A stretch of DNA of 51,995 nt, taken from NCBI RefSeq assembly GCF_012911005.2, contig NZ_WTVS01000042.1, forward strand, positions 1 through 51,995, in the 5' to 3' direction. Below, in pieces: positions 1 through 51,995 of the stretch. Source of the DNA: Aromatoleum toluolicum. GTDB lineage: Bacteria; Pseudomonadota; Gammaproteobacteria; Burkholderiales; Rhodocyclaceae. How positions within the stretch are numbered: position 1 is the first letter of the stretch; every line of letters starts with the position of its first letter. The notes under the pieces were generated by a model that saw only the letters and a list, made by a program, of their open reading frames with translations, was not told the origin of the DNA and made no database searches. A program made the translations under genes and the position numbers.

Positions 1-30
1 CTCCCCGACCGGACCCCAACGAGGATTCCC

Positions 31-759
31 ATGAGCAAACGCATCCGCCTGGGCGTGCTGACGCCCTCCTCCAACACCTCCCTCGAACCGCTCACCAGCG
101 CCATCGTCGCCGAAGTGCCGGGTGTATCCGCGCACTTCTCCCGCTTCACCGTCACCGAGATTTCGCTCAAGGACCAGGCCCTCGGCCAGTTCGACGACAC
201 CAGGATCCTCGAAGCCGCGAAGCTGCTCGCCGATGCCCATGTCGACTCGATCGGCTGGAGCGGCACGTCCTCCGGCTGGCTCGGTTTCGAGCGCGACGTG
301 CAACTGTGCCGCCGCATCACCGAAGTCACCGGCATCCCCGCGACGACCTCCGTGCTCGCGCTGAACGAGATCCTCGCCAGGACCGGCACCAAGAAGCTCG
401 GCCTCGCCACGCCCTACGTGCCCGACGTGCAGGCGCGCATCGTCGCGAATTACGCGACGCTCGGCATCGAAGTGCCTTCCGAGCGGCACCTCGGCATCAG
501 CGTCAATTTCGACTTTGCCGAAGTCACCGAGGACACGCTGCGCGCGATGGTGCGCGAAGTCGCGAAGTCCCGCCCTGAAGCGATCACGACCTTCTGCACC
601 AACCTGCGCGCCGCCCAGCTCGCCGACGAACTCGAAGCCGAGACCGGCGTCCCGCTGTACGACACGGTGTCGACCGTCGTATGGAAGCAGTTGCGCATGG
701 CTGGCATCGACACCCGCGCGATCAAGGGCTGGGGTCGCCTGTTCCGCGAAGTGGCCTAA
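31..759 (+). CDS. Maleate isomerase / arylmalonate decarboxylase family protein
   Basis: The 242-residue product belongs to the Asp/Glu racemase superfamily. Its N-terminus (RIRLGVLTPSSNTSLEP) is typical of maleate cis-trans isomerases and arylmalonate decarboxylases, which use a pair of cysteines at the active site. Likely catalytic Cys positions lie in the stretches around VQLCRRITE and TTFCTNLRAA. No signal peptide is seen, so it is probably cytoplasmic. The ATG start is preceded by GAGG at a suitable distance. A second superfamily member follows 22 nt downstream and then an FAA hydrolase, so it is probably part of a catabolic operon that begins upstream of the window. The exact substrate cannot be told; maleate from N-heterocycle or gentisate-like routes is one possibility. 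Confidence 0.8.
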   Translation: MSKRIRLGVLTPSSNTSLEPLTSAIVAEVPGVSAHFSRFTVTEISLKDQALGQFDDTRILEAAKLLADAHVDSIGWSGTSSGWLGFERDVQLCRRITEVTGIPATTSVLALNEILARTGTKKLGLATPYVPDVQARIVANYATLGIEVPSERHLGISVNFDFAEVTEDTLRAMVREVAKSRPEAITTFCTNLRAAQLADELEAETGVPLYDTVSTVVWKQLRMAGIDTRAIKGWGRLFREVA

Positions 760-781
760 AGTGAAAACGGATGGATCGAAG

Positions 782-1525
782 ATGAAAATCCTGCTGCTGA
801 ATCCCAACACCTCGCAGAGCGTCACCGACCGCATCGCCAACGCGGCGCTGGGCGTGGCGGGCGCGCACACCGAACTCGTCACCGCGACCGCCCCGCGCGG
901 CGTGCCCTACATCGCGACCCGCGCCGAAGCCGTGATCGGCGGCGCCGTGGCGCTCGAAATGCTCGCCGAGATGCACACCGGCGTCGACGCCGCGGTGATC
1001 GCCGCCTTCGGCGACCCCGGCCTCGGCGGCGCGCGCGAACTGTTCCCGATCCCGGTGATCGGCCTGGCCGAAGCCGGCATGCTCACCGCGTGCATGCTGG
1101 GCAAGCGCTTCGCGATCGTGACCTTCTCGCAGTCGCTCGAACCCTGGTATCACGAGTGCATCGCGTGGCACGGCCTGCGCGAGCGCTGCGCCGGCGTGCG
1201 TGCGCTGGGGGGCAGCTTCCGCTCGATCTCCGACGTGCAGGACGAGAAGGAAGCGCTGCTCGTCCAACTCGCGCAGCAGGCCGTGAACGAGGATGGCGCA
1301 GACGTCGTCGTGCTCGCCGGCGCGCCGCTCGCCGGGCTCGCACGCCGCGTGCGCGACCGCATCCCGGTGCCCGTCGTCGACTGCGTCGAAGCCGCGGTCA
1401 AGCAGGCCGAAACGCTGGTCGCGCTGAACCCGCGCAAGGCCGAGCAAGGCACCTTTGCACGCCCCGGGGCGAAGCCCTGCATCGGCATCGCCGAGCCCTT
1501 GGCGCGCTGGATCAACCATGAGTGA
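782..1525 (+). CDS. Asp/Glu/hydantoin racemase family protein
   Basis: This is a 247-residue protein of the Asp/Glu/hydantoin racemase superfamily. The start MKILLLNPNTSQSVTDRI is the hallmark N-terminus of hydantoin racemase-type members, followed by an AAFGDPGL segment and a C-terminal VVDCVEAAVKQAE segment that carries the second family cysteine. I chose the ATG at 782 because it gives exactly the family N-terminus; the open frame continues upstream but only overlaps the previous gene. It lies 22 nt after the maleate-isomerase-like gene and 51 nt before an FAA hydrolase gene, so the three are likely co-transcribed. The reaction is unknown: racemisation of a hydantoin or amino acid is inferred from family only. 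Confidence 0.82.
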   Translation: MKILLLNPNTSQSVTDRIANAALGVAGAHTELVTATAPRGVPYIATRAEAVIGGAVALEMLAEMHTGVDAAVIAAFGDPGLGGARELFPIPVIGLAEAGMLTACMLGKRFAIVTFSQSLEPWYHECIAWHGLRERCAGVRALGGSFRSISDVQDEKEALLVQLAQQAVNEDGADVVVLAGAPLAGLARRVRDRIPVPVVDCVEAAVKQAETLVALNPRKAEQGTFARPGAKPCIGIAEPLARWINHE

Positions 1526-1576
1526 GGCTCACCGCGCGGACGCGCGCAGCCTCCTCGCCCTTCAAGGAGAACGGCT

Positions 1577-2419
1577 GTGAAACTCGTTCGCTTCGGAGCC
1601 CCGGGGAAGGAACGCCCCGGACTGATCGACGCCGCGGGCGCGATCCGCGACCTGTCGGGCGTGCTGCCCGAAATCAGTGGAGCTACTCTCGCCCCGGCCA
1701 GCCTCGCACGGCTGCGCGGTCTGGATCCGCGGAGCCTTCCCGTCGTGCCCGCCGGCACCCGCTTCGGTGCGCCGCTCGCCGGCGTCGGCAAGATCGTGTG
1801 CATCGGCCTAAACTACGCCGACCATGCGCGTGAAGCCAGCCTGCCGATCCCGGAAGAACCCATCGTGTTCATGAAGGCGCAGACCGCAATCTGCGGGCCG
1901 AACGACGCGATCGTCCTGCCGCCCGGCTCGGAGAAGACCGACTGGGAGCTCGAACTCGTGCTCGCGATCGGCACGACGGCACGGCGCGTGGCGGTCGGCG
2001 ATGCGCTGAACCACGTCGCCGGCTACATGACGGGCCTGGACCTGTCCGAGCGCTACTGGCAGCTCGAACGCGGCGGTCAATGGACAAAAGGCAAGAGCTT
2101 CGACACCTTCGCGCCGATCGGCCCATGGCTCGCGACCGCGGACGAACTCGCCACCCCCGGCGAACTGGCGATGCGGCTCGCAGTCAATGGCGAGCGCATG
2201 CAGGACAGCCACACCGCCAACATGATCTTCAGCCCCGCACAGATCATCAGCTACGTCAGCGGTCTGATGACGCTGCAGCCCGGCGACCTGATCTTCACCG
2301 GCACGCCCGCGGGCGTCGGCATGGGCATGCAGCCGCCGCGCTACCTGCGCGCCGGCGACCGCATCGACGCCGCAATTGCCGGCCTGGGCGAGCAGCAGCA
2401 CACCGTCATCGCCGACTGA
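1577..2419 (+). CDS. Fumarylacetoacetate hydrolase family protein
   Basis: The 280-residue product has the FAA hydrolase (FAHD) fold. After an N-terminal domain of about 70 residues comes KIVCIGLNYADHAREA, then the acidic metal-ligand region (EEPIVFMKAQTAI, WELELVLAIG) and the C-terminal [13 protein letters not shown] motif. These enzymes cleave C-C bonds in acylpyruvates or hydrolyse or decarboxylate 2-keto acids with Mg2+ or Mn2+. The start is GTG at 1577, with AAGGAG at 1564-1569, 7 nt upstream. It closes a three-gene operon and is followed by a clear terminator. It differs from the fumarylpyruvate hydrolase of the gentisate operon at 17955-18665, so a separate pathway is likely. Substrate unknown. 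Confidence 0.85.
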   Translation: MKLVRFGAPGKERPGLIDAAGAIRDLSGVLPEISGATLAPASLARLRGLDPRSLPVVPAGTRFGAPLAGVGKIVCIGLNYADHAREASLPIPEEPIVFMKAQTAICGPNDAIVLPPGSEKTDWELELVLAIGTTARRVAVGDALNHVAGYMTGLDLSERYWQLERGGQWTKGKSFDTFAPIGPWLATADELATPGELAMRLAVNGERMQDSHTANMIFSPAQIISYVSGLMTLQPGDLIFTGTPAGVGMGMQPPRYLRAGDRIDAAIAGLGEQQHTVIAD

Positions 2420-2455
2420 GCGCTTACCCCTTTCCCCTTCCTTTGTGGAAATTCA

Positions 2456-2489
2456 CCCCGCCGGACGCACATCCGGCGGGGATTTTTTT
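2456..2489 (+). terminator. Rho-independent terminator after the FAA hydrolase gene
   Basis: A perfect 10-bp stem (2456-2465 with 2472-2481, CCCCGCCGGA / TCCGGCGGGG) with a 6-nt loop is followed by seven T residues at 2483-2489. It sits between the converging FAA hydrolase and korB genes. The T-run is on the plus side only, so it mainly ends the plus-strand operon. Confidence 0.88.
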
Positions 2490-2501
2490 GCTGCCGCGGT
2501 T

Positions 2502-3557
2502 TCAGCGCAGCATCGCGTTGAGCGCCTCGAGTGCCTTGCTGCCCGGGCACAGATAGGCATCGCCGAGCTGATTCAGCGGCTTCTCCACGGTGTTGAGGTG
2601 GGTATGCATGTCCTGCCCGCTGCTGTCGACGTACAGCAGCCCGGTGACGATCTCGCCCAGCGCCTGACGCTCCTGCAGGTGGTTCATCGCGCCGATGCGG
2701 TCCGAGGGGTCGTAGTCGACGCCCACCTTGCGCAGGTGCAGGATCGAGCCGTCGTGCTGCACGACGCGGCGCAGGCTGCCCGGCGGGTAGGAGGCCTCGA
2801 TCTGCGCCTTGGGCAGGATCACGTCGAGCCGGTTCACCGCCGTGTTGTGCTCGCGCACGTAGTCGTAGCTCTTCGTCGAACCGTTGTGGTTGTTGAAGGT
2901 CACGCACGGACTGATGACGTCGATGAAGGCCGGCCCGCCGTGGCGCAGCGCGCCCTTGATTAGCGGCACGAGCTGCTCCTTGTCGCCGGAGAAGCTGCGC
3001 GCGACATAGGTGGCGCCGAGCTGCAGCGCGAGCGCGGCGAGGTCGATCGGGTTGTCGCTGTTGATGACGCCCTTCTTGCTCTTCGTGCCCTTGTCCGCGG
3101 TCGCGGAGAACTGTCCCTTGGTGAGGCCGTACACGCCGTTGTTCTCGACGATGTAGGTCATGTTCACGCCGCGGCGCATCGCGTGCGCGAACTGGCCGAT
3201 GCCGATCGAGGCCGAGTCGCCGTCGCCCGATACGCCCAGGTACAGCAGGTTGCGGTTCGCCAGCGCCGCCCCGGTCAGCACCGAGGGCATGCGCCCGTGC
3301 ACCGAGTTGAAGCCGTGCGAGTTGCCGAGGAAGTAGTCCGGCGTCTTCGACGAGCAGCCGATGCCCGACAGCTTCGCGACCTTGTGCGGCTCGATGTCGA
3401 GGTCGAAGCAGGCCTGCACGACCGCAGCGCTGATCGAATCATGGCCGCAACCCGCGCACAGCGTCGAGATCGCCCCCTCGTAGTCGCGGCGGGTGAAGCC
3501 GAGCGCGTTGCGCGGCGCGTCGGCCGCGAGGAGTTTGGGTTTGGCGAGATAGGTCAT
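2502..3557 (-). CDS. korB: 2-oxoacid:acceptor oxidoreductase, beta subunit (KorB)
   Basis: This 351-residue protein is the thiamine-diphosphate-binding beta subunit of a 2-oxoacid:ferredoxin/NADP oxidoreductase, probably acting on 2-oxoglutarate. The TPP motif is visible as GDGDS (about 111-115) ending in ENN (about 138-140). Cysteines in LCAGCGHD (34, 37) and GIGCSS (68), with a later Cys in SPCVTF, are the expected [4Fe-4S] ligands. The chosen ATG overlaps the korA stop in an ATGA junction, which indicates translational coupling. It is the last gene of korC-korA-korB. In Azoarcus evansii and Thauera such an enzyme supplies electrons for benzoyl-CoA reduction (recalled knowledge). Substrate choice between 2-oxoglutarate and another 2-oxoacid is inferred. 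Confidence 0.88.
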   Translation of the reverse strand: MTYLAKPKLLAADAPRNALGFTRRDYEGAISTLCAGCGHDSISAAVVQACFDLDIEPHKVAKLSGIGCSSKTPDYFLGNSHGFNSVHGRMPSVLTGAALANRNLLYLGVSGDGDSASIGIGQFAHAMRRGVNMTYIVENNGVYGLTKGQFSATADKGTKSKKGVINSDNPIDLAALALQLGATYVARSFSGDKEQLVPLIKGALRHGGPAFIDVISPCVTFNNHNGSTKSYDYVREHNTAVNRLDVILPKAQIEASYPPGSLRRVVQHDGSILHLRKVGVDYDPSDRIGAMNHLQERQALGEIVTGLLYVDSSGQDMHTHLNTVEKPLNQLGDAYLCPGSKALEALNAMLR

Positions 3558-5410
3558 GAGGCCACCTTGCGCTGGGGTTGTCCGATGGAACTGATCTTGC
3601 GGTCGGTCAGGGCGTCGGCGATCTTGCCGGCGATGAAGCGCGCCGTGATCGGCGATCCGTCGTAGTGCAGCACGCGCACGAGCTTCTTCGGATCGATTTC
3701 GCCTTCGTTGATCAGCAGCGTGCGCAGCTGCGCGCTCTCGTTCTGCTCGACGACGAACACCGCGTCGCGCTCGGCGATGAACTGCATCACCTCGTCGCTG
3801 AAGGGGAAGCCGCGCACGCGCAGCGTGTCGACGTGGATGCCGTCTGCCGCGAGCTTCGCGCCGGCCTCGGCCATCGCGTGCGCCGTGGAGCCGTAGTAGA
3901 TCACACCCACATGCGTGGGCTGCGCCGCCTTCTTCAGGATCGGCGCGGGCACGAGATCCTTGGCCGTGTTGAACTTCCGGCGCAGGCGTTCCATGTTGTA
4001 CACGTAGTCGGTGCCGATCTCGCTGTACTTCGCATACGGGTTGCGCGTCGTGCCGCGCGTGAAGTACGCACCCTTGGTCGGATGGGTACCCGGAATCGTG
4101 CGGTACGGGATGCCGTCGCCATCGACATCGAGGTAGCGGCCGAAGTCCTTGCCGGCCTCGAGTTCGGCGTAGGTCATGAGCTTGCCGCGGTCGTAGCGGC
4201 GGCTGTCGTCCCACTCGAAGGGTGCGCACAGCTGTTCGTTCATGCCGATGTCGAGGTCGGAGAGCACGAACACCGGCGTCTGCAGCCGCTCGGCGAGGTC
4301 GAAGGCCTGCGCGGTGAGGCTGAAGCACTCGTGCGCATCCTGCGGGAACAGCAGCACGTGGCGCGTGTCGCCGTGCGAGGCATAGGCGCACGAGAGCAGG
4401 TCCGACTGCTGCGTGCGCGTGGGCATGCCGGTCGAGGGGCTGCCGCGCTGCACGTCCACGATCACCGCGGGGATCTCGGCGAAGTACGCGAGGCCGAAGA
4501 ACTCCTGCATCAGCGAGATGCCCGGCCCCGAGGTCGCGGTGAAGGCGCGCGCGCCGTTCCAGCCGGCGCCGATGACCATGCCGATCGACGCGAGCTCGTC
4601 CTCGGCCTGCACGATCGCATAGCGCGCGCGGCCGTTGTCCGGGTCGGTGCGGAACTTGCGGCAGTAGCTCGAGAAGGCTTCGATGACCGAGGTCGAGGGG
4701 GTAATCGGATACCAGCCCGCGACAGTGGCGCCGCCATACACGGCACCGAGGCCGCAGGCGCTGTTGCCGTCAATCATGATGCGCTCGCCCACGGCGTCGG
4801 CGCGCTTCACCCGGAGCCCGATCGGACACGGCAGGTGCTGCTTCGCGTAGTCGTAGCCCAGGCGCAGCGCATTGACGTTGGCCTTGATGAGCTGGTCCTT
4901 GCCGCGGTAGCGGTCGACGATGAGCTGCTCGGCCGCGGCGAACTCCATGTCGAGCAGCGCCATCAGCGCACCGACGTACATGATGTTCTTGAACAGCTGG
5001 CGCTGGCGCGCGTCCTCGTATTCCTCGTTGCACATCGCGGTGAGCGGAATGCCCAGCACGGTGATGTCCTCGCGGAACTTCGACGGCGGGAGCGGCTTCG
5101 TCGAGTCGTAGAAGAGATAGCCGCCCGGCTCGATCGCGGCGATGTCGCGGTCCCAGGTCTGCGGGTTCATCGCGACCATCATATCGCAGCCGCCGCGTGC
5201 GCCGAGCCAGCCGGCTTCGGAGACGCGCACCTCGTACCACGTGGGCAGGCCTTGGATGTTGGACGGGAAGATGTTGCGCGGGGCGACCGGCACGCCCATG
5301 CGGATGATCGCGCGCGCGAACAGTTCGTTGGCCGAGGCGGAGCCCGAGCCGTTGACGTTCGCGAACTTGATCACGAAGTCGTTGCAGTGTTGGATCGCTG
5401 GGGTACTCAT
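3554..5410 (-). CDS. korA: 2-oxoacid:acceptor oxidoreductase, fused gamma/alpha subunit (KorA)
   Basis: The 618-residue protein combines the gamma domain (about residues 10-195, with NVNGSGSASANELFARA) and the alpha pyrimidine-binding domain (from about 215, with the diagnostic YPITPS at 234-239). This fused architecture is typical of KorA-type 2-oxoacid:ferredoxin oxidoreductases. Together with KorB it would oxidatively decarboxylate a 2-oxoacid with CoA. It is separated by one base from the upstream korC stop and overlaps korB by 4 nt. The calculated size of about 66 kDa agrees with my recollection of the large subunit of the A. evansii 2-oxoglutarate:NADP+ oxidoreductase. Located in the cytoplasm. 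Confidence 0.9.
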   Translation of the reverse strand: MSTPAIQHCNDFVIKFANVNGSGSASANELFARAIIRMGVPVAPRNIFPSNIQGLPTWYEVRVSEAGWLGARGGCDMMVAMNPQTWDRDIAAIEPGGYLFYDSTKPLPPSKFREDITVLGIPLTAMCNEEYEDARQRQLFKNIMYVGALMALLDMEFAAAEQLIVDRYRGKDQLIKANVNALRLGYDYAKQHLPCPIGLRVKRADAVGERIMIDGNSACGLGAVYGGATVAGWYPITPSTSVIEAFSSYCRKFRTDPDNGRARYAIVQAEDELASIGMVIGAGWNGARAFTATSGPGISLMQEFFGLAYFAEIPAVIVDVQRGSPSTGMPTRTQQSDLLSCAYASHGDTRHVLLFPQDAHECFSLTAQAFDLAERLQTPVFVLSDLDIGMNEQLCAPFEWDDSRRYDRGKLMTYAELEAGKDFGRYLDVDGDGIPYRTIPGTHPTKGAYFTRGTTRNPYAKYSEIGTDYVYNMERLRRKFNTAKDLVPAPILKKAAQPTHVGVIYYGSTAHAMAEAGAKLAADGIHVDTLRVRGFPFSDEVMQFIAERDAVFVVEQNESAQLRTLLINEGEIDPKKLVRVLHYDGSPITARFIAGKIADALTDRKISSIGQPQRKVAS

Positions 5411-5411
5411 C

Positions 5412-7190
5412 TCAGGCCTCCGCGCCGGCTTGCGCGATGTTCACTTGGAATTTCTGCATGTCCCATGCGCCGGTCGGGCAGCGCTCGGCACACATGCCGC
5501 AGTGCAGGCAGACATTCTCGTCCTTGACCATCACGCGCCCGGTCTTGAGCCCCTCGGCGAGGTACAGCGCCTGCTCGGCGTTGTGCGACGGCGCCTTGAG
5601 GCGGCCGCGCAGCTCGTCTTCCTCGCCGTTGCGCGTGAAGGTGATGCATTCGGTCGGACAGATATCGACGCAGGCGTCGCACTCGATGCACAGCTTGGGC
5701 TTGAACACGGTGGCGACGTCACAGTTGAGGCAGCGGGCCGTCTCCGCGCAGGCGAGCTTGAAGTCGTAGCCGAGTTCGAACTCGGACTTGATGTCCTTCA
5801 ACGCCTCCTCGATCGACTTCACCGGCACCTTGCGGCGCGCCTCTTCCGACACCTGGTTGTCGTAGCTCCACTCGTGGATGCCCATCTTCTGGCTCACGAG
5901 GTTCATCGTCGGCGCGGGGCGCTGCGTCAGCGGCAACCCGCGGCAGAAGAGGTCGATCGAGATCGCCGCCTCGTGGCCCTGCGCGACCGCAGTGATGATG
6001 TTCTTCGGCCCGAGCGCCGCGTCGCCGCCGAAGAACACGCGCGGCAGCGTCGATTGCAGCGTCTGCGCATCCAGCACCGGCAGGCCCCAGCGGTCGAACT
6101 CGAGTCCGATGTCGCGCTCGATCCACGGGAAGGCGTTTTCCTGGCCGATGGCGATCAGGACGTCGTCGCATTCCATATGCACATCCGGCTCGCCGGTCGG
6201 CACGAGCGAACGGCGGCCCTTGTCGTCATATTCGGCGCGCACCTTCTCGAACTGCACGCCGGTGAGGCGGCCGTGGTCGTGCGTGAACGCCTTCTGCACG
6301 AGGAAGTTGTGGATGGGGATGCCTTCGTGCAGCGCATCCTCCTTCTCCCACGGCGAAGCCTTCATCTCCTCGAAGCCGCTGCGCACCACCACGCGCACGT
6401 CCTCGCCACCGAGGCGGCGCGCCGAGCGACAGCAGTCCATCGCAGTGTTGCCGCCGCCGAGCACGATCACGCGCTTGCCGATCGAGGTGACGTGGCCGAA
6501 GGCGACGTTCGCGAGCCAGTCGATGCCGACATGGATATGCGCCGCGGCCTGATTGCGCCCCGGGAGGTCGGCGTCGCGCCCGCGGGGGGCGCCGGTGCCG
6601 ACGAAGACGGCGTCCCAGTCGCTCGCCAGCACCTCGCGCAGGCTGCCGATCCAGTGGTTCTGACGCAGTTCGACGCCCAGGTGCTCGACGTAACCGCATT
6701 CCTCGTCGATGACGCTGTCGGGCAGGCGGAATTTCGGGATCTGGCTGCGCATCATGCCGCCGGACGACGACCCGCTGTCGAACACCGTGACCTGATAGCC
6801 CTGCACCGCCAGGTCGCGGGCAACCGTCAGCGAAGCCGGCCCGCCGCCAATACAGGCGATGCGCTTGCCGTTCTTCTTCTCGGGCGGCCGCGGCAGGCGA
6901 TCGCGGATGTCATCCTTGAAGTCGGCCGCGACACGCTTGAGGCGGCAGATCGCGACCGGCTCCTTGTCGACACGCCCCCGCCGGCAGGCCGGTTCGCACG
7001 GACGGTCGCACACCCGTCCGAGAATCCCCGGAAAGACGTTCGAGTTCCAGTTGATCATGTAGGCGGTGGAGAAGTCACCCGCAGCGATCTGCCGGATGTA
7101 TTCGGGCACCGGGGTATGGGCCGGACAGGCCCACTGACAGTCGACGACCTTGTGCAGGAAGTCTGGATTGCTGATGTCGGTCGGTTTCAA
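5412..7190 (-). CDS. korC: NAD(P)H/ferredoxin-linking flavin-iron-sulfur subunit (KorC-like, GltD family)
   Basis: This protein of about 592 residues resembles the small subunit of glutamate synthase with extra ferredoxin modules. N-terminal cysteines (18, 22, 61, 65, 69, 82) match the GltD-type Fe-S region. A dinucleotide fold GGGPAS (115-120) binds FAD and a second, GGGNTA (245-250), binds NAD(P)H. The C-terminus carries two CxxCxxCxxxC clusters (LCIECDACVDIC and VCLHCGMCAERC). It likely passes electrons from KorAB to NADP+ or the reverse. I chose a TTG start at 7190 because AGGAAGG lies 6 nt upstream and homologous sequence begins there; an in-frame upstream start at 7268 would run into the TGCAC array. 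First gene of the operon; the korC name rests on recall of the Azoarcus enzyme. Confidence 0.82.
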   Translation of the reverse strand: MKPTDISNPDFLHKVVDCQWACPAHTPVPEYIRQIAAGDFSTAYMINWNSNVFPGILGRVCDRPCEPACRRGRVDKEPVAICRLKRVAADFKDDIRDRLPRPPEKKNGKRIACIGGGPASLTVARDLAVQGYQVTVFDSGSSSGGMMRSQIPKFRLPDSVIDEECGYVEHLGVELRQNHWIGSLREVLASDWDAVFVGTGAPRGRDADLPGRNQAAAHIHVGIDWLANVAFGHVTSIGKRVIVLGGGNTAMDCCRSARRLGGEDVRVVVRSGFEEMKASPWEKEDALHEGIPIHNFLVQKAFTHDHGRLTGVQFEKVRAEYDDKGRRSLVPTGEPDVHMECDDVLIAIGQENAFPWIERDIGLEFDRWGLPVLDAQTLQSTLPRVFFGGDAALGPKNIITAVAQGHEAAISIDLFCRGLPLTQRPAPTMNLVSQKMGIHEWSYDNQVSEEARRKVPVKSIEEALKDIKSEFELGYDFKLACAETARCLNCDVATVFKPKLCIECDACVDICPTECITFTRNGEEDELRGRLKAPSHNAEQALYLAEGLKTGRVMVKDENVCLHCGMCAERCPTGAWDMQKFQVNIAQAGAEA

Positions 7191-7490
7191 GTGCGTCCTT
7201 CCTGTCTCGGGAAAAGCGTGCGTATGAACGCGCCAATCACTACATGCACCATTGTGCACAAGATGCACTCAAATGCACGCTGCACTGCAACATGTCTCAT
7301 CGGATTCCATGCGCAATACGCTATCCTACATTTTCCGGACAATCCCAGTGCCACGCTTGCGTCTCTTGTCGCATTTACGGACAAGCACCGCGGTCATGGC
7401 CTCGCGAGGAGGACTTCAGGAACGGTTCACCTTCACTCTCGCAGAATGTCTCCCATGCCACCCCGGCATGCAAAGAAACAGGAGACAGCC
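7191..7490. promoter_or_regulatory. Divergent intergenic region (korC promoter / PepSY gene leader)
   Basis: This 300-base region separates korC (minus) from the PepSY-like gene (plus) and must hold both promoters. The korC-proximal half carries the TGCAC repeat array listed separately. I could not single out a convincing -35/-10 pair. No extra gene is supported. Confidence 0.6.
7245..7289. promoter_or_regulatory. Phased TGCAC repeat array (putative operator of korCAB)
   Basis: TGCAC occurs at 7245, 7255, 7264, 7274 and 7281, and TGCA again at 7286. Most are 9-10 bp apart, about one helical turn, and 7254-7259 is the palindrome GTGCAC. The array lies 55-100 bp upstream of the korC start. Operators of the benzoyl-CoA-responsive repressors BzdR and BoxR in Azoarcus are built on TGCA-containing repeats (recalled). 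I infer that a BzdR/BoxR-type protein may act here; the regulator is not encoded in this window. Confidence 0.6.
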
Positions 7491-7766
7491 ATGAACATCC
7501 GCCACTTCACCCTCGCCGCAGCCGCCCTTCTGATCGGGACCAGCGCCTTCGCCGGCCCGAAGTGCACGGCCGCTCCGCAGAACACCCAGCCCGTGGCAAA
7601 CACGCTGCGCACGTTGGTCGACGCGGGCTTCAAGTTCCAGAAGGCCAAGGTCACCAGGGACGACTGCTACGAGCTGAAAGGGACCAACACGGTCGGCGAC
7701 CGCGTCGAGATCTACCTCAACCCGGCCGACGGCACCAACGTCAAGACCGAGACGAAGAAAAGCTGA
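7491..7766 (+). CDS. Small secreted PepSY-domain protein
   Basis: The 91-residue product starts with a classical Sec signal peptide (hydrophobic stretch LAAAALLIGTSAFA, cleavage about residue 21). The mature part has the features of a single PepSY/YpeB-like domain: a helix (VANTLRTLVDAGFKFQKAKV) followed by two short strands (CYELKGTN, RVEIYLNPADG). Two cysteines (in PKCTAA and DDCYEL) could form a disulfide. An SD-like GGAGA precedes the ATG at 7491. It is transcribed divergently from korC and seems to be a single gene. Function unknown; PepSY domains are thought to inhibit or modulate proteases in the periplasm. Confidence 0.75.
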   Translation: MNIRHFTLAAAALLIGTSAFAGPKCTAAPQNTQPVANTLRTLVDAGFKFQKAKVTRDDCYELKGTNTVGDRVEIYLNPADGTNVKTETKKS

Positions 7767-7798
7767 GGCCAGTGAGGTGGGCGGCGCGGGCGATCGGG

Positions 7799-8872
7799 TC
7801 ACGTCGCCCCGCCCTCGACGGCGCAGCCCTCGGCCCGCCACCGCAACATCCCGCCGGCGAGGTTGGCCACCTCGCCGAATCCCGCCCGCTGCAGCATCAC
7901 GACCGCCTGCGCCGAACGCGTACCCGAACGGCACACGGTCACCACGGGCCGCGCCGCGTCGATCTCGCCGCTGCGTGCGGCGAGCTGATCGAGCGGAATG
8001 AGCTTCGCGCCGCGGATGTGGCCAAGCGACCCGTCGAACTCGTCGGGCTGGCGGACGTCGATCACCTGCACCCGCTCCACCGCCTCTTCCAGCGCATGCG
8101 CCTGGATCTCCCAGATACCGCCGAAGGTGAAGGTGAGCGGCGCCCACGCGGGGTCGCCCGCGTCGACGACCCCTGCCTCCGGACGTCCGCAGTTCAGGTT
8201 GGCCGGCACGGCGACGTCGATCTTCTTCGGGTGCGGCAGGCCGAGGTTCTTCATGTAGCCGGCGAAGTCCCCCACATTGCTGTCGCCGCCGAGACGGGGG
8301 TTCCAGTTGCGTTCCTCTTCCACGCTCGTGACGGTGAGCCCGCGGTAGTCGTGCGCAGGGTACAGCAGGCAGTCGGCGGGAAGCGTGAAGATCTGTTCGT
8401 GTACCGAGCGGTACATCGTCGGGGCATCACCCTGCTGGAAATCGGTGCGACCGCAGCCGCGGATCAGCACGCAGTCGCCGGTGAAGGCCATGGACTGGTC
8501 GTCGAACACGAAGGTGAGGCAGCCGTTGGTGTGCCCGGGCGTCGCGCGCACCTCCAGGTGACGTCCGCCGAACGCGACGCGGTCGCCGTGATCGAGCAAG
8601 AGATCAGCGCCGTTCGCGCCGCTATGGCGCGACAGCGCGATGCGGCTCCCGGTCCGTTCCCGCAACAGCCACGCGCCGGTCACGTGATCCGCATGCACAT
8701 GCGTCTCGAGCGTCCAGCGCAATTGCAGGCGCAGCTCATGCAACAGCGCGGCGTCGCGCCGCACCTGCTCGAACACCGGATCGACGAGCAGCGCGTCGCC
8801 GCTCAGGCTGTCGCCCAGCAGGTAGGTGTAGGTGGACGACGACGCGTCGAAGAGTTGCCTGAAGATCAGCAT
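7799..8872 (-). CDS. Persulfide dioxygenase-rhodanese fusion (MBL-fold, ETHE1-like)
   Basis: The 357-residue protein has an N-terminal metallo-beta-lactamase domain with HVHADH (residues 58-63) and later GHTNG and the FTGDCVLIRGCGRTDF segment that is characteristic of ETHE1-type persulfide dioxygenases. A C-terminal rhodanese domain (about 260-350) carries the active-site loop CRSGTR. Such fusions oxidise glutathione persulfide to sulfite and transfer sulfane sulfur, in sulfide detoxification. The ATG at 8872 gives the family start MLIFRQLFD. No regulator is adjacent. The preceding gene on the same strand ends 122 nt upstream, with a hairpin in the gap, so this is probably a separate transcript. 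Confidence 0.88.
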   Translation of the reverse strand: MLIFRQLFDASSSTYTYLLGDSLSGDALLVDPVFEQVRRDAALLHELRLQLRWTLETHVHADHVTGAWLLRERTGSRIALSRHSGANGADLLLDHGDRVAFGGRHLEVRATPGHTNGCLTFVFDDQSMAFTGDCVLIRGCGRTDFQQGDAPTMYRSVHEQIFTLPADCLLYPAHDYRGLTVTSVEEERNWNPRLGGDSNVGDFAGYMKNLGLPHPKKIDVAVPANLNCGRPEAGVVDAGDPAWAPLTFTFGGIWEIQAHALEEAVERVQVIDVRQPDEFDGSLGHIRGAKLIPLDQLAARSGEIDAARPVVTVCRSGTRSAQAVVMLQRAGFGEVANLAGGMLRWRAEGCAVEGGAT

Positions 8873-8963
8873 CCTGTTTCCTCCCCGTGGCTCTTGTTGT
8901 GCGCAGCAAATGGTACGCCGCGGCCATCGTTTACGATCGCCGCGACGAAGGGAGGTTCAGGAT

Positions 8964-8986
8964 GCCGCCCGGCGCAATCGGGCGGC
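8964..8986 (-). terminator. Possible terminator hairpin downstream of the DnrO-like gene
   Basis: A perfect 8-bp GC stem (8964-8971 with 8979-8986) and 7-nt loop sits just after the stop of the minus-strand gene ending at 8995. It lacks a T-run, so intrinsic termination is uncertain. Confidence 0.35.
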
Positions 8987-8994
8987 TTCAGCGC

Positions 8995-9489
8995 TCAGTG
9001 TCCGGCGTTCACAGGCTTCCAGCCCGGATGGTCGAAGTACTGGCCGTAGCTGTTGAGGGCATTCACGATATGCACGACGCCCTTGCTGCGGTCATCGACG
9101 GGCTGCTTGCCGGCGACGACTTCGGCACCACCGGACAGCTCCGCGATCACGTTGTGCAGCACGGCATCGGCCTCGGGGGCGAGCTTGCAGTTGCCGACGA
9201 TGTACGCGAGCTGCGCGTCGACCGCCTTGCCCATCGCTTCGTACTGCGCCGTCGTAAACCGGCCGCCGTGAATCGCGTCGAGCTTGGGCTCGACGTTCGC
9301 GCGGATCTTCAGCATCCCCTCGCGCAGCGGCGCATCGGTCTGCCATTTGCTGCCCGCATTGAGCTTGAGCGCCGGTGTCTGTGCGCCGTGATTGTGGGCG
9401 TCCGCAGCGATTGCCTGCGGTGCGCCAACCAACCCCGCGGCTGCGACCGCGCAGGCGATGAACAAAGCTCTTGCCGATACTGTCTTCAT
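8995..9489 (-). CDS. Secreted alpha-helical protein (annotated elsewhere as DnrO-like)
   Basis: The 164-residue product has a signal peptide (ALFIACAVAAAGLVGAPQAIAA) followed by a His-containing linker (DAHNHG), a conserved-looking LNAGSKWQTDAPLREGM segment, and a mostly helical body ending in SYGQYFDHPGWKPV. I recall similar beta/gammaproteobacterial proteins named DnrO, but no reaction is known to me. I chose the ATG at 9489 because GAGGA is 8 nt upstream; an ATG two codons earlier is too close to it. The next gene upstream, 9603-10100, encodes a related protein, so the pair looks like a tandem duplication. Probably periplasmic, perhaps metal-linked because of the His residues (inference). 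Confidence 0.7.
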   Translation of the reverse strand: MKTVSARALFIACAVAAAGLVGAPQAIAADAHNHGAQTPALKLNAGSKWQTDAPLREGMLKIRANVEPKLDAIHGGRFTTAQYEAMGKAVDAQLAYIVGNCKLAPEADAVLHNVIAELSGGAEVVAGKQPVDDRSKGVVHIVNALNSYGQYFDHPGWKPVNAGH

Positions 9490-9602
9490 GATCATATTCC
9501 TCGTCGAACCTACCTGATTGAACGGTGCGGCGTTCTGCCGACCGGATGCTGCGGGCGCCGACACGTTTCGGACCGCCTCCGCGATTTGGCACGGCAATAA
9601 CA

Positions 9603-10100
9603 TCACCGCCCCGAGATTTCCAATGTTTCGTCCATTGCGCGCCAGCCCGGATGGGCGAACATCGTCCCGTAAAGGTTGAGCGCCTGCACGACCTTCAACA
9701 GGCCCATGCGGCGCGCATCGGCGTGGGCGGCCCGCTGCATCAGCGCGATGCCGTCGGCCATTTCCACGAGCAGCATGTGCAGGTGGCGCGACGCGACACC
9801 GTCGTGCGTGCAGCACGCGATCATCGCGGCGACGCGCGACTCCATCGTGCGGCCCAGTTCGGCGAGTTGCGCTGCGTCGGTGGTCGCATTGGTGCGCAGC
9901 GACGCGTTTGCATCGATCGCTGCGCGCATGTCGTCGATACCGCCGCGCACCCGCTCGTCGGGGCGCCAGCTGCGGGCGGCCTCGGTGGTGACGGGAGCGA
10001 GGTTCGCGGGAACGAAGGCGGCGCCGGCCGCTGCCGCGAATGCGGTCGTCGTGATCGCAATCGCCGCCGTGACGGCCAGCGCGAGGGAGTTCGGGCGCAT
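9603..10100 (-). CDS. Secreted alpha-helical protein, diverged paralog of the neighbouring gene
   Basis: The 165-residue product has a signal peptide (LALAVTAAIAITTTAFAAAAG) and a helical mature region. Its C-terminus, VVQALNLYGTMFAHPGW, closely mirrors VNALNSYGQYFDHPGW of the downstream gene, which supports common ancestry. It lacks the LNAGSKW motif and has a CC pair (MIACCTHDG). A strong AGGAGGT (complement of 10107-10113) lies 6 nt before the ATG, so the start is secure. The two genes are 113 nt apart and probably co-transcribed. Function unknown. Confidence 0.7.
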   Translation of the reverse strand: MRPNSLALAVTAAIAITTTAFAAAAGAAFVPANLAPVTTEAARSWRPDERVRGGIDDMRAAIDANASLRTNATTDAAQLAELGRTMESRVAAMIACCTHDGVASRHLHMLLVEMADGIALMQRAAHADARRMGLLKVVQALNLYGTMFAHPGWRAMDETLEISGR

Positions 10101-10320
10101 GGGGTGACCTCCTGAATGGGTGACCAGGCCCTTACGCTATGCCTCTATTGATGAACGAAATCTGAATGAAATTGAAAACGGGCCATTCCCGGGGCGCCCG
10201 CCCGAATGAATCGCCCGGAGCATTTACCCGCCGCGGGTCGCGCCCTGCAGGCCGACCGCCGCTTCACCTGCTAGATTGAATGAAAGGGAGCTTGCACTAG
10301 CCAGCCGTGGGGGTATCGCC

Positions 10321-10743
10321 ATGACCAATCGCTACATTTCGGACATCGTCCAGAATCAGGACCCGTTGATGATGCCACCCGATGCTTCGGTGGCACAGGC
10401 CTGCGAGCGCATGTGCGAGCGGCACGTCGGTGCAGTATTGGTCGCCGATCGCGCGCACCACCTGCTCGGCATTTTTACCGGACGCGACGCCGTACGCATG
10501 CTTGGAAAGGGCGGCGATGCTAGCCGAACGCGGCTGGACGCCGTGATGACGGCCGGGCCGGTCACGATAGGTCCTGACGCCCATGCGATCGACGCATTGC
10601 GCCTGATGAGCGACGGCGGCTTCCGCCACCTCCCCATCGTGGATCAGGGCGAGGTGACCGCGATCGTCGCGCGCTCGGATTTCGAGGGCCTCGAACTCGA
10701 TCGCTTCGAAGAGGAAAAGGCGTTGTGGGAGCGGATCGCCTGA
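10321..10743 (+). CDS. Two-CBS-domain protein
   Basis: The 140-residue protein consists of a tandem CBS pair: the first covers about residues 5-60 (HVGAVLVADRAHHLLGIFTGRD) and the second about 75-130 (AIDALRLMSDGGFRHLPIVD). Stand-alone CBS pairs bind adenine nucleotides and act as energy or signal sensors for partner proteins. I prefer the ATG at 10321 (MTNRYISDIV) over a TTG at 10276, although the SD before it (GGGGGT) is modest. The gene is isolated: divergent from the secreted pair and convergent with the hemerythrin gene. No partner domain is fused. Confidence 0.85.
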   Translation: MTNRYISDIVQNQDPLMMPPDASVAQACERMCERHVGAVLVADRAHHLLGIFTGRDAVRMLGKGGDASRTRLDAVMTAGPVTIGPDAHAIDALRLMSDGGFRHLPIVDQGEVTAIVARSDFEGLELDRFEEEKALWERIA

Positions 10744-10761
10744 TCGCGATCGGCTGAATCG

Positions 10762-10789
10762 GGCCGGCTGCGTTCGCACGCTGCCGGCC
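10762..10789. terminator. Possible bidirectional terminator hairpin
   Basis: An inverted repeat (GGCCGGC at 10762-10768 with GCCGGCC at 10783-10789, inner loop TGCGTTCGCACGCT) lies between the convergent CBS and hemerythrin genes. There is no long T-run. Confidence 0.35.
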
Positions 10790-10798
10790 TTCAGGCGA

Positions 10799-11380
10799 TC
10801 ACACTGCCCTTGCACCCGCACCGACACCGTATGGTGCCGGCACCATGTTGACGATGCGCGAGAACAGCGTCCGGAACTCACCGGTCGGCCCCGACCAGGG
10901 ATCCTTGTTGGCCTCGAAAGCGGCATCGATCTCGGCCCAGTCTTCCGCCGCAAGCCCGGTGCGAGCCATCGGGAGAAGCTCGATTTCCTCACGACTGACG
11001 TGGCGCCACGAGGCGGCGAGGTAGGTACGAGCGGTTGCTTCGAACTCGGGAAAGGCTGCGGCGCCCACCCCCTGATAATGGACGAGCGCTCCGCGAAGTG
11101 CGGCCGTGCGGCGCGCGCCCTCGGCGTGATCGGCTTCGAGCTGATCGAGCAGCGCCGCGGATGCGGGGATGCGTTCGCGCATCTTCACGAAGAGATAGTC
11201 GTCCTCCTTCGGGTGATGCAGCTTGTCGGGCACCTGCGTGATGTACTCGATCATCGCCGCGAGCAGCGCGAAGTCGGGCTCGAAACGGCCGTCGCGGATG
11301 GCGTCGAGCACGAAGCCGAAGGCCTGCAGCACGGCGCCCAGCGCGCGGTGTTCGTCGTGGATGATGTCCAGCGCTTTCAT
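10799..11380 (-). CDS. Hemerythrin-domain protein at the end of the gentisate operon
   Basis: The 193-residue product has a four-helix hemerythrin HHE signature: HDEHRALG near the N-terminus, HHPKEDDYLF, then LEADHAEG and HVSREEIELLP. These supply the His and acidic ligands of a di-iron O2-binding site. The start at 11380 (MKALDIIHDEH) is chosen because the first His ligand follows directly and GAGG is upstream. It begins 16 nt after livF on the same strand, so it is probably the last gene of the 3-hydroxybenzoate/gentisate operon. Two enzymes of that operon use O2, so an O2-buffering or sensing role is an inference. C-terminus has no extra domain. Confidence 0.85.
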   Translation of the reverse strand: MKALDIIHDEHRALGAVLQAFGFVLDAIRDGRFEPDFALLAAMIEYITQVPDKLHHPKEDDYLFVKMRERIPASAALLDQLEADHAEGARRTAALRGALVHYQGVGAAAFPEFEATARTYLAASWRHVSREEIELLPMARTGLAAEDWAEIDAAFEANKDPWSGPTGEFRTLFSRIVNMVPAPYGVGAGARAV

Positions 11381-11396
11381 GGGAGGGTCCTCGTGT

Positions 11397-12104
11397 TCAA
11401 TGCGCGGCGACGCCAAGCCAGCTATCGAGCAGTTCGCGGTCATTGCGCAGGGTGGCGCTGTCGCCTTGGTAGACGGCGCGACCGCGTTCGAGCACCAACG
11501 CCTGACGCGTCAGCGGCAGGATCTGGCGGGCATGCTGCTCGACGAGGATCACGGCCATGCCGCCTTCCTCGGTGAGCCGCCGGATGATGGACAAGAGCTC
11601 CTGCACGATCAGCGGCGCGAGGCCTTCGAGCGGCTCGTCGAGAAGCAGGAGTTTCGGGTTCAGCATCAGCGCGCGCCCTATCGCGAGCATCTGCTGCTCG
11701 CCGCCGGAGAGCTCGTTGCCCATGTTCGTGCGGCGTTCCTTGAGACGCGGGAACATCTCGTAGACGCGCTGCAGGTTCCAGTGGCCGGCGGTCGCGACGA
11801 CGCTGAGGTTTTCCTCGACCGTCAGCGACGGAAAGATGTCGCGTTCCTGCGGCACCCAGCCGAGGCCGCGATGCGCGCGGGCGTGCGCGGGGACGATCGC
11901 GAGGTCTTCGCCCGCAAAGCGCAGAACGCCGGAATGCTGGCGCGCGGCGCCCATCAGGGTGGACAGCAGCGTCGTCTTGCCCATGCCGTTGCGGCCCAGC
12001 AGCGCGAGGCTGTCGCCCTCGCCCAGGCTGAAGGAGATGTCCTCCAGCACCACGGCGTCGCCGTAGCCGGCGCGCACGTTTTCGAGTTTCAGCAGCTCAG
12101 ACAC
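11397..12104 (-). CDS. livF: Branched-chain-type ABC transporter ATPase LivF
   Basis: This 235-residue ABC ATPase has a Walker A GRNGMGKTT (37-45), signature LSGGEQQMLAIGRAL and Walker B LLLLDEPLEGL. The C-terminal HARQILPLTRQALVLERG is typical of LivF. The start is a GTG at 12104 that overlaps the livG stop by 8 nt (GTGTCTGA), with GGAGG upstream. It works with LivG on the cytoplasmic face of the LivHM permease. The genes sit inside the gentisate operon, so the substrate is probably an aromatic acid such as 3-hydroxybenzoate rather than an amino acid (inference). Confidence 0.9.
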   Translation of the reverse strand: MSELLKLENVRAGYGDAVVLEDISFSLGEGDSLALLGRNGMGKTTLLSTLMGAARQHSGVLRFAGEDLAIVPAHARAHRGLGWVPQERDIFPSLTVEENLSVVATAGHWNLQRVYEMFPRLKERRTNMGNELSGGEQQMLAIGRALMLNPKLLLLDEPLEGLAPLIVQELLSIIRRLTEEGGMAVILVEQHARQILPLTRQALVLERGRAVYQGDSATLRNDRELLDSWLGVAAH

Positions 12105-12852
12105 TGATCGCCTCCCCCAGATAGACTTCCTTGACCTTCGGATTGTTAGCGATCTCATCCGGCGTGCCGCCGGTGAGGAGCGCGCCGCTCACCAACACCG
12201 AGATGCAGTCGGCGAAGCGGAACACGAGATCCATGTCGTGCTCGATGAGCAGGATCGTCACGTCGCGCGGCAGCGCGGCGATCGTCTCGAAGAGCTCGCG
12301 GCTCTCGGAGGTCGGCACGCCGGCCGCGGGCTCGTCGAGGAGGAGCACGCCCGGCTTCATCGCAAGCGCCAGCGCGATCTCGATCAGGCGCTGTTTGCCA
12401 TAGGCGAGGTTGCGCGTCTTTTCGTGCGCTAGGTCCAGCAGGCGCAGCGTCGAGAGGAGGCTTGCCGCTTCGTCGACCGCTTCGGCGTAGGCGCCGACCG
12501 GTCGCCAGAATCGCGCGCCGATGCCGATGCGTTCATTCACGGCCATCGTCACCGATTCGAGCACCGTCAGGTCCGCGAACAGGCGGTTGATCTGGAAGGT
12601 GCGCGCGAGGCCGCGCTTGACGCGCTGGTGCTGAGCGAGGTGGGTGACGGTGTCACCGTTGAGGATCACCTCGCCGCTCGTGGGTTCGAGGAAGCCGGTG
12701 AGCAGGTTGATCAGCGTCGTCTTGCCGGCGCCGTTCGGGCCGATCAGCGCGTGCCGCGCACCGGCTTCGACGTTGAGGGTGACGTCGTTGGTCGCGATAA
12801 AACCGCCGAATTTCTTGACGAGATTGCGCGTTTGCAGGGCGTAGCTGGTCAT
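12097..12852 (-). CDS. livG: Branched-chain-type ABC transporter ATPase LivG
   Basis: The 251-residue ATPase shows Walker A GPNGAGKTT (38-46), a divergent signature LAYGKQRLIEIALAL and Walker B VLLLDEPAAGV. The LivG-type insertion ARTFQINRLFADLTVLESV is present. It starts at the ATG that overlaps the livM stop (ATGA) and itself overlaps livF. It pairs with LivF to power the LivHM permease. The signature has YGKQR where most ABC proteins have SGGQ-type residues; this is common in LivG proteins and not a defect. Confidence 0.92.
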   Translation of the reverse strand: MTSYALQTRNLVKKFGGFIATNDVTLNVEAGARHALIGPNGAGKTTLINLLTGFLEPTSGEVILNGDTVTHLAQHQRVKRGLARTFQINRLFADLTVLESVTMAVNERIGIGARFWRPVGAYAEAVDEAASLLSTLRLLDLAHEKTRNLAYGKQRLIEIALALAMKPGVLLLDEPAAGVPTSESRELFETIAALPRDVTILLIEHDMDLVFRFADCISVLVSGALLTGGTPDEIANNPKVKEVYLGEAISV

Positions 12853-13850
12853 TGCTTGGTCCTCCCGAGGGCTGCGCCGAGGCGGCGCTGGCCGCCCCTC
12901 AGTCCGCCCATTACGCCATCACGGGCGAAGAGCACGATGACGACGAGCAGCGCGCCGAGCCAGAACTGCCAGTACTGGGGGTTGAGGTCGGAAAGCATGT
13001 GATGCGCCGACATGAACACGATGGTGCCGAGCAGCGCGCCGTAGAGGCTTCCCGAGCCCCCGAGCACGAGGATCAGCAGCAGTTCGGCGGAGCGGTTGAA
13101 GGCCAGGACGTCGAGCGCGACAAACTGCGTCGTCTGCGCAAGCAGCGCCCCGGCGATGCCCGCGTAGGCCGCGCCGATGGTATAGACCGCCGACAGCCGC
13201 GCGTTGACCGGCGCACCAATCGCCGGCATGCGGCCGACGTTGAGGCGGACGCCTTTCAGGCTCAGGCCGAAGGGGCTATGCACGAGCTTCCTCGCGACGC
13301 AGAACAGCGCGAAGAGCACGGCGATCGCGTACCAGTAGGCGGTCTTGCCGTAGAGATCGAACTCGAACTGGCCGAGCACGGGCAGCACTTCCATGCCCTG
13401 CAGGCCATCGACGCCGCCTGTGATGTGGGTGAGCTTGTTCGCGATCTCGTACAGCATCATCGCGACGCCGAGCGTGACCATCAGGCGCGTGAGATCGGCG
13501 CCGCGCAGCACGAGGAAGCTCGTGACATAGCCCAACACTGCCGTCACGAGCGCCGCGGCGACGAGCCCGAGCAGCGGGTCGCCGTAGCCGTGCGCGGCGA
13601 GCAGGCCCGCCGCGTAGGCGCCGAGGCCGAAAAAGGCCGCGTGGCCGAGCGAGACGATGCCGGCATAGCCGAGGATCAGGTCGAGCGACAGGCAAAACAG
13701 CGCGGTGATCGCGATCTGCGTCAGCAGCACGAGGTTGTCGGGGAAGATGAAATAGGCCGCGACGGGGATCAGCCAGAACGCGAGTTCGGCCGGCCGCCAG
13801 CGGTCCGCGCGCGCGATCGGCGCGAGGTCCAGGGTGAGAGCTGCTTGCAT
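12849..13850 (-). CDS. livM: Branched-chain-type ABC transporter permease LivM
   Basis: The 333-residue integral membrane protein has the LivM architecture with about eight to ten hydrophobic segments. It carries the family signatures LDLILGYAGIVSLGHAAFFGLGAY and, near the C-terminus, LILVLGGSGSLYGALLGT. It overlaps livG by 4 nt and begins 10 nt after livH. It would form the inner-membrane channel with LivH. The N-terminus before the first membrane segment is about 25 residues, longer than minimal but normal for LivM. Confidence 0.92.
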   Translation of the reverse strand: MQAALTLDLAPIARADRWRPAELAFWLIPVAAYFIFPDNLVLLTQIAITALFCLSLDLILGYAGIVSLGHAAFFGLGAYAAGLLAAHGYGDPLLGLVAAALVTAVLGYVTSFLVLRGADLTRLMVTLGVAMMLYEIANKLTHITGGVDGLQGMEVLPVLGQFEFDLYGKTAYWYAIAVLFALFCVARKLVHSPFGLSLKGVRLNVGRMPAIGAPVNARLSAVYTIGAAYAGIAGALLAQTTQFVALDVLAFNRSAELLLILVLGGSGSLYGALLGTIVFMSAHHMLSDLNPQYWQFWLGALLVVIVLFARDGVMGGLRGGQRRLGAALGRTKQ

Positions 13851-13860
13851 GGAAGTCTCC

Positions 13861-14718
13861 TTAGCGGGCGGCGCGGCGGCCGAAGAGGCCTTGCGGGCGG
13901 AAGATCAGCATCACGACCATCACCGCGTAGATGACGAAGGCGCCGATCTGCGGGACGTAGTACTTGCCGGCCACATCCACGACGCCGAGGATCAGCGACG
14001 CGACGAGCGAGCCCATGATGTTGCCGCTGCCACCAACGGCGACGACGATCAGGAAGTACACGATGTACTTGACCGGGAAGCTCGGATCGAGGCCCAGCAT
14101 CTCGACGCCGAGCGCGCCACCGAGCCCCGCGAGCGCAGTGCCGAGCGCGAAGGTCAGTGTGAAGATGCGCTCGACGTTGATGCCCACGCCGCGTGCGGCG
14201 CGCGGGTTATCGACCGAGGCCCGCAATTGCGCGCCGAAGCGCGTGCCGCGCACGAGGCGGTTAAGGCCGTAGGCGATCGCCAGGCTCAGCACGACCAGGA
14301 ACAGGCGATAGACGCCGATGTCCAGCCCGGGCAGGTTGATCTGTCCCTGCAGGAATTCCGGCAGCACCATCGGTTGCTGCTGCGCGCCGAAGAAGTAATG
14401 CGCGCCGGCGATCGACATGAATACGAGGCCGATCGAGAACAACACCTGGTCGAGGTGGGACGCCGCGTAGAGGCGGCGGTACAGCGTGCGCTCCAGCGCG
14501 ACACCGACGAGAGCGGTCGCGAGGGCCGCGATCGGCAGCGTGGCGAGGAAGGGCACGCCAGCGCGGTTGAGCAGCGTCACGCAGACGTAGCCGCCCAGCA
14601 TCGCGAAGGCACCATGCGCGAGGTTGACGAAGTTCATCAGACCGAGCGTGACCGATAGGCCGACGCTGATCAGGAACAGCAACATCCCCGAGGCGATGCC
14701 GTCGAAAATGACGGTCAT
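13861..14718 (-). CDS. livH: Branched-chain-type ABC transporter permease LivH
   Basis: The 285-residue membrane protein has LivH features: the N-terminal DGIASGMLLFLISVGLSVTLG, MNFVNLAHGAFAMLGGYV, and VAVGGSGNIMGSLVASLILG. About eight transmembrane segments are visible. GGAGACTCCC precedes the ATG. It follows the binding-protein gene by 75 nt and is followed by livM after 10 nt. The gene order binding protein-livH-livM-livG-livF is the standard order for HAAT-family transporters. Confidence 0.92.
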   Translation of the reverse strand: MTVIFDGIASGMLLFLISVGLSVTLGLMNFVNLAHGAFAMLGGYVCVTLLNRAGVPFLATLPIAALATALVGVALERTLYRRLYAASHLDQVLFSIGLVFMSIAGAHYFFGAQQQPMVLPEFLQGQINLPGLDIGVYRLFLVVLSLAIAYGLNRLVRGTRFGAQLRASVDNPRAARGVGINVERIFTLTFALGTALAGLGGALGVEMLGLDPSFPVKYIVYFLIVVAVGGSGNIMGSLVASLILGVVDVAGKYYVPQIGAFVIYAVMVVMLIFRPQGLFGRRAAR

Positions 14719-14793
14719 GGGAGTCTCCTGTTGCGGTGTTTCCGTGAGGTTCCGGTCGCGAGAGAAGGCGTCAAACCCTCCCCCGCTCGACGC

Positions 14794-15960
14794 TTACTGC
14801 TTGCCCGGATCGCGCAGATCCACGACCTTGTCGAACTCGACGTTCTGCAGCTTGCCGGCGACCTTCTCGACCTTGCGGATGTAAATCGTCTGCACGATGT
14901 CGCGCGTCTGCGCATCGATGCCGATCTTGCCGCGCGGGCTGATCCAGCTCATGCCCTTGGCCGCCGCGACGAACTTGTCGCCGCTCGCGTCGCCGCCGGT
15001 CTTCTCCAGCGTCTTGGCGATGAGCTGCATGCCGTCGTAGCCGCTCACCGACATGTAGTTCGGGCGGTCCTTCGGGTAGGCCTTGTAGTAGGCCTGCACG
15101 TAGGCCTTGTTCTCCGGCGAGTCATGCACTTCGGAGTACTGCAGCGAGTTGATGATGCCCAGCGCGTTGTCTCCGACCGCGTCGAGGATGTCCTCCTCGG
15201 TCAGGTCGCCGGTGGCGATGACGCGGATGCCGGCTTTCGCGAGGTCGCGCTCGGCAAAACCCTTCATGAAGGCGACGGTCTGCTCGCCCGGCGGCACGAA
15301 GAGGAAAACCGCGTCGGGCTTCACGTCCTTGATCTTCTGCAGGAAGGGCGCGAAGTCGGGGTTCTTCACCGGTGTGCGCACTTCGCCGACGATCTCGCCG
15401 CCCGCCGCGGCGAAGGTCTTCTTGAACTGCGCCTCGGCGTCGTGACCCGGGCCGTAGTCCGCGACCAGCGTATAGACCTTGCGGATCTTGTTCTTCGCGG
15501 CCCAGTCGGCCACGGGCGCGGTGATCTGCGGCAGCGTGTGCGAGACGCGCAGGATGTAGTCGGACTTGGTCGTCACCGCGGAGGCGGCGGCGTTCATGAC
15601 GATCATCGGCCTCTTCGCTTCCTTCGACACCGGGGCGGCGGCGAAGGCGGACGGCGTCAGGCCGAAACCGGCGAGGATGTCGACCTTGTCCTTGACGACC
15701 AGCTCCTGCGCAGCGCGCTTGCTGATCTCCGGGGCGACGCCGGTGTCGTCCTTGATGATCAGCTCGACCTTGCGGCCGGCGAAGGTGTCGCCGTTCTGCT
15801 TCAGGTACAGGCGCGCGCCGTTCTCGATCTGCTTGCCGTAGGCGGCGAAGAGGCCGGACATCGGCAGCACCATGCCGATCTTCAGCGGTTCGGCGGCGAA
15901 CGCCGGGGCGGCTGCGCCGAGGGCAACGACGATTGCGGCGACGGTTTTTCTGAATGCCAT
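14794..15960 (-). CDS. ABC transporter substrate-binding protein (LivK family)
   Basis: The 388-residue periplasmic binding protein has a Sec signal peptide cleaved near residue 22 (APAFA-AEP). It then shows the periplasmic-binding-protein type 6 fold, beginning with LKIGMVLPMSGLFAAYGKQ. I chose the ATG at 15960 because AGGAG lies 8 nt upstream and the signal peptide starts there. It would capture the ligand for LivHMGF. Located between maleylpyruvate isomerase and livH in the gentisate operon, it probably binds 3-hydroxybenzoate or a related aromatic acid. That ligand is inferred from context only. Confidence 0.9.
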   Translation of the reverse strand: MAFRKTVAAIVVALGAAAPAFAAEPLKIGMVLPMSGLFAAYGKQIENGARLYLKQNGDTFAGRKVELIIKDDTGVAPEISKRAAQELVVKDKVDILAGFGLTPSAFAAAPVSKEAKRPMIVMNAAASAVTTKSDYILRVSHTLPQITAPVADWAAKNKIRKVYTLVADYGPGHDAEAQFKKTFAAAGGEIVGEVRTPVKNPDFAPFLQKIKDVKPDAVFLFVPPGEQTVAFMKGFAERDLAKAGIRVIATGDLTEEDILDAVGDNALGIINSLQYSEVHDSPENKAYVQAYYKAYPKDRPNYMSVSGYDGMQLIAKTLEKTGGDASGDKFVAAAKGMSWISPRGKIGIDAQTRDIVQTIYIRKVEKVAGKLQNVEFDKVVDLRDPGKQ

Positions 15961-16029
15961 GATGGATCTCCTCATCTCTCTCTTCGGGGGCCGGGGACGT
16001 TCGCCCCCGGCTCTTTATGAATCTTGTGA

Positions 16030-16686
16030 TTACACCTTCGGCGCATCCGGCTGCACGGCGGGTGCCGCGCGGCGGAAGGCGTCGAGTTCGCCGCAGGCGC
16101 GGTCGATCGCGACGATGTTCGGGTACGGCGTCAGATCGACGCTGAAGCGGCGCGCGCTCTCGACCTGCGGGATCAGATACACGTCGGCGAGCGTCGGCGC
16201 GTTGCCGAAGCAGAACGGCCCGCGCGACGTGTCGGCCGCGAGCAGCGCTTCCATCGCGTCGAAACCGGCCGTGATCCACGTCGCGCACCACGCGAGCACC
16301 GCCGCCTCGTCACAGCCCAGCGTTTTCCTCAGGTATTCGAGGACGCGGCGGTTGTTGATCGGGTGGATGTCGCAGCCGACGATCGCCGCCAGCGCACGCA
16401 CGCGGGCGCGGTCCTCGGCGTTGGCCGGAAGCAACGCCGGGGTCGGGTAGCGCTCTTCGAGCCACTCGATGATCGCCGGCGACTGGATCAGGGTGAGGTC
16501 GCCCTCAGTTGCCTCCGATACCAGCGCCGGCACCAGCGCCTGCGGATTCACCGCCTTGAAGGCGGCACCGAGATGCTCCTCGGTGCGCAGGTCGACCGGC
16601 ACATACTCGTAGGCGATGCCCTTCAGGTTCAGCGCGATGCGCAGGCGGTGCGAGGTGCCGCTGCGGAAGAAGTTGTAGAGCTTCAT
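16030..16686 (-). CDS. Maleylpyruvate isomerase, glutathione-dependent (zeta-class GST)
   Basis: The 218-residue protein is a zeta-class glutathione transferase. The N-terminal motif SGTSHRLRIALNLKG (9-23) contains the Ser residues that activate glutathione, and IQSPAIIEWLEERYP is the GSH-binding helix. In the gentisate pathway this class isomerises maleylpyruvate to fumarylpyruvate (NagL/MaiA type). The ATG at 16686 is favoured because CGGAA lies 8 nt upstream; an ATG two codons earlier is too close. It lies 14 nt downstream of the hydroxylase gene. Maleylacetoacetate isomerase activity is the alternative, but the neighbours favour maleylpyruvate. Confidence 0.9.
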   Translation of the reverse strand: MKLYNFFRSGTSHRLRIALNLKGIAYEYVPVDLRTEEHLGAAFKAVNPQALVPALVSEATEGDLTLIQSPAIIEWLEERYPTPALLPANAEDRARVRALAAIVGCDIHPINNRRVLEYLRKTLGCDEAAVLAWCATWITAGFDAMEALLAADTSRGPFCFGNAPTLADVYLIPQVESARRFSVDLTPYPNIVAIDRACGELDAFRRAAPAVQPDAPKV

Positions 16687-16700
16687 CGACATGCTTCCGC

Positions 16701-17894
16701 TCAGTCCTTCGCGAGGCAGTTGTCCGCGTTCCAGCCGTACAGCCACTCCATCGCATCGTAGAAACGCTCCGGCGTGCGGCCCTTCCACAGGTCGTTGCGC
16801 ACCAGGCGCTCGACGCCCTTGGCGTGGTAGATGCGGCCCATCTCGCGCGAGGACAGCACGATGCGCGCGGTACGGGCGATGCGCGAGCGCTGGTACAGGT
16901 CGAAGGCCTTTTCGAAGTCATTGCCATTGACGCGCAGCGCCTCACCCAGCGTCACGGCATCTTCGAGCGCCATGCATGCGCCCTGCGCCATGTATTGCGT
17001 CGTCGGATGCGCGGCGTCGCCCAGCAGCGTCACGCGGCCGAAGGACCACTGGCCGATCGGCTCGCGGTCGGCGGTCGCCCAGCGCTTCCAGCTCTTCGGC
17101 AGGTCGATCAGCTGGCGCGCCTTCGGGCAGATGCCCTGGAAGTAGCTCTGCACCTCTTCGCGGCTGCCTTCGGTGACGCCCCACTCTTCCTTCTCGCGGC
17201 TATGGAAGGTCACGACGACGTTGTACTGCTCGCCGCCGCGCAGCGGGTAATGCACGAGGTGGCAGTTCGGGCCGACCCAGATGCTGGCGGCGTTCCACTG
17301 CAGGTTCTCGGGGAAGTCCTTCTTGTCGATCACTGCGCGATAGACGACGTGCCCAGTCACGCGTGCCGGGTCATTGACGTACTGCGCGCGCACCACCGAC
17401 TTCACGCCGTCCGCGCCGATCAGCGCGACGCCGCGGAAGGCGTTGCCGTGCTGGTCGTACACCGTCACGCCAGCGCTATCCTGCTCGACGCGCTGGACGT
17501 GGGTCGAGGTACGGAATTCGACGCGGCCGGTCTCCTGCGCGCCTTCGAGGAGCGACAGATGCACGTCGACACGGTGGATCACCGCGTACGGGTTGCCGAA
17601 ACGCTTGCGGAACGCTTCGCGGGTCGGGATACGGCCAACGAGGGTCTCGTCGAGCGCATCGTGCATCACCATCTCGTCGGTATACACGGCGCGACCGCGC
17701 GCCTTCTCGCCGACGCCCAGCGCGTCGAAAGCGTGGAAGGCGTTGGGGCCCAGCTGGATGCCGGCACCGATCTCGCCGATCTGGTCGGCCTGCTCCAGCA
17801 CCAGCACCTTGAAGCCCTGGCGCACCAGCGCGAGTGCGGCTGCAAGGCCGCCAATGCCGCCGCCGGCGACGATTACGGGAAGCTGCTCGGTCAT
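16701..17894 (-). CDS. 3-hydroxybenzoate 6-monooxygenase (FAD-dependent)
   Basis: The 397-residue flavoprotein is a class A aromatic hydroxylase. The N-terminal Rossmann motif GGGIGG is at 11-16, a mid-protein LIGADGVKSVVRAQY resembles the DG motif, and GDAAHPTTQYMAQGACMALEDA is the second FAD motif. It converts 3-hydroxybenzoate to gentisate with NADH and O2. The start at 17894 follows GGAGGAG by 8 nt. Its position between fumarylpyruvate hydrolase and maleylpyruvate isomerase supports this over salicylate 1-hydroxylase, its closest alternative by fold. Confidence 0.9.
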   Translation of the reverse strand: MTEQLPVIVAGGGIGGLAAALALVRQGFKVLVLEQADQIGEIGAGIQLGPNAFHAFDALGVGEKARGRAVYTDEMVMHDALDETLVGRIPTREAFRKRFGNPYAVIHRVDVHLSLLEGAQETGRVEFRTSTHVQRVEQDSAGVTVYDQHGNAFRGVALIGADGVKSVVRAQYVNDPARVTGHVVYRAVIDKKDFPENLQWNAASIWVGPNCHLVHYPLRGGEQYNVVVTFHSREKEEWGVTEGSREEVQSYFQGICPKARQLIDLPKSWKRWATADREPIGQWSFGRVTLLGDAAHPTTQYMAQGACMALEDAVTLGEALRVNGNDFEKAFDLYQRSRIARTARIVLSSREMGRIYHAKGVERLVRNDLWKGRTPERFYDAMEWLYGWNADNCLAKD

Positions 17895-17954
17895 GTGTGT
17901 CTCCTCCATCTCGATCAGGGGTGGCGGAGCGGCCAAGCGCTCCGTCCGCGGGTC

Positions 17955-18665
17955 TTATTCGGCTGCGCCGATCGTCAGTTCGATGTCGCCGACATGGTCG
18001 ACGTGGCCGGTGATGCGGTCGCCGCTCTTCACCGCGCCCACGCCCTCGGGCGTGCCGGTGAAGATCAGGTCGCCCGGCTCCAGGTGGTAGAACTTCGACA
18101 GGTCGGCAATCAGCTCGGGGATGCTCCAGATCAGCTGCGACAGGTCGGCCGTCTGGCGCGTCTCGCCATTGACCTGCAGGTTGATCGCACCCGTGGTCAG
18201 CACGCCGAGGTCGCCGACCGGCACGATCTCGGTGCACACGGCCGACAGCTCGAAGTCCTTGCCCAGATCCCACGGACGGCCCTGCTCGCGGGCAACCAGC
18301 TGCAGGTCGCGGCGGGTCATGTCGAGGCCGGCGGCGTAGCCGTAGATCAGGCGCTCGGCATCGGCTTCGGCGACGCGGAAGCCCGGCGCACCGATCGCGA
18401 CGACCAGTTCCATCTCGTAGTGGTAGTTCGAGGTACCGGTCGGGTACGGCACGGTCGCGCCGGACTCGACCAGGGTCGACGCGGCCTTCGTGAAGTAAAA
18501 GGGCTGCGCGGTGGCCTTGTCGACCGGGCGACCCATCTCGACGGCATGGGCGTGGTAGTTGCGGCCGACGCAGAAGATGCGCTTCACCGGGTAGCGGGAC
18601 GCGATGCCGCGCACCGGCAGGGAATACACCGGCGAGGGCGGGAACAGGTATTGGGCTTCGGACAT
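17955..18665 (-). CDS. Fumarylpyruvate hydrolase
   Basis: The 236-residue protein belongs to the FAA hydrolase family. It shows [17 protein letters not shown], a metal-binding region EMELVVAIG, and [13 protein letters not shown] near the C-terminus. The length fits NagK-type fumarylpyruvate hydrolases, which split fumarylpyruvate into fumarate and pyruvate as the last step of the gentisate route. It is encoded 33 nt downstream of gentisate dioxygenase and 60 nt upstream of the hydroxylase gene. Confidence 0.92.
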
Positions 18666-18698
18666 GTCGGTTCTCTGTAAGTCGTTGGGGTTCGGGGG

Positions 18699-19739
18699 TC
18701 AGGCGCGCACTTCGTAGACGCCCAACTTCTTGTGCAGGGGGCTCTCGTCGGCGACGAAGATGAAGGCCGGCTCGCTCGCCGAGCGGTTCTTCAGCGTCAC
18801 GGGCGTATAACCGGGCGCGCAGCAGGTATCGGCCGGCGACAGCGCGAACCGGTTCTCCTCGACCGCGACGTCGGCGCCTCCCTCGATGAGGTGGAACACC
18901 ATCGCCGGCGAGCGCGCGGGCAGGTTCAGCGTCTCGCCCGGGCGCAGCATCAGCGCGGAGAAGCCGAGGATGTTCTGGCAGTCGGAGCCGTTCTCAGGAT
19001 TCACATAAGCCACCTGCACGGCCTCGATTTCAGGCTGGGTCTCGGCGAGGTTCAGCAGCGCGGCGCGGGCGTCGGCCCAGGGGTAGCGCAGCATCGGGTA
19101 ACGGCGCGCGCTGCCACGCGAGAACACCGGCGAGGGCACGACGCCGCCGCGGACGTAGTTGCGCTCGAGACGCGTGCCGGTCACTTCCTGCTCCTTGCCT
19201 TCGACGGCGTAGGAGGTTTCCGTGTAATACACCAGCGGCAGATCCAGCACGTCGAGCCACACCACCGGCTCCTTGCCGTCATGGCCATGCTCGTGCCACA
19301 GGCCGGTCGGCGTCAGGATCAGGTCGCCGCGGCTCATCGGGCACTTCTCGCCATCGACGGTCGTGTAGGCGCCCTCGCCTTCGACGATCATGCGCACCGC
19401 GTTCGGGGTATGCTTGTGCGACGGCGCCCACTCGCCCGGCAGCAGCAGCTGCATGCCGAGGTAGATCGCCGCGCTTGCCTGCATCTTCTCGAGACCGTGT
19501 CCGGGATTCGCGAGCACCAGCACGCGGCGCTCCGCCTTCTCGATCGGAGTCAATTCGCCGGCCTGCATCAGCAGCGGGCGCAGCGCCTCGTACGACCACA
19601 TCACGGGCTTGGTGCGGCGCGCGGGCGTGCCGGGGGGCAACACCGAGCGCAGGCTGGGCCACAGCGGCACCAGGTTCTGTGCGCCGAGCGACTCGCGGTA
19701 GGCGAGCGGCAGATCATCGAGACGACCAAGTTCCTGCAT
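18699..19739 (-). CDS. Gentisate 1,2-dioxygenase
   Basis: The 346-residue protein is a bicupin gentisate dioxygenase. The N-terminal cupin contains SHKHTPNAVRMIVEGEGAYT, with the His residues that bind Fe(II), and GDLILTPTGLWHEHGH. The segment TPARRTKPVMWSYEALRPLL is typical of this family. It opens gentisate to maleylpyruvate with O2. The start at 19739 follows GGAGGA; an upstream in-frame ATG at 19754 lies across that SD and is unlikely. It is the first gene of the operon and is read away from the LysR regulator. Confidence 0.93.
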   Translation of the reverse strand: MQELGRLDDLPLAYRESLGAQNLVPLWPSLRSVLPPGTPARRTKPVMWSYEALRPLLMQAGELTPIEKAERRVLVLANPGHGLEKMQASAAIYLGMQLLLPGEWAPSHKHTPNAVRMIVEGEGAYTTVDGEKCPMSRGDLILTPTGLWHEHGHDGKEPVVWLDVLDLPLVYYTETSYAVEGKEQEVTGTRLERNYVRGGVVPSPVFSRGSARRYPMLRYPWADARAALLNLAETQPEIEAVQVAYVNPENGSDCQNILGFSALMLRPGETLNLPARSPAMVFHLIEGGADVAVEENRFALSPADTCCAPGYTPVTLKNRSASEPAFIFVADESPLHKKLGVYEVRA

Positions 19740-19908
19740 TCCTGACTCCTCCATCGGGGTATCGCTGCCGGCTAGGTGAAAAACCTTTGCGCCAGATCAA
19801 GGCGAGCAGCGATTCGTTGTGATGGAGCGCAATTTATCGAGGGATTAATATTCCGTCGATGCAATGCGTGAAATAATCTGAATTCGAATTTCGAATAATC
19901 ATCGCGCG
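19740..19908. promoter_or_regulatory. Divergent promoter region of the gentisate operon and its LysR gene
   Basis: These 169 bases separate the gentisate operon (minus) from the LysR gene (plus). The LysR-proximal half is clearly AT-rich compared with its surroundings. It contains a perfect inverted repeat listed separately. I could not assign -35/-10 boxes with confidence. Confidence 0.65.
19882..19896. promoter_or_regulatory. Perfect inverted repeat, likely LysR operator
   Basis: ATTCGAA at 19882-19888, one central T, and TTCGAAT at 19890-19896 form a perfect 7-1-7 palindrome that includes a T-N11-A motif. It ends 12 bp before the LysR start codon. This position suits autoregulation by the LysR protein; activation of the gentisate operon might use an additional site. 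Confidence 0.6.
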
Positions 19909-20835
19909 ATGAGCACGCCCGACCTTCGCCTGCTGCAGGTGTTCGATGCCGTCCACAAGACCCGCAGCGTGAGCCGTGCCGCGGATCTGCTCGAGCTCGG
20001 CCAGCCCGCGGTCAGCATCGCACTGGGCAAGCTGCGCGAACATTTTGCCGACCCCCTGTTCGTACGCACCTCAAGCGGAATGGAGCCGACCCCGCTCGCC
20101 GACGAACTGGTGCAGCCGATCCGCATTGCACTCGATGCGCTCGACGCCGCCCTGGGCCATCGCAGCAGCTTCGACCCGGCGACGTCGGAGCGCAGCTTCC
20201 GCATCTGCATGACGGACATCACTCACCTGGTACTGCTGCCGCGCCTGTGGGGCGAGTTGCGCGCCACCGCACCGGGCATCCGCATCCAGATCGCCCCGCT
20301 GGACGACGACACCGGCCGCAAGCTCGAATCGGGCGAAGCGGACCTCGCCGTCGGCTTCATCCCCATCCTCGAGGCCGGCTTCTACCAGCAGGCCCTGTTC
20401 CGCCAGCACTATGTGTGCCTCGCGAGCGCCGATCACCCCCGCATCCACGGCGGCCTAACGCTGGAACAGTTCGAGGCCGAAGACCACGCCGTCTTCCGCA
20501 CCGCGGGCACGGGTCACCAGGTGATCGAACAGGAAATCGCCCGCCAGGGCATCAAGCGCCGCATCGTGCTCGACATCCCGAACTTCCTCGGTGCCGCCTT
20601 CGTCGTCGAGCACACCGACCTGCTGATGACCGTGCCGCGCCGGCTGGGCGAGCTGCTGCGCGGGCGCGGCGACTTCAGCGTCCTGCCCGTCCCCTTCCCG
20701 CTACCCGACTACACGATCAAGCAGCACTGGCACGCGCGCTTCCACCACGACCCGGGCAATCGCTGGCTGCGCGGCCTGATCGCGAATCTGATGTCCGAAT
20801 CCGGCCCGCGGGTAACCGAAAGCGAGGGCCGCTAA
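19909..20835 (+). CDS. LysR-family regulator of the gentisate operon (NahR/NagR-like)
   Basis: The 308-residue protein has an N-terminal winged helix (residues 5-65; SVSRAADLLELGQPAVSIALGKLREHF) followed by DPLFVRTSSGMEPTPLAD, which closely resembles NahR/NagR/DntR regulators of salicylate and gentisate pathways. The C-terminal part is a LysR substrate-binding domain. It probably senses 3-hydroxybenzoate, gentisate or a similar acid and activates the divergent operon. The ATG at 19909 lies just beyond the palindrome at 19882-19896, and no strong SD is visible. It converges with the DUF364 gene, overlapping its stop by 4 nt. Confidence 0.88.
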   Translation: MSTPDLRLLQVFDAVHKTRSVSRAADLLELGQPAVSIALGKLREHFADPLFVRTSSGMEPTPLADELVQPIRIALDALDAALGHRSSFDPATSERSFRICMTDITHLVLLPRLWGELRATAPGIRIQIAPLDDDTGRKLESGEADLAVGFIPILEAGFYQQALFRQHYVCLASADHPRIHGGLTLEQFEAEDHAVFRTAGTGHQVIEQEIARQGIKRRIVLDIPNFLGAAFVVEHTDLLMTVPRRLGELLRGRGDFSVLPVPFPLPDYTIKQHWHARFHHDPGNRWLRGLIANLMSESGPRVTESEGR

Positions 20836-21671
20836 ACCCTTGCGAGCAGCGCCTCGAAGCCGGGATAGGCGTCCGCGGCGATCGCGCACTTGCGCGCATG
20901 GTCGCCGCGCTCGCGCCCGCTGCGCAACGCATCGACGAAGCCCTCGCGATCATGCACCCACGTCCCACCCACCAAGGTCACGCCGCGGGCGAACAGCGCA
21001 TCCGGCAGACAGCCCGCGCTCGGCCCGATCATCGCGAACCAGCGCGCATCGCGGCAGAAACCCAGCATGTAGTCCAGGGTGTCGTTGAGCAGCAGCGTGC
21101 TGGTCGACAACACCTTGCCGCACCCCGCCAGCTCCGCGGGATCGAGCGTCACGCGGTAGCCATCCTTGTCGCCCGCGAGCTCCGCCTTCAGCTCCACCAC
21201 CGTGAGCTGCGCACCCGACTTCAGGATGCGCCCGAGGAGCGGCGTAAACAGGCCGATCATGCCGATGCGCTCGCCCGGCTGCGGATCGAGCCCGCCGATC
21301 GAATCTGCACTGGTATCCGGACGGTACCCGGCGCGATCGAAGAAGCAGCGCGTCAGGGCGTTCGCCGCTGCAAAGCCCAGCGTGCGCATGATGCCGCTGC
21401 CGCTCACGTAGGCGCGGGCGAGTTCGAGCGCGTCGGCACCGACGAGCGAAAAGCCGCCCTCCCCCTCACGCATGCGCGCCAGCGTGTCGTCGAGGAGCAC
21501 GTAGGAGAGCCCCAGCGAACCGTCGTCGAGCTCCAGCGCGCAGAACTCGCCACGGTCGCCGGGCAAGGGTGTGTCCGCAGCCGGCGGCAAATGCAGCGCG
21601 TGCACACGCGGCAGGGGCCCACGCTCCGCAAAGCGTTCGAGTTGTGCGAGGTAGGTCTCGGCAAAGTTCAT
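20832..21671 (-). CDS. DUF4213/DUF364 protein (putative heavy-metal chelation domain)
   Basis: The 279-residue protein fits the DUF4213-DUF364 family. The N-terminal half (about 1-110) precedes a Rossmann-like C-terminal half that begins with RIGMIGLFTPLLGRIL and later has VLSTSTLLLNDTLDYML and FAMIGPSAGCLPDALF. Pfam describes DUF364 as a putative heavy-metal chelation domain; crystal structures of relatives exist but no firm role is known to me. Its ATG overlaps the stop of the ViaA-like gene (ATGA), so it is the third gene of a RavA-ViaA-type operon. Conserved Cys is limited, so metal binding here is uncertain. Confidence 0.75.
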   Translation of the reverse strand: MNFAETYLAQLERFAERGPLPRVHALHLPPAADTPLPGDRGEFCALELDDGSLGLSYVLLDDTLARMREGEGGFSLVGADALELARAYVSGSGIMRTLGFAAANALTRCFFDRAGYRPDTSADSIGGLDPQPGERIGMIGLFTPLLGRILKSGAQLTVVELKAELAGDKDGYRVTLDPAELAGCGKVLSTSTLLLNDTLDYMLGFCRDARWFAMIGPSAGCLPDALFARGVTLVGGTWVHDREGFVDALRSGRERGDHARKCAIAADAYPGFEALLARV

Positions 21672-23251
21672 GCGGAATTCTCCGGCTGAGGGTCGCCCCG
21701 GTGCCGCCCCGCGCGCACTGCGGCAGAGGCCGACGCCCCGGAGGTCGTGGAATCGCGGTTCGCCTGCGTACGCAGCGCCCCGGGGAAGAACTGCGCGGTA
21801 AGGCTGTTCGATTCGAGCGGCGAATCCGTATCGACGCCGCCGTAGCGGCGCCAGTCGCGCACCCAGAAGATGTCGTCCGCCACTTCGAGAAAACCGATCG
21901 TCTCGCGATCGCCCACCAGCACGCCCTGCACGCGCAGTCCGCGCTCGCGACGCATCGTCCGCAAGCGCTCGGCAACGTCGGACGTTGCCCCGAACTCGCC
22001 ATCGGACACGATCACCAGATCGGCCCGCTGCCAGCGCGCCTCCTCGAGCTTCGCCAGCGCAGCCTCGATCGGCCCGCACACGTCGGTGCCACCGCGAAAG
22101 GCCTGACCGAGGAAGCGCGTGAGCCGCCCGATGCCGTCGGCGTCGACCGGCAGCGCCACGTCGACGATTTCGCCCGGACCGCCGAAGCTGAATACGTGAC
22201 ACGCCCGTTTCTGCGCGTGGGCCGTGCGCACCGCCTCGAGCACCGCCGCCTTCGCGACTGCCTCGGCGCCACCGCGCATCGAACCCGAGGTATCGACGCA
22301 CAACAGCATCGGCCCCATCTCGAAGCGCTTGGCCGGCTGCGAACGTGGCGTCGGACGCTGCACCGTCTCCTCATGGCGACGGATCTCCTGCATGCGGTCG
22401 TCGTCCTCGTAGCACAGCAGCGTCCTCTCTGCGCGGCGGGCATGCCACACCAACCGCAGGCGCGGGTGGCCGAGCAGCATCGCCTCGGCGGGTAACATGC
22501 GGGCGATGCGATCGGCACGGTGGATCCCGCGCGTCTCGCCGGGCATGTCGGGCACGCGCACGGTACTGCGTTCCGCGCGATGAGCCGTCGCCTCCTCGAT
22601 CACCTGCACCGTGACGCACCCGACCGCGTCCGGCTCGTCCGTCTCCGATGCGCGCCCGAGACGGCGGATCAGCTCCGCAAGCTCGGGCAAACGTTCAAGC
22701 AACCGGCGGATGCGCACGACCTCCTGCCAGCCCTCGCTGCGCAGCAGTCCGCGGATGCGATCCCACCGCATGCTCTTGGCGTCGTCGGGGATCATGCCGA
22801 AGACGTCCGCCAGCTCGTCCATGTCGCCGCAGCGGTCCTGCCAGTCGGCCGCAAACGCGTCGACGGCCATTCCGACCGCCCGCGCCTCGTCCGCGCCGCG
22901 GTCGAGGTAATCGACGATGAAATCGACGTGGAAGAGGATGCTCATCAGCACGGTATCCGCGAGCTCGCCCTCATCCCGGCAGTAGCGCGCGAGGTCGAGC
23001 CTTTGCATCGCCTCCGCCAATCCGCGCGCGACGACCGGCGGCGGCCAGCGCCACGCCTCGAACGGCGGCAGCCTGCCGGCGACGAGCGCCGCGCGCAGCG
23101 CCGCAAGGGCCGCAAGCCGCGGTTCCACGCTGCCCTGTGCGTTCGTCAGCCCGCCCAGCCACAGGCCGCGCACGAGTCCATCCAGCGCCGCCAGCCGGCC
23201 CTCCTGCAACTCGAAAAGCAACGGCACGGGACCGGCGGCAGCGGTGCTCAT
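21668..23251 (-). CDS. viaA: VWA-domain protein, ViaA-like
   Basis: The 527-residue protein has a long helical N-terminal region and a C-terminal von Willebrand A domain with the MIDAS motif DTSGSM (320-325), a later Thr in FRGGTDV and VSDGEFG. This matches ViaA, partner of the MoxR ATPase RavA in E. coli. The start (MSTAAAGPVP) is 5 nt after the RavA-like stop, and the stop overlaps the DUF364 gene. The protein is somewhat longer than E. coli ViaA (about 480 residues). RavA-ViaA is linked to Fe-S and respiratory complex maturation and to aminoglycoside sensitivity in E. coli (recalled). Confidence 0.82.
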   Translation of the reverse strand: MSTAAAGPVPLLFELQEGRLAALDGLVRGLWLGGLTNAQGSVEPRLAALAALRAALVAGRLPPFEAWRWPPPVVARGLAEAMQRLDLARYCRDEGELADTVLMSILFHVDFIVDYLDRGADEARAVGMAVDAFAADWQDRCGDMDELADVFGMIPDDAKSMRWDRIRGLLRSEGWQEVVRIRRLLERLPELAELIRRLGRASETDEPDAVGCVTVQVIEEATAHRAERSTVRVPDMPGETRGIHRADRIARMLPAEAMLLGHPRLRLVWHARRAERTLLCYEDDDRMQEIRRHEETVQRPTPRSQPAKRFEMGPMLLCVDTSGSMRGGAEAVAKAAVLEAVRTAHAQKRACHVFSFGGPGEIVDVALPVDADGIGRLTRFLGQAFRGGTDVCGPIEAALAKLEEARWQRADLVIVSDGEFGATSDVAERLRTMRRERGLRVQGVLVGDRETIGFLEVADDIFWVRDWRRYGGVDTDSPLESNSLTAQFFPGALRTQANRDSTTSGASASAAVRAGRHRGDPQPENSA

Positions 23252-23256
23252 GCGGT

Positions 23257-24690
23257 TCAGGCGGCGGAAAGCGGTTCGTGGACGACGGGTGCCGGAACCT
23301 CGCCGCCCTCGCCTGCCGGCAGACGCGGCAGCCCCTCGAACCCCGCGCGCGCCGCGACAATCCGCTCGCGCAGATCCGCCAGCACGCGCGCGGTCCCCGC
23401 GAGACTCTCGTCCGCGCGTTCCGCGAGCCCGACATCCAGCCACAGGCTTCGCGCACGGTAGTCGGCCAGGTCGCGCCGCCGCGCGTCCAGCTCCGCTACG
23501 TATGCATCGAGACGCGCGACCAGCTCGTCGATCTGCCGCGTGCGCGCCCCGATGTGCGCCGGACCGTAGCGGCGCTGGCGCGTGTGCGTCAGGCGCAGCG
23601 CCTGCGCCCCGCCCTTGGCGTCGCCGATCTCGTCGGCGAGGTCGCCGGCGGAGAAGCGCAGCCGGCCGCTCTCGTCGTAGTCGAGGTCGTTCGCGTTGCG
23701 CTCGGCTTGCAGCTGCGCCTCGAAGGCCTCGACGATACGCGTGACGCGCGGCGGCGCGAACGCCTCGCGCACGCCAAGCCGCGCGCACACCCAGTCGCCG
23801 AGCACCGCCTGGCGCGGCGCGTCGGGCGCGGTGCACCACGGCAGCAACATCAGATCCCACAGCAACACGGTGCCCCGTCCCTCGCTCGCGGCGGCGATGC
23901 GCAGCAGGCGCGCCGCCTTCACCCAACGGCGGTCCGAGACGTACACGTCCGCCGCGGCAAGATGCGCACGCAGTTCGGCGAACATCGCGGTCACCTCGGC
24001 CGGCAACGTCACCTGCCCCGCCGCGGCATCGAGTGCGGCGAGGTCCGCGGCGTCGAGCGCTTCCCTTTCGTCCGGCGCCTGCCAGGCCCGTGACGGATCG
24101 CACCCCAGCAGCTCGGCGAAACCCTCCGCACTCACCGGAACGACCGTCACCCGCAGCAGGAAGCGGTCGAAGAAAGCCTCCGCGACCTCGTCCTCAGGCA
24201 CCTCGTTCGTCGCGCCGATCGCGCTGATCAGCGGACAGCGCTGCCGCCCCGCGCCGTTGTCGAACTCGCGCTCGTTGAGCAGCGTCAGCAGTGCATTGAG
24301 GATGGCGCTGTTGGCCTTGAAGACCTCGTCGATGAAGGCGATCGACGCGTCGGGCAGGAAGCCCGCGGTGTGGCGCTCATAGCGATCCTGCTCGAGCGCC
24401 TGGATCGACAGCGGGCCGAACAACTCCTCCGGCACCGAAAAGCGCGTCAGCAGTCGCTCGAAGTAGCGCGCGTTGCGGAAGGCGAGATGCAGCCGGCGCG
24501 CGAGCTCGCTCTTCGCGGTGCCCGGCGGGCCGACCAATAGCGTGTGTTCGCCCGCGAGCGCCGCGAGCAGCGCAAGGCGCACGACATGGGAACGCTCGAC
24601 GAGGCCGCGCTCCAGCGTCGCAATGAGGCTGACGAGACGGTCGCGGAGAGACTCACGAAGAAAGGGAACGGGTGAGCGGTCGGGGGGCAT
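23257..24690 (-). CDS. ravA: MoxR-family AAA+ ATPase, RavA-like
   Basis: The 477-residue protein resembles RavA over its AAA+ module: SHVVRLALLAALAGEHTLL, Walker A GPPGTAKS (54-61), RFSVPEELFGPLSIQALEQ, Walker B FIDE (119-122) and an Arg-containing EAFFDRFLLRV sensor region. The C-terminal part (about 330-477) is the triple-helix/LARA-like region and is less conserved. It is the first gene of a ravA-viaA-DUF364 unit. RavA hexamers with ViaA act as a chaperone-like complex. Assignment relies on remembered E. coli sequence. Confidence 0.85.
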   Translation of the reverse strand: MPPDRSPVPFLRESLRDRLVSLIATLERGLVERSHVVRLALLAALAGEHTLLVGPPGTAKSELARRLHLAFRNARYFERLLTRFSVPEELFGPLSIQALEQDRYERHTAGFLPDASIAFIDEVFKANSAILNALLTLLNEREFDNGAGRQRCPLISAIGATNEVPEDEVAEAFFDRFLLRVTVVPVSAEGFAELLGCDPSRAWQAPDEREALDAADLAALDAAAGQVTLPAEVTAMFAELRAHLAAADVYVSDRRWVKAARLLRIAAASEGRGTVLLWDLMLLPWCTAPDAPRQAVLGDWVCARLGVREAFAPPRVTRIVEAFEAQLQAERNANDLDYDESGRLRFSAGDLADEIGDAKGGAQALRLTHTRQRRYGPAHIGARTRQIDELVARLDAYVAELDARRRDLADYRARSLWLDVGLAERADESLAGTARVLADLRERIVAARAGFEGLPRLPAGEGGEVPAPVVHEPLSAA

Positions 24691-24754
24691 TTGGCGATAT
24701 TAGCGCGACCCGCCGGCAAGGGAATTGATCCCTGCAAAGTTTGCCCGGTCCGCT

Positions 24755-25675
24755 TCAATCGTCCTTCATCAGCTCGCGATGCACGCGCACGGCAGTCACG
24801 CGCGGCCGGATGACCCGCCCGCGCGCCTCCACGTTCGCGCGCGTGAAGGCTGCGCCCAGCAGAAGGATCAGCGACGAGTAATTCACCCACATCAGCAGCA
24901 GGACCAGCGAACCCGCCGCTCCGTAGGTCGACGCGGTCGCGGTCGTCGACAGGTAGAGGGCGATCAGACTGCGCCCCACCGCGAACAACAGCGCGGTGAC
25001 CAGCGCCCCGAGCCACACGTCGCGCCAGCGCAGCACCACGTCCGGCAACACGCGGAAGATCGTCGCGAACAACAGCGTCACGACGAACAGCGACACCCCC
25101 CAATCCAGCAGCAGCAGGAGCGGTGGCGGAATCGGCACCCAGTCGCTCGCGAACTCGACCACCACCCGCACCGCCACGCTCAACAACAGCGACACCAGCA
25201 GCACGAAGCCGATCGCCAGCACGATCGTCATCGACAGCAGGCGGCCCTTCACGTAGATGAAGATACTGCTGCGCGTCGGTCGCGGCGCGACGCACCAGAT
25301 CGCATTGAGTGCGGTCTGCATCTGCCCGAACACCGTCGTCGCGCCGAACAGCATCGCGCCGAAGCCTGCCAGCGTCGGCAGGATGCCGCTCTGCTGGATG
25401 CGGCTGGCCTTCACCGCGGTCTCCACTGCCTGCGCCGCCTGAGCGCCGATCGCCGCCTCCAGCTGCTGCGCCATCTGACCCTGTGCCGCGGACTCGCCGA
25501 GCACCAGGCCGACGATCGTCACCGCGACGATCACGACCGGCGCCACCGAAAACACCGTAAAGAAGGCGAGCGCCGCGGCGTGCACGAACACCTGGGCGTC
25601 CAGCCACAGGCGCACCGTCTTCTTCAGCACCACCATCCAGTACTGCGCCCAACTCTTCACCGCCGCAGCTTCCAT
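24755..25675 (-). CDS. YihY/virulence factor BrkB family membrane protein
   Basis: The 306-residue protein has about six transmembrane segments and the YihY pattern: an N-terminal HAAALAFFTVFSVAPVVIV helix, GATTVFGQMQTALNAIW, and TASTYGAAGSLVLLLMWV. The family was once called ribonuclease BN, but members are inner-membrane proteins of unknown function. The ATG at 25675 follows AAGGAG by 8 nt or so. It is read in the same direction as ravA, with its stop 64 nt before the ravA start, yet it looks functionally unrelated. Confidence 0.87.
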   Translation of the reverse strand: MEAAAVKSWAQYWMVVLKKTVRLWLDAQVFVHAAALAFFTVFSVAPVVIVAVTIVGLVLGESAAQGQMAQQLEAAIGAQAAQAVETAVKASRIQQSGILPTLAGFGAMLFGATTVFGQMQTALNAIWCVAPRPTRSSIFIYVKGRLLSMTIVLAIGFVLLVSLLLSVAVRVVVEFASDWVPIPPPLLLLLDWGVSLFVVTLLFATIFRVLPDVVLRWRDVWLGALVTALLFAVGRSLIALYLSTTATASTYGAAGSLVLLLMWVNYSSLILLLGAAFTRANVEARGRVIRPRVTAVRVHRELMKDD

Positions 25676-25741
25676 CCGATGAGCTCCTTCTATTAACCCA
25701 ACAGGCAATAACGCGATGCCAAGTTGATTACTGCACGATGC

Positions 25742-25764
25742 CTCCCTCCCCTTGAGGGGGAGGA
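25742..25764. repeat. GC-rich intergenic hairpin (CTCCCC / GGGGAG)
   Basis: CCTCCCC, a short TTGAG loop and GGGGAGG form a stable hairpin in the 176-base gap between the YihY and NhaR-like genes. Very similar elements are scattered between genes in many betaproteobacteria (recalled), so this may be a copy of a dispersed repeat. It is followed by an A-rich stretch and not by a T-run. Confidence 0.4.
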
Positions 25765-25851
25765 GCAAGGAGTCCGAGGGCCAGACTTCACATATTCGAT
25801 TGCCGTGTTAATAGCCGGTCAGGATGCTGCCGGCAAGCGTTTCGCGCCTTT

Positions 25852-26745
25852 TCACGTAGCCGAATGCTCCGCACCCGCTAGCAGGCTGCGGATCACCGGA
25901 TGATCGACCTTGCGCTGCGCCGAAATCGCATAGAAATGCTCGACCACGTCCGGGCAGCGCCCCAGCAGCGCCAGACCGCGCGAGCGGGTGAACTCCTCCG
26001 ACGACAGTTCGGGGGCCGGAAAGGCACCGAGCCCGCTTTCGCCGAAAGTCGCCAGCAGCGCGCTGTCCTCGAACTCGCCGACGATGCGCGGACGAATGCC
26101 GTGACGCGCGAGCCAGTCGTCGAGGCGGCTGCGCACCGCCGAATCCGCCGTCGGCAGCAGCAGAGGAAGTTCGGCGAGGCAGGCGGGGAAATCCTGCTCG
26201 ACCTTCGCAGCGATGTCCGCCCGCACGTACCACGCGATGGACGATTTCCCCAGCCGGTGGCTGAACACCCGCAGGTTCGGATTCGCCGGCGCAGGCCGGT
26301 CGGCCAGCACGACGTCCAGGCGATGCAGGGCCAGATCGGCGAGCAGGTCGTCGAAATCGCCCTCCTGGCACTGCAGGCGCAGGTTCGGCGTCTGCACGGC
26401 AGGTTGCAGCAGATGCCGCACCGCCAGCTTCGGCAATGCATCGGAGATCCCGACGGCGAGGCGAACGCCCTGCGCGTTCGCCGCCTCCTGCACGGCCGCC
26501 GGCAAGGCTTCACCCAGTTGGAAGATCTGCTCCGCGTAGCGCACCGCCGTCGCGCCCGCCTCGGTCAGCTCGATGCCACGCCCCACCGAACGGAACAAGG
26601 CGTACCCTAGCGAGCGCTCCAGCTCACGCACCTGGGTGCTGACGGTCTGCACCGCCATCTCCAGCCGCTCCGCGGCCCGCGCGATGCCGCCTTCCTTCGC
26701 GACGACCCAGAAGTAATATAGGTGACGATAGTTGAGCGGCTGCAT
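25852..26745 (-). CDS. LysR-family regulator, NhaR-like
   Basis: The 297-residue protein starts MQPLNYRHLYYFWVVAKEGG, the typical N-terminus of NhaR-type LysR regulators, with the helix-turn-helix around residues 18-45. The rest is a LysR substrate-binding domain. AGGAAG lies 7 nt before the ATG at 26745. In enterics NhaR senses Na+ and regulates nhaA, but no antiporter gene is present here. It is divergent from the Tim44-domain gene, 170 nt away, which might be a target. The specific ligand is unknown. Confidence 0.85.
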   Translation of the reverse strand: MQPLNYRHLYYFWVVAKEGGIARAAERLEMAVQTVSTQVRELERSLGYALFRSVGRGIELTEAGATAVRYAEQIFQLGEALPAAVQEAANAQGVRLAVGISDALPKLAVRHLLQPAVQTPNLRLQCQEGDFDDLLADLALHRLDVVLADRPAPANPNLRVFSHRLGKSSIAWYVRADIAAKVEQDFPACLAELPLLLPTADSAVRSRLDDWLARHGIRPRIVGEFEDSALLATFGESGLGAFPAPELSSEEFTRSRGLALLGRCPDVVEHFYAISAQRKVDHPVIRSLLAGAEHSAT

Positions 26746-26915
26746 GTTAACTTCCTTTTTCTCTGAGTGAACATACTTTAAATTCATCTTCCACAGAAGT
26801 CCAAGTCTCCGTATCCTTCAAACGTCGTGTGCACCGACCGGTGCAGCGGACCGCGCGCCCCCAGCAGGGACCCGCGGGACACGGAACTCAAACACTCGAA
26901 GGAGGCCCTGCCCTT

Positions 26916-27773
26916 ATGAAACTCACCCGACTCCTGCTCACGGTTTGCGCGCTCGTCGTGAGCGTCGGCCTGACGGCGACCGATGCCGAAGCCAAGCGCC
27001 TCGGTAGCGGCAAGTCGTTCGGCACGCAGAGCAGCACTGCGCAATCGTCGACGACGACCGCCCGCACGGCAGACACCCCGAGCGCGCCGACGGCCGCCGC
27101 CCAGGCCCCGCGCAAGAACTCGTGGCTCGGCCCCGTCGCCGGTCTGGCCGCCGGCTTGGGCCTGGCCGCCCTCGCCTCGCACCTCGGCATGGGCGAAGAG
27201 TTCGCCAACATGCTCCTGATCGGCCTGCTCGTGTTCGCCGCAATCGCCGTCTTCCGCCTGGTGATGCGCAAGCGCACGCAGCAGCCCGCGATGCAGTACG
27301 CGGGCATGGGCGCCGGTGGCGGCAACATCCCGATGCCGTCGCAAGCGCAGCCGGCCTTTGGCAGCGCCGCACCGGTCGCCGCTCCGATGAGCAATGCCCT
27401 TCCGGCCGGTTTCGATGCCGAAGGCTTTGCCCGCCAGGCCAAGGTGAATTTCATCCGCCTGCAGGCCGCCAACGACGCCGGCAACCTCGATGACCTGCGC
27501 GAGTTTGTCACCCCCGAAGTCTTCGGCGAACTGCAGATGCAGATCCGCGAGCGCGGCACGGCCCCGCAGCAGACCGAAGTGATGGAGCTCAACGCCGAAG
27601 TCGTCGAATGCGTCGAGGAAAACCGCCGCTACCGTGTCGCCGTCCGCTTCCGCGGCCTGATCCGCGAAGAAGCCGGCGCCGCTCCGGTCAACTTCGACGA
27701 GTTCTGGCACCTGACCAAGCCGGTCGACGGCAACCAGGGCTGGCAGGTCGCGGGCATCCAGCAGCTGAACTAA
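26916..27773 (+). CDS. Tim44-like domain membrane protein
   Basis: The 285-residue protein has a signal peptide (LLLTVCALVVSVGLTATDAEA), a Ser/Thr/Ala-rich linker, a membrane segment pair (LGPVAGLAAGLGLAALASHLG and MLLIGLLVFAAIAVFRLVM, about 70-112), a Gly/Pro-rich linker and a C-terminal Tim44-like domain (about 165-285, ending FWHLTKPVDGNQGWQVAGIQQ). Bacterial Tim44-domain proteins are inner-membrane anchored and of unknown function. GAAGGAGG precedes the ATG. A strong terminator follows, so this is a single-gene unit. Confidence 0.88.
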   Translation: MKLTRLLLTVCALVVSVGLTATDAEAKRLGSGKSFGTQSSTAQSSTTTARTADTPSAPTAAAQAPRKNSWLGPVAGLAAGLGLAALASHLGMGEEFANMLLIGLLVFAAIAVFRLVMRKRTQQPAMQYAGMGAGGGNIPMPSQAQPAFGSAAPVAAPMSNALPAGFDAEGFARQAKVNFIRLQAANDAGNLDDLREFVTPEVFGELQMQIRERGTAPQQTEVMELNAEVVECVEENRRYRVAVRFRGLIREEAGAAPVNFDEFWHLTKPVDGNQGWQVAGIQQLN

Positions 27774-27797
27774 AACCCCCTGCCCACCACAGAGAGC

Positions 27798-27832
27798 AAA
27801 GGGCGACCGGCCGCAGGCCGGTCGCCCTTTTT
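27798..27832 (+). terminator. Rho-independent terminator after the Tim44-domain gene
   Basis: A perfect 15-bp stem (27798-27812 with 27816-27830, core GGGCGACCGGCC) with a 3-nt GCA loop ends in a run of T (27828-27832). The A residues on the other side could make it work in both directions. Confidence 0.88.
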
Positions 27833-27936
27833 CATTCGCGCTGCGGCTCACTCGCGCCCGTCACCGAACACGATCCAATCATCATCCCGACACGACCAGC
27901 TGCGCGGGCCGGCGGGAAGATTTTTGAAAATATCGC

Positions 27937-27965
27937 TTGCACACATAAATGAAGTTAGCTATAGT
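27937..27965 (+). promoter_or_regulatory. Sigma-70 promoter of the initiator tRNA gene
   Basis: TTGCAC at 27937-27942 and TATAGT at 27960-27965 are separated by exactly 17 bp. The predicted start point near 27972 lies about 7 nt upstream of the tRNA 5' end. Confidence 0.75.
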
Positions 27966-27978
27966 TCTGTTTCTCCGA

Positions 27979-28056
<78 letters not shown>

Positions 28057-28063
28057 ACAAGCC

Positions 28064-28090
28064 AAGGGCCTGCGCATCGTGCAGGCCCTT
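28064..28090 (+). terminator. Probable terminator after tRNA-fMet
   Basis: A 10-bp stem (AAGGGCCTGC at 28064-28073 with GCAGGCCCTT at 28081-28090) with a 7-nt loop lies 8 nt after the CCA end. The following GTCGTTT gives only a weak T tract. The rest of the gap to 28230 shows nothing else. Confidence 0.6.
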
Positions 28091-28230
28091 GTCGTTTCCG
28101 GTTTTGGCGCAATCGCGCGCAAAGCCGGACGTTCCCCGCCGCCAGGCGGATTCGAGAACGGGACAGTGCGCAAGCAAGCCCGTGCACGCCCAAATAATCC
28201 CCGCCGGCAATTCCCGGCAGCCGACACTCC

Positions 28231-29307
28231 CTACGCGAGCTGCGCAGCGAGGCTTCGTGCGAGCTGCTGGAGCTCGACTGTGTCTTCGAGACCGTCGAGG
28301 AAGCGGCCGGGGATACCTGACAGTCCGCATTGGGCGCCGACCAGTGCGCCGGCGAGCATCGCGCGGGCCTCGTTCTGGCCACCGCCGTTGACGGCGTGCA
28401 GCACGGCCGACTCGAAGTCGTCGTGGAAGCGCGCCGCAAGGTAGTAGACGGCCGGCAACACATGGTAGGCCGCGCATGGCATCCCGTAGACGAGCGAGAC
28501 CTTCCACGCGGGTTCGATGCGGATGTCGGGGTCGGCGGCGGCGCGGGCAATGTAGGACGGGGTCAGCAGCGCGTCGGGTGAGGCGAAGCGTCCGGCGTGC
28601 GAGGGCTCGGCTTCGCCGCGGCGCGGGGCCTGGAGTTGTCCGGTCGTGACCGCATGGAAAGGCAGGTCGCCGGACTTGACGAGGCGCATGAGCTTTCCGG
28701 AGAGCTGGGCGTCGAGTTTCTCCCCCTGCACCAGGAGACCGAGGACGGCTCCATAAGCCACGGTCAGTGAGACGATCAGTTCGTCGGTCTGGGTGAGGTG
28801 CGTGTTGCGGGCGATCGCGTCGGCCAGTCGATGCGGCTCCCGGGCGTAACGCACGGCGAGCACCAGCGAGCGCTCGATCGCTTCGGTGGTATCGGCGTGT
28901 CCGCCGGTTTGCGACCACGGCAGGCCCTGCTGGACCCGGCGCCGCCACGCCTCGCGGATCGATTGACTGGTGTATCCGCCGGGCCCGGACATCGGGGTGC
29001 CATCGAGCCGGGGAAAGAGTTCATCATCCATACGACGGCAGAAATCCGCTTCATCGTAATCGCCACGCTCGACGACGGACTGCAGCAGCATCTTCAGGAT
29101 CAGTCCGGCTTGCGACAGTTGCCCCGCTGCCATCCCTTCGTGGTAACGCCCAGGCCTCGGGCTCGTGTAGCCCGTGATCCAGTCGCCGTAGTCGCGGCGC
29201 AGTTCATCGAGGTTGTAGTACCAGTGAGGGCCGAGTCCGAGCGCGTCGCCGATGAAGGCGCCGAGTATGGCGCCCGCGGCGCGGTCCTGTGTCGTTGCGT
29301 GCGCCAT
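28231..29307 (-). CDS. ADP-ribosylglycohydrolase (DraG/J1-crystallin) family protein with altered metal motif
   Basis: The 358-residue protein has the all-helical ARH fold signature, starting with GAILGAFIGDALGLGPHW (12-29). Canonical members carry TDDT and GGDTDT motifs for two Mg2+ ions. Here the second motif reads NGGGQNEARA (307-316) and the first region reads GHADTTEA, so key Asp ligands are missing or moved. It may therefore be a non-canonical or inactive hydrolase, closer to J1-crystallin-like members. AGGAAGG precedes the ATG. It is divergent from katG. No partner ADP-ribosyltransferase is seen. Confidence 0.8.
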   Translation of the reverse strand: MAHATTQDRAAGAILGAFIGDALGLGPHWYYNLDELRRDYGDWITGYTSPRPGRYHEGMAAGQLSQAGLILKMLLQSVVERGDYDEADFCRRMDDELFPRLDGTPMSGPGGYTSQSIREAWRRRVQQGLPWSQTGGHADTTEAIERSLVLAVRYAREPHRLADAIARNTHLTQTDELIVSLTVAYGAVLGLLVQGEKLDAQLSGKLMRLVKSGDLPFHAVTTGQLQAPRRGEAEPSHAGRFASPDALLTPSYIARAAADPDIRIEPAWKVSLVYGMPCAAYHVLPAVYYLAARFHDDFESAVLHAVNGGGQNEARAMLAGALVGAQCGLSGIPGRFLDGLEDTVELQQLARSLAAQLA

Positions 29308-29476
29308 TGCGTCCCTTCCTGATGGTGTCATCGACGAGGCTTTCGACGCGTGGGCGGGGTGGGCGTTCCCGTCACCGTCTTCGCTGCAGGACATGCGCAA
29401 CACTTACGCGATATGCGCCGGGAGGGACCGCACAGCGACGCCCGCCAGGCACATACCCATCACAGATGAACCCAGG

Positions 29477-29521
29477 CTATCGCGCCCATGGATAGAAATC
29501 GATAGAAACGGCAATGCATAG
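29477..29521. promoter_or_regulatory. ATAG/CTAT repeats upstream of katG (weak OxyR-site candidate)
   Basis: CTAT at 29477 and ATAG at 29492, 29502 and 29518 lie 55-100 bp before the katG ATG. OxyR binds ATAG/CTAT half-elements spaced about 10 bp apart, but only one pair here has the exact spacing. Treat as a weak candidate. Confidence 0.25.
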
Positions 29522-29528
29522 CGGCTAA

Positions 29529-31772
<2,244 letters not shown>

Positions 31773-31876
31773 TCCGGGGAAGGCGTTCCGGGGGCTCGCG
31801 GCAAGATGGTCACGCGGGCTTTCGGAACGCCGATGAATGTCCTGGCGCGGTCGTCAAACCGACTGCGCCGGGGCAT

Positions 31877-32653
31877 TCAGGCGCGTTGACTCCGATCACC
31901 GTCCCGATTCTCGACCCATTGCTGCACCTGGGCTGCAACCCACGGGCCGTCATCCAGCGGAATGTCGTGGCCTGCCCGTGGATGAATACTGATTGGACAG
32001 TTCCACGCGCACGCAAGGGCCACGGAACAATCCACATGAACCAGCCCGTCGTTCCGGCTGGCAAGAATCAGCAGTGCCGTGCCTGGACTTTCGTTCCCGG
32101 CACGGTAGCGCGCGGCCGCGCACAGTTGGCGCCACGCATTCTTCCTCGTGACCGGATATTCCGCGCGGAAGGCGACCCAGGAGTCCAGCACGTCTGGCGC
32201 ACCGACGCGCAGCCGGCTCGTCAGGGAGAGGATCCTCTCCTCCCATTCGCGTCCCTTACCCCCGAACAGCGCCAGCTTCAGCAACGGAAGACAGCTGCGC
32301 GGGCGCAGACGCCGATAAAACGGACTGAACGGGCGCAAGCTGGTGTTGATCAGGACACAGCGGGCGATCTCGCCCGGGCACGCGTGCGCCCACGCCACCG
32401 CGACCATTGCACCGAGCGACATCGCCAGCAGGTTGTAGGGGGGCTCTATGCCGAGCCGTGACAACGCCATTTGGCAGTAGGCGGCGATCTCGCGCACGTC
32501 GGTCGGGCTGGTCAGATGGTGCAGCGAGCCGTTCCCGGGAAGATCGATCGTCACGACACGCGAATCCGGGATGGTTCGCCGGAACGTATCCACGAAGTCG
32601 CCCCAGTGACGGCTTTCCCGCGTGAGACCGCGGAGGAAGATCCAGGTCGTCAT
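31877..32653 (-). CDS. Alpha/beta hydrolase
   Basis: The 258-residue protein has an alpha/beta hydrolase fold. It shows an oxyanion region (WIFLRGLTRESRHWGDF), the nucleophile elbow AMSLGAM, a likely acid in SRNDGLVH and the catalytic His in AGHDIPLDDG. The elbow has AxSxG in place of the usual GxSxG. It starts 4 nt after the stop of the M14-type gene, so the two are probably translated together. Substrate unknown. Codon use looks slightly less GC-biased than the surrounding catabolic operons. Confidence 0.78.
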   Translation of the reverse strand: MTTWIFLRGLTRESRHWGDFVDTFRRTIPDSRVVTIDLPGNGSLHHLTSPTDVREIAAYCQMALSRLGIEPPYNLLAMSLGAMVAVAWAHACPGEIARCVLINTSLRPFSPFYRRLRPRSCLPLLKLALFGGKGREWEERILSLTSRLRVGAPDVLDSWVAFRAEYPVTRKNAWRQLCAAARYRAGNESPGTALLILASRNDGLVHVDCSVALACAWNCPISIHPRAGHDIPLDDGPWVAAQVQQWVENRDGDRSQRA

Positions 32654-32657
32654 CGGC

Positions 32658-33674
32658 TCATCGGTACCAGTGAGCGACGGCAAGCTCGTGGTGTTTGGCA
32701 CGCGCCTCCCCCTCCGGCAGCCATAGCCGGTAGCTGCACGTCGCCCGCGCCAGGAAATCCAGCAGCGACAGGTGGTGGCGAAGAACGCGCTGTTGCCGGT
32801 GTGCCACTTGGGGATTGAAGATTCCCTGTCGCGAGAAGAGCTGACGCGGATTCTTCTTGATCCACAACCAGGCCCCCATCTCCAGCGTCAGCGGCAGGAA
32901 GACACGCCCGGCCGTCTCGCAGGCACGCAGGTGCAGGAAATCCCACAGGTCGCCATGGGTCAGATATTGGCGGCTTTGCGGTTCGAAGATGTACGGATGA
33001 TGCGTATGCGTCTGGCGAAAGATCTCCTTCAAGGCATGGATTTCCGCGAGGTGCCGCAACGGTGTGCGCGTGTGGGCGTACGGAAACCAGACGCGATCGA
33101 TCAGCCCGAATCCGGAATGGCAGTCGAGGGCGATGCTGAAGTCCCGTGAGAGCAGTTCCTCGCCGACGGTTTCGCACAGTGCGCGGCTCTCGGTTTCCAT
33201 TGCACCGTTCCGATGACCGCGATACCAGGGCAAGCGGGCGCTGAGCCGCTGTCCGCCGATCAGCGGCGGCACACGCTCGTGTGCGTCGAGAGGCGCGTTC
33301 CGCATCAGATCGACACCGTTCGGATTGGCGCGCGTACCGCGCCACATACCGCCGGGATTCACGAGGGGCATGAATACCAGACGAACGGATTCCAGCTGCC
33401 GATGCAGGGTGGAGTCCCACCGCAGGCGCATGACGAGGTGCCTCAGGTAGGCGATCACGACGTCGGCACCGATCCTTTCCAGCCCGTGAACGCCGCCGAA
33501 GAAACCGATCGCGGGCACCGCGCGATCCGGATTGCCCAATGCGATCGCGTAGAGCGGGAATCGGGTGCCGGATCCTCCATCGATTTCGGTCACGACTCGC
33601 GTCTCGAGGTGCCCTCTCCCCGCCTCGATGACGTTTTCCAGTTCGCTCAGCTCGGAAATCGCGGAATTCGCCAC
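32658..33674 (-). CDS. M14-family zinc carboxypeptidase / deacylase-like protein
   Basis: The protein has the M14 zinc-site pattern: HGLE in FFGGVHGLERIG, the substrate-binding NPNGVDLMRN, DCHSG for the third zinc ligand, and a late Glu in TLEMGAW. Such enzymes remove C-terminal amino acids or act as amide deacylases. No ATG exists near the N-terminus. A GTG at 33674 gives a 338-residue protein that begins just before the first conserved segment; a TTG at 33815 would add 47 low-complexity residues and seems less likely. No signal peptide is seen, so it may be cytoplasmic. Coupled to the alpha/beta hydrolase downstream. Confidence 0.7.
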   Translation of the reverse strand: MANSAISELSELENVIEAGRGHLETRVVTEIDGGSGTRFPLYAIALGNPDRAVPAIGFFGGVHGLERIGADVVIAYLRHLVMRLRWDSTLHRQLESVRLVFMPLVNPGGMWRGTRANPNGVDLMRNAPLDAHERVPPLIGGQRLSARLPWYRGHRNGAMETESRALCETVGEELLSRDFSIALDCHSGFGLIDRVWFPYAHTRTPLRHLAEIHALKEIFRQTHTHHPYIFEPQSRQYLTHGDLWDFLHLRACETAGRVFLPLTLEMGAWLWIKKNPRQLFSRQGIFNPQVAHRQQRVLRHHLSLLDFLARATCSYRLWLPEGEARAKHHELAVAHWYR

Positions 33675-33846
33675 GATCGAACCGTCAGAACAGGCTGCGT
33701 GTGAGCGTGGGCCGACCGGCGAACGGGAGCCACGCGGAGAAGCACTCCCGTCCTGATCGCGCAGACGTCGTCCGGCTGAAACGAGATTGCCATGTTCCGT
33801 TGATAGGGTGAGCAACGTCGATCATCGCAGACACCCGGGAGCGCCA

Positions 33847-33954
33847 ATGAGGTGGAGATTCTTCGATCTGCAACGAATCATCGACGAGATGTTCGTCGAC
33901 GACTGGCTCTATCCGTGGCAAGCGGGTGCCGTCAGCACCGAAGCCTCGCAATGA
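33847..33954 (+). CDS. Possible 35-residue small protein
   Basis: An ATG at 33847 with GGGAG 6 nt upstream opens a 35-codon frame. The product has a plausible helical, aromatic-rich sequence (RWRFFDLQRIIDEMFVDDW). It does not match anything I recognise. It sits directly before the small Cys/His ORF at 33977 and could be co-transcribed. Composition is protein-like but the length leaves real doubt. Confidence 0.4.
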   Translation: MRWRFFDLQRIIDEMFVDDWLYPWQAGAVSTEASQ

Positions 33955-33976
33955 TCGCGGATACCAATTCGAACGC

Positions 33977-34234
33977 ATGAAAGGCCTGAATTCGATGCCG
34001 GAGATGCTGTTTTGCCACTGTTGCCGCGTTCATCACCCCCGCGACGAGATGGACCGCCATCTCACCCGACACGGTTACCGCTGGCGTTGCCGCCGCTCGA
34101 TCGAAGCCGCGCAGGGCAGCATCGCCGACCGTGACGCGTTCGGCAGGCAGCAATCGCAAATCAATCGCGATCTTGCGCGCCAGAAGGCGAAACGGCAATT
34201 CCTCTCCATGCAGGATAGGCGATTATTGCCTTGA
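33977..34234 (+). CDS. Small Cys/His-rich putative zinc-binding protein
   Basis: The 85-residue product contains FCHCCRVHHPRDEM followed by TRHGYRWRCRRS, a pattern of Cys and His residues that could bind one zinc ion, and a basic C-terminal helix (QINRDLARQKAKRQF). I recall short bacterial hypothetical proteins with a similar CHCC...RWRC layout, but no function. ATG at 33977 is chosen because it directly precedes the conserved part; ATG at 33995 and a GTG at 33926 are alternatives. It could be a small DNA- or RNA-binding protein (inference). Confidence 0.55.
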   Translation: MKGLNSMPEMLFCHCCRVHHPRDEMDRHLTRHGYRWRCRRSIEAAQGSIADRDAFGRQQSQINRDLARQKAKRQFLSMQDRRLLP

Positions 34235-34546
34235 AACCGGGGACCTCGATCGCGGCCCCGGAAATGTATCGCCCCGACCAACGCCAACAAACTCCATCGC
34301 GTTCGACAGGCAGAACCGCAAGCGGCCTGGTGCAGGAGCTGAAGCTCGTGCGAACCGTGCTCCGGCACCCACACTCAGCATCGCCCCCTCGCGGACTTGC
34401 GATCGCTGCACACAGGTTATGCACAGGTTTTTCCACAGAACGTGTGGATAAAGTCGCTGCGGCCGCCTTTGGATCGGTTCCGGATATAGACTGCATCGTA
34501 GACCGCTCATTCGGAATATCTCCGTTTCCATAGGAAGTGCCCGCCA
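34235..34546. other. 312-base intergenic region containing the DnaA-box cluster
   Basis: No gene is supported here. The last 130 bases hold the DnaA-box cluster at 34417-34451 and presumably the promoter of the PLP-enzyme gene that starts at 34547. Confidence 0.6.
34417..34451. promoter_or_regulatory. Cluster of three consensus DnaA boxes
   Basis: Within 35 bp there are TTATGCACA (34417-34425, plus), TTTTCCACA (34429-34437, plus) and TTATCCACA (34443-34451, minus). All three fit the consensus TTWTNCACA, and the third matches the strongest E. coli R1 box. Boxes 2 and 3 form an inverted repeat with a 5-nt gap. There is no dnaA gene or AT-rich unwinding element, so this is not oriC; a DnaA-titrating or DnaA-reactivating site, or DnaA control of the next gene, is possible. 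Confidence 0.65.
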
Positions 34547-35728
34547 ATGAATCATCTACGCACCCGCGCCGTACATGCCGGCCAGAAGCCCGATCCGGCG
34601 AGTGGCGCGATTGCCACGCCGATCAGCCAGACCTCCGCCTTCGCGTACGGCACGCTGGAGAACGGCGCGGCGATCTTTGCCGGCGAGGCGGACGGTTATC
34701 GATACAGCCGATTCGCCAATCCCACGGTCAAGGCGCTCGAGGACAAGATCGCCGATCTGGAAGGCGCCGAGACGGCAGTCGCCTTCAGCAGCGGCACGGC
34801 GGCGGTGTCGTCGGTGGTGCTGTCGCAGCTCTCGCCCGGCGACGAGATCGTGTTCCTCGGGCCGCTTTACGGCGGAACGGAAAGCCTGTTCAACGCCTTC
34901 GACGGGCGCTTCGGCATCCGCGTCGTCGACGCGGCCGAGCGCGGGCTCGAAGCGAGCCTCTCCCCTGCCACACGCCTGATCTGGGTCGAGACGCTGACCA
35001 ACCCCACGCTGCACCTGCACGACCTGACGGCCGTCACCGCGCTTGCGCGGGCACGCGGCATCACGACGGTCGCGGACAACACTTTTTGCTCACCGTATCT
35101 GACCCGGCCGCTCGAACACGGCATCGATCTTGTGATGCATTCGATGACGAAATACCTCGGCGGGCACGGGGACAGCACCGGCGGCGTGCTGGCCGGCGCG
35201 GAGCGGCTGATCGCCCCGGTGCGCGCGACCGGGATGGGGCACGTCGGCGGCAACCTCGCCCCGCACGAGGCCTTCCTGATCCTGCGCGGCGTGAAGACCC
35301 TGCCCCTTCGCATGGCGGCGCATTGCGCGGGCGCGGCCGAGGTGGCCGCCTTCCTGTCGTCCCACCCCGCGGTCGCGGCGACGCACTACCCCGGGCTTGC
35401 GAGCCATCCCCAACACGCGCTGGCGCGTCGGCAGATGGAAGGCGGCTACGGCGGCATCGTTTCGTTCGAACTGGCGCGGGGCACCCGACGGGCGGCCGCG
35501 GCGCTGCTGGACAATCTGAAGCTGTTCACGCAGGCCGTGTCGCTGGGCGATGTCGACAGCCTCGCCTGCCATCCTGCCAGCACCACGCACAGTTTCATCT
35601 CGCCGGAAGCGCGGGCGCGGAGCGGGATCGGCGAGGGGCTGATCCGCCTCAGCGTGGGGATCGAGCACCCGCAGGACCTGATCGCCGACCTGCGCGAGGC
35701 GCTCGCCGCGAGTGCCGCGGCGGAGTGA
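34547..35728 (+). CDS. Trans-sulfuration PLP enzyme (methionine gamma-lyase / cystathionine gamma-synthase family)
   Basis: The 393-residue PLP enzyme belongs to the Cys/Met metabolism family. It has YRYSRFANPT near residue 50, the cofactor-binding FSSGTAAVSSV, AETLTNPT-like WVETLTNPTLHLHDL, the Schiff-base Lys in SMTKYLGGHGD and the C-terminal LIRLSVGIEHPQDLI. It could be methionine gamma-lyase, O-acetylhomoserine sulfhydrylase or cystathionine gamma-synthase; sequence by eye does not separate these. The ATG is preceded by AGGAAG. It stands alone, right after the DnaA-box cluster. Confidence 0.85.
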   Translation: MNHLRTRAVHAGQKPDPASGAIATPISQTSAFAYGTLENGAAIFAGEADGYRYSRFANPTVKALEDKIADLEGAETAVAFSSGTAAVSSVVLSQLSPGDEIVFLGPLYGGTESLFNAFDGRFGIRVVDAAERGLEASLSPATRLIWVETLTNPTLHLHDLTAVTALARARGITTVADNTFCSPYLTRPLEHGIDLVMHSMTKYLGGHGDSTGGVLAGAERLIAPVRATGMGHVGGNLAPHEAFLILRGVKTLPLRMAAHCAGAAEVAAFLSSHPAVAATHYPGLASHPQHALARRQMEGGYGGIVSFELARGTRRAAAALLDNLKLFTQAVSLGDVDSLACHPASTTHSFISPEARARSGIGEGLIRLSVGIEHPQDLIADLREALAASAAAE

Positions 35729-35762
35729 CCGGGGCGAACAGGACGTACCGGGGGAGCACGCC

Positions 35763-36455
35763 TTATGTCAGCGCGTTGCACAGCTCGCCGAGGCTCGACA
35801 ATTCGAGGTCGGGCCGCTCTTCGTGCGGCCACATCACCTGTGTCCGGTTGAGCCAGGCAGCCTGCATCCCGGAATTGCGCGCACCCAGAACATCCAGCAG
35901 CGCGTCGTCGCCCACGTGCAGCACCTCGTGCGGCTGCACGCCCGCTGCGTGCGCGGCGGCATGGAAGATCCGGGGATCGGGCTTGGACAGCCCGACCTTG
36001 ATCGCGACAACACTGGCGACGAAGTACGATTCCAGCCCGATGCGTGCAAGCTCGGCGTTTCCGTTGGTGAGGCTCACCAGCGGATAGCGCGCGGCCAGGA
36101 ATTCGAGTGCGGGGAGCGCGTCGGGAAAGAGCGTCACGTTATGGCGCTCGGCGAAAAAGAGCTCGAAGGCGGGCTCCGCCAGTGCAGGGTCATCGCCCGC
36201 GCTGCACAGTGCGACGCGGATCGACTCGCGGCGCAGTGCGGCGAGGTCATGCGCGAGGTCCGGCCGCTGCAACTCGACGGCGTTGCGGATCTCGCGCAAC
36301 GCCCGCGGTGTGGCGAACCGCGCCGCCGTCATCGGTGCATTGAGCGCGAGCCATTCATGGAGCACCGTCTCCGCGCGCTCGATGGTGGGCCAGATGGGCC
36401 ACAGGGTGTCATCCAGATCGAGCGAAATGGCCCGGATTGTTTGCAGGTTCAGCAT
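35763..36455 (-). CDS. HAD-superfamily hydrolase
   Basis: The 230-residue protein shows all four HAD motifs: DLDDT near the N-terminus (nucleophile Asp), SLTNGN (motif II), K in KVGLSKPDPRIF (motif III) and HVGDD (motif IV). A helical cap lies between motifs I and II. This is the architecture of small-molecule phosphatases such as phosphoglycolate phosphatase or YjjG/YigB-like flavin-pathway enzymes. It converges with the PLP-enzyme gene. Substrate unknown. Confidence 0.88.
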   Translation of the reverse strand: MLNLQTIRAISLDLDDTLWPIWPTIERAETVLHEWLALNAPMTAARFATPRALREIRNAVELQRPDLAHDLAALRRESIRVALCSAGDDPALAEPAFELFFAERHNVTLFPDALPALEFLAARYPLVSLTNGNAELARIGLESYFVASVVAIKVGLSKPDPRIFHAAAHAAGVQPHEVLHVGDDALLDVLGARNSGMQAAWLNRTQVMWPHEERPDLELSSLGELCNALT

Positions 36456-36546
36456 GCAGGCGAGCTTACCTCATGTGCGCGCCCCGGCCAGCGTTCGCGC
36501 ATGCGCACGCAAGCTCGCTGGGCGGCGGCGCATTTCCGGACACCGA

Positions 36547-37056
36547 TTATTCGAGTTTCCGGTCTTCGCGCTTGGCGGCCGCCATTGCCTCCGGCTCCAG
36601 CGCTTCGGCGTGGCAATTGAAACGGATGAATATCCCCCAGCCGGCAAGGAGGAGCGCTACGGCAGCAATAATGCCCGCCGCGTACAGCAGATGCGCCGGA
36701 TCCTCGTTTGCCCCCTTGAACGTCGCAACGAGTCCTTCGATTGCGAGTGCGACGACCACAACCACCATGAATCGCGACAAGAACCGCCGTACGCGTGTCG
36801 GTCCGCTGATATGGGCGTCACGAATGACTTCCTCTTCGGAAATGGTCTGCGCGATCTGAAGCGCCACGACCGCAGCCGCCAGCAAACCTACCGCTTCGAT
36901 GACCCCTTGCGCCGCGACCCGGTCCAGCCCCGTGGCGACGGCGATAGCGCCGATGTGGCCGGCGATCACGATGAGCACAAGCGCGGCGCAGGCGAACAGC
37001 AGCGCCATCAGCCCGTGAATGATCGAGAACACCCGCATGAGCATTTTCAAGGGCAC
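36547..37056 (-). CDS. Hypothetical four-helix membrane protein next to the PA2778-type gene
   Basis: The product of up to 169 residues has four likely transmembrane segments (about 12-38, 52-72, 92-112 and 122-148) with a cytoplasmic-looking linker EEEVIRDAHISGPTRVRR and a charged C-terminus. The start is unclear: GTG at 37056, TTG at 37050 (8 nt after GGAGG) and ATG at 37044 are all possible. It follows the cysteine peptidase gene by 33 nt on the same strand, so the three genes 38377 to 36547 may form one operon. Not recognised. Confidence 0.65.
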   Translation of the reverse strand: MPLKMLMRVFSIIHGLMALLFACAALVLIVIAGHIGAIAVATGLDRVAAQGVIEAVGLLAAAVVALQIAQTISEEEVIRDAHISGPTRVRRFLSRFMVVVVVALAIEGLVATFKGANEDPAHLLYAAGIIAAVALLLAGWGIFIRFNCHAEALEPEAMAAAKREDRKLE

Positions 37057-37089
37057 GTCCTCCGGCAGAGGCGACGGGGCGCCAGACCG

Positions 37090-38019
37090 TCACCCGCCAG
37101 CGATTGATTCGAAAGTGCGGCGGTACGTCGGAAGCCGGGGGCCACCGATCGCCATGGCACGTTCGGCAGCGTCGCGCGCCGCCTGCGCCTGGCCCCGCTC
37201 GTGAAGGATCTGGGCGAGGTTGTTCCAGGCATCGCCGGAATCCGGATGATCGGCCGCAGCCCGACGAAAGGCCAACTCGGCCGCCTCGATGTCGCCGCGC
37301 GCGTATGCGATGTTGCCGAGCCCCATGCGGGCGACGAGATTGTGCGGCCACCGCCCAAGTGCGGTGCGGTAGGCCCCCTCGGCGGCAGCCGGTGCGACCC
37401 GCTCCAGCGCCACGGCCGCGTTCACATATCCGCCTTCGGCGGCCGTGGCGGGCAGGCGGTCCGGCGGCAGCGCGACGAACGCCCACCGCCCGGATTTCGC
37501 CCAAGTGCGGTCGAAGGCGTCGATCTCCATGACGAGGCGCTGCTCACGTCCGGAGCGCAGCACCACCTCGCGGCTGCGCAGGTCGTAGCCCACCACCACC
37601 GCGTAATGCCACTGCGGCGCCCAATCAAGGCGGAGGTTCTGCAACACCACCACCGGATGGCCGGCGGCCAATTCCTTCAGGAGCGCCTGCGGTTCCGCGG
37701 CGAGAGGATAGGCCACGGCGCCGGAGCGGCGCGCCGCTGCCAGCATTTCGGGTTGCAGGCTTCCCTGGCGGGCAGGAATGTAGACCTCGCGCACGAGATC
37801 CTCGGGCGCCCGCCGGATGCCGGCACTCCCCAAGGCCGTAGCCAGCGCGGCGGGGCCGCACTGGTACTCCTCCTGCGGATGGAACGGTGCATCCGTCCTT
37901 TCGGCCCACGCCGGGAAGGGATCTCCCGGCGGGTTGCCCCAGTCTCCCGGCGGAAAGCTCGCGCAGGCGGCCAGCAGCAAGGCTGCAGCAGCGCTCAGGC
38001 AGGCTGCACGTGCTTTCAC
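37090..38019 (-). CDS. PA2778-family cysteine peptidase lipoprotein with TPR repeats
   Basis: The 309-residue product starts with a lipoprotein signal peptide whose lipobox LLLAAC puts the lipid on Cys19. Then comes a C39-like peptidase domain (about 45-195) with catalytic Cys54 in YQCGPAALATAL and a His in QWHYAVVVGYD. Two to three TPR-like repeats follow (about 205-300; NLVARMGLGNIAYARG, DAWNNLAQILHERG). This fits the Pseudomonas PA2778 family. I chose GTG at 38019, which overlaps the upstream stop, since it gives the clean signal peptide. Upstream is a PA2779-type gene. Probably outer-membrane anchored, facing the periplasm. Confidence 0.82.
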   Translation of the reverse strand: MKARAACLSAAAALLLAACASFPPGDWGNPPGDPFPAWAERTDAPFHPQEEYQCGPAALATALGSAGIRRAPEDLVREVYIPARQGSLQPEMLAAARRSGAVAYPLAAEPQALLKELAAGHPVVVLQNLRLDWAPQWHYAVVVGYDLRSREVVLRSGREQRLVMEIDAFDRTWAKSGRWAFVALPPDRLPATAAEGGYVNAAVALERVAPAAAEGAYRTALGRWPHNLVARMGLGNIAYARGDIEAAELAFRRAAADHPDSGDAWNNLAQILHERGQAQAARDAAERAMAIGGPRLPTYRRTFESIAGG

Positions 38020-38020
38020 A

Positions 38021-38377
38021 TCAGAGCGCAATCACCACGAGGATCGCAACGAGGATGATGAGGATCCACTCCATCGTCGTGATGTTGCCCCCTGCCGGCA
38101 TCGCGTCGATGCGTTGCGCAAGGGCGTGGATTTCCTGCTGGTCCAGGGCGGCCACCCGGTCGGCGGCTGCGATTCCGTCCACGCCCATGGCCAGGAGCCG
38201 CTCCTTGACAGTGGCCTGTTCGAGGAAGTGCTGAACCTTGGCGCGGTCGGCCTCGGCGGACGCTTGGCTGGCGACGTCGGGAGTGGATACCAACTCGGCG
38301 CGCAGGACCGGCGGGTGAAAGCCGACAGCAAGCGCGAGCAGCGCGATCGGAACGATGCGAGCGGAAGTCTTCTTCAT
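38021..38377 (-). CDS. PA2779-family small membrane protein
   Basis: The 118-residue protein has an N-terminal signal-like hydrophobic stretch (IVPIALLALAVGFHPPVL), a charged helical middle (AEADRAKVQHFLEQATVKERLLAMGV) and a C-terminal membrane segment (MEWILIILVAILVVIAL) just after a Gly-rich GGNITT. This matches PA2779-family proteins, found beside PA2778-type peptidases. The C-terminal Gly-Gly before a hydrophobic tail looks like a possible processing site for the C39-type peptidase encoded next (inference). The ATG at 38377 follows GGAGAAGGAGA. Confidence 0.8.
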   Translation of the reverse strand: MKKTSARIVPIALLALAVGFHPPVLRAELVSTPDVASQASAEADRAKVQHFLEQATVKERLLAMGVDGIAAADRVAALDQQEIHALAQRIDAMPAGGNITTMEWILIILVAILVVIAL

Positions 38378-38579
38378 GATCTTCTCCTTCTCCAGGCTGG
38401 ACAAGTGCCGCTTTGACCCCCCTGGCCAGTGAAGATTGCAGGAAAATTGTCATAAAACCTTTCAGAACCGGCCCGCGTCGCCCCCGACCGGGGGCACCCG
38501 CACACTGCGGGCGTGGGCCGTGCGACCGAAACCGGCAGGAGTTCCGGCCCCACGAGCGGCGCAAGCTCGTGTTGCGCGA

Positions 38580-38881
38580 TCAGCGTGCAGCCAGCTTGGC
38601 GGCGATCTGGGCGACGTGCTTGCCCTGGAAGCGGGCGATCGCCAGTTCGTTCTCGCTCGGCTGGCGCGAACCGTCGCCCGCGGCCAGCGTCGTCGCGCCG
38701 TAGGGGCTGCCGCCGGTAATTTCGTCCATGGTCATCTGTCGCGTTTCCGAATACGGGCAACCGACGATCACCATGCCCTGGTGCAGCAGCGTGGTGTGGA
38801 AGCTGGTGATGGTGGTTTCCTGCCCGCCATCTTTTCTATATGCCCGTAGGATGAATAGTACAGAACGAGAACCTTGGCCAT
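38580..38881 (-). pseudogene. wrbA: wrbA remnant with internal deletion and frameshift
   Basis: From the ATG at 38881 (GAGGAG 6 nt upstream) the frame reads [19 protein letters not shown], the exact N-terminus of the NAD(P)H:quinone oxidoreductase WrbA. After about 20 codons, near 38821-38830, the sequence jumps in another frame to [22 protein letters not shown] and runs to a normal WrbA C-terminus ([27 protein letters not shown]) ending at 38580. Compared with E. coli WrbA from memory, about 99 residues in the middle are missing, including most FMN-binding and dimer regions. The remnant cannot make a working enzyme. The SD and promoter side look intact, so the deletion may be recent. Confidence 0.85.
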
Positions 38882-39289
38882 GACAACTCCTCATCTATCG
38901 ATCGGGAACGTTCAACTGCCTGGTACAGCGTCGTGAATGCATCGTCCGGGCGTCTCATCGATGTCATGCCGGCGGGTTGGAAAAGACCGTGCCTGCAGCA
39001 CGCATTCCGATGTACTGGAGATTGTCTGAACGCGGCGCCCACCGAGTGCTCCTTCAGTGTAGCAATGCGAAATCGCATGCGCCCATCTCCATACGTAAGG
39101 GCGCATGGATATGGAAGCTTTCGTCGTGAAACGACGAAATGGGGAAACAATGGTGCGCGCGTATCGCGTCGGAACCAGCACAAAGGAATACGGTTCCGGT
39201 TGCCGTGTTGTACGATGCTTGCGATCCGGCCGGCGCGGCTATCGCGATCCTGCCGGCGAACCTGCCGTCACCCGATACGAGGAATCAAC
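38882..39289. other. 408-base gap with two short inverted repeats and no supported gene
   Basis: Between the wrbA remnant and the UspA gene I see no convincing coding sequence. It contains ATGCGA-AA-TCGCAT (39065-39078) and a hairpin TTTCGTCGT-GAA-ACGACGAAA (39119-39139) without a T-run. The latter half is presumably the promoter region of the UspA gene; ACGAGGA just before 39290 is its SD. Confidence 0.5.
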
Positions 39290-39682
39290 ATGACCATCAT
39301 CGTCGCCTATGCCCCTCGCCCCGAAGGCCGTGCAGCGCTCGAGAAAGGTATCGAGCTTGCGCGCCGTTTCGAGGAACGTCTCGTCGTCGTCAATGCCGGT
39401 CCCGGCGGCACGACGAACGATCCGTCGCTCGCCGACACCGCGGACGCCGAGGACATCGAGAAGCTGCTCGCTGCGTCCGGCGTGGAAGCGGAGTTCAAGC
39501 AGTTCGTGCGCGGCAATAGCGCAGTCGAGGAGATCGAGGACCTGGCCGATAAGCTCCAGGCGTCCCTCGTCATCATCGGCCTGCGCAGGCGCTCGCCGGT
39601 CGGCAAGCTGTTCCTCGGCAGCACCGCGCAGGACCTGCTGCTGAAGGTGGGCTGCCCGGTGCTCGCGGTCAAGGTCAGCTGA
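39290..39682 (+). CDS. Universal stress protein (UspA family)
   Basis: The 130-residue protein has a single UspA domain: the first strand TIIVAYAPRPEG, a VVVNAGPGG strand, and the ATP-binding segment GLRRRSPVGKLFLGSTAQDLL close to the C-terminus, followed by the usual VGCPVLAVKV end. It is cytoplasmic and probably binds ATP. The ATG at 39290 is preceded by GAGGA. It stands alone. Partners and inducing stress are unknown. Confidence 0.9.
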   Translation: MTIIVAYAPRPEGRAALEKGIELARRFEERLVVVNAGPGGTTNDPSLADTADAEDIEKLLAASGVEAEFKQFVRGNSAVEEIEDLADKLQASLVIIGLRRRSPVGKLFLGSTAQDLLLKVGCPVLAVKVS

Positions 39683-39781
39683 CGCAGGGATTCCGCGCCT
39701 TCACACGGGACGGGGGCGCGCGTCTCTTGCCCCTGCTCCCCGCATTCGGCGCGGGCGCTCTCGCGCGGTCCCTGTTCACAC

Positions 39782-40747
39782 CTACGAGGATGGATCGCGC
39801 GTCGTCCCGCTCATGTCGCGGATCTCCCGCTCGCTGAGGGCATAGTCCGGACTGTCCGTCAGGCGCGCGAGCGCGAAGTCGATGAACTTGCGCACCCGCG
39901 CCGGTTGCGCACGCCGGCTTCCGTAGAAGAGATGGACGCTCATGTGGTCGGTCATGTACTGCGCGAGCACCGGCACAAGACGGCCGGCACGCAGATGCGG
40001 CACGGCTGAAAAACCCGCAAGCTGGCCGATCACCAGCCCGTCGAGCACCGCCTGCAGTTCGGTCTCGGCATCGTTGGTCGACAAGGCCGGCGGAAATTCG
40101 CGCTGGACCACTTCGTCGCCGATCTTCAGGAACCACGGATAGACCCGGCCGGTCGCCGGATGGCGAAACACGCTGCAGCGATGGGTGGCGAGTTCGTCCA
40201 GGCTCTTCGGAAGCCCGTAGCGCTCGAGATATGCCGGGGCGGCGCAGATGATCAGCGGCACCACGAAGAGCTTGCGCGCGATCAGGCCCTCCTCCGGCGG
40301 CGAGCCGATCCGAAACCCCACGTCCGCGCGCTCCTGCACCCAGTTCGCGATCTGGTCGTCGAGATGGAGGTCGGCCTGCACGTCGGGATGTTCCTGGCAA
40401 AAGGCATTGATCACCGGCCACAGCAGCGACGCGAAACTCGATCGCGGTGCGATGATGCGCAAGGGCCCGGCGATCTCATCCTTGGCAACCGTTACTCGCC
40501 GCAGCGCGCGTTCGAGCATCGCCATCGCCGGCTGGGCCGATTCCAGAAATTGCTGCCCCTCCTCGGTCAGCGCAATGTGCCGCGTCGTACGGTGCAGCAG
40601 ACGCACGCCGAGGTGCTGCTCGAGCTGCGCCACGGCCTGGCTGGCGGCCTGCGGGCTCACGCCCAGCGCCGCGGCGGCCTTGCGCAGGCTGCCCAGCTCC
40701 ACTGCCTTTGAGAAGGTGCTGATGGCGCGCATCTCGTTGATCGGCAT
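39782..40747 (-). CDS. LysR-family transcriptional regulator divergent from iorAB
   Basis: The 321-residue protein has an N-terminal helix-turn-helix (RAISTFSKAVELGSLRKAAAALGVSPQAASQAV) and a CrgA/DmlR-type substrate-binding domain (LRIIAPRSSFASLLWPVINAF). It is read away from iorA across a 220-base gap containing a perfect inverted repeat, so it probably controls the oxidoreductase genes and itself. The ligand is unknown but may be the iorAB substrate. The ATG at 40747 gives the normal family length. Confidence 0.88.
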   Translation of the reverse strand: MPINEMRAISTFSKAVELGSLRKAAAALGVSPQAASQAVAQLEQHLGVRLLHRTTRHIALTEEGQQFLESAQPAMAMLERALRRVTVAKDEIAGPLRIIAPRSSFASLLWPVINAFCQEHPDVQADLHLDDQIANWVQERADVGFRIGSPPEEGLIARKLFVVPLIICAAPAYLERYGLPKSLDELATHRCSVFRHPATGRVYPWFLKIGDEVVQREFPPALSTNDAETELQAVLDGLVIGQLAGFSAVPHLRAGRLVPVLAQYMTDHMSVHLFYGSRRAQPARVRKFIDFALARLTDSPDYALSEREIRDMSGTTRDPSS

Positions 40748-40790
40748 CGGACCTCTCCAAGGTGTTAGCAGAAACGGGGCGACGGGAGAT

Positions 40791-40809
40791 TAGCAAGTTT
40801 CGCTTGCTA
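40791..40809. promoter_or_regulatory. Perfect inverted repeat, likely LysR operator for iorAB
   Basis: TAGCAAG (40791-40797), a 5-nt spacer and CTTGCTA (40803-40809) form a perfect 7-5-7 inverted repeat in the LysR-iorA gap, 44 bp before the LysR start codon. The T-N-A pattern and position suit a LysR-type regulator site. Confidence 0.6.
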
Positions 40810-40967
40810 GTGGTTCAAGATGTTGCTCGCTATTCGATGAACAATACAGGCCATAAGCTTCACGGCAGGCAAGAAGGAACCTCCGACTCACGCCCGTCCC
40901 CGCTTTGGCTTCCGTGAAAACCGGTGCCGCCGCGCCCAACATCCGACTGATGCAGGATCGAACCGCC

Positions 40968-41441
40968 ATGACCACTCTCGATATCAACGGCCGCGAGCAC
41001 ACGCTCGACGTCGCGACCGGCACGCCCTTGCTGTGGGCACTGCGGGACACCCTGGGTCTCACCGGCACCAAGTTCGGCTGCGGCGCCGCCCTGTGCGGCG
41101 CCTGTACGGTGCACCTCGACGGACAGGCCGTCCGATCGTGCATCACCCCGATCTCCGCCGCAGCAGGCAAGAAGATCACCACCATCGAAGCAGCCACCGA
41201 CGGCGGCGACCGCATCGGCACCGCCGTGCGCGACGCTTGGGTCAAGCACGACGTGGCCCAGTGCGGCTACTGCCAGAGCGGCCAGATCATGAGCGCCACC
41301 GCGTTCCTGAAGTCGCTGCCCAAGGGCAAGCAGCCCACGCCCGACGAAATCGACGCAGCGATGGCGGGAAACCTCTGTCGCTGCGGTACCTACGCCCGCA
41401 TCCGCGCCGCCATCGCCGACGCGGCCCGCACGATTGCCTGA
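40968..41441 (+). CDS. iorA: Small [2Fe-2S] subunit of isoquinoline 1-oxidoreductase-type molybdenum hydroxylase
   Basis: The 157-residue protein carries two [2Fe-2S] clusters: a plant-type one (FGCGAALCGACTVHLDG with a later Cys in RSC) and a second helical one (QCGYCQSG, LCRCGTY). This is the IorA/small-subunit layout of xanthine-oxidase-family enzymes. It transfers electrons from the molybdenum site in IorB. ATG at 40968 gives the family start; an ATG at 40950 is an alternative. It lies 11 nt upstream of iorB. Confidence 0.9.
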   Translation: MTTLDINGREHTLDVATGTPLLWALRDTLGLTGTKFGCGAALCGACTVHLDGQAVRSCITPISAAAGKKITTIEAATDGGDRIGTAVRDAWVKHDVAQCGYCQSGQIMSATAFLKSLPKGKQPTPDEIDAAMAGNLCRCGTYARIRAAIADAARTIA

Positions 41442-41452
41442 CCGAGACCGAC

Positions 41453-43693
41453 ATGCTGCCCAACACCTTCCCCGACCCGCTGCCGCCCGCTCTGCGCGAC
41501 CTGCTGGAGCGTGACGATCCCGCTCCGCAGGCCGCGATGTCCCGCCGCAGCTTCCTGAAGCTGACCGGACTGGGCGGCCTTGCACTGGGCGCCTTTCCCC
41601 TAATGGCAGCGGCGCAAGGCGTCACCGGCCAGACCGAAGCCCTCAAGCCCACGCAGCAGCCTTCCGCCTTCCTGCACATCGATGCCGACGGCGTCGTGAC
41701 CGTCGCGATCAACCGCCTCGAGTTCGGTCAGGGGGTGCAGACCGCGCTGCCGATGATCCTGGCCGAGGAGCTGGACGCGGATTGGGCCAAGGTGCGGACG
41801 CGCTTTGGCGACAGTTCTCCCGCCTATGCCGATCCGGCCTACGGTATCCACATCACCGGCGGCTCCAACTCGGTGAAGAACAGCTTCCTGCAGTATCGCG
41901 AGCTCGGCGCCCGCGCCCGTGCGATGCTCCTTTCGGCCGCCGCGGCACGCTGGAAGGTCGACGTGGCGGCGCTGCGCACCGAATCGGGCAAGGTGCTCGG
42001 CCCGGGCGGGCGCAGCCTGGGTTATGGCGAACTGGCCGAAGCCGCGATGGCGCAGCCCGTTCCCGCACGCGTCGCGCTCAAGGACCGGAAGAATTTCCGC
42101 CTCATCGGGCAGGCGACGCCCCGCCTCGACGGCGCCGCGAAGAGCAGCGGGCGGCAGGACTTCGGCATCGACGTGCGCCTGCCGGGCCAGCTCACCGCGG
42201 TGATCGCACACCCGCCGGTGTTCGGCGCAAGGCTGCGCACCGTGGACGACAAGGCTGCACGCCGCGTCAAGGGCGTGAAGGCCGTGCTGCGCGTCCCGCT
42301 CGAACGCGGAGGCGAAGGCGTCGCGGTGCTGGCCGACGGCTACTGGCCGGCGAAGCAGGGCCGCGAGGCGCTGGCGCTGGAGTGGGACACGGCCGCCGTC
42401 GAACGCGTCGACAGTGCGCGCCAGTTGGCACAGTACCGCGAGCTCGCCGCGCAACCCGGCCCGCGCCACTTCGATGCCGACATGACGCCGCTCGACAGCG
42501 CGCCGCACAGGATCGAAGCGGAGTTCGTCTTTCCTTATCTTGCGCACGCGCCGATGGAGCCGCTCAACTGCACCGTGCGGATCGGCGCCGACGGGGCCGA
42601 GCTGTGGGTCGGCACCCAGTTTCCCGGCGTCGACGGACAGGCCGCGGCGCGTGTGTTCGGGCTGAAGCCCGAACAGGTGAAGGTGCATGTGCAGATGGCC
42701 GGCGGCGGATTCGGCCGCCGCGCGGTCGGCTCGAGCGACTACGTGGTCGAGGCCTGCGAAATCGCCAAGGCGGCCCGCGCCGCCGGATTCGATGCGCCCG
42801 TACGCATGGTATGGAGCCGCGAGGACGACATCCGCGGCGGCTATTACCGGCCGATGCATCTGCATCGGGCGCGCATCGGCTTCGACGGGCGCGGCCGCGT
42901 CCTCGCGTGGGATCACGTGCTGGTCGGCCAGTCGATCGCCGCGGGCACCCCGTTCGAGGGCGGCATGGTGAAGAATGGCGTCGACCGCAGCGCGGTGGAA
43001 GGCATGCGGGAACCCTATCCGCTGCCGATGCGCCTCACCGTGCACCATCCGAAACTCAACGTCCCGGTGCTGTGGTGGCGCAGCGTGGGCTCCACTCACA
43101 CCGCCTTCGTGATGGAGACGCTGCTCGACGAGATCGCGCGAGCGACGCAGCAGGATCCGGTCGCCTATCGCCTGGCGCTCTTCGGCGACCAGCACCCGCG
43201 CCACCGTGCGGCCCTGCAGTTGGCGGTGGACAAGAGCGGCTATGGCAAGCGGCACCTTCCCGCAGGCCGCGCCTGGGGCGTGGCGGTGCACGAGTCCTTC
43301 AGCTCGGTGGTCGCTTACGTGGTCGAAGCCTCGCTGCATCAGGGCCGGCCGATGCTCCACCGCGTGACCGCCGGCGTACACTGCAATCTCGCCGTGAACC
43401 CGCGCGGCGTGGAGGCGCAGGTGCAGGGGGCGGCGATGATGGCGCTGTCGATGTGCATGCCGGGGGCGGCGATCACGTTCAAGGACGGTGAAGTCGAGCA
43501 ACGCAACTTCGACGCCTACACGGTCGCACGCATCACCGACGCGCCCGAGTTCGACGTGCACATCGTCCCCAGTGCAGAGCCGCCGACCGGCATGGGGGAG
43601 CCGGGGCTGCCGCCCCTGGCGCCGGCCTTCGCCAATGCGATCGCGCGGCTGACGGGACAGCCGATTCGCGAACTGCCCTTCAGGCTCGCCTGA
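41453..43693 (+). CDS. iorB: Molybdenum-binding large subunit of isoquinoline 1-oxidoreductase-type enzyme, Tat-exported
   Basis: The 746-residue protein resembles IorB-type aldehyde/xanthine oxidase large subunits. A twin-arginine signal (SRRSFLKLTGLGG, about 30-42) suggests export in folded form, with the small subunit as a hitch-hiker. MAGGGFGRR marks the molybdopterin-cytosine dinucleotide site, and GMGEPGLPP near the C-terminus contains the catalytic Glu. It probably hydroxylates an N-heterocycle or aldehyde using water. No cytochrome c subunit gene follows, unlike some relatives; instead a XdhC-type maturation gene does. Substrate unknown. Confidence 0.88.
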   Translation: MLPNTFPDPLPPALRDLLERDDPAPQAAMSRRSFLKLTGLGGLALGAFPLMAAAQGVTGQTEALKPTQQPSAFLHIDADGVVTVAINRLEFGQGVQTALPMILAEELDADWAKVRTRFGDSSPAYADPAYGIHITGGSNSVKNSFLQYRELGARARAMLLSAAAARWKVDVAALRTESGKVLGPGGRSLGYGELAEAAMAQPVPARVALKDRKNFRLIGQATPRLDGAAKSSGRQDFGIDVRLPGQLTAVIAHPPVFGARLRTVDDKAARRVKGVKAVLRVPLERGGEGVAVLADGYWPAKQGREALALEWDTAAVERVDSARQLAQYRELAAQPGPRHFDADMTPLDSAPHRIEAEFVFPYLAHAPMEPLNCTVRIGADGAELWVGTQFPGVDGQAAARVFGLKPEQVKVHVQMAGGGFGRRAVGSSDYVVEACEIAKAARAAGFDAPVRMVWSREDDIRGGYYRPMHLHRARIGFDGRGRVLAWDHVLVGQSIAAGTPFEGGMVKNGVDRSAVEGMREPYPLPMRLTVHHPKLNVPVLWWRSVGSTHTAFVMETLLDEIARATQQDPVAYRLALFGDQHPRHRAALQLAVDKSGYGKRHLPAGRAWGVAVHESFSSVVAYVVEASLHQGRPMLHRVTAGVHCNLAVNPRGVEAQVQGAAMMALSMCMPGAAITFKDGEVEQRNFDAYTVARITDAPEFDVHIVPSAEPPTGMGEPGLPPLAPAFANAIARLTGQPIRELPFRLA

Positions 43694-43733
43694 ACGCGCC
43701 CTGACAGTACGCGGATATCATCGGAGGAACACG

Positions 43734-44765
43734 ATGGAAGATCTCGACACCCTGGTTCTGCGCACCGCGTGCGGGTGGCAGGCGGACGGCCTGCCGGTCG
43801 TGCTGGTCACCGTCGCCCGCACTTGGGGCTCGTCGCCGCGTCCGCCCGGCTCGCTGATGGCCATCAACGCCGACGGGGCGACGGTGGGTTCGGTGTCGGG
43901 CGGCTGCATCGAGGACGACCTGATCGAGCGCATCCGCAGCGGCGGCATCCACGCGGCCTGCCCTGCCCTCGCGCCGACCGTGCAGCGCTACGGCATCACC
44001 GCCGACGAGGCGCACCGCTTCGGCCTGCCTTGCGGCGGCACCATCGAGCTGGTGCTGGAGCCGGTGTCACCGCACAGCCGGCTGGACGAACTGCTGGCGG
44101 CGTGCGAGCAGCGCCGCAGCGTCGAACGCATCCTCGATCTCGCCACCGGTGGGGTCGAGTTGCGCGACGGGCGCCGCGATGGCGTGCCGCATCTGGACGA
44201 ACGGCGTCTCACGACCTATCTCGGGCCCCAGTTCCGCATCATCGTCATCGGCGCCGGCGACCTGTCGCGTTTCCTGTGCCAGATCGCGCTCGGCCTGGGC
44301 TTCGAGGTGATCGTCTGCGACCCCCGCATCGAACGCCACGCGGCCTGGTCCCTGCCGGGCGTCGAGATCAGCCGCGAGATGCCGGATGACCTGATCCTGC
44401 GCCTCAAGCCCGATGCGCGCACCGCCGTGGTGGCGCTGACGCACGACCCGAAGCTCGACGACCTCGCGCTGATCGATGCGCTGCGGTCCGACGCCTTCTA
44501 TGTCGCTGCCATCGGGTCGCGACGGAATACGTCATTGCGGCGCGAGCGGCTGGGCACCCATTTCGGCCTGACCGAGGCGGAACTGGCGTCCCTGCACGGC
44601 CCGGCGGGACTCTACATCGGCAGCAAGACCCCAGCCGAAATCGCACTGTCGATCATGGCGGAACTGGTCGCGGTGAAGAACGGCGTCGCGCTGCCGGCGC
44701 AGGCGCGCGTCGATACGGGCAAGGTCGGGCAATCGACGCCGCTCGAAACGGGATGCGGGATCTGA
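43734..44765 (+). CDS. xdhC: XdhC/CoxI-family molybdenum cofactor insertion protein
   Basis: The 343-residue protein has an N-terminal XdhC-CoxI domain (VLVTVARTWGSSPRPPGS, GSVSGGCIEDDLIERI) and a C-terminal Rossmann domain (FRIIVIGAGDLSRFLCQIA, YVAAIGSRRN). These proteins sulfurate and protect the molybdenum cofactor before it is put into xanthine-oxidase-family enzymes. It follows iorB by 40 nt on the same strand with GGAGGAA as SD, so it almost certainly serves IorAB. Confidence 0.92.
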   Translation: MEDLDTLVLRTACGWQADGLPVVLVTVARTWGSSPRPPGSLMAINADGATVGSVSGGCIEDDLIERIRSGGIHAACPALAPTVQRYGITADEAHRFGLPCGGTIELVLEPVSPHSRLDELLAACEQRRSVERILDLATGGVELRDGRRDGVPHLDERRLTTYLGPQFRIIVIGAGDLSRFLCQIALGLGFEVIVCDPRIERHAAWSLPGVEISREMPDDLILRLKPDARTAVVALTHDPKLDDLALIDALRSDAFYVAAIGSRRNTSLRRERLGTHFGLTEAELASLHGPAGLYIGSKTPAEIALSIMAELVAVKNGVALPAQARVDTGKVGQSTPLETGCGI

Positions 44766-44815
44766 CGGGGGCGACGAGACGGATCGGAAACCCGTCGTGC
44801 CACCGCGGACCAGAA

Positions 44816-45283
44816 CTAGCGCTGGAAACACGTCTCCGTTCCGAAGTTTCCGCCCTTGAATTCGGGCTCGTAGTAGTACTTCGTGAAGGTCCATTTGCCG
44901 TTCTTGCCCTTCGCGAACGACGCGATCCCGGTGCCGTAATCCTTGGGCGCCGGGTCGGTGTTCGCGAAAAAGATGCCCATCTCCCGGCCCTTCGCCGCAG
45001 CCTGGCCAGGGTACTCGCCGTATCCCGACACCTCGAGCTTGAAGCGATAGGCCCCGTACTCGCCGTGGCTCTGGGAGGGCACCAGTTCCAGCGTCACAAC
45101 GCCGTTGTACGGTCCTTCGTGGCTGTCCATGCCGCGGCAGTCATAGACGCCGCTGTAATCCACCCCCTTGAACGGCACGGGCGCCATGCGCCTCGAGGCG
45201 GGCTTCGCGGCGGACGTCTCCTGCGCCAGCGCGGGGGCCGAGCACAGCATGAGCCCGAGAAATGCGGACGACGGAATTTTCAT
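44816..45283 (-). CDS. Secreted hypothetical protein
   Basis: The 155-residue product has a signal peptide (SAFLGLMLCSAPALAQE) and a beta-rich mature part with many Gly/Tyr residues (GVDYSGVYDCRGMD, WTFTKYYYEPEFKGG) and two Cys residues, one near residue 49 and one near the C-terminus, that could form a disulfide. I do not recognise the family. It is divergent from the YghU-type GST gene by 89 bp and convergent with xdhC. Probably periplasmic. Confidence 0.72.
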   Translation of the reverse strand: MKIPSSAFLGLMLCSAPALAQETSAAKPASRRMAPVPFKGVDYSGVYDCRGMDSHEGPYNGVVTLELVPSQSHGEYGAYRFKLEVSGYGEYPGQAAAKGREMGIFFANTDPAPKDYGTGIASFAKGKNGKWTFTKYYYEPEFKGGNFGTETCFQR

Positions 45284-45372
45284 TGGAGCACGGTGTCGAT
45301 GAGGGTTCGATATTCTAAATGCGAAGTGCTGCAGGACTTCCGCATCCGAGCTGAAGGTTTGAGGACATTCCG

Positions 45373-46251
45373 ATGAGCGACAACACCTACACACCGCCGA
45401 AAGTCTGGAAATGGGAAGCACCCAGCGGCGGCAAGTTCGCCCACATCAACCGCCCGATCGCGGGCCCCACGCACGAGAAGGCGCTTCCGGTCGGCAAGCA
45501 CCCGCTGCAGCTGTATTCGCTGGCAACGCCGAATGGCGTGAAGGTCACGATCATGTTGGAGGAGTTGCTCGAGCGCGGCATCTCCGGGGCCGAGTACGAC
45601 GCTCACCTGATCCGCATCACCGAGGGCGACCAGTTCGGCAGCGGCTTCGTCGCGGTGAATCCCAACTCCAAGATCCCCGCCCTGCTCGACCGCAGCGTCA
45701 CCCCGCCGCTCCGCGTGTTCGAGTCCGGTTCGATCCTGCTGTACCTCGCGGAGAAGTTCGACGCCTTCATGCCCAAGGCGTTGGCCGGGCGCACCGAGTG
45801 CCTGTCGTGGCTGTTCTGGCAGATGGGCAGCGGTCCCTTCCTGGGCGGCGGCTTCGGCCATTTCTACGTCTATGCGCCGGAGAAATACGAGTACCCGATC
45901 AACCGCTATGCGATGGAGGCGAAACGCCAGCTCGACGTACTGAACCGCCAGCTGGCCGAGCGGCGCTACATCGCCGGCGACGACTACACCATCGCCGACA
46001 TCGCGATCTGGCCGTGGTACGGCGGGCTGGTGCTGAATCACGTATACGAGGCGGCCGAGTTCCTCGAAGCCCACACCTACACGCACGTGCTGCGCTGGGC
46101 GCGCGAAATCGGCCTGCGGCCGGCCGTGCAGCGCGGCCGCAAGGTCAATCGCACCTGGGGCGAACCGGGCGAGCAGCTCCACGAGCGGCACGACGCGAGC
46201 GATTTCGAGTACCGGACGCAGGACAAGCTCGCGACGGGGCAGGACGGCTGA
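45373..46251 (+). CDS. yghU: Glutathione transferase, YghU-like
   Basis: The 292-residue protein resembles YghU (nu-class GST): an N-terminal extension (PPKVWKWEAPSGGKFAHINRP), a thioredoxin-like domain (LQLYSLATPNGVKVTIMLEE) and a helical GST C-terminal domain (YIAGDDYTIADIAIWPWYG). YghU-type enzymes bind two GSH molecules and have disulfide-bond reductase and peroxidase activity. Length and extension fit this class. It stands alone between divergent and convergent neighbours. Confidence 0.9.
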   Translation: MSDNTYTPPKVWKWEAPSGGKFAHINRPIAGPTHEKALPVGKHPLQLYSLATPNGVKVTIMLEELLERGISGAEYDAHLIRITEGDQFGSGFVAVNPNSKIPALLDRSVTPPLRVFESGSILLYLAEKFDAFMPKALAGRTECLSWLFWQMGSGPFLGGGFGHFYVYAPEKYEYPINRYAMEAKRQLDVLNRQLAERRYIAGDDYTIADIAIWPWYGGLVLNHVYEAAEFLEAHTYTHVLRWAREIGLRPAVQRGRKVNRTWGEPGEQLHERHDASDFEYRTQDKLATGQDG

Positions 46252-46319
46252 GGGACGGCGCCCTCCGACGCGCCGATCCGGCGCATCGCTTGACTCCGCC
46301 GGCAGCGGGCGGCGCCTGC

Positions 46320-46613
46320 TCAGGCCCCTGCCGCAGGCGCTTCCGCGTTGTTGCGCGTCCTGCGCACCGGCACCGCCTTGGGATCGCAGGTGATCGGGCG
46401 GTAGATCTCGACCCGGTCGCCGTCCTTGAGGGCGGCGTCCAGCTTGACCACCCGCGCATAGACGCCGACCTTCTGCACCGCGAGGTCGATGTGCGGGAAA
46501 AGTCCGAGAATGCCCGAACGCTCGATGGCAGCCTTCACGCTGCTGCCTTCGGGCAGTTCGAGCTTCAACGATACCTGCTGCCCCGGTTCCGAATAAGCGA
46601 CCACGATCTGCAT
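46320..46613 (-). CDS. rnfH: RnfH-family ubiquitin-like protein
   Basis: The 97-residue product is a small beta-grasp protein of the RnfH/UPF0125 family (IVVAYSEPGQQVSLKLELPEG, DRVEIYRPITCDPK). In some Rhodobacter and Azoarcus-type rnf operons it is encoded at the 3' end and may assist the complex; its role is unclear. It lies 12 nt downstream of rnfE. A member of the same family also accompanies the RatA toxin gene in other bacteria, but no ratA is present here. Confidence 0.88.
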   Translation of the reverse strand: MQIVVAYSEPGQQVSLKLELPEGSSVKAAIERSGILGLFPHIDLAVQKVGVYARVVKLDAALKDGDRVEIYRPITCDPKAVPVRRTRNNAEAPAAGA

Positions 46614-46625
46614 CGACGACCTCCT

Positions 46626-47291
46626 TCAGCTTGCCGCCGCGGGCACGGACGCCACTGCGTCCGCACGCCGCCGGCCCTCGAACACGCGCTTCGCCGCAAG
46701 GAGCAGCCCGAGCACGGCGAAGCCCCCGGGCGGCAGGATCATCAGCAAGGCGCCCTCATAGGCCGGCACGCGCATTTCGAGGAACGCAAAGCTCGGGCCG
46801 AGCAACAGGCTCGCCTGCGCGAACAGCGTCCCGGCACCGAACAGCTCGCGGATCAGGCCGATCACCGTCAGCGCCAGCGTGAAGCCGAGTCCGGTCGCCA
46901 AGCCGTCGACGGCCGAGGCCGCGACGCCGTTCTTGCTCGCGAAGGCTTCCGCGCGCCCGAGGATCGCGCAATTGACCACGATCAGCGCGATGAAGAGCCC
47001 CAGCACCTTGTACAGCTCGTGCGCCCACGCATTCAGCACGAGATCGACGATCGTCACCAGCGTCGCGATCAGCACGACGAAGACGGGGATGCGGACCTGC
47101 GTGCTGACCACGTCGCGGATGAGCGATACGAGCATGTTCGACACGACCAGCACCGCGGTCGTCGCCAGGCCCATCGCGAGCGCGTTGGTGCCGGTGGTCG
47201 TCACCGCCATGGTCGGGCACAGCGCGAGCATCTGCGAGAACACGACATTGCACCCCCACAGCCCCTCGCGCAGGATGCGTGCGTGACTCAT
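46626..47291 (-). CDS. rnfE: Rnf complex subunit E (membrane)
   Basis: The 221-residue protein has six transmembrane helices and RnfE/NqrD hallmarks: the N-terminal WGCNVVFSQMLALCPTMAVTTT and VDGLATGLGFTLAL, and PPGGFAVLGLLLA near the C-terminus. The Cys residues in LALCPT and VNCAIL are the ligands of the membrane [2Fe-2S] cluster shared with RnfA. Its ATG overlaps the rnfG stop by 4 nt. Confidence 0.94.
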   Translation of the reverse strand: MSHARILREGLWGCNVVFSQMLALCPTMAVTTTGTNALAMGLATTAVLVVSNMLVSLIRDVVSTQVRIPVFVVLIATLVTIVDLVLNAWAHELYKVLGLFIALIVVNCAILGRAEAFASKNGVAASAVDGLATGLGFTLALTVIGLIRELFGAGTLFAQASLLLGPSFAFLEMRVPAYEGALLMILPPGGFAVLGLLLAAKRVFEGRRRADAVASVPAAAS

Positions 47292-47923
47292 GTGCGATCT
47301 CCCAGGATTTCGGCGCGCTGCGCCGAGAAGAACTCCAGCCCGGAACGGACCGCCTTCACCACCGCACGCGGCGTGATCGTGGCCCCCGCGAAGGCGTCGA
47401 ACACGCCGCCGTCCTTCTTTACAGCCCACTGCGCAGGCACCGGTTCGGCGAGCGACTTGCCGGCGAAGCCGTCGATCCACGGCGACTTCGCGCGGTCGAT
47501 CTTGTCGCCCAGCCCGGGTGTCTCGGCGTGTTTCAGCACGCGCACGCCGAGGACGCGACCGTCCGCATCGACGGCCATCAGCAGCGCCACCTCGCCGGCG
47601 TAGCCGCGCTCCGCCATGCGGAAGACGGCGCCAACGGTAGCGCCCGCGCGACGGGCGACGTGCACCCGCACCGGCCCGCGCGCGCCGTCGACCTCCACCA
47701 CATCCGCCAACAGGTCGTTGTCGGCGAAACCTTCAGGCATGACCTGCGCGAGGGTGTTACGCAGATCAGTCGCTTCGGCGGCGGCAATGGGCGCCTTCGT
47801 CGCACCATGCGCCCACGTCAGCGCAGCGCCCGCCAACAGGGCCGAAACGGCGAGCAGGACGGGCTGGTAGCCGAGCCGCTCGCGGATCGCGGCGATACCG
47901 CCCGGGGTCTCTGGAACACTCAT
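47288..47923 (-). CDS. rnfG: Rnf complex subunit G (covalent FMN)
   Basis: The 211-residue protein has one N-terminal membrane helix (LLAVSALLAGAALTWAHGA) and a periplasmic domain. DAFAGAT-ITP (176-185) is the flavinylation motif, with FMN expected on Thr182 through ApbE. It passes electrons between RnfD and the membrane Fe-S cluster. Both ends overlap neighbours (ATGA with rnfD, 4 nt with rnfE), so the operon is tightly coupled. The motif has AGAT in place of the common SGAT. Confidence 0.93.
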   Translation of the reverse strand: MSVPETPGGIAAIRERLGYQPVLLAVSALLAGAALTWAHGATKAPIAAAEATDLRNTLAQVMPEGFADNDLLADVVEVDGARGPVRVHVARRAGATVGAVFRMAERGYAGEVALLMAVDADGRVLGVRVLKHAETPGLGDKIDRAKSPWIDGFAGKSLAEPVPAQWAVKKDGGVFDAFAGATITPRAVVKAVRSGLEFFSAQRAEILGDRT

Positions 47924-49011
47924 TCGGCACTCCCTTGCGTCGCCCGGATCGGCGCACCGCGCCGCGTCCGTCCCAGGATCCGCGGGCGGCAATAGCGGTC
48001 GATGACCGGAGTCAGCGCATTGAACAGCAGCACCGCGAAGGCGATCCCTTCGGGATAGCCGCCCCAGCTGCGGATGATCCACGTCAGCAGGCCGATGCCG
48101 ATGCCGTAGAGCAGTTGTCCGGCCGCCGTATTGGGCGAGGTGACATAGTCGGTTGCGATGAAGAACGCGCCCAGCACGACCGCACCGGAGGCGAGGTGCG
48201 TCGTCGCGGAAAGGTAGTGGCCGGGATCGATCGCGTGCGCCACCACGGCGGGCAGCGCAACGCCGGCCAATACGCCGACCGGGATGTGCCAGCGGATCAC
48301 GCCGCGCGCCAGCAGGTAGAGTCCGCCCAGAAGCAGCAGCAAAGCACCGGTCTCGCCGAGGCTGCCCGGACGGGCACCGTGCCACGCGGAAAGCGCCCCG
48401 CCGGCCGCATCGAGCGCCTGCGCGAGGTCGATGCCGCGCGACAGCTCGGTCTTGGCATGGCCGAGGAGCGAGGCCGAGGTCACGGCATCGGGCACCGGCA
48501 GCGTCCCCAGCGTGATGCGCAACCCCTCGAGGAAACCCGGCGCCACCGCCGACCCGAGCGGCAACGGCGCCACCCACTGGGTCATCGCCACCGGGAACGA
48601 CACCAGCAGCGCAACGCGCGCGACCATCGCCGGATTGAACAGGTTCTGCCCGAGCCCGCCGTACACCTGCTTGCCGATGGCGATCGCGATGACGCCTCCG
48701 AGCGCACCGATCCAGCCCGGCGCCCACGGCGGTAGCGAGAGCGCGAGCAGCCAGCCGGTGAGCAGCGCCGAACCGTCCCACAGCCGGCTCTCGCAGCCGC
48801 GCAGACGCTGACAAAACGCTTCCGTGAGCAGGCACGCCCCGACCGTGATCACGAACAGATGCACCGCCGGCCAGCCGAAAATCCAGAACCCGAACAGGGT
48901 CGCCGGCAGCAGCGCAAGTTGCACGCGTCGCATCGTGCGCCCGACGTCCGTCCCCACATGTGCATGGGGAGCCGGCGCCGGTGCCGGCATGAATTGATCA
49001 TGGCCGCTCAC
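47920..49011 (-). CDS. rnfD: Rnf complex subunit D (membrane, covalent FMN)
   Basis: The 363-residue protein has about ten transmembrane segments and RnfD/NqrB features (GKQVYGGLGQNLFNPAMVARV, FFIATDYVTSPNT, GGYPEGIAFAVLLFNALTP). The flavinylation motif reads DAVTSAS (175-181), so Ser181 stands where many RnfD proteins have the FMN-bearing Thr. I chose GTG at 49011, which overlaps the rnfC stop (GTGA) and lies 7 nt after AGGAG; another GTG two codons earlier is too close to that SD. Confidence 0.92.
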   Translation of the reverse strand: MSGHDQFMPAPAPAPHAHVGTDVGRTMRRVQLALLPATLFGFWIFGWPAVHLFVITVGACLLTEAFCQRLRGCESRLWDGSALLTGWLLALSLPPWAPGWIGALGGVIAIAIGKQVYGGLGQNLFNPAMVARVALLVSFPVAMTQWVAPLPLGSAVAPGFLEGLRITLGTLPVPDAVTSASLLGHAKTELSRGIDLAQALDAAGGALSAWHGARPGSLGETGALLLLLGGLYLLARGVIRWHIPVGVLAGVALPAVVAHAIDPGHYLSATTHLASGAVVLGAFFIATDYVTSPNTAAGQLLYGIGIGLLTWIIRSWGGYPEGIAFAVLLFNALTPVIDRYCRPRILGRTRRGAPIRATQGSAE

Positions 49012-50561
49012 GCGCACACTCCTGCTTCCTCGCTCGCGTCCTCGACTGCCTTCTCTGCGACCGCGGCCGGCTGCTTGGCGGCCGCTGCGGCTGCCAGGGA
49101 CGCGGCCGCGCGCCGGGCAAGCGCCTCGGCCTTTTCACGCTCCTCGCGTTCGACCCGCTCGGCTTTCGCCCGCGTGAGCGTGCGGATCGTCTCATTGCGC
49201 TGCGTGCCGCGTGCCCGCGCGGCGAGTTCGCCCTTCGCATGGTGAAAGTACTGCACCAGCGGGATGCGCGACGGACACACGTAGGCGCAGCATCCGCAGG
49301 CGATGCAATCCGCGAGGCCGAAGCGCGCGGCGGCATCGACCTCGCCCGCACGGACCCGCGCGGCGATCTCCAGCGGCAGCAGACCGACCGGGCACGCCCG
49401 CATGCAATCGCCGCAGCGGATGCAAGGACTGCCGTCGCCCTCGCCCTCGCCCACCTCCGCCGCATCGAGCACCAGAATGCCGCCCGTGCCCTTGATCACC
49501 GGGACCTCCAGCGTCGGCACCTGCATGCCGGTCATCGGACCACCGAGGAGTAGGCGCGCCGGGCCGCCGTGTTCGGCGCGCAACCCGCCGCAGAACGCGA
49601 GCACCTCCCCGGCGAGCGTGCCGATCGGCACTTCAACGTTCCCCGGCTGGCGGACGCAGGCGCCATTCACGGTGACCATCCGCGACACCAGCGGACGCCC
49701 GAAGCGGACGGCGTTGCGCACCGCCACCGCGGTACCGACGTTATGCACGACGACGCCGATGTCGGACGGACGCCCTTCGGCCGGCACCTCGCGCCCGGTC
49801 AGGACCAGGATGAGATGCTTCTCCGACCCCATCGGATAGCGCGTCGGGATCACCTCGACGCGGATGCGCGCGTGTCCGGCAACGGCTGCCCGCATCGCGG
49901 CGATCGCTTCCGGTTTGTTGTCTTCGATACCGATCCGCGCCTCGCGCGCACCGGTCGCGTGCAGCATGATCGCAATGCCATCGACGGACTCCGCCGCGCG
50001 GTCGCGCATCAGGCGATCGTCGCAGGACAGGAAGGGCTCGCACTCGCTCGCGTTGATGATCAGCAGGTCCACCCGCGCGCCGAGTCCGCCCGAGATCTTC
50101 ACCGCCGACGGAAATGCAGCGCCGCCGAGTCCGACCACGCCCGCCCGCGCCACGCGCCGGCCGATCTCCGCCGGATCGAGCGCGAACGGATCGTCGCAGG
50201 TTTCGAGCTCGCACCATTCGTCGCGCCCATCGCTCGCTATCGTGATCCCCCGCACCGGCAAGCCGGACGGATGCGGCGCGACGATGTCGCCGATCGCGTT
50301 CACGCGCCCGGAGGTCGGCGCATGGATCGCCGCCGACACCGCGCCCTGCGGCTCGCCGATGCGCTGGCCCTTCCTGACGTGATCGCCCACCGCGACGATG
50401 GCGCGCGCCGGGCTGCCGATGTGCTGCACCAGCGGCACGTAAAGACGGGCCGGCGGCGGCATCACGCGCAAGGGCGCGTCGGCGGCCGGGCGCTTGTGGT
50501 CGTCCGGATGCACGCCGCCGCTGAAACGCGCCGTGCGCAGGAATCGATCGAGAATACCCAT
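49008..50561 (-). CDS. rnfC: Rnf complex subunit C (NADH:FMN, two [4Fe-4S])
   Basis: The 517-residue soluble subunit shows the NuoF-like FMN/NAD site (GIVGLGGAAFPSAVKI), and two CxxCxxCxxxC clusters (CIRCGDCMRAC and CIACGCCAYVC) at about 380-435. A charged Ala-rich C-terminal tail (about 455-517) replaces the long repeat tail of E. coli RsxC. RnfC oxidises or reduces NADH and sits on the cytoplasmic side of the membrane. It follows rnfB by 13 nt. Confidence 0.95.
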   Translation of the reverse strand: MGILDRFLRTARFSGGVHPDDHKRPAADAPLRVMPPPARLYVPLVQHIGSPARAIVAVGDHVRKGQRIGEPQGAVSAAIHAPTSGRVNAIGDIVAPHPSGLPVRGITIASDGRDEWCELETCDDPFALDPAEIGRRVARAGVVGLGGAAFPSAVKISGGLGARVDLLIINASECEPFLSCDDRLMRDRAAESVDGIAIMLHATGAREARIGIEDNKPEAIAAMRAAVAGHARIRVEVIPTRYPMGSEKHLILVLTGREVPAEGRPSDIGVVVHNVGTAVAVRNAVRFGRPLVSRMVTVNGACVRQPGNVEVPIGTLAGEVLAFCGGLRAEHGGPARLLLGGPMTGMQVPTLEVPVIKGTGGILVLDAAEVGEGEGDGSPCIRCGDCMRACPVGLLPLEIAARVRAGEVDAAARFGLADCIACGCCAYVCPSRIPLVQYFHHAKGELAARARGTQRNETIRTLTRAKAERVEREEREKAEALARRAAASLAAAAAAKQPAAVAEKAVEDASEEAGVCA

Positions 50562-50574
50562 GTCCAGCTCCCCC

Positions 50575-51105
50575 TCAGGCCCGCAACGCCGGTTTCGGCC
50601 AGAACCACTGCTGCAGCGTGACCGGCAGCGGCTGCATCACCATCGCCTCGGTCGGGCATTGATCGATGCACTGCGCGCAGCCGCTGCAGGAATCGCGCAT
50701 CACGTTGTGGATCTGCTTCGGCCCGCCCAGGATCGCGTCGGTCGGACACGCGCGGATGCAGCGCGTGCAGCCGATGCAGATCGATTCGTCGATGTCGGCG
50801 ACCAGCGGCCCCGGGTCCTCCGCCCCGCCGAGCTCGACGCTCACGCCCAGGCGCTGCGCGATGGTCACCGCGAGCGAACGCCCGCCGGGCGGGCAGCATG
50901 TCGGCGACGCCTGGCCCGCCGCGATCGCTGCCGCGGCGCCGGCGCAGCCGGGAAAGCCGCACTGGCCGCAGTTCGAGCCGGGCATCAGCGCCTCGATCTC
51001 CTCGACAAGCGGATTGCCCTCCACCTGGAAGAAGCGGTTTGCGAATCCGAGCACCGTTCCCAGCACTGCGCCGAGGATCGTGAGACTGAGGATGGCAGCA
51101 AGCAT
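50575..51105 (-). CDS. rnfB: Rnf complex subunit B (ferredoxin-like, three [4Fe-4S])
   Basis: The 176-residue protein has an N-terminal membrane helix (1-22), a CGQCG-PGC-type cluster motif (C46, C49, C54, C70/71) and two ferredoxin clusters (C110, 113, 116, 120 and C140, 143, 146, 150). It is the entry point for reduced ferredoxin. Length is near the proteobacterial norm. GAGGAGATC precedes the ATG. Encoded 12 nt downstream of rnfA. Confidence 0.95.
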   Translation of the reverse strand: MLAAILSLTILGAVLGTVLGFANRFFQVEGNPLVEEIEALMPGSNCGQCGFPGCAGAAAAIAAGQASPTCCPPGGRSLAVTIAQRLGVSVELGGAEDPGPLVADIDESICIGCTRCIRACPTDAILGGPKQIHNVMRDSCSGCAQCIDQCPTEAMVMQPLPVTLQQWFWPKPALRA

Positions 51106-51117
51106 GATGTGATCTCC

Positions 51118-51699
51118 TCAGGCGGGGATGAGTCCGGAGAAGCCCATGAAGGCGAGGCTCAACAGGCTGATCGTGATGAAGGCCGCGGGGGCCCCGGAGA
51201 AGGCGGCCGGCACGCTGGCGAGCGCGAGGCGTTCGCGCAGCCCCGCGAAGATGAGCAGGACGATCGTAAAACCGAGCGCGGAGCCGAAGCCGAACAGCAC
51301 GCTCTTCACGAAGCCGTAGCCCTGCTGCACGTTCAGCAGCGCCACGCCCAGCACCGCGCAGTTCGTCGTGATCAGCGGCAGGTAGATGCCGAGGCTCTCG
51401 TACAGCGCCGGGCTCGTCTTGCGAATCGCCATCTCGGTGAATTGCACCGCGGCGGCGATGACGAGGATGAAGCTGAGGATGCGCAGGAAGCCGAGGTCGA
51501 ACGGCGCCAGCAGCCAGTGCTCGAGCATCCAGCTCGCCGCTGCGGCAAGCGTGATCACGAAGGTGGTCGCGAGCCCCATCCCGAGGGCGGCATCGACGCT
51601 CTTCGACACCCCCATCGTCGGACACAGGCCGAGAAACTTCACGAGGACCACGTTGTTGATGAGCGCGGTCGACAGGAGCAGCAGCAGATATTCGTTCAT
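51118..51699 (-). CDS. rnfA: Rnf complex subunit A (membrane)
   Basis: The 193-residue protein has six transmembrane helices with the RnfA signature [19 protein letters not shown] and [13 protein letters not shown]; the two Cys residues bind the membrane Fe-S cluster with RnfE. It starts with an ATG that overlaps the stop of the rseC-like gene by 4 nt, which shows both are in one operon. Sequence conservation is very high across proteobacteria. Confidence 0.96.
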
Positions 51700-51995
51700 G
51701 CCACACGCTCCTGGTTGCCGCTGCTGCCCGAAAGCGCGCTCGCGTGGCGCAGCACCCGCGGCCCCTCCGCCGCCCGCGCACCGGCCCACCGCGCAAGCGC
51801 GAGGCCCACAGCCAGGCCACCCGCCATCGCCACGGCGGTCATCGACTCGCCGGCGCCCGCCATTTCCGCCAGGAGTGCGGCACCGAGCATCACCGCCAAC
51901 GGCAGCGCGTAAGCCGTTAGCGCTGCCCGCGCGAGCGCGTCGTCGCGCAAACCGACGACGATCCTGTCGCCGACGGCAAGGCGGTCGGCGACAGG
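51696..51995 (-). CDS. rseC: RseC/MucC-family protein, 5' end outside the window
   Basis: This gene is cut by the window edge. The visible C-terminal 99 residues include the RseC pattern [25 protein letters not shown], two membrane helices and a short cytoplasmic tail. RseC family members are found beside rnf/rsx genes and form part of the SoxR-reducing system or the sigma-E anti-sigma branch in other bacteria. The missing part should carry the N-terminal Cys-rich region. The stop overlaps the rnfA start. Confidence 0.82.

Follow-up and report, generated by a model that had tools for sequence, protein, structure and literature searches.

The locus described here raises the question of whether the regulator that senses benzoyl-CoA also governs an enzyme that may deliver electrons for benzoyl-CoA reduction. 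The ATP-dependent type of benzoyl-CoA reductase draws on ferredoxin with a strong reducing power; PMC9973337 attributes the reduced ferredoxin for this reductase to KorAB in the related Thauera aromatica. The window, as the whole analysed stretch of 51,995 bases of Aromatoleum toluolicum DNA is called below, carries the genes korCAB, and a dense array of TGCA repeats lies just upstream of korC. An earlier note on this DNA had suggested that the array may tie the Kor enzyme to a regulon of the BzdR/BoxR type. The features of the locus are as follows, in window positions.

2502..3593 (frame as scanned), minus strand: korB, beta subunit; Pfam TPP_enzyme_C on the longer frame, NCBIfam matches of the PorB_KorB type below the curated cut-offs.
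3554..5410, minus strand: korA, 2-oxoacid:acceptor oxidoreductase alpha subunit; Pfam POR_N and POR, TIGR03710 above cut-off.
5412..7190, minus strand: korC, FAD/Fe-S subunit of the NAD(P)H type; Pfam Fer4_20, Pyr_redox_2 and Fer4_7, TTG start at 7190-7188.
7196..7203, minus strand: ribosome-binding site of korC, AGGAAGGA; shared by nine of the ten aligned genomes, with one base different in L091.
7245..7289, no strand assigned: TGCA array with six half-sites (7245, 7255, 7264, 7274, 7281, 7286), the putative BzdR/BoxR operator of korCAB.
7245..7258, no strand assigned: proximal TGCA-N6-TGCA palindrome, TGCACCATTGTGCA; score 15.4 on the bzd matrix, second in the window.
7264..7277, no strand assigned: middle TGCA-N6-TGCA palindrome, TGCACTCAAATGCA; score 18.4 on the bzd matrix, first in the window.
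7281..7289, no strand assigned: distal TGCA-N1-TGCA, TGCACTGCA, with the spacing of the OR1 type; imperfect in 4 of the 10 array-bearing genomes.
7491..7766, plus strand: divergent small protein with a start resembling a signal peptide (by eye) and neither a Pfam nor an NCBIfam match.

The array is separated from the TTG start of korC by 54 bp and from the start of the divergent gene by about 200 bp. A longer korC frame (5412..7268) opens at a GTG within the array, and the position of the short start is kept in all ten array-bearing genomes, as TTG in nine and as GTG in one; the short start, preferred in the earlier note, is therefore favoured. The query used to search for korC began at 7193, one codon before the TTG, and many matches begin at query residue 2. 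A promoter scan of 7180-7500 found no sigma-70 consensus promoter. An inverted repeat, CTTGTC-N9-GACAAG, is located upstream of the array at 7365-7385; among the ten array-bearing genomes its GACAAG arm is kept in nine and the TGTC of the other arm in eight.

On the plus strand TGCAC starts at 7245, 7255, 7264, 7274 and 7281, and the sixth site, at 7286, is TGCA, which confirms the five TGCAC copies and one further TGCA described in the earlier note within 45 bp upstream of korC. The steps from start to start measure 10, 9, 10, 7 and 5 bp. The statement that the copies are mostly 9-10 bp apart holds for three of the five steps and fails for the last two, and the proposed phasing on one face of the helix applies to the first four half-sites (10, 9, 10 bp) and not to the last two. 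The gaps between successive TGCA are N6, N5, N6, N3 and N1, which gives two N6 palindromes followed by an N1 pair, and this palindrome spacing is more telling than the phasing. Judged from the relatives described below, the conserved unit is a palindromic TGCA at N6 or N1 spacing and not TGCAC, because some same-strand half-sites there end in T or G (TGCAT, TGCAG). The window contains 251 TGCA in total; outside the array no stretch of 45 bp has more than three. Among 200 first-order Markov copies of the window, not one matched the six of the array; the highest count was five, in one copy. Only two TGCA-N6-TGCA pairs are present in the whole window, both inside the array, so that three sites (N6, N6 and N1) are packed into 45 bp of one promoter region.

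The A. toluolicum genome (6.16 Mb in 289 contigs, contamination estimate 4.84) contains three genes with a shikimate-kinase domain, and the products of two exceed the cut-off of NF006015, a model named 'anaerobic benzoate catabolism transcriptional regulator'. A boxR-like gene precedes boxC (TIGR03222) and a bzdR-like gene precedes bzdN (TIGR03190); the two proteins are 51% identical. PMC6449761 reports that BoxR and BzdR bind TGCA repeats 1, 6 or 15 nt apart, with ATGCACTATAGTGCAT as the main variant and with multiple sites per promoter. Together with PMC6678401, this bears out the statement in the earlier note that both regulators bind TGCA-based repeats. The array spacings N6, N6 and N1 fall within the reported set, with N5 and N3 separating the sites, and the proximal site, read as ATGCACCATTGTGCAC, differs from the main form at 3 of 16 positions (by-eye count). 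At the PN promoter of the bzd operon, dimers of BzdR repress and benzoyl-CoA releases them, according to PMC6678401; BoxR is reported to act at the bzd promoter as well (PMC6449761, PMC4424350). The intergenic region between bzdR and bzdN of A. toluolicum has TGCA pairs at N15, N1 and N6, as described for PN of Azoarcus sp. CIB in PMC6678401. N6 sites were found downstream of bzdR in all 16 bzdR-bearing genomes of the genus, and within 400 bp upstream at 11 of 14 boxR loci (14 of 17 such loci were taken).

Two TGCA-N6-TGCA sites no more than 30 bp apart (the double-N6 pattern) occur at a single place in the 6.16 Mb genome of A. toluolicum, at korC; the bzd promoter of this organism is missed by the pattern because its N6 sites are at least 63 bp apart. 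Among 17 genomes of the genus, 15 have a match, at 18 distinct places, which were assigned by matching their coordinates to the korC and bzdR/boxR loci. Nine places are directly upstream of korC (G000, G044, G167, G201, G202, G205, G206, G208, G209), six are between bzdR and bzdN (G100, G137, G199, G200, G204, G205), and three are outside kor and bzd (G044, G206 and G203; L128 and L132 are among these). The reversed control of the pattern gave five matches in three of the 17 genomes. A motif derived from the literature thus finds mainly korC and bzd promoters (15 of the 18 places). Across the family, 32 of 199 genomes match the double-N6 pattern. The single-site pattern ATGCANNNNNNTGCAY was found at 15 places in the A. 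toluolicum genome, with more than one site only at korC (two) and in the bzd promoter region (three). The pattern TGCACNNNNGTGCA, with six places in that genome, one of them kor, proved too narrow to capture bzd operators; the double-N6 pattern and ATGCANNNNNNTGCAY were therefore used instead.

Two further sites of the BzdR-like form are recorded here in their own right. Contig C15 of A. toluolicum carries a second bzdN-type gene for benzoyl-CoA reductase (L182:1614-2825; TIGR03190, 853 bits), and ATGCACTCCGTTGCAT is located at L182:1501-1516, about 170 bp before its ATG. This gene may be a further member of the BzdR regulon, or it may be foreign DNA, given the contamination estimate of 4.84. 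At L195:1501-1516, ATGCACGACCCTGCAT stands directly before a frame for a TupA-like tungstate-binding protein (below the NCBIfam cut-off). We know of no link between tungstate uptake and BzdR.

The comparison with bzd and box operators that the earlier note had proposed was made with position matrices. The bzd matrix rests on 29 distinct N6 sites, all taken from bzd promoters, and includes no kor site. Over all positions of the window it ranks 7262 (18.4) first and 7243 (15.4) second, followed by a third at 12.6, so that a matrix made from bzd sites alone places the two N6 sites of the array at the head of the window. The highest score in the 220 bp ahead of korC ranges from 11.6 to 21.2 in 15 of 16 genus genomes, or in 14 of 16 when G199 is represented by its closest copy, L144, and is 5.8 in G203. 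Scores do not exceed 6.8 before five other korC copies of the genus and 2.8 before 24 korC genes from outside it. On the bzd matrix the distinct kor sites reach 15.4-21.2. They reach 9.8-14.6 on the box matrix, which comprises only 9 distinct sites, scores its own sites at 14.6-25.5 and scores bzd sites as low as 9.4. A comparison of spacers and flanks, given TGCA-N6-TGCA, gave nothing firm because 989 kb of background holds just six N6 sites, of which zero to three attain the scores of the kor sites. The base preceding TGCA is G in 8, A in 5 and C in 3 of 16 kor half-sites; A is found in 39 of 58 bzd and C in 10 of 18 box half-sites. The matrix scores lean towards BzdR before BoxR as the probable binder, though the preceding base matches neither bzd nor box.

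Conservation was assessed with one korC copy counted per genus genome. korC is present in 16 of 17 of these genomes (E ≤ 1e-100); five other copies (L144, L148-L151) were left out of the count. For G199 the counted copy is L147 (86% identity) and not the best copy L144 (88%), because the upstream DNA of L147 matches that of the other single-site genomes. The array is kept in 10 of the 16 korC-bearing genomes, 54 or 55 bp before korC: the nine with the double-N6 pattern at korC, and G192, which has TGCG in one half of the middle N6 pair and in one half of the N1 pair. In an alignment of these ten genomes, 21 of the 24 TGCA bases are invariant; the corresponding figures are 14 of 124 for the DNA upstream and 27 of 51 for the leader. 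The array may go back to a single origin, as the ten genomes are related. One imperfect N6 site (TGCA-N6-TGCG), TGCACCATAGTGCG, which resembles the proximal palindrome of the window, is found further upstream in G100, G137, G199, G200 and G204, and also in A. buckelii; in G199 it is present at one of two korC copies and absent from L144, the copy most like the query. G203 retains a remnant of two TGCA at N5 only. The earlier note had named beforehand an absence of the repeats upstream of kor orthologs as the outcome that would speak against the link; within the genus, ten arrays, five single sites and one remnant were found at the 16 loci.

The korC of A. buckelii (L010) is 87% identical to that of the window, the closest named korC among the matches listed, and its upstream region is identical to that of G200 over 229 bases. 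In A. buckelii a codirectional hemerythrin gene lies upstream of korC and a similar imperfect N6 site is kept before korC, so the site seems tied to korC and not to the divergent gene. A hemerythrin-domain gene also occurs in the window, after a cluster of branched-chain-type ABC transporter genes (10799-16788). The further korC copies L144 and L148-L151 (in G199, G167, G206, G208 and G100) are without the array, and their kor operons may be controlled in another way. bzdR (75-100% identity) is present in 16 of the 17 genus genomes; G207 has a boxR-like gene only and is also the sole genome without korC.

Outside the genus, 24 of 36 korC-bearing genomes were scored, these being the loci left from a set of 30 once six of the genus were set apart, and the array was found at none of the 24 loci. 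A BzdR-like protein of 65-77% identity is encoded in three of the scored genomes (G037, G095, G078) and a family member of 49-57% in nine more. No TGCA occurs within 330 bases upstream of korC in G037, G095 or G078. At the loci compared, the conservation expected in relatives is seen within the genus and not beyond it, also in genomes that have korC together with a BzdR-like protein. The kor-BzdR link looks like an acquisition within the genus, since the latter three genomes have both genes and no upstream TGCA.

The kor array resembles the PN promoter, with its operators OR1-OR3 for BzdR, in having several TGCA palindromes with N6 and N1 spacing in the same organisms. Unlike PN, it has three sites in 45 bp and no N15 pair of neighbouring TGCA, and the kor promoter has neither an AcpR/FNR box nor a recognisable sigma-70 promoter; the best match to an AcpR/FNR-like box at the 16 kor promoters has at least three mismatches, as against one mismatch in the three PN promoters scanned. 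korC and bzdR are located on different contigs of the A. toluolicum genome. The array shares TGCA repeats with N6/N1 spacing with the BoxR operators of the box divergon, from which it differs in the rarity of a preceding C (3/16 half-sites, box 10/18) and in a poorer fit to the box matrix. The motif ATGCACTATAGTGCAT and the multiple sites also recall the BoxR/BzdR regulon of 32 Betaproteobacteria as given in PMC6449761; there, however, a 2-ketoacid:ferredoxin oxidoreductase (COG4231) is placed under BenR/AphS and not under BoxR/BzdR, and a search of its main text found no word that starts with 'kor'.

The most probable reading, with a probability of roughly three in four, is that the array is an operator of BzdR, the benzoyl-CoA-responsive repressor of the XRE/shikimate-kinase-like type, possibly shared with its paralog BoxR, and that korCAB would stay off until benzoyl-CoA is present. 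By analogy with PN, we infer that three dimers on the adjacent N6, N6 and N1 sites, overlapping the korCAB promoter or just upstream of it, would keep these genes off, and that benzoyl-CoA would release the dimers from the array. Production of KorABC, a 2-oxoglutarate:ferredoxin/NADP oxidoreductase, would thereby coincide with that of the bzd-encoded benzoyl-CoA reductase, which uses reduced ferredoxin that KorABC may provide in A. toluolicum. Because the array matches BzdR/BoxR sites and is conserved in relatives, Kor is probably switched on by the signal that also switches on the ring-breaking pathway. The regulon membership suggested in the earlier note is supported by the spacings, by the presence of both regulator genes, by conservation in the genus and by the ranking on the bzd-only matrix.

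The main competitor, which is unlikely, has BoxR, the paralog from the aerobic box pathway, as the main binder, so that kor would follow benzoyl-CoA under oxic or microoxic conditions. A boxR-like gene is present in the same genome, BoxR is reported on TGCA repeats and at the bzd promoter (PMC6449761 and PMC4424350), the kor promoter is without the AcpR box of the bzd promoter, and the bases preceding the kor half-sites depart from the A of bzd. However, the kor sites score higher on the bzd matrix than on the box matrix with its 9 distinct sites, C before TGCA, commonest at box, is rare at kor, and G207, the only genus genome with boxR and without bzdR, has no korC. It is very unlikely that the array is bound by some other regulator that recognises TGCA, for instance a XylS/BenR-type AraC protein. 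XylS and apparently BenR recognise TGCA-N6-GGNTA and CopG sites contain TGCA, as PMC6678401 states, and for Thauera sp. MZ1T and Dechloromonas aromatica PMC6449761 predicts control of the other 2-ketoacid:ferredoxin oxidoreductase (COG4231) by BenR and AphS. Against this, the conserved unit is a palindrome of TGCA, like that of the bzd promoter, and GGNTA was found six bases after TGCA in none of 12 readings (six sites, both strands).

An equally small chance is given to the array serving the divergent small gene at 7491 and not korC. The intergenic region is common to both genes in A. toluolicum, but the array is nearer to korC (54 against about 200 bp), and the hemerythrin gene takes the place of the divergent gene in A. 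buckelii, where the imperfect N6 site still precedes korC. Hardly credible is an origin of the repeats as a functionless product of chance or slippage. Short repeats do arise by slippage, and among the loci compared only one genus has the array intact; on the other side are the absence of six TGCA in 45 bp from all 200 Markov windows, the persistence of the array in ten genomes amid diverged upstream DNA, and the genome-wide coincidence with the pattern of the bzd promoter.

Under the preferred reading, control by BzdR, korCAB would probably be an addition to a regulon already described, and this placement is well supported by comparison. A search of article main texts, few of them from subscription journals, found no paper that places kor under BzdR or BoxR, in line with the earlier note, which knew of no described case. 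A bolder version is doubtful: the central-metabolism enzyme KorABC would have been captured by the benzoyl-CoA sensor within the genus through a compact three-dimer operator without the oxygen-linked AcpR box, electron supply would be set by the pathway intermediate alone, by both BzdR and BoxR, and cells could pre-load ferredoxin reduction during their use of the aerobic box route. If the array is indeed a kor operator, the BzdR regulon reaches beyond the bzd cluster. An operator common to the reductase operon and kor would, if true, make it testable how the supply of reduced ferredoxin is matched to demand.
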